Assembly: GCA_003142355.1 (NCBI GenBank)
Contig: PLMF01000169.1
Coordinates: 3,572 to 20,979 of the forward strand
DNA length: 17,408 nucleotides
From: Bryobacterales bacterium
GTDB lineage: Bacteria > Acidobacteriota > Terriglobia > Bryobacterales > Bryobacteraceae
Direction of reading: 5' to 3'
The position numbers and the translations under genes are program-made. Shown here piece after piece: positions 1 through 17,408 of this stretch; positions within the stretch are counted from its first letter, which is position 1, and the number at the start of each line of letters is the position of its first letter. Below the pieces are notes generated by a model. It saw only the letters and a list, made by a program, of their open reading frames with translations. It was not told the DNA's origin and did no database searches.

Positions 1-43
1 AACAAATGAAAAGAAAAGGTCGCGTCGAAGAAGGAGATGGGAA

Positions 44-433
44 ATGAATAAGACTGAACTTGAAAAACACAAAGCGGTACTGGAGGCCAAGCGGGCGGAG
101 TTGTCTGCGGGCCTCAGGAACCGGGCGGACATCGCCATCGAAAAGACGCCGGACGCCTTGGATGAGGTGCAACTGGCGGGAGAGCGCGAGCTGGCCATCC
201 GCAACCTGGACCGTGAATCGAGCCTGCTTCGCGGCGTGAGAGGCGCCCTGGCCCGGATTGCGGACGGCAGTTACGGGATCTGCATGCATTGCGAAGAGGA
301 GATCAAACCCAAGCGCCTGGATGCCGTGCCGTGGACCAAGTACTGCATCCGGTGCCAGGAAGCTTCCGACCGCCATGAATTCGAGGCCGAGTCGGCCGAA
401 ACGTTGGACGAGCTGCTCGCCAACGCTGCCTGA
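44..433 (+). CDS. TraR/DksA-family zinc-finger protein
   Basis: Encodes 129 residues. The first ~70 are charged and helical, as in the DksA coiled coil, and the C-terminal half carries a C4 zinc finger, Cys80-x2-Cys83 and Cys101-x2-Cys104, in the family context YGICMHC...RLDAVPWTKYCIRCQE. DksA/TraR proteins bind the secondary channel of RNA polymerase and, with ppGpp, change promoter choice; this role is taken from the family. The coil-tip region reads DALDEVQLA, close to the DxxDxA tip of E. coli DksA but with Val in place of Ala, so potency as a true DksA is uncertain. It is shorter than E. coli DksA (151 aa). The start is well supported: AAGGAG at 31-36 lies 7 nt before the ATG. It is the only + strand gene here and ends in a strong stem-loop. 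Family certain, exact role not. Confidence 0.93.
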   Translation: MNKTELEKHKAVLEAKRAELSAGLRNRADIAIEKTPDALDEVQLAGERELAIRNLDRESSLLRGVRGALARIADGSYGICMHCEEEIKPKRLDAVPWTKYCIRCQEASDRHEFEAESAETLDELLANAA

Positions 434-446
434 CGCGTCGGACCAT

Positions 447-478
447 CCAAGGGCGCGAGAGAGATCTCGCGCCCTTGG
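447..478. terminator. Perfect 14-bp stem-loop between convergent genes
   Basis: Arms 447-460 and 465-478 are exact reverse complements, closed by a GAGA tetraloop, starting 14 nt after the stop of the DksA-type gene. No T-run follows on either strand, so it is not a classic intrinsic terminator, but its position between two convergent genes suggests a bidirectional terminator or 3'-end-protecting hairpin. Confidence 0.6.
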
Positions 479-540
479 TGTCTGTGGCGCAGGCCCCTAC
501 CGTCCCGGGAGGTTTTTACCGGGTACCCTCGGCAGTTTTG

Positions 541-584
541 GTGGCGCAGACGCAGCGAACCCAGACAGGGTTTTCGCAGACCAC
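541..584. other. Imperfect hairpin in the 3' intergenic region
   Basis: Within the gene-free stretch 479-621 the sequence folds locally. Arms 555-562 and 568-577 pair as 8 bp with a two-base bulge, and GTGG (541-544) can pair with CCAC (581-584). It sits downstream of the NHL-protein stop codon on the minus strand. I could not match it to a known RNA family, so function is unassigned. Confidence 0.3.
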
Positions 585-621
585 TCGGGAGGCGGAGCTA
601 TGACGCCGCGAGAAATGCGGC

Positions 622-3459
622 CTAGTTACCGGTCACCGGGAACGTCACAACGTTGCTGACGTAGACGTCCTGCGCGATGGTCAGGGTGGTATCGTCGTTC
701 GACGCCAGGCCCGAGTTCAAGTGCAGAAACACCTGAAAGACTCCCACCGTGCCAGGCAGGAGCGAGGCCGAGAGCACGTCGGCCGTGCTTCCGCCGGCCA
801 GCGAGGAGACAAAGCTGACGGGGACCGTGTTCGGGCTGCCCGGCGGGTACTTGCCGCCCGTCTGGATGAGATCCTTGGTGGCATCCGTAATCACCGGCAG
901 GCCAAGCCCCGTGGCATACACGTAAATCACCTCTCCGGGCAGCGCCGGGTTTTGGGTGGTCACCAGACTTCCAGCCACGTTGGAACAGCAGAGCGTCGTC
1001 CCGATGGCCGTCATGATGACCTGGGCGCTGCTGTTGGCACTGGCCCCGAAAGGAATATGGTCGCCCTCCGGGCCCTGAACCCTGGCCGTCAGAAGGATGC
1101 GGTCGAACACGCCGGCGGCCGTGGCCGTCACCTTGGGATCCTGGTTAATGAGGCCCACCAGAGCATCCCGGATGCTGTCCAACGTGTCTCCGCTCTGGAC
1201 CGTGTACTGGTAGGAGCGTTCCTCGATGGTCACCGTGGCGGTGTCGCCCGCGCTGGCGGAGCCGTCCACCGAAATCACGCCGATGGCCGAGTTGGAGCCA
1301 TGGTAAACCAATCCCAGCGTGGCGGAAGGAAGCACCGGATCGGGCGTCCCCGATTGCGAATAAATACCGGGATTCTGCGGCACGATGGTGACCGCGACCG
1401 GCGTCGTCACCACCACGCTGCCATCGCCCTGGACGGATCGCACAAAAGCATTCACGCTGGTGGTATCGCTCACCTCCCAGGGAACCTGCGTCGTGATCTG
1501 GGTGGGCGAAACGGAGAACAGCGGCGCACGAATGCCATTGAAATACACTTCGGTGCCTGCCAGGCGGCCGGGCAACTGGTTCTGGGTCATGTCCGCCGAC
1601 GCGCTCCCGGCGGAAAGGTTGGTGCCCACGATCGACACCACCGTACCCGCCGCCACCTTGGCCGCGTCTCCGCCGCCGCTGAGGGTCGAGCTGGCGGCGG
1701 AGGCGGCGATTTGGGCGGCGCTGTTGGCCGAAGAAGGCGCAACGAAAGCGAAATACGTGATATTGTTCCCGTCCGGTCCCGACTTCCGGGCGGTCAAAAG
1801 CAACGTATTGTTGGTGGTATACGTGGCAACGGTTACGTTGGGATCGCCCGCGCCGCCATTGGAACTACTGATAGCGGCAAACACGCCGGCAAGTACGTCG
1901 TTGACGACCACGCCGTTGATGGTGTCGGTCAACGAGTCGGTCGACTTCACCGTATACGTGTAGGTTGCGCCGCCGGTGGCGGTCGCGGTGCCCGAGGAGT
2001 CGGTGCTGGACGTGCCGCCGATGTTGATGGTGATCACATCGCCCGCCTGGATGGTCCCGCCGATGGTCACGCTGCCGTTGGCAAAAATAGCCAGGCTGGC
2101 GGCGTTGACCACACCCTGGTAGGGAACCGTGTTGGCGCCGATGGAATAGACCGTGATGCGGCGGTTGAAAGCGTCGCTGACGTAGAGGTTGGTCCCGTCC
2201 CAGGCCAGCGACATCGGGGTACGGAGCGAATCCGCGGCGTCCGACGCCTGGTTCACCGTGCCGCCAATCTGGCCAATGATGTAGTCGGCCGGCTGGGCGT
2301 TCTGCGTGGGAATCTGGTTGAACACCAGCAGGCGGTCGTTGCCGCCATCGGCGATGAACAACCGATTGCCGGCGGCCAGCGCGAAGCGCGGGAAGCTCAC
2401 GGTGTAGTTGCAGTAGTTGGGGTAGGTCGGGTTGCTGTTGCCGTCCGTGCCGTTGGAGACGGTACACAACACGGCCGTCTCTTTGTTGGCGGTGTCGGTG
2501 GTGGAGGTGGCCGCCGTCCCGCTGTAGGCGTCGTTGGCCACCGAGCTGACCATATCCGGCTGGCCGATCTCGACGTCCGCGGCCGCGGCGTTGGCGGTGG
2601 GGATGCCGTTCCAGATCAGGATGCGGTTATAGCCCAGGTCCGTCACGAAGAGATGAAAACCGTCCGAGCTCACCGCCACCGGGTTGAGCAGGTTGCTGGC
2701 GGTGGCGGAGGTGGTCTGCGAGGCCAGGTTCGGCTCGACGGCGGTGGTGAAATTCGGCTGTCCGAGAACCACGTCCGCTGCCGCTCCGTTGGCGGTGGGA
2801 ATCTGGTTATAGATCAGGACGCGGTTGTTCTGCGTGTCCGCCACGTAGAGCCTGCCATTTTGAATCCACACGCCCTGCGGCCCGCGCATGGATTTCGCCG
2901 TGGGAACGCCTCCCGGCGGCAGGGTGGAGCCGGTGAAATCGGCCTGCCCCACCACCACGTCGGCGGGCGCGTTATTGGTGGTCGGGATCCGGTTCCAGAT
3001 GAGGACGCGGTTATGGTTGGTATCGGCCACCACCACGTGAACGCCATCGGAAGCTACCGCCGTGGGCAGACGCAGGTTGTTGGGCCCGGCGGCGATGTTC
3101 TCGGTGGTGGTGGTGAAATCCGGTTGCCCCAGCACCGCCGTGGCCTGGCCGAGGCACACCGGGCACTTGCGATCATACGGCAGTGGGGCGGTGGGGCTGG
3201 GCAGTTGGCTGGAGAGGCCCCCAAAAACGAGAACCCGGTTGTTGGACGGGGCGGCGCCTACGCGGTTGGAGTCCGCCACGAACAGAGTGTCGGCGGCATA
3301 CGCCAGACCGCTCACGCCCCCGACGATGGTGTCGCTCGAATTCGGGTCCTGGCTGGTGAACGTGGTCTGCCCGACCACCAGCCTCGCGGCCTGCCCAGTA
3401 GTGAAGTCGGCGGCGCTCATGGCCGCCGCGCAAAGAATGAATATCGAGATGCACTTCAT
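622..3459 (-). CDS. Secreted NHL-repeat protein with TIGR03437-type C-terminus
   Basis: About 945 residues from the ATG at 3459. A TTG 12 bases upstream (3471) is in frame, but starting at the ATG gives a clean Sec signal peptide (MKCISIFILCAAAMSAAD). No good Shine-Dalgarno precedes either. Residue numbers below count from the TTG. Residues ~30-445 hold repeated NHL-type blades with the recurring phrases VVGQxxF and (Y/F)(V/I)AD..NNR(V/L)L(I/V), predicting an extracytoplasmic beta-propeller. From ~452 to the end is a TIGR03437-like domain (VVNAASL, VSIVGTNL, LFSVSPTQITTQVPWE, VIYVYATGLG). That domain is split by two related beta-rich modules (~466-600 and ~731-830). A CPVC pair at 103-106 is the only CxxC. 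NHL propellers usually bind proteins or ligands; no catalytic motif is visible. It has its own promoter and is probably monocistronic. Confidence 0.85.
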   Translation of the reverse strand: MKCISIFILCAAAMSAADFTTGQAARLVVGQTTFTSQDPNSSDTIVGGVSGLAYAADTLFVADSNRVGAAPSNNRVLVFGGLSSQLPSPTAPLPYDRKCPVCLGQATAVLGQPDFTTTTENIAAGPNNLRLPTAVASDGVHVVVADTNHNRVLIWNRIPTTNNAPADVVVGQADFTGSTLPPGGVPTAKSMRGPQGVWIQNGRLYVADTQNNRVLIYNQIPTANGAAADVVLGQPNFTTAVEPNLASQTTSATASNLLNPVAVSSDGFHLFVTDLGYNRILIWNGIPTANAAAADVEIGQPDMVSSVANDAYSGTAATSTTDTANKETAVLCTVSNGTDGNSNPTYPNYCNYTVSFPRFALAAGNRLFIADGGNDRLLVFNQIPTQNAQPADYIIGQIGGTVNQASDAADSLRTPMSLAWDGTNLYVSDAFNRRITVYSIGANTVPYQGVVNAASLAIFANGSVTIGGTIQAGDVITINIGGTSSTDSSGTATATGGATYTYTVKSTDSLTDTINGVVVNDVLAGVFAAISSSNGGAGDPNVTVATYTTNNTLLLTARKSGPDGNNITYFAFVAPSSANSAAQIAASAASSTLSGGGDAAKVAAGTVVSIVGTNLSAGSASADMTQNQLPGRLAGTEVYFNGIRAPLFSVSPTQITTQVPWEVSDTTSVNAFVRSVQGDGSVVVTTPVAVTIVPQNPGIYSQSGTPDPVLPSATLGLVYHGSNSAIGVISVDGSASAGDTATVTIEERSYQYTVQSGDTLDSIRDALVGLINQDPKVTATAAGVFDRILLTARVQGPEGDHIPFGASANSSAQVIMTAIGTTLCCSNVAGSLVTTQNPALPGEVIYVYATGLGLPVITDATKDLIQTGGKYPPGSPNTVPVSFVSSLAGGSTADVLSASLLPGTVGVFQVFLHLNSGLASNDDTTLTIAQDVYVSNVVTFPVTGN
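970..1281 (-). repeat. Inserted beta-module, copy B (coding)
   Basis: Second copy of the module (residues ~731-834), placed between the PGIYSQ and NPALPGEVIYVYATGLG blocks of the same host domain. It ends with an adjacent Cys pair (TTLCCSNVAG) that copy A lacks. Both copies lie at loop-like junctions of the TIGR03437-type fold. Boundaries are approximate. Confidence 0.7.
1666..2085 (-). repeat. Inserted beta-module, copy A (coding)
   Basis: First of two diverged copies of a module inside the NHL/TIGR03437 protein (residues ~463-602). Landmarks shared with copy B are AGD..T..I, Y.YTV.S.D.L, DP.VT.(A/T), LLTAR..GP.G..I and SANS.AQ. Copy A is longer, with an extra Ser/Thr/Gly-rich stretch after the first strand pair. 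It separates the opening VVNAASL of the host domain from its VSIVGTNL block. Boundaries are approximate. Confidence 0.7.
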
Positions 3460-3503
3460 GCGCAATGTCAATGGATGTGTAACGATGCGGACTGCAACTA
3501 TCG

Positions 3504-3512
3504 ATTATAGCA
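3504..3512 (-). promoter_or_regulatory. Extended -10 promoter of the NHL-repeat gene
   Basis: The minus strand reads TGCTATAAT: a perfect TATAAT with the TG of an extended -10 element. Transcription would start near 3497, leaving a leader of about 26-38 nt before the two possible start codons. The -35 region at 17 bp (GAAACG) is poor, as is common for extended -10 promoters. Confidence 0.6.
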
Positions 3513-3646
3513 AGCGCTGACGCCGCCGTTTCCCCTTTCGCCGGTGATGCCGGGCGGCCACACCCCGTGCGTAATTCGCACGCTGCCAGCCCGCAGGATC
3601 CACCCATCCCCAGCACATCCGGGACTGCGGCGGATCACAGCCGGGA
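3513..3646. other. Intergenic region upstream of the NHL-repeat gene
   Basis: With the adjoining remnant this is part of a 470-base stretch with no intact gene. The only structure I see is a 6-bp inverted repeat with a 5-nt centre, CGTGCG-TAATT-CGCACG, at 3566-3582, about 55 bp upstream of the -10 element; it could be an operator half-pair or chance. Confidence 0.35.
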
Positions 3647-3838
3647 CTACTGCACGGCCAGGGCCAACCGATATGATCCCATATTTCCGTTGTGACGCCC
3701 GCTCCAAGCGCGCGGCGCGACGCCCGGCACGTCGCCGTTCAGCCGGCGGCCTGGAACCCAGCGGCCATCCACGTACCGGCCCTCTTCCAGCGTCGCAATG
3801 GATGCCGTCTTGGGACCGGGCGTATTGGGATGGAAGGT
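3647..3838 (-). pseudogene. Remnant resembling a DUF5597 C-terminal domain
   Basis: The minus strand has an open stretch of about 63 codons reading TFHPNTPGPKTASIATLEEG, then RYVDGRWVPGRRLNGD, ending NMGSYRLALAVQ-stop. This resembles, from memory of the family, the last part of DUF5597 domains found at the C-terminus of GH35/GH42-like beta-galactosidases (VEEG.(F/Y).(D/N)G.WVPGRRLNGDE...(G)..R(V/L).LYRY). No start codon with a ribosome site, no catalytic domain and no upstream homologous sequence are present: the stretch begins right after the DUF362 stop. I read it as the surviving tail of a deleted hydrolase gene. The match is by eye and short; chance similarity is possible. Confidence 0.35.
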
Positions 3839-3935
3839 GCGGGACGGCAATGTCACTGAGTGGCGTCGTTGGACTTTGTAATAACCCTCCTTGACATAGG
3901 GTTGGTCCGGGGGCACCTTTGGGCGATCTGGTGTG

Positions 3936-5144
3936 CTACCCCCGAACTCCGAACGACGGCAGCGGAGCGGCACGCCGCCGGTTGCGGATCGAGGCGAAAT
4001 CAAATTTCACTGCGGCAATGGAATCGCCAACCACTTCGATTCGGCTCAGGTCGCGGGTGCCGATCCCCGCGTCTTCGGCCAATTGCGGAGTGCTGTCGCA
4101 GCCCTCGAACGGCGGCATGCCGTGCACGGCTAACGGATCGAACCCCATCACGGCCATCGCCACCGCATCGGTGTTCACCGGGTTCAGGCCGGCGACGATC
4201 ACGCCGGGAGCCGCAGGCTGCAGATCTTCGCGAATCCACGGGCCTTCGCCGCCCGTCATGCTCTTGACGCCTTCCACAATCGCGAGGTGAATCGGGCGGG
4301 CAGCCACAAGATCGACGACGGCGCGAGGCACGCGCCACGTATCCCTGCGCGGCGACTTCGGATCCTTCTCCTGGGGGGCGCTCTTGGATGGCTGGCGATT
4401 TCCCGTGTGAACAGGAGTGCGTCCGCCTTTGGGTATTTCCGAGGGTTCGTCGATTCCCGCGCCCGCGCCGTAGATGGTGCATGGGGTCAGCCCGAACGAG
4501 TTCTTCATCGACAGCGTGATGCCCGCGGTGAAATGTTCCTTTAACTTGGCCAGGCTCACGAAGACATCGCAGTCTTCATACGAGTGGTTCAGGTCGAAAG
4601 CCGGATACAGGTAACCGCCGAAGGGCACGGTCAAGCGCGAATACCTCTTGCCCCTGCCCAGATAGTTGGTGTTTTCGAACTCGACGTTGGGAGCGGCGCC
4701 CAGAATGTCGCGCGGTTCCCAATTGGCGCGCAGCAGGACCTCTTCTATCGGGTCCGCCGTGCCTGAAGGGCTCTCCAGCAAGCGGATTCGCCGCGCGCCG
4801 GCCTGCCCCATCAGGTGCACGCTGGCGGCAATGACCGCAGGATGAGTGTAGTGCGTGTCCTCCAGGGGCAGGTAGCCGAGCCTGTAAGTGGGCGCGCCGG
4901 TAAGGTTGATTTTGATGGCCACCGTTTTGCCCTTTACCAACCGTCCCAAGCCGCCCAATTGATCGAACATTCTCTCGAGGGTGGACAGCAGCTCTCCGGG
5001 ATTGTAGGTCTTACACCCGGCCACCGCCACGGGTGCAGCGGGCGCCGCGGCGGCGAGCACATGCGATGAACCGGCCACATATGCGCCGGCGGCCGCCGTC
5101 GCGGTCCTCCGCAGCCATTCTCTGCGTGTATGCAGCTTTTGCAT
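3936..5144 (-). CDS. Tat-exported DUF362 domain protein
   Basis: 402 residues. The N-terminus (TRREWLRRTATAAAGAYVAG) is a twin-arginine signal, so a folded, probably cofactor-bearing protein is exported. The body matches DUF362: KTVAIKINLTG (~73-83), SLAKLKEHFTAGITLSMKNSFG region (~197-218, the family's K-x-K-x-H ... T-x-x-KN-x-x-G signature) and GLNPVNTDAVAMAVMGFDP (~319-337). Some DUF362 proteins carry ferredoxin-type Fe-S clusters; no CxxCxxC cluster is present here. Molecular function of the family is not settled. The start is supported by AGAGGAAG at 5150-5157, 5 nt from the ATG. It lies 21 nt after the upstream stop codon and is the last intact gene of the receptor operon, so it is likely co-expressed with the sugar-acid enzymes. 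Confidence 0.85.
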   Translation of the reverse strand: MQKLHTRREWLRRTATAAAGAYVAGSSHVLAAAAPAAPVAVAGCKTYNPGELLSTLERMFDQLGGLGRLVKGKTVAIKINLTGAPTYRLGYLPLEDTHYTHPAVIAASVHLMGQAGARRIRLLESPSGTADPIEEVLLRANWEPRDILGAAPNVEFENTNYLGRGKRYSRLTVPFGGYLYPAFDLNHSYEDCDVFVSLAKLKEHFTAGITLSMKNSFGLTPCTIYGAGAGIDEPSEIPKGGRTPVHTGNRQPSKSAPQEKDPKSPRRDTWRVPRAVVDLVAARPIHLAIVEGVKSMTGGEGPWIREDLQPAAPGVIVAGLNPVNTDAVAMAVMGFDPLAVHGMPPFEGCDSTPQLAEDAGIGTRDLSRIEVVGDSIAAVKFDFASIRNRRRAAPLPSFGVRG

Positions 5145-5165
5145 CCCGACTTCCTCTTCCCTATC

Positions 5166-6395
5166 CTAAATATCGAGCTCCACGGCGGCATACTGCGGCA
5201 CCGCGGGCAAATGCATCTCCGCCCCACCCTTCTGCGGCACCAAGTCCAGCTTAGTGGCGCCGGGACTTCCGGGAATATACATCTTCGCCGCGCGATAGCG
5301 CCCGGCTACGCGCACTGTGGCTGAATCGGGGTTGCGGTCCGCGTAGAACAAAAGGTGTACCAGGGCCTGTTTGCCATCCGGTGCCATCGTGCAGAACGAA
5401 CCAGCGGCGCCGCCGTTCCAGAATCGGACCAGATCGTAGCGGTGACTCACCATTACCACCGACTCGGCGGCCCACACCCACGGATCGTCGGGGTCGGCAG
5501 TGGACACCGCGACCCTCCCTTTTCCGAGAGAGGACAAACGGTAGCGCGGGTTCTGGTCGCTCTTGAGAGGAGTGCCTCCGACTTCGCCCCACTTGGGCAG
5601 CGCGATCAACAGCCCACCCGCTTCCACAAATGCCAGGACCTGCTTGCGCAGAGCGGGCGCGGGCGGCTGCGTGTCGACGTAGATTGCCGCGCGCAGGGAG
5701 GCGAACGAAGTTTCCGAGATCGCAGCCTTCGGCAGAATGCGGCAATGCTGGCCCACGCGAGCCAGTAGGTTCAACAGTTCCCGGCTGAAGAACTCGTTAT
5801 CGCCGGTGAAGTCCGAAACCACTCCCACCACGGCCATGGGCCGATAGGCCGCCCAGGCTTTGTGTGCGGCGAAGAAGCCTGCCGTGGCCGCCAGTTTCCT
5901 CCACTTGGCCATTGCATCGGACTTGCCCGCTGCCAGGGACGCGGCGAGCGGGTTGTCGAGCGAGACGATCCACCGGCCTCCATAAGCCGCGCTGTCGGCA
6001 ACGGCGATCAGGTAGCCGGCGTCGGTGATGAGCGTGTTGCCGGGAGGTTCAGCCTCAACCCAAACGTCGGCGTCGGAGTGAAGCGCGGTCGCCAGCCGGA
6101 TGGCCCAGCCGTTGGAGTCCACCCACGGCCTGCCGGTAGGCCCGGCGTCGGTTCCAGTGCCGGCCCGAGCCGTTTGCACGCCCGGCCATGGTCCTTTGAC
6201 GATCTCGACCTCAGACGGCGGCGCTCCGGATTCCGATAGATGGAATCCATCCCGCACGGCGCGGGACCGCACCGCCGTCAGTCCGGGGGCATTGCCGATA
6301 ATGAGGGAGTCGATGGCGGTGCCTTTCAACAGATCGAGCAAATTGGGATCTGTCCACGTATCCGGCCATCGCATCGGGGTCCACTGAGCAGTCAT
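5166..6395 (-). CDS. Protein of unknown function with GATase-like/hydrolase-accessory fold
   Basis: 409 residues from the ATG at 6395, preceded by GAGAG 5 nt upstream; a longer reading would run into the preceding gene. I do not recognise a named family. Residues ~187-268 (VVGVVSDFTGDNEFFSREL ... LRAAIYVDTQPPAP ... LAFVEAGGLLIALPKWG) look like an alpha/beta class-I glutamine-amidotransferase-like domain, the type used as the trimerisation domain of GH42 and related glycoside hydrolases, followed by a probable beta-sandwich (~285-409). The N-terminal ~180 residues contain W-rich and beta-rich sequence. No catalytic Cys-His-Glu triad is obvious. Unlike its operon neighbours it shows no signal peptide. 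It starts 32 nt after the RraA-like gene and ends 21 nt before the DUF362 gene. A role in handling carbohydrate is inferred from context only. Confidence 0.7.
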   Translation of the reverse strand: MTAQWTPMRWPDTWTDPNLLDLLKGTAIDSLIIGNAPGLTAVRSRAVRDGFHLSESGAPPSEVEIVKGPWPGVQTARAGTGTDAGPTGRPWVDSNGWAIRLATALHSDADVWVEAEPPGNTLITDAGYLIAVADSAAYGGRWIVSLDNPLAASLAAGKSDAMAKWRKLAATAGFFAAHKAWAAYRPMAVVGVVSDFTGDNEFFSRELLNLLARVGQHCRILPKAAISETSFASLRAAIYVDTQPPAPALRKQVLAFVEAGGLLIALPKWGEVGGTPLKSDQNPRYRLSSLGKGRVAVSTADPDDPWVWAAESVVMVSHRYDLVRFWNGGAAGSFCTMAPDGKQALVHLLFYADRNPDSATVRVAGRYRAAKMYIPGSPGATKLDLVPQKGGAEMHLPAVPQYAAVELDI

Positions 6396-6427
6396 GGATT
6401 CTCTCGAGACATCCTTCGTGCCGGCGG

Positions 6428-7375
6428 TTACCGGCCGCTGCGAATCTCTTCCAGGCGCTTCTTGAGGTACTCGTCGTACTCCTTGCGCAGAGCGGGGTCC
6501 TTCGGCGAGCTGTAAATGTCGCTCGATTTGTACTTGCCTTCGTCGAATTTCTTGCGGGTCCACTCGTCGTGGATGTGTAAGGTATCGGCTCGGTCCAGGA
6601 CATCCTGGACAAGTTGCGGAGGGATGAACGCCACACCCTCGCGGTCACCTACCACGACGTCGCCGGGCATAACCGTGACATCGCCGATCCGTATGGGAAC
6701 GTCGACTGCCGAAAGCGTGACGCCCCCAATCGCGCTTGGGTGCACGGATCGATAATACGCCGGCATATCCATATCGGCGATCCCCTGCAGGTCGCGCATC
6801 GCGCCATCCACTACCAGTCCGCCGGTCTTGGTGGCTTTCATGATGTAGTAAAACAGGTTGTCGCCGACGATCGTGCCGCCCTCCTTCCTTCCCAAGAGGT
6901 CGACCACCAGGACGTCTCCGGGCTGCAGCATGTCGATGACAGTTTGGTTCTTCAGCGTGTCGATGCCTCTTTCCTTAGCCTTGGCATTCACCACGGCGTC
7001 AAGATCCGGGCGCGCCGGCATGAATGCCATAGTCACGGCCCGGCCCACCAGCATCTTTCCAGGGTGCAGAACCTGCCAGCCGTCGGTGTACTGGCTATAG
7101 GGGCTGCCGCGGCCAGCGCCGCCCGCCCCGCCGGGTCCCGCGCCGCCGCCGAAGTTGAAGGTGATTTCCTCCATCGAAAGGCCGCGCGCCCGCGCGAGCA
7201 TGATGTCAGGGACTTTGGGCCGGCCGTCCGGGAACCGATCTCCGGTCCAGGCCTTGGTGTAGTCGACCATCTGATCCCTGGTCCAGATCCATAGTTGGGC
7301 ATGAGCCATTGGGGGTGCAAGGAAAGCCGCCAGGCAGCCGCCGGCCAACAAGCCAGTCAGTCGTTTCATCGTCAT
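6428..7375 (-). CDS. Exported RraA-like protein (2-oxo-acid aldolase family)
   Basis: 315 residues from the ATG at 7375, chosen because AAAGGA (7381-7386) lies 5 nt upstream; the in-frame ATG at 7369 is an alternative and the codons above lack support. The start gives a Sec signal peptide (MKRLTGLLAGGCLAAFLAPPMAHAQ). The core is the RraA/HMG-CHA aldolase fold: LQPGDVLVVD, GGTIVGDNL (~166-174), GGLVVDGAMRD (~185-195, holding the family's pyruvate-binding Arg and metal-binding Asp) and MPGDVVVGDREGVAFIP. Relatives cleave 4-hydroxy-2-oxo acids to pyruvate, or in E. coli bind RNase E. The active-site residues being present favours an enzyme. Odd points are export, a Gly-rich insertion (~75-92) and a long charged C-terminal tail. 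The gap to the preceding gene is 141 bp with a stem-loop. Confidence 0.85.
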   Translation of the reverse strand: MTMKRLTGLLAGGCLAAFLAPPMAHAQLWIWTRDQMVDYTKAWTGDRFPDGRPKVPDIMLARARGLSMEEITFNFGGGAGPGGAGGAGRGSPYSQYTDGWQVLHPGKMLVGRAVTMAFMPARPDLDAVVNAKAKERGIDTLKNQTVIDMLQPGDVLVVDLLGRKEGGTIVGDNLFYYIMKATKTGGLVVDGAMRDLQGIADMDMPAYYRSVHPSAIGGVTLSAVDVPIRIGDVTVMPGDVVVGDREGVAFIPPQLVQDVLDRADTLHIHDEWTRKKFDEGKYKSSDIYSSPKDPALRKEYDEYLKKRLEEIRSGR

Positions 7376-7424
7376 ATCTTTCCTTTGGAACATTCGCTTC
7401 GTGGACCGCCGTTCAGGCCGCCTC

Positions 7425-7461
7425 CGTTCCGGGCCGCTTCACTGGCACGCGGTCCGGAACG
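7425..7461. promoter_or_regulatory. Intercistronic stem-loop
   Basis: Arms 7425-7437 and 7449-7461 form an 8-bp plus 4-bp stem with one A/C mismatch in the minus-strand transcript and an 11-nt loop. It lies between the mannonate dehydratase-like stop and the RraA-like start, in an operon whose other gaps are about 20-32 nt. No T-run follows, so mRNA processing, stabilisation or partial attenuation is more likely than termination. Confidence 0.45.
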
Positions 7462-7516
7462 AGCCAGCGTTCCGTCACGGAAACTACGGGAGCGGCGGCT
7501 GCGAAGCCGGCCGGTG

Positions 7517-8638
7517 TCATCCATTGCCCGTTAACGCCGCCTGCATCATCGCCCTGGCATAACCGACATTGAATACGTAAGCAGCGTATCCGCCGCCCCC
7601 TGGGTAGCCGCGCAAGCCGCCAGACGCCTTGGTTGCTTCACGGTCGTAGTCAATGGCCCGCGGGTGCTCCGGAAAGACCAGGCGCGGGTACTTCTGCCGT
7701 ACCAGTTCCTTCATCACGAGGAACATGTTGTTCTCACCCTCGTCGATGAATACCTCCGTGTACCGCTCGTACGGCTTTTGCACGCGGACATTCCGGAAAT
7801 GCACGTGATTCATGCGGTCCTTCTGGCCGAAGTACCGGCAGACCTCTACCGGATCGTGCCCCATTTCCCGTGTCACCCCGCAATCGAACGTGATGCCGTT
7901 GGATTTGCTGGGAACGATATCGACGAGCCGCTTCCAGCCTTCGACGCTCCCCATGATCTGTTGAGAGCCGCGGCTAAGAGGCGCCGGCGGATCGTTTGGA
8001 TGCAGCGCCATTCGCACGCCCGCCTTTTCGGCAACCGGGATCACGGCTTTGAGGAAGTATGTGATGTTGTTCCAGATTTCCTCCAGATTGTGAGCGCCTT
8101 CTTCCGGAAGCGGAGGCAGGTTCTTCATGCGCTCGTAATCGAATCCCGTGTTACCCACCCCGGAACGGCCGGGCTCCTCGAAGTACCCCTCCATGGCGCG
8201 GTGCGCGTACCAGTTGTATTCCACGACGGGCAGGCCTGCGTTGCCGGCCGTCCGGAGGGACTGCTGGACCTTCTCAATTTCCTCATCGCGGCCGGGCCTT
8301 CCGTAGATCGCATTCGGGAATCCGACGATCATCATGTTGGCAAGGGTGAGACCGCCGGATTTTAATGTGTCCATGCGGGACCGTATGGCCGCTTCGGTCC
8401 AGGGGATCGGCGGCCCGGACATCAGGACGTGATTGACGCCGATCTGCTTCAGCGCGCGCATGCCGGCATCGTTCATCGTGTCCTGCGAGAGCGAAAGCGC
8501 GATCTTCGGTGTGTTCGGGCCTTCGCCGGGCATCCCGTGCGGGACCGTCTCCGCCGGTGCGGGAGCCGCTATCGATGGGAGCAGTGCCGCGGCGCCCGTA
8601 CCTTTGAGAACGGCCCTGCGTGAAAAACGCGAGTTCAT
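7517..8638 (-). CDS. Tat-exported mannonate dehydratase-like TIM-barrel protein
   Basis: 373 residues from the ATG at 8638 (AGGAGA 10 nt upstream; an in-frame GTG 6 nt further up is an alternative). A twin-arginine signal (SRRAVLKGTGAAALLP) opens the protein. The rest resembles UxuA-type mannonate dehydratase (D-mannonate to 2-keto-3-deoxygluconate plus water), with MALHPNDPP (His213), GITFDCGVTREMG (Cys253), HVHFRNV (His278/280), VFIDEGENNMF and a C-terminal GGGGYAAYVFNVGYARAM. His and Cys at these places correspond to the metal ligands of the family. The family's late PDHG motif appears as PEHP (Glu324-His325), a conservative change at a probable ligand. UxuA is normally cytoplasmic; Tat export of a pre-folded metalloenzyme is unusual. 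A related xylose-isomerase-like epimerase function cannot be excluded. It sits 29 nt behind the receptor. Confidence 0.8.
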   Translation of the reverse strand: MNSRFSRRAVLKGTGAAALLPSIAAPAPAETVPHGMPGEGPNTPKIALSLSQDTMNDAGMRALKQIGVNHVLMSGPPIPWTEAAIRSRMDTLKSGGLTLANMMIVGFPNAIYGRPGRDEEIEKVQQSLRTAGNAGLPVVEYNWYAHRAMEGYFEEPGRSGVGNTGFDYERMKNLPPLPEEGAHNLEEIWNNITYFLKAVIPVAEKAGVRMALHPNDPPAPLSRGSQQIMGSVEGWKRLVDIVPSKSNGITFDCGVTREMGHDPVEVCRYFGQKDRMNHVHFRNVRVQKPYERYTEVFIDEGENNMFLVMKELVRQKYPRLVFPEHPRAIDYDREATKASGGLRGYPGGGGYAAYVFNVGYARAMMQAALTGNG

Positions 8639-8667
8639 GTCCACGTTATCTCCTGACATACACCTGG

Positions 8668-11600
8668 TTAAAAAGTCAGCCGCAACGCCATCTGGATCAG
8701 CCTGGGGGTATTCAACTGCCCGGAGACCAAACCAAACTGCGCGCTACCGAAGGTGTTCCCTGGCGGATTAAACTGCACGCGGTTGAACAGGTTGAAGATT
8801 TCCGCCCGGTAGGAAAGCGAGAAGCGCTCTGTGATCTTGGTGTCCTTGGTGAGCGAAAAGTCCCAGTTGTTGATTCCGTGGGTGCGCGCGTGCGAGTCGG
8901 CACGGGCCTCGTCGCCGAACCCGAACGACGAGGGCTGCGAGTAGCAGGACGTGTTGAACCACTGGCTCAACTTCGCCTGCGCCGCGCCTCCGATCGCCGG
9001 ATTGCAGCCGGCGGTGATGTTCGGCCGCGGCGGTCCACCATTAAAGTACGTGCTGATGGAAGTCGGCTGTGCCAGCAGCGGGATCGGGAAGCCCGACTGG
9101 AAGGTCGTGATGCCGCTGACTCCCCAGCCGGAAACGAGCTTGTCCACGACTCCAGTCGCGCCGGGGAGGAGTTTCTTCCCTTTTCCAACAGGCAGCGGCA
9201 ACACATATGCCGCCACCCCCCGGAAGGGCGCGTTATAACTGAGTTCCGAGCGCTCCCCACGAAGGTTGTAATAATCCTGGATTTCGCCCGGCTGGTAATA
9301 CTCGTTGTAACCGGTCATGGTGTCGGCGTTGCCAATGTCCTTTGCGTACTCGAAGGAGACGAGTAGCGTGCCTCCATTGCTGAAGCGCTTCTGGACTCTC
9401 GACTGGAGAGCGTGGTACACCACGTCGAACCCCGCCGTGGTAGCGGAATAGACGCCGGTGTACTGCGGATAAGGTAGCAGAAGCTGGCCATATTGGACGG
9501 TCGGCAGCGACAGCGGACCATATTTGACGATGCCGTAAAACGGATTCTTCACCTGTTGGAGCAACTGGGTGCCCAGGGAGAGATCGGCGTAGGGGATCTG
9601 GTCGAAGCCCATGCCATTGCAGACGAGGCCGCCGGGAGCGTAGAGGTGCATGCCGCGGTTGCCCACATACGCCAGTTCCATCGAGAAACCGCTGCCCAGT
9701 TCCCGTTGGACGTCGAAGTTCCAGTTCACCATGTAGGGCGTGCGGTCGTTAGGGACATTGCTGACCACCAACTGCCCCAGAACGAGCGACTCGTAGTTGG
9801 CGTCCCGTAGCGGCAGCGGGATCAGGCCGCTGGGGTACGGGTTGCTGAACGACGCAATCGGTGTGAAGCCGCTGTCCTGCGTGGGCACCCATGGAGTCGC
9901 CGAGTTGTTGACGGGGCTGGCGTAAGGGTTCCCGTTTTGCACGGTCGTGCCGGGCGTATAGAAAACGCCGACCCCGGCCCGGATCACGGTCTTGTCGTTG
10001 GGACGCCAAGCTGCGCCGATGCGCGGGGAGAACAGCCTCCAGTGAGGCGCTTGGCTGAGCCGGCTGGGGTACCGCGTAGAGTTCACGAGCACCATGTCGC
10101 CGCCATAGTTCAAGCCTGCGGCCTGCAACGCGGGATTGGTGGCGCCGGGCAGCCAGACCGTGTTCCAGTCGTGTCTTTCGCTCCAGTACCCGGTGTATTC
10201 CCAACGCAACCCAAGCGTCAACGTGAGCTTGTTGCTGGCCCGGAACGTGTCATTGATATAGGCGCCGGCGTAGTGCTGTATGCCGTAGGGCGTATCGGCA
10301 TTAATCATGTTGCCGGCCTGGCCCAGACCCAAAAGATAAGATGCATAGGCGTTGCCGGTGTTGCCGGTGGAGAGCGGGTTGGCCGCCGTAAACGCGTTGG
10401 TGAAGTTGAAAAGATTGCCGTTGCCGGCTTCCTGCCCGTACGCCGCGATCTCGCGCCGCCACTCGCCTCCGAAATGCAGCGTGTGGCGGTTGATCGTCTT
10501 GGTGACGCCTCCACTGAGGGATTCGCTGTTGGAAATCTGCTGCAAAAACAGCGGTTGCATGCGATTTCCCCCCGGATTGTAGCCGGTCAATGTGGTCTCC
10601 GGCAGCTCCCTATGCACCAACTGGGAAACGGTGGCAGCGGGCCAACCGATTTCCTTGGTGAGGTCCAGGCCCATGTTCCATGCAGTGCGCATGGAGTAGT
10701 TTCGTAGAACCGAGAGGTTGATATCCAGCACCGTGCTTGGATTCAACGCATAGGTGTCCGCGATCACGCCGGAATCGGTCTGGGCGACGCTCCGGGTCTG
10801 CATGATGCCGCCGGTGCCGTAGGTGTCCGCTGGCTTCGTCCACGGGTTGACCGCCGTGAAACGGAAGAACAGGTGCTGTTTGTCGCTGGCGTTCACATCG
10901 ACTCGGGCACTTTCCTGATTCGCATCGGAGCCGGTGCTGTAGTTGAGCGTGAAATTATTCGTTAAGGCGGGCGAATTCGGAATGTTCCAGTACTTGTTGA
11001 GCAGCAGCGCCGTTGGGTCCAGCCGGTTGGATGGGATGATATTTCCAGGGAACGGTGTGCGGCCGGAGGTCACGCCGGCGGGACATGACGGGAGACCCTG
11101 CCCCCCGCAAGTTGTCGTCGCCGGATCGTAAACTACGTTGCTGATGGCCGAAAAGTTCCCGCCTCGTTCGGCGACGGTGGGGAAGGAATAAGTGGCGGTC
11201 GCGCCCGAGCGAACGCGGTTGCCTTCGTAACCCAGGAAGCCAAACACCCGGTTCTTGCGGATCGGTCCGCCCAGGGTGGTGCCGAACTGGTTCTGACTGT
11301 ATGCCGGTCGCGGCAGACCCGCCCGGTTGCTGAAGAAGGTGGAGGCGTTGAGGACTTTGTTGCGGAAATACTCGTACAGCGTGCCGTGATACTCGTTAGT
11401 GCCGGACTTGCTGGACAGGTTGACGACGCCATTGAGCGTACCGCCGTATTCTGGGCCCACGTTATGCGACATGACCTGGAATTCCAGCACCAGGTCCTGT
11501 ATGGGTTGGAACGCGGCGGTGTTGAGCTTGACGTTCATGAACGGAGCGCCGTCAAACCAGGTGACGCCCTGGTTCGCCAGGCCGCCGGAGATCTGGTAGT

Positions 11601-12162
11601 TCATCGTGCCGTTGGCGACCGCGTTGTTCTGCGGGATCACCCCCGGCGCTAGCGCGATGAGCGCGAATACGTTGCGCCCGTTGAGCGGCATATCCGTGAC
11701 GATTCGGCCCTCCACCATTTGGCCTTGGGTCGCGTTTTCGGTTTGCAGCAGAGGCGCCTGCGCCGTGACTTCCACTCGCTGGCCGACGTCGCCCAACTCC
11801 ATGATGCTGTCGATGCGGACCACGTTCTGGGTCTCCACTGGGACGGCATCGCGGGTCAGGTGCTTGAAGCCTGCCTTTTCGAATTCCACCTTATAGCTTC
11901 CCGGGACAAGGTTGACGAACTGATAGTTCCCATTGCCGTCGGTCTCGGCGGACCGGCGTTCGGCAGTCCCCAGATTTGTGAGGGATACCGCGGTCCCTGG
12001 GACACTGCCCCCGGTAGCGTCCGTGACGGTCCCGACGATGGAACCGTAGGACGTTTGGGCCGGCAAGGGCGCTGTGAACACTGCGAGCACAACGCTCAAG
12101 CCTAGAAAAAATGCGGATCGGCTCACCGATGCCGTGCGATGTGAGCACTTTATTAGCTCCAT
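8668..12162 (-). CDS. Oar-type TonB-dependent outer-membrane receptor
   Basis: 1164 residues from the ATG at 12162, fixed by GGAGG (12171-12175) 8 nt upstream. A signal peptide ends near PLPAQ (~35). Residues ~38-110 are a carboxypeptidase-regulatory-like beta-sandwich (GSIVGTVTDATGGSVPGTAV ... GNYQFVNLVPGSYKVEFEKAGF). A plug-like segment follows (VEVTAQAPLLQTENATQGQMV, VTDMPLNGRNVFALIALAPGV). The remainder is a long beta-barrel rich in aromatic and Asn/Gly strands, closing with MALRLTF, a terminal Phe typical of BAM-inserted barrels. Acidobacteria carry many such receptors for complex carbohydrate uptake; the substrate here is not visible but the neighbours suggest a uronate-containing glycan or sugar acid. 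It leads an operon of at least five genes and has its own promoter with a matching operator also found at the regulator gene. Confidence 0.92.
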   Translation of the reverse strand: MELIKCSHRTASVSRSAFFLGLSVVLAVFTAPLPAQTSYGSIVGTVTDATGGSVPGTAVSLTNLGTAERRSAETDGNGNYQFVNLVPGSYKVEFEKAGFKHLTRDAVPVETQNVVRIDSIMELGDVGQRVEVTAQAPLLQTENATQGQMVEGRIVTDMPLNGRNVFALIALAPGVIPQNNAVANGTMNYQISGGLANQGVTWFDGAPFMNVKLNTAAFQPIQDLVLEFQVMSHNVGPEYGGTLNGVVNLSSKSGTNEYHGTLYEYFRNKVLNASTFFSNRAGLPRPAYSQNQFGTTLGGPIRKNRVFGFLGYEGNRVRSGATATYSFPTVAERGGNFSAISNVVYDPATTTCGGQGLPSCPAGVTSGRTPFPGNIIPSNRLDPTALLLNKYWNIPNSPALTNNFTLNYSTGSDANQESARVDVNASDKQHLFFRFTAVNPWTKPADTYGTGGIMQTRSVAQTDSGVIADTYALNPSTVLDINLSVLRNYSMRTAWNMGLDLTKEIGWPAATVSQLVHRELPETTLTGYNPGGNRMQPLFLQQISNSESLSGGVTKTINRHTLHFGGEWRREIAAYGQEAGNGNLFNFTNAFTAANPLSTGNTGNAYASYLLGLGQAGNMINADTPYGIQHYAGAYINDTFRASNKLTLTLGLRWEYTGYWSERHDWNTVWLPGATNPALQAAGLNYGGDMVLVNSTRYPSRLSQAPHWRLFSPRIGAAWRPNDKTVIRAGVGVFYTPGTTVQNGNPYASPVNNSATPWVPTQDSGFTPIASFSNPYPSGLIPLPLRDANYESLVLGQLVVSNVPNDRTPYMVNWNFDVQRELGSGFSMELAYVGNRGMHLYAPGGLVCNGMGFDQIPYADLSLGTQLLQQVKNPFYGIVKYGPLSLPTVQYGQLLLPYPQYTGVYSATTAGFDVVYHALQSRVQKRFSNGGTLLVSFEYAKDIGNADTMTGYNEYYQPGEIQDYYNLRGERSELSYNAPFRGVAAYVLPLPVGKGKKLLPGATGVVDKLVSGWGVSGITTFQSGFPIPLLAQPTSISTYFNGGPPRPNITAGCNPAIGGAAQAKLSQWFNTSCYSQPSSFGFGDEARADSHARTHGINNWDFSLTKDTKITERFSLSYRAEIFNLFNRVQFNPPGNTFGSAQFGLVSGQLNTPRLIQMALRLTF

Positions 12163-12234
12163 GGTCGATTCCTCCAAGAAAGTCACTTTCGTGATCAACT
12201 TCCCCTGGGATTCCGAATTCGTGATCCAAGGCCC

Positions 12235-12261
12235 GTTCTGGCTCCAGAACTTCCGTTCTGG
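12235..12261 (-). promoter_or_regulatory. Alternative hairpins in the receptor leader
   Basis: GTTCTGG occurs at 12235-12241 and 12255-12261 on either side of CCAGAAC (12244-12250). In the minus-strand RNA the central segment's partner can be either flank, giving two mutually exclusive stems. One is a 7-bp stem with a GGAA (GNRA-type) tetraloop; the other has a tight loop. Confidence 0.35.
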
Positions 12262-12331
12262 CCCTCCCGGATCTCAGGAGAGCTTACAGCCATTCTTCCC
12301 GGCGAGGCTGCTAACCTCTTTCAGGGCGCAA

Positions 12332-12355
12332 TGGGCGCTGGGCGGGTAGCGCCCA
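12332..12355. promoter_or_regulatory. GC-rich stem-loop in the receptor leader
   Basis: TGGGCGCT (12332-12339) pairs exactly with AGCGCCCA (12348-12355) across an 8-nt loop. It lies in the middle of the 5' leader with no T-run; its role is unknown. Confidence 0.35.
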
Positions 12356-12459
12356 GGCCACCGCGGTCGCTGCCGTAGCCGCCAGGAAGTCTTGCCTCGC
12401 CAGTTTTCCATCTGCTATCGACCTCGCCTGAAGCCACCAGCCGCAACAATGTTTAGCTG

Positions 12460-12488
12460 ATGCTATGCTCACTCAGAAAGCCTGTCAA
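12460..12488 (-). promoter_or_regulatory. Sigma70-type promoter of the receptor operon
   Basis: The minus strand has a perfect -35 TTGACA (12488 to 12483), a 17-bp spacer and a -10 TAGCAT (12465 to 12460, 4 of 6 match). Transcription would start near 12453. The matching 30-bp inverted repeat ends one base before the -35 element, the usual place for an activator. Confidence 0.65.
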
Positions 12489-12489
12489 G

Positions 12490-12519
12490 GTGAATTCCGG
12501 AAGGTTAACCGTGATTCAC
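12490..12519. promoter_or_regulatory. Candidate operator 1 (receptor promoter)
   Basis: A 30-bp dyad, GTGAAT-N18-ATTCAC, centred about 50 bp upstream of the predicted start site. The same arms at the same spacing recur at 13934-13963. A second dyad GTGA-T-TCAC lies at its right end (12511-12519), inside a TTAAC...GTTAG frame (12505-12526) that also matches the other operator. Confidence 0.5.
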
Positions 12520-12566
12520 TTGTTAGTTAACTGATTGATCCGTCAAAGGTTGGCCTGAAGGTGTGT

Positions 12567-12594
12567 GAAAACGACCGCTGCGCTAGGCTAGCGG
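12567..12594 (-). terminator. Probable intrinsic terminator of the regulator gene
   Basis: Starting 13 nt after the regulator stop, the minus strand reads CCGCT, a 10-nt loop, AGCGG, then TCGTTTTC (T-run in 12574-12567). The loop contains a nested CGCTAG/CTAGCG palindrome (12581-12593). The stem is short, so strength is uncertain, but it would insulate the receptor operon from regulator transcription. Confidence 0.4.
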
Positions 12595-12607
12595 GGCGAC
12601 GCGCAGA

Positions 12608-13906
12608 TCATTTCGAGTAAACGGCCCTGACCGAAACCTGACCGGGAGATCCGGCCAGCGCGATCGTCTCGATTAGTATCTCCAGGTGAGATTGCCTGCC
12701 CGGTTTCGGCGAGGGTATGCTCGTGCGGGCCAGGGACTCGGCATTGCGGCGCGGCCCCGACAGGAACTCCCAGGCCGCCTCTGAGCCTTCCATGTTGGTG
12801 CCTTCGATAATCAAGACCCGACTGGAAGCCCCGCTGGCAGTTGTCCGGTCGAGCAGTGCGACCACGGCGAAAGCCGGCCCCGGTTCGCCATTCGGACCGC
12901 CACTGGCATAAACATTCCGGTCACCCGGCTTGGCCTGGGTGTTCCGAAACAGCAGGACTTTGTGAATATCGTCCCATTCAGAGCGGAACACCAAATCGTG
13001 CTCGAAGAGATCCACCCATGGATTCGACATCCGGCTGCCGACGAGCATCTGGTTACCTTCGGCAAGGTCGCGCATCTTCAAATCCCGGGCGTACCGCAGA
13101 GTATATCGCCACCGGTTGATCGCAGCCAAGTGCTCCATCTGCTGAGCCATCAGCATTGTCCAAAAGTTGGTCAACGGGCGCGCCCCGACGACGCTTACCC
13201 AGCGGGGGTCCTGCTTTGAAAGCCAACCGTTACTGAGGGGATAGCCGGGCTGAAGATAGTCCTCCAGTCTCAGGCGATCGCCGATGATGTCCTGAAAAGT
13301 CCCGTACGAACCGTCGCCCATGACGACGTTGACGGGCGAATCCGGTCCAAAAATGCTGGTAAGCAGCCACGGCTCGCGGTTGCCGGCGGACGGGGCCACA
13401 ACCGAGCGAAGCTGCCGGTTTTGCCACCAGAGCGCGGCGCACACTACACTCAGCACAATGGCTGCGGCGAGAGGCACCCACATCAGAAGCCGGCGATGCA
13501 GCGCCCCCGCCTGGGTGCCCGGACCATGGTCGTTTTCTTCCCCCGGTTGGGCGTAACTGGACGTGCCCGCATCCCGGAAAACAGGAACATAATTCCCTTT
13601 AGGGATCTCGATTACTAGAGGTTCGTGCCGGCCCTCGTCGCGGAAATACTCTTCCAAACGAAGGCGAAGCTGTCGAGCCTGCACGCGTACGATGCTGTCG
13701 TCCGAGGGGTTGTAATCGGACTTCCGCCCAAATACCGAAGACCCGATCTGGTGTTCGGTCAGCGCGTTCGTATGGCCGAGCAAGGTCTCCCGGCAGATGT
13801 GCAGAAGCAAATCCCGCAACCGAGCAGCCTTCTGGAACTGACGGCTGGCGGCAACGCGTTCTACGAGTTTCCACCGCGCGTCGGTGCGGACGTCGTTCTC
13901 TCCCAT
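12608..13906 (-). CDS. Membrane-spanning winged-helix transcriptional regulator
   Basis: 432 residues. Residues ~10-110 form an OmpR-like winged-helix domain of the kind common in Acidobacteria (LTEHQIGSSVFGRKSDYNP, SIVRVQARQLRLRLEEYF, then the wing IPKGNYVPVF). A linker with Pro/Gly leads to one membrane span (~139-161, LLMWVPLAAAIVLSVVCAALWW). About 270 residues then lie on the periplasmic side, including GDGSYGTFQDI, MLVGSRMSNPWVDLFE and IIEGTNMEGSEAAWEFL, which look like a ligand-sensing domain of unknown specificity. No kinase, receiver or phospho-acceptor region is present, so it should work as a one-component ToxR/CadC-like switch. It lies directly upstream of the receptor operon, and matching inverted repeats stand before both genes. 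The Shine-Dalgarno is weak (TGAG). Confidence 0.82.
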   Translation of the reverse strand: MGENDVRTDARWKLVERVAASRQFQKAARLRDLLLHICRETLLGHTNALTEHQIGSSVFGRKSDYNPSDDSIVRVQARQLRLRLEEYFRDEGRHEPLVIEIPKGNYVPVFRDAGTSSYAQPGEENDHGPGTQAGALHRRLLMWVPLAAAIVLSVVCAALWWQNRQLRSVVAPSAGNREPWLLTSIFGPDSPVNVVMGDGSYGTFQDIIGDRLRLEDYLQPGYPLSNGWLSKQDPRWVSVVGARPLTNFWTMLMAQQMEHLAAINRWRYTLRYARDLKMRDLAEGNQMLVGSRMSNPWVDLFEHDLVFRSEWDDIHKVLLFRNTQAKPGDRNVYASGGPNGEPGPAFAVVALLDRTTASGASSRVLIIEGTNMEGSEAAWEFLSGPRRNAESLARTSIPSPKPGRQSHLEILIETIALAGSPGQVSVRAVYSK

Positions 13907-13933
13907 AAGCTCAACACACTGTTAGGATTAACG

Positions 13934-13963
13934 GTGAATTACATGTTAATCGCATGAATTCAC
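13934..13963. promoter_or_regulatory. Candidate operator 2 (regulator promoter region)
   Basis: A 30-bp dyad with the same arms and spacing as operator 1: GTGAAT-N18-ATTCAC, centred ~42 bp before the regulator start codon. Its arms extend further (ACATG/CATG with a one-base offset). An overlapping TTAAC (13928-13932) ... GTTAA (13945-13949) pair also matches operator 1. Any promoter here would overlap the dyad, which would fit autoregulation; I could not pick a single convincing -35/-10 pair. Confidence 0.5.
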
Positions 13964-14163
13964 ATACCAATTCCTGATGCACGGCAAGAATCAGGTTACC
14001 ACCGATGTCGATGTCAAATCTCAAGCACCCGCTGTGCGTAGCCAAGAACGGATCCGCTAGCGTCGGGAAGTTCCGTATGGGTTCAGAGACGTTCAATCTC
14101 CGGATCCGTGGTACCCGCAAGGCAGAGTTCGCCAGGGCGAATCTCGGCGTAATCTTCTGGTGG
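13964..14163. other. Intergenic region with no recognised content
   Basis: About 200 bases between the regulator's candidate operator and the end of the kdgT remnant. Neither strand shows a convincing gene, and I could not recognise the missing part of kdgT in it. Confidence 0.4.
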
Positions 14164-14459
14164 TTAGCCTGGTTTGCCCGCTGTGATCGCGATGAAGCTG
14201 GCCGCCACCAGCGCTATCCCGCGCTTAAGCCTCCCCGGCGCAACACCTGCGGCAAAGCCTCGACTCGGATGGTGGCGCCCAGGCATAGATAGAACACCGC
14301 CAGGATGGGAAGCGCCCCAGTGAACAGTGCGCCGGTGAACGATCCGAAAAAAGTCGCGGTGTTGGGAGCCACGGTAGCTATTACGGCTCCGGCGGCGAGC
14401 GGCGCCGCCATCATTCCACCCGGGATGCGCTCTATGGTTCGCTTGATCGGTATCTGCAT
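14164..14459 (-). pseudogene. kdgT: Truncated, frameshifted 2-keto-3-deoxygluconate permease
   Basis: The first 76 or so residues closely follow Kdg[57 protein letters not shown] (E. coli has IKRSIEKIPGGMM, YFGSFTNG...TGTVPILAVW, CMGASIKLSATGTVLRKSG). The reading frame then stops at 14214. A one-base frame change near RRGG continues [17 protein letters not shown] to a stop at 14164, matching the next KdgT membrane helix. The remaining ~220 residues of the ~327-residue family are missing. The ribosome site (AGGAGG, 5 nt before the ATG) is intact, so decay looks recent. KdgT is an inner-membrane proton symporter for 2-keto-3-deoxygluconate, the product of mannonate dehydratase, which ties the remnant to the neighbouring locus. 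The 182 bases upstream of it hold no gene I can recognise. Confidence 0.82.
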
Positions 14460-14641
14460 CCCTTCCTCCTCATGGCGTGCGAGGCATGTTCTTGTGCGCG
14501 GTCAAGGCCAGCACTTGGGGGCGCTATCCCTCCGCGGGCTCTCCGCCATCCAGCGGCGAAGACAATCACCCAGTGGCGAACGCGAGTGGGCTTTGCGATA
14601 CGGGCCGGGCTGGGCGCTTCGGGGGTCACGAGTCTCGTATA

Positions 14642-16033
14642 TCAAACCCGCCGCGCGCGAACCCCGAAGTGGTACACCAGCGCGCCGGCGCCGACGGTGG
14701 CGAGGGCGGTGAGCGATGCCGCCGGCTGCCAGATCACGCCGTAGACCATCATGCAGATGCCCAGCAGGATATAGGAGGCGGGAATCAGCGGCCAGGCAAA
14801 CTGGAGCGCGCGCAGCCGCTGCCACTCCGGGCGCCCGCGCCGAAACACGAACAGCGAAGCCACCGACAGCACGGTGAACAGCGTCAGGCTGAATCCGATG
14901 TAACTCACCAGTTGGGGAAACGGCGTGAGCGTCATGATCATGGCGCACAGGCCCTGGCTCAGGATGGCGTTGACCGGCGTGTGCCAGCGCGGGTCCACCG
15001 ACGCCGCGGCGCGGAAGAACGCCTTGTTCTTGGCCATGGCGTAGTAGACGCGCGGGCCGATGGTTACCATGGCGTTGACGGTGGAGACGATGGAAAGCGC
15101 CATGAGCGCAGAAAAGGCGCCCGCTATTCTGGTTCCGAACAGATTGGAGGCGGAAAGCGCGCCGATGGCGATCACGCCTTTCATGCTTTCGAGGCGCGTA
15201 GCGTAAATGAAAACCATGTTCAGCCCGAGGTAGAGCGCGGCCACGATGGCGGTCCCGGCGGCCAGCGCGGCGGGCAGGGTTCGCTCCGGCCGGCGCACTT
15301 CCTCCGCCACGTAGGTGGCGGCGTTCCATCCGCTATAACCGAACATCACCCAGAGCAGGCTGACGATGAACTGCGCCGGCAAGCTCACCGTCGAGGTGCG
15401 AACGGCGTGCTCGGAAAAGTGGCTCCAGCTGCCGCTGCCGGCGGCGAACCCCATCAGCACAAAGCCGGCGATCACAATCAGCTTGGTGGAAGTGAGCACA
15501 TTCTGCACTTTGGCGGCGCGGCCCACGCCAAAGCAGTTCAGAATGGTGAAGGCGGCAATCAGCCCGCAGGCCGCCAGTTGGCCCGCGCCCAGGCGCAGCG
15601 AAAACGCGCCCGAGCCAATCACCAGCGCCGCGTTGGCCTGTCTCAGGCTGGGGAAGAAGTATCCCAGGTAGTCGGAGAACGCCAGAGCCGCGGCGGCAAT
15701 GGGCGCCGAAAAGCCCGCGAAGAACGAGACCCACCCGGTCATGAAGCCCCACTCCGGGCCAAAGGCGTGGGTCAGGTAAACGTACTCCCCGCCGGAGCTG
15801 GGGAAATTGATGCCCAGCTCGGAATAGCTGAGCGCGCCGGCAAAGGCGAAGAGGGCGCCGACGCCCCAGCACGCCAAAATCATGCTGGCGCTGCCCAGGT
15901 CGCCGGCCATGAAACCAGTGGTGGCGAAGATGCCCGTCCCCACCATGTTCGAGATCACCAGCGCGGTGGCGCTGAAGAAGCCGAGCTGCCGCAGCAACCC
16001 GGGCTTGAGGCCCTGCGTTTTCAGGATGGCCAT
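14642..16033 (-). CDS. APC-superfamily amino-acid permease
   Basis: 463 residues, about 12 hydrophobic segments. The first helix carries the substrate-binding break GTGIF (32-36, in ISNMVGTGIFATTGF). Helices 2-3 have the family motifs LSYSELGINFPSSGGEYVYL and AFGPEWGFMTGWVSFFAGF. Members exchange or symport amino acids across the inner membrane; substrate specificity cannot be read here. There is no catalytic neighbour to narrow it. A helical and loop pattern typical of the family continues to the short charged tail VRARRV. The ATG at 16033 has only a weak AGG-type ribosome site. It starts 52 nt after the stop of the vWA protein, with a possible promoter in between, and is not obviously linked to the sugar-acid locus. 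Confidence 0.88.
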   Translation of the reverse strand: MAILKTQGLKPGLLRQLGFFSATALVISNMVGTGIFATTGFMAGDLGSASMILACWGVGALFAFAGALSYSELGINFPSSGGEYVYLTHAFGPEWGFMTGWVSFFAGFSAPIAAAALAFSDYLGYFFPSLRQANAALVIGSGAFSLRLGAGQLAACGLIAAFTILNCFGVGRAAKVQNVLTSTKLIVIAGFVLMGFAAGSGSWSHFSEHAVRTSTVSLPAQFIVSLLWVMFGYSGWNAATYVAEEVRRPERTLPAALAAGTAIVAALYLGLNMVFIYATRLESMKGVIAIGALSASNLFGTRIAGAFSALMALSIVSTVNAMVTIGPRVYYAMAKNKAFFRAAASVDPRWHTPVNAILSQGLCAMIMTLTPFPQLVSYIGFSLTLFTVLSVASLFVFRRGRPEWQRLRALQFAWPLIPASYILLGICMMVYGVIWQPAASLTALATVGAGALVYHFGVRARRV

Positions 16034-16050
16034 TCGGGACCTAGAGCAAT

Positions 16051-16059
16051 ATTATGCCA
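16051..16059 (-). promoter_or_regulatory. Possible extended -10 promoter of the permease
   Basis: The minus strand reads TGGCATAAT (TG-N-CATAAT, 5 of 6 match to TATAAT) in the short gap before the permease. No good -35 element is present and the leader would be only about 10 nt, so this is weak. Confidence 0.3.
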
Positions 16060-16085
16060 CCGGGCGGCGCCGGCGGTGCGCGGGA

Positions 16086-17408
16086 TCACTTCGCCAGGCG
16101 CAAGATTGCCGAGGCCACGGTCTGGAATGCCAGGGCCAGCCCGTTGGTGTCGGCGGCAGCCTCATACAGGCCGGTCTGCCAGCTTGACGTATGGTTGGTG
16201 GAATCCTTGGTGTTGGCGATCCGCTTCAGCAGGGCCGTGTCGACACCTCCGTCGCCGGTGTAGCCGATGGTGAAGATGGTGACATTCAGGTTGGTATCGG
16301 CCAGGATTCTCTTGGCCGCATTGTCGGTGGCGTTCCAACATGCAATTCCGAGGTGATACCCGTTGTCGAGATTGGTTGAGCTGTAGGTGGTCTTGAAGTT
16401 GTTGTAGAGCACCGAGGCTTGGTAGGCGGTGCCGTCGCTCGTGCTGTTGCCCCAGTAATCCTGCGGCGGGATCTGCCGGAGGTCGTCCAAATCGTTATCT
16501 TTTTGCGTCGCTTTCAGGTGGGTACAGTTAGTGACTGGCGTGCTCGGGTTGATGAGGTTCATGTCGCCGTCCGGGTTCTGCATCCACCATTTCGCGGTAT
16601 TGCTGTCGTTGGCGGCGCTGGCCAGTCGATAGAGGCCCGATGCATATCCCGTTTGCGAAGGAATCCCCCATCCCCCAATCCAGCCAATCATTTGAGTGGT
16701 GAGGGTGCCCGCCGTCCCCGGGTTGTACTTGCACGAGCTCTGGCTGGTCGATTTTAGCGAGTTGCTGCCCGGCAGGTTGCTGGGATCATTCAGGTTCGCG
16801 GACATGGCAGTGGGCACGCCATCCGTAAACAGAACAATCGCATTGAGCCTGGTGGGGTCATTGTCTATGTGATCGGCCTTTTGCAGCTCCAGGTAAGCCA
16901 GCCACAAACCTTCGGCCATGTTGGTAGCACCGCTGGCTTGGAGGTAGCCGATCATATCCAGCATATTGCCATTGGTCTGGGTGGTCTCGAAGTCGTCATT
17001 GGGACCGCCGGCGCTGGTGGGACTGGCATTGTAAGGTCTGGTGGTGGGGTATCCGACCACCGCGCTGCTGCCATAGGCCACCAGGCCCAACTCGTCGTAG
17101 CCCGAAATGAACGAGCTCGTGAATTGCTTCGCCAAGCCCTGAAGCGCGGCCAGCTCATCCACCATGGAACCGGAGCGGTCGAGCACCAGCTCAATGCGCG
17201 TCTCCCTGCGGGTAGCCACGGCGCTGGCCGCCACTGAGGATACACTTCGACCGAACATTCGCATGAACAGGAGCGGTGTGCTGACCGTCGCCGAGACCGT
17301 GATGGTATTGGAGGTGATGGTCTTCGTATAGTTGATACTCGGCGTAAGATTGGTGGTGCCCCAGAAGCCGGCGGGAAAGTTGGCGTTCAAAAACTCCCCG
17401 GCGATCTC
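16086..17408 (-). CDS. TadG-like pilus-associated protein with vWA domain (5' end outside window)
   Basis: The frame is open to the window edge (codons EIAGEF precede the TTG at 17390), so the true start lies beyond 17408; about 440 residues are visible. The first ~60 visible residues (NTITVSATVSTPLLFMRMFGRSVSSVAASAVATRR) match the beta-rich segment that follows the N-terminal membrane helix in TadG/TadE-type Flp-pilus proteins. A von Willebrand factor A domain follows with all MIDAS elements: ELVLDRSGSM (D-x-S-x-S), SGATNMAEGL (Thr) and VLFTDGVP (Asp-Gly). It ends in LALAFQTVASAILRLAK. It binds a divalent metal through the MIDAS, probably for adhesion or pilus assembly at the cell envelope. 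A stand-alone surface vWA protein is the alternative. Confidence 0.82.
   Translation of the reverse strand, partial: EIAGEFLNANFPAGFWGTTNLTPSINYTKTITSNTITVSATVSTPLLFMRMFGRSVSSVAASAVATRRETRIELVLDRSGSMVDELAALQGLAKQFTSSFISGYDELGLVAYGSSAVVGYPTTRPYNASPTSAGGPNDDFETTQTNGNMLDMIGYLQASGATNMAEGLWLAYLELQKADHIDNDPTRLNAIVLFTDGVPTAMSANLNDPSNLPGSNSLKSTSQSSCKYNPGTAGTLTTQMIGWIGGWGIPSQTGYASGLYRLASAANDSNTAKWWMQNPDGDMNLINPSTPVTNCTHLKATQKDNDLDDLRQIPPQDYWGNSTSDGTAYQASVLYNNFKTTYSSTNLDNGYHLGIACWNATDNAAKRILADTNLNVTIFTIGYTGDGGVDTALLKRIANTKDSTNHTSSWQTGLYEAAADTNGLALAFQTVASAILRLAK

Follow-up and report, generated by a model that had tools for sequence, protein, structure and literature searches.

Candidate 11-bp-phased operators of a membrane-anchored regulator encoded beside an Oar-like TonB-dependent receptor in a Bryobacterales genome

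Introduction

The described regulators closest in architecture to the one considered here are ToxR and CadC, in which one protein, acting from the membrane, combines an N-terminal winged helix with one membrane span and a C-terminal domain. The targets of CadC are AT-rich, quasi-palindromic double sites, according to the available part of PMC5430869. A transmembrane transcription regulator has been defined as a single protein in which both a DNA-binding domain and one or more membrane spans are predicted, and Acidobacteriae are among the groups with more of these per genome (PMC10269533, available part).

The DNA-binding half of OmpR/PhoB-family response regulators offers a second likeness, in its winged helix and in 11-bp direct repeats. 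A third is found in the polysaccharide loci of Bacteroidota, where SusR and the hybrid two-component regulators are membrane sensor-regulators encoded beside their TonB-dependent receptors, with many such pairs per genome. Acidobacteria are abundant in soil. Among the matches listed from the open-access literature, as far as titles and the beginnings of abstracts go, none gives an account of the regulator-receptor pairing or operator described below, and none dealing with Acidobacteria and such receptors appears to give an account of how the receptors are switched on.

The locus lies in a 17,408-nucleotide stretch of Bryobacterales DNA, here called the window. Its regulator is like SusR and the hybrids in being a putative membrane sensor-regulator beside its receptor, in a family with many pairs per genome; unlike them, it is one-component, with no histidine-kinase or receiver domain by Pfam. 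It also departs from ToxR and CadC: the putative operator is an array of GTGAATTCAC at 11-bp pitch, set against the -35, whereas the Cad1 site lies at -153 to -113 (PMC5430869, available part); the apparent target is an Oar-like TonB-dependent receptor; the C-terminal domain is similar to parts of BcsB and to the N-terminal domain of GH67; and the whole protein has no Pfam match at E<=0.001.

Materials and Methods

A protein search with the regulator gave 105 homologues, 33 (A1) and 12 (A2) of which were aligned; one of them, P0002, is 64% identical to the window regulator. A scan of genome contigs with the twelve-homologue alignment gave 66 loci (64 in Acidobacteriota, the others in Duganella and Bacteroidales), and a search of 200 genomes from a single family found about 122 regulator places, spread over 68 genomes and partly coinciding with the contig-scan loci; 80 of these places were used. 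Of 147 sources, 146 had a regulator match, from which 134 unique loci were obtained, window included, with duplicates and loci having less than 150 bp upstream left out. The A3 alignment has 42 rows (the window and 41 loci) and omits L063 (stop codon) and L059. Among the matches from 237 genomes of the family and 257 of the order, at the thresholds used, there were no orthologues above 43% identity; the DNA comparison reached relatives up to about 43% protein identity.

Results

The regulator and receptor genes of the window are in tandem, both on the minus strand, with the regulator 5' of the receptor and a gap of 445 bp between them. The annotated genes are:

12608..13906, minus strand: regulator ORF, 432 aa, ATG at 13906
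8668..12162, minus strand: receptor gene, an Oar-like TonB-dependent receptor with CarboxypepD_reg (Pfam E 1e-17) and outer-membrane beta-barrel (OMP_b-brl_4, Pfam E 8e-197)
7517..8641, minus strand: UxuA-like gene, 3' of the receptor on the same strand
6428..7393, minus strand: RraA-like gene, 3' of the receptor on the same strand
5166..6563, minus strand: 465-aa protein between the RraA-like and DUF362 genes, with no Pfam or NCBIfam match at E<=0.001
3936..5144, minus strand: DUF362 gene, 3' of the receptor on the same strand

The ATG at 12162 was our choice of receptor start; the ORF list has the same frame from a TTG at 12198. Judging by order and strand, the genes 3' of the receptor (3936..8641, minus) are possibly co-transcribed cargo. 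Upstream of the regulator, at 14214-14459 (minus), lies an N-terminal piece of a KdgT 2-keto-3-deoxygluconate permease (profile positions 1-74 of 305, E 4e-22), which ends early, as a gene remnant would, and together with the UxuA-like gene fits a uronate theme.

In the regulator, residues 1-115 form an OmpR/PhoB-like winged helix, a single membrane span follows at about 140-160, and a periplasmic domain is predicted from about 175 to 432. The first two correspond to:

13562..13906, minus strand: DNA-binding domain, residues 1-115 (AF2 pLDDT 92.9), with predicted recognition helix 72-89, including Q76, and predicted wing 97-112
13427..13489, minus strand: membrane span, residues 140-160 (hydropathy maximum 2.45 at residues 140-159)

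The eight best fold rows for the DNA-binding domain are all OmpR/PhoB-family DNA-binding domains, with no Foldseek match at E<=0.001 for either the whole protein or the domain; searching solved structures by sequence yielded no match at E<=1. The Pfam model Trans_reg_C (PF00486) is matched by 14 of the 42 aligned family rows at E<=10, the best at 3.6e-4; the window regulator does not reach its cut-off, and the N-terminal domain alone gave just UVR at E 0.26. With its winged-helix model, OmpR/PhoB-family top rows and hydropathy maximum, the protein has both parts by which transmembrane transcription regulators are defined in the available part of PMC10269533. Having no Pfam match, it would be overlooked by a Pfam-based survey of DNA-binding models.

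An initial annotation had drawn attention to a dyad, GTGAAT-N18-ATTCAC, at both the receptor promoter and the regulator gene. The dyad is exact at 12490-12519 and 13934-13963, with no third copy in the window, and the second register of similarity reported with it (12505-12527 versus 13928-13950) is identical at 18 of 23 positions. The positions given relative to the two genes also hold: the first copy adjoins the -35 on the receptor strand, its centre about 52 bp 5' of the start predicted from the -10, and the second spans positions 28-57 bp before the regulator ATG at 13906, with its centre 42 bp before it. Its account of the context needs correction, however: since the two genes are in tandem, the sites belong to two separate promoter regions. 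As redefined below, the sites and the receptor promoter are:

12490..12537, minus strand: site 1, candidate phased operator array preceding the receptor promoter; ranked second in the window by three family matrices, by a thin margin
13928..13963, no strand assigned: site 2, candidate phased operator array preceding the regulator gene; ranked first in the window by the three family matrices, held-out score 13.5
12460..12488, minus strand: predicted sigma-70-type receptor promoter, -35 TTGACA (12488-12483) and -10 TAGCAT (12465-12460), 17-bp spacer, 10/12 consensus matches

The repeat of the dyad is by itself weak evidence and does not go beyond chance. The zero matches expected for it are misleading, as the pattern was picked after inspection. 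Dyads with 6-bp arms recurring with the same arm and loop (0-30) number three in the window, against a mean of 0.57 in 40 shuffles, 18 of which hold at least one; the two upstream regions have no word longer than 8 bp in common, and shuffles reach 12. The weight of the case therefore rests on the comparison with the family.

Expectation-maximisation, started from over-represented 8-mers and run on 133 upstream regions with that of the window among them, gave one dominant motif, whose core 8-mer GAATTCAC is present in 31 of the 133. When the window was excluded and the search seeded with that motif, the result was GTGAATTCAC-N-GTGAATTCAC, in which palindromic 10-mers follow one another every 11 bp. 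What the loci conserve is a GTGAATTCAC-like palindrome in an 11-bp repeat, TT[CA]AC-N-GT[GT]AA, and the second register mentioned above is its core. Between half-sites on the same strand, the spacings with the strongest enrichment are 11 and 22 bp, and palindromes occur too; direct repeats one helical turn apart, a trait of OmpR/PhoB-type recognition, are thus present. The dyad with N18, as against the 11-bp array, is found in none of the 133 other loci (up to 360 bp scanned), with N19 in the related L020 and L041. It was dropped as the recognition unit because of this and because repeated dyads are frequent in shuffles; each of the dyads first noticed consists of one core arm and an outer element 20-21 bp away. 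The proposal that they mark operators of the membrane-anchored winged-helix regulator survives in altered form, for a phased array that stands above shuffles upstream of regulators and receptors.

In site 1 the core TTAACCGTGATTCAC occupies 12505-12519, with an additional GTTAGTTAAC at 12522-12531; the phased cores TTAACCGTGAT-TCACTTGTTAG run from 12505 to 12526. On the receptor strand AATTCAC (12496-12490) ends one base from the -35, giving the join AATTCAC-C-TTGACA. Site 2 has the core TTAACGGTGAA/TTACATGTTAA at 13928-13949 and the outer element ATGAATTCAC at 13954-13963.

In five-fold tests that left out entire protein clusters, 59 of 134 loci score at least 10, against 3.65 in dinucleotide shuffles, and 53 score at least 12, against 1.1; clusters with a member at 10 or above number 40 of 75, those without any 35. 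Three matrices built without the window place their best match over the 17.4 kb within 13919-13951 (scores 15.3-17.0), at the site 2 core, and their second within 12492-12525 (10.6-13.5), at the site 1 core, the latter only just ahead of the best unrelated place (10.6 against 10.5, 13.5 against 13.1 and 13.0 against 12.5). That the dyads are coincidental palindromes in AT-richer intergenic DNA would accord with this thin margin, with the unconserved N18 spacing and with the repeated dyads of such size in 18 of 40 shuffles; against it, the two cores take first and second place in 17.4 kb by matrices that had not seen them, and the AATTCAC-TTG join recurs in relatives. Coincidence is accordingly given very little credence, and given the family comparison both sites are probably real.

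The initial annotation had also held that a dyad common across the genome at random positions would speak against its reading. Here the bare 10-mer and the composite part company: GTGAATTCAC alone lies mostly elsewhere, whereas the composite array is well above shuffles. As a genome-wide marker the bare 10-mer was rejected, only 3 of 31 loci around its matches in six genomes being at a regulator. It is nonetheless about ten times commoner than its reversed control in those six genomes (32 versus 3 places, mostly away from regulators), and no paper in the open-access literature was found for it. The word TTCACNGTGAATTCAC, with up to 2 mismatches on both strands of 16 genomes, gave 202 matches against 26 for the reversed control. 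Five of 30 such loci are at a regulator-receptor promoter (L241, L245, L256, L261, L262); L257 is at a second receptor of the L165 locus, and L234 and L235 are inside receptor genes. This excess was dropped as operator evidence.

The predicted recognition helix may carry some information about the operator. Residue 76 is the best of 87 domain columns for operator score, whether scores are trained or held out, with held-out scores of about 12-16 for Q/E/H and about 5-8 for S/T/A (L002 was omitted from the residue tests). In phylogenetic contrasts over 131 loci the association persists (p 0.002); residue 76 is then just fifth of 89 columns, and it is therefore taken as supporting, not decisive, evidence, its role as sole determinant not being upheld. 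A search for an alternative operator of S/T/A/Y76 regulators (40 loci, 19 clusters) gave no convincing common motif.

Some further observations concern parts of the family. A clade of regulators with the recognition helix VRVTASDVR (L043, L044, L048, L050-L052, L054, L058, L062, L064) is mostly without the GTGAATTCAC array, with scores of 3.1-10.5; CAACGTTAG and GTAGCTAC, enriched in the pooled upstream regions, may represent a different operator of this clade. L002 and L126 have a regulator homologue with an early in-frame TAG and a GTGAATTC...ATTCAC site upstream.

For -10-like hexamers on the receptor strand there is an excess starting 33-35 bp from the array centre (cluster-weighted 5.8 in a 6-bp bin, mean 0.70), a peak that is absent at a stricter promoter threshold, where hexamers are too few. 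A join of the form TT[CTA]AC-N0,1-TTG occurs on this strand in 19 of 134 loci (11/75 clusters); the opposite strand has 2 and shuffles give 1.6. If a suitably spaced -10 is also required, 6 of 134 loci (5/75 clusters) remain, and none on the opposite strand or in shuffles. Site 1 of the window has the same AATTCAC-TTG join as some relatives. Receptor promoters outside the training regions, either tandem or farther off, score at least 10 in 11 of 31 cases, against 1.22 in shuffles, and the site again ends at TTG in L144, L158, L182 and L137. No consistent promoter-position peak was found on the regulator strand, so that autoregulation is weakly supported.

An array upstream of the -35 with a free spacer is the geometry of a class II activator. 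The same sites and regulator would also fit a receptor that is repressed until a signal releases the regulator, as a position against the -35 is open to a repressor as well. Against this, the array stops short of the -35 and does not cover the -35/-10 spacer, the -10-like hexamers noted above gather 33-35 bp from its centre on the receptor strand, and CadC, which is ToxR-like in architecture, is an activator (PMC5430869, available part). Repression of the receptor is considered unlikely, and activation is preferred.

Where regulator and receptor stand apart, their upstream regions can be compared directly. At L137, the DNA preceding a regulator and that preceding a receptor 4 kb from it have 25 identical bp; the regulator-side site there also runs into a TTG, on the opposite strand, and so may serve a divergent gene. 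At L165, 18 bp are common to the two upstream regions. In all, 7 of 36 separate pairs share a word longer than any of 20 shuffles, by a wide margin only at L137 and L165.

Most regulators have a receptor next to them. An Oar-like receptor lies divergently within 1.3 kb of the regulator start in 97 of the 133 other loci; in 8 it is in tandem as in the window, in 17 elsewhere in the sequence retrieved for the locus and in 7 there is none, the flank being too short to judge adjacency in 4 of the 133. Each of six genomes has 38 or more matches to the window receptor, up to at least 120, indicating a very large Oar-like family. As a control, 60 receptors were taken in listing order from five of the six (G065 was not sampled). 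A regulator was found within about 1.8 kb upstream in 10 and none adjacent in 50; the link thus runs from regulator to receptor.

Among these receptors, a score of at least 10 is reached by 4 of the 10 linked to an adjacent regulator and by 2 of the 50 that are not, some of the linked loci or their close relatives having been in the training set. At 9 or above the counts are 5 of 10 linked and 7 of 50 unlinked, with 0.6 and 2.6 in shuffles, and the TTG join is found in 1 of 10 and 1 of 50. Both unlinked receptors at 10 or above (L345, L329) have a regulator homologue 2-5 kb away, a range examined for these two alone. If the motif belonged to another, global factor for TonB-dependent receptors, with the adjacent regulator a bystander, its presence at many paralogous pairs would be expected, and the 7 of 50 unlinked receptors at 9 or above would find a place. 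The control argues against such a factor in the counts at 10 and above (2/50 against 4/10); moreover, a site is present at the regulator even when it is apart from the receptor (the window, L165 and, with the caveat above, L137), and operator score tracks a recognition-helix residue. A global factor is thus judged quite improbable.

Discussion

The reading we favor, and consider likely on the comparative evidence, is that both sites serve the window's own regulator, a membrane-anchored one-component protein, as operators through which it activates the receptor gene and autoregulates itself. The C-terminal domain would be periplasmic and would sense a nutrient related to the substrate of the receptor. 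On receiving the signal, winged helices would fill the array head-to-tail, one per 11-bp turn; those at site 1, next to the -35, would bring in RNA polymerase and turn on the receptor gene by class II activation, and those at site 2, near or inside the regulator's own promoter and leader, would bring about autoregulation, repression being slightly favored there by position. In most relatives the two genes diverge from a single intergenic region; in the window the genes are in tandem, hence two sites. As to the signal, a carbohydrate acid is a guess, prompted by the UxuA-like and RraA-like genes, the KdgT remnant and the GH67-like fold.

More tentatively, and with rather less than even confidence, the scheme may be extended to the phylum: part of the Oar-like receptors of Acidobacteriota could be under paralogous one-component membrane regulators, each with its own receptor, which read variants of one 11-bp-phased operator code, specificity coming from a few recognition-helix residues including 76. 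These would be a one-component counterpart of the sensor-regulator/receptor pairs of Bacteroidota.

A defined operator together with a defined regulator would provide a way to assign receptors to regulators from sequence, and the control sites of the regulator and receptor suggest how such bacteria may turn on one of many receptors.
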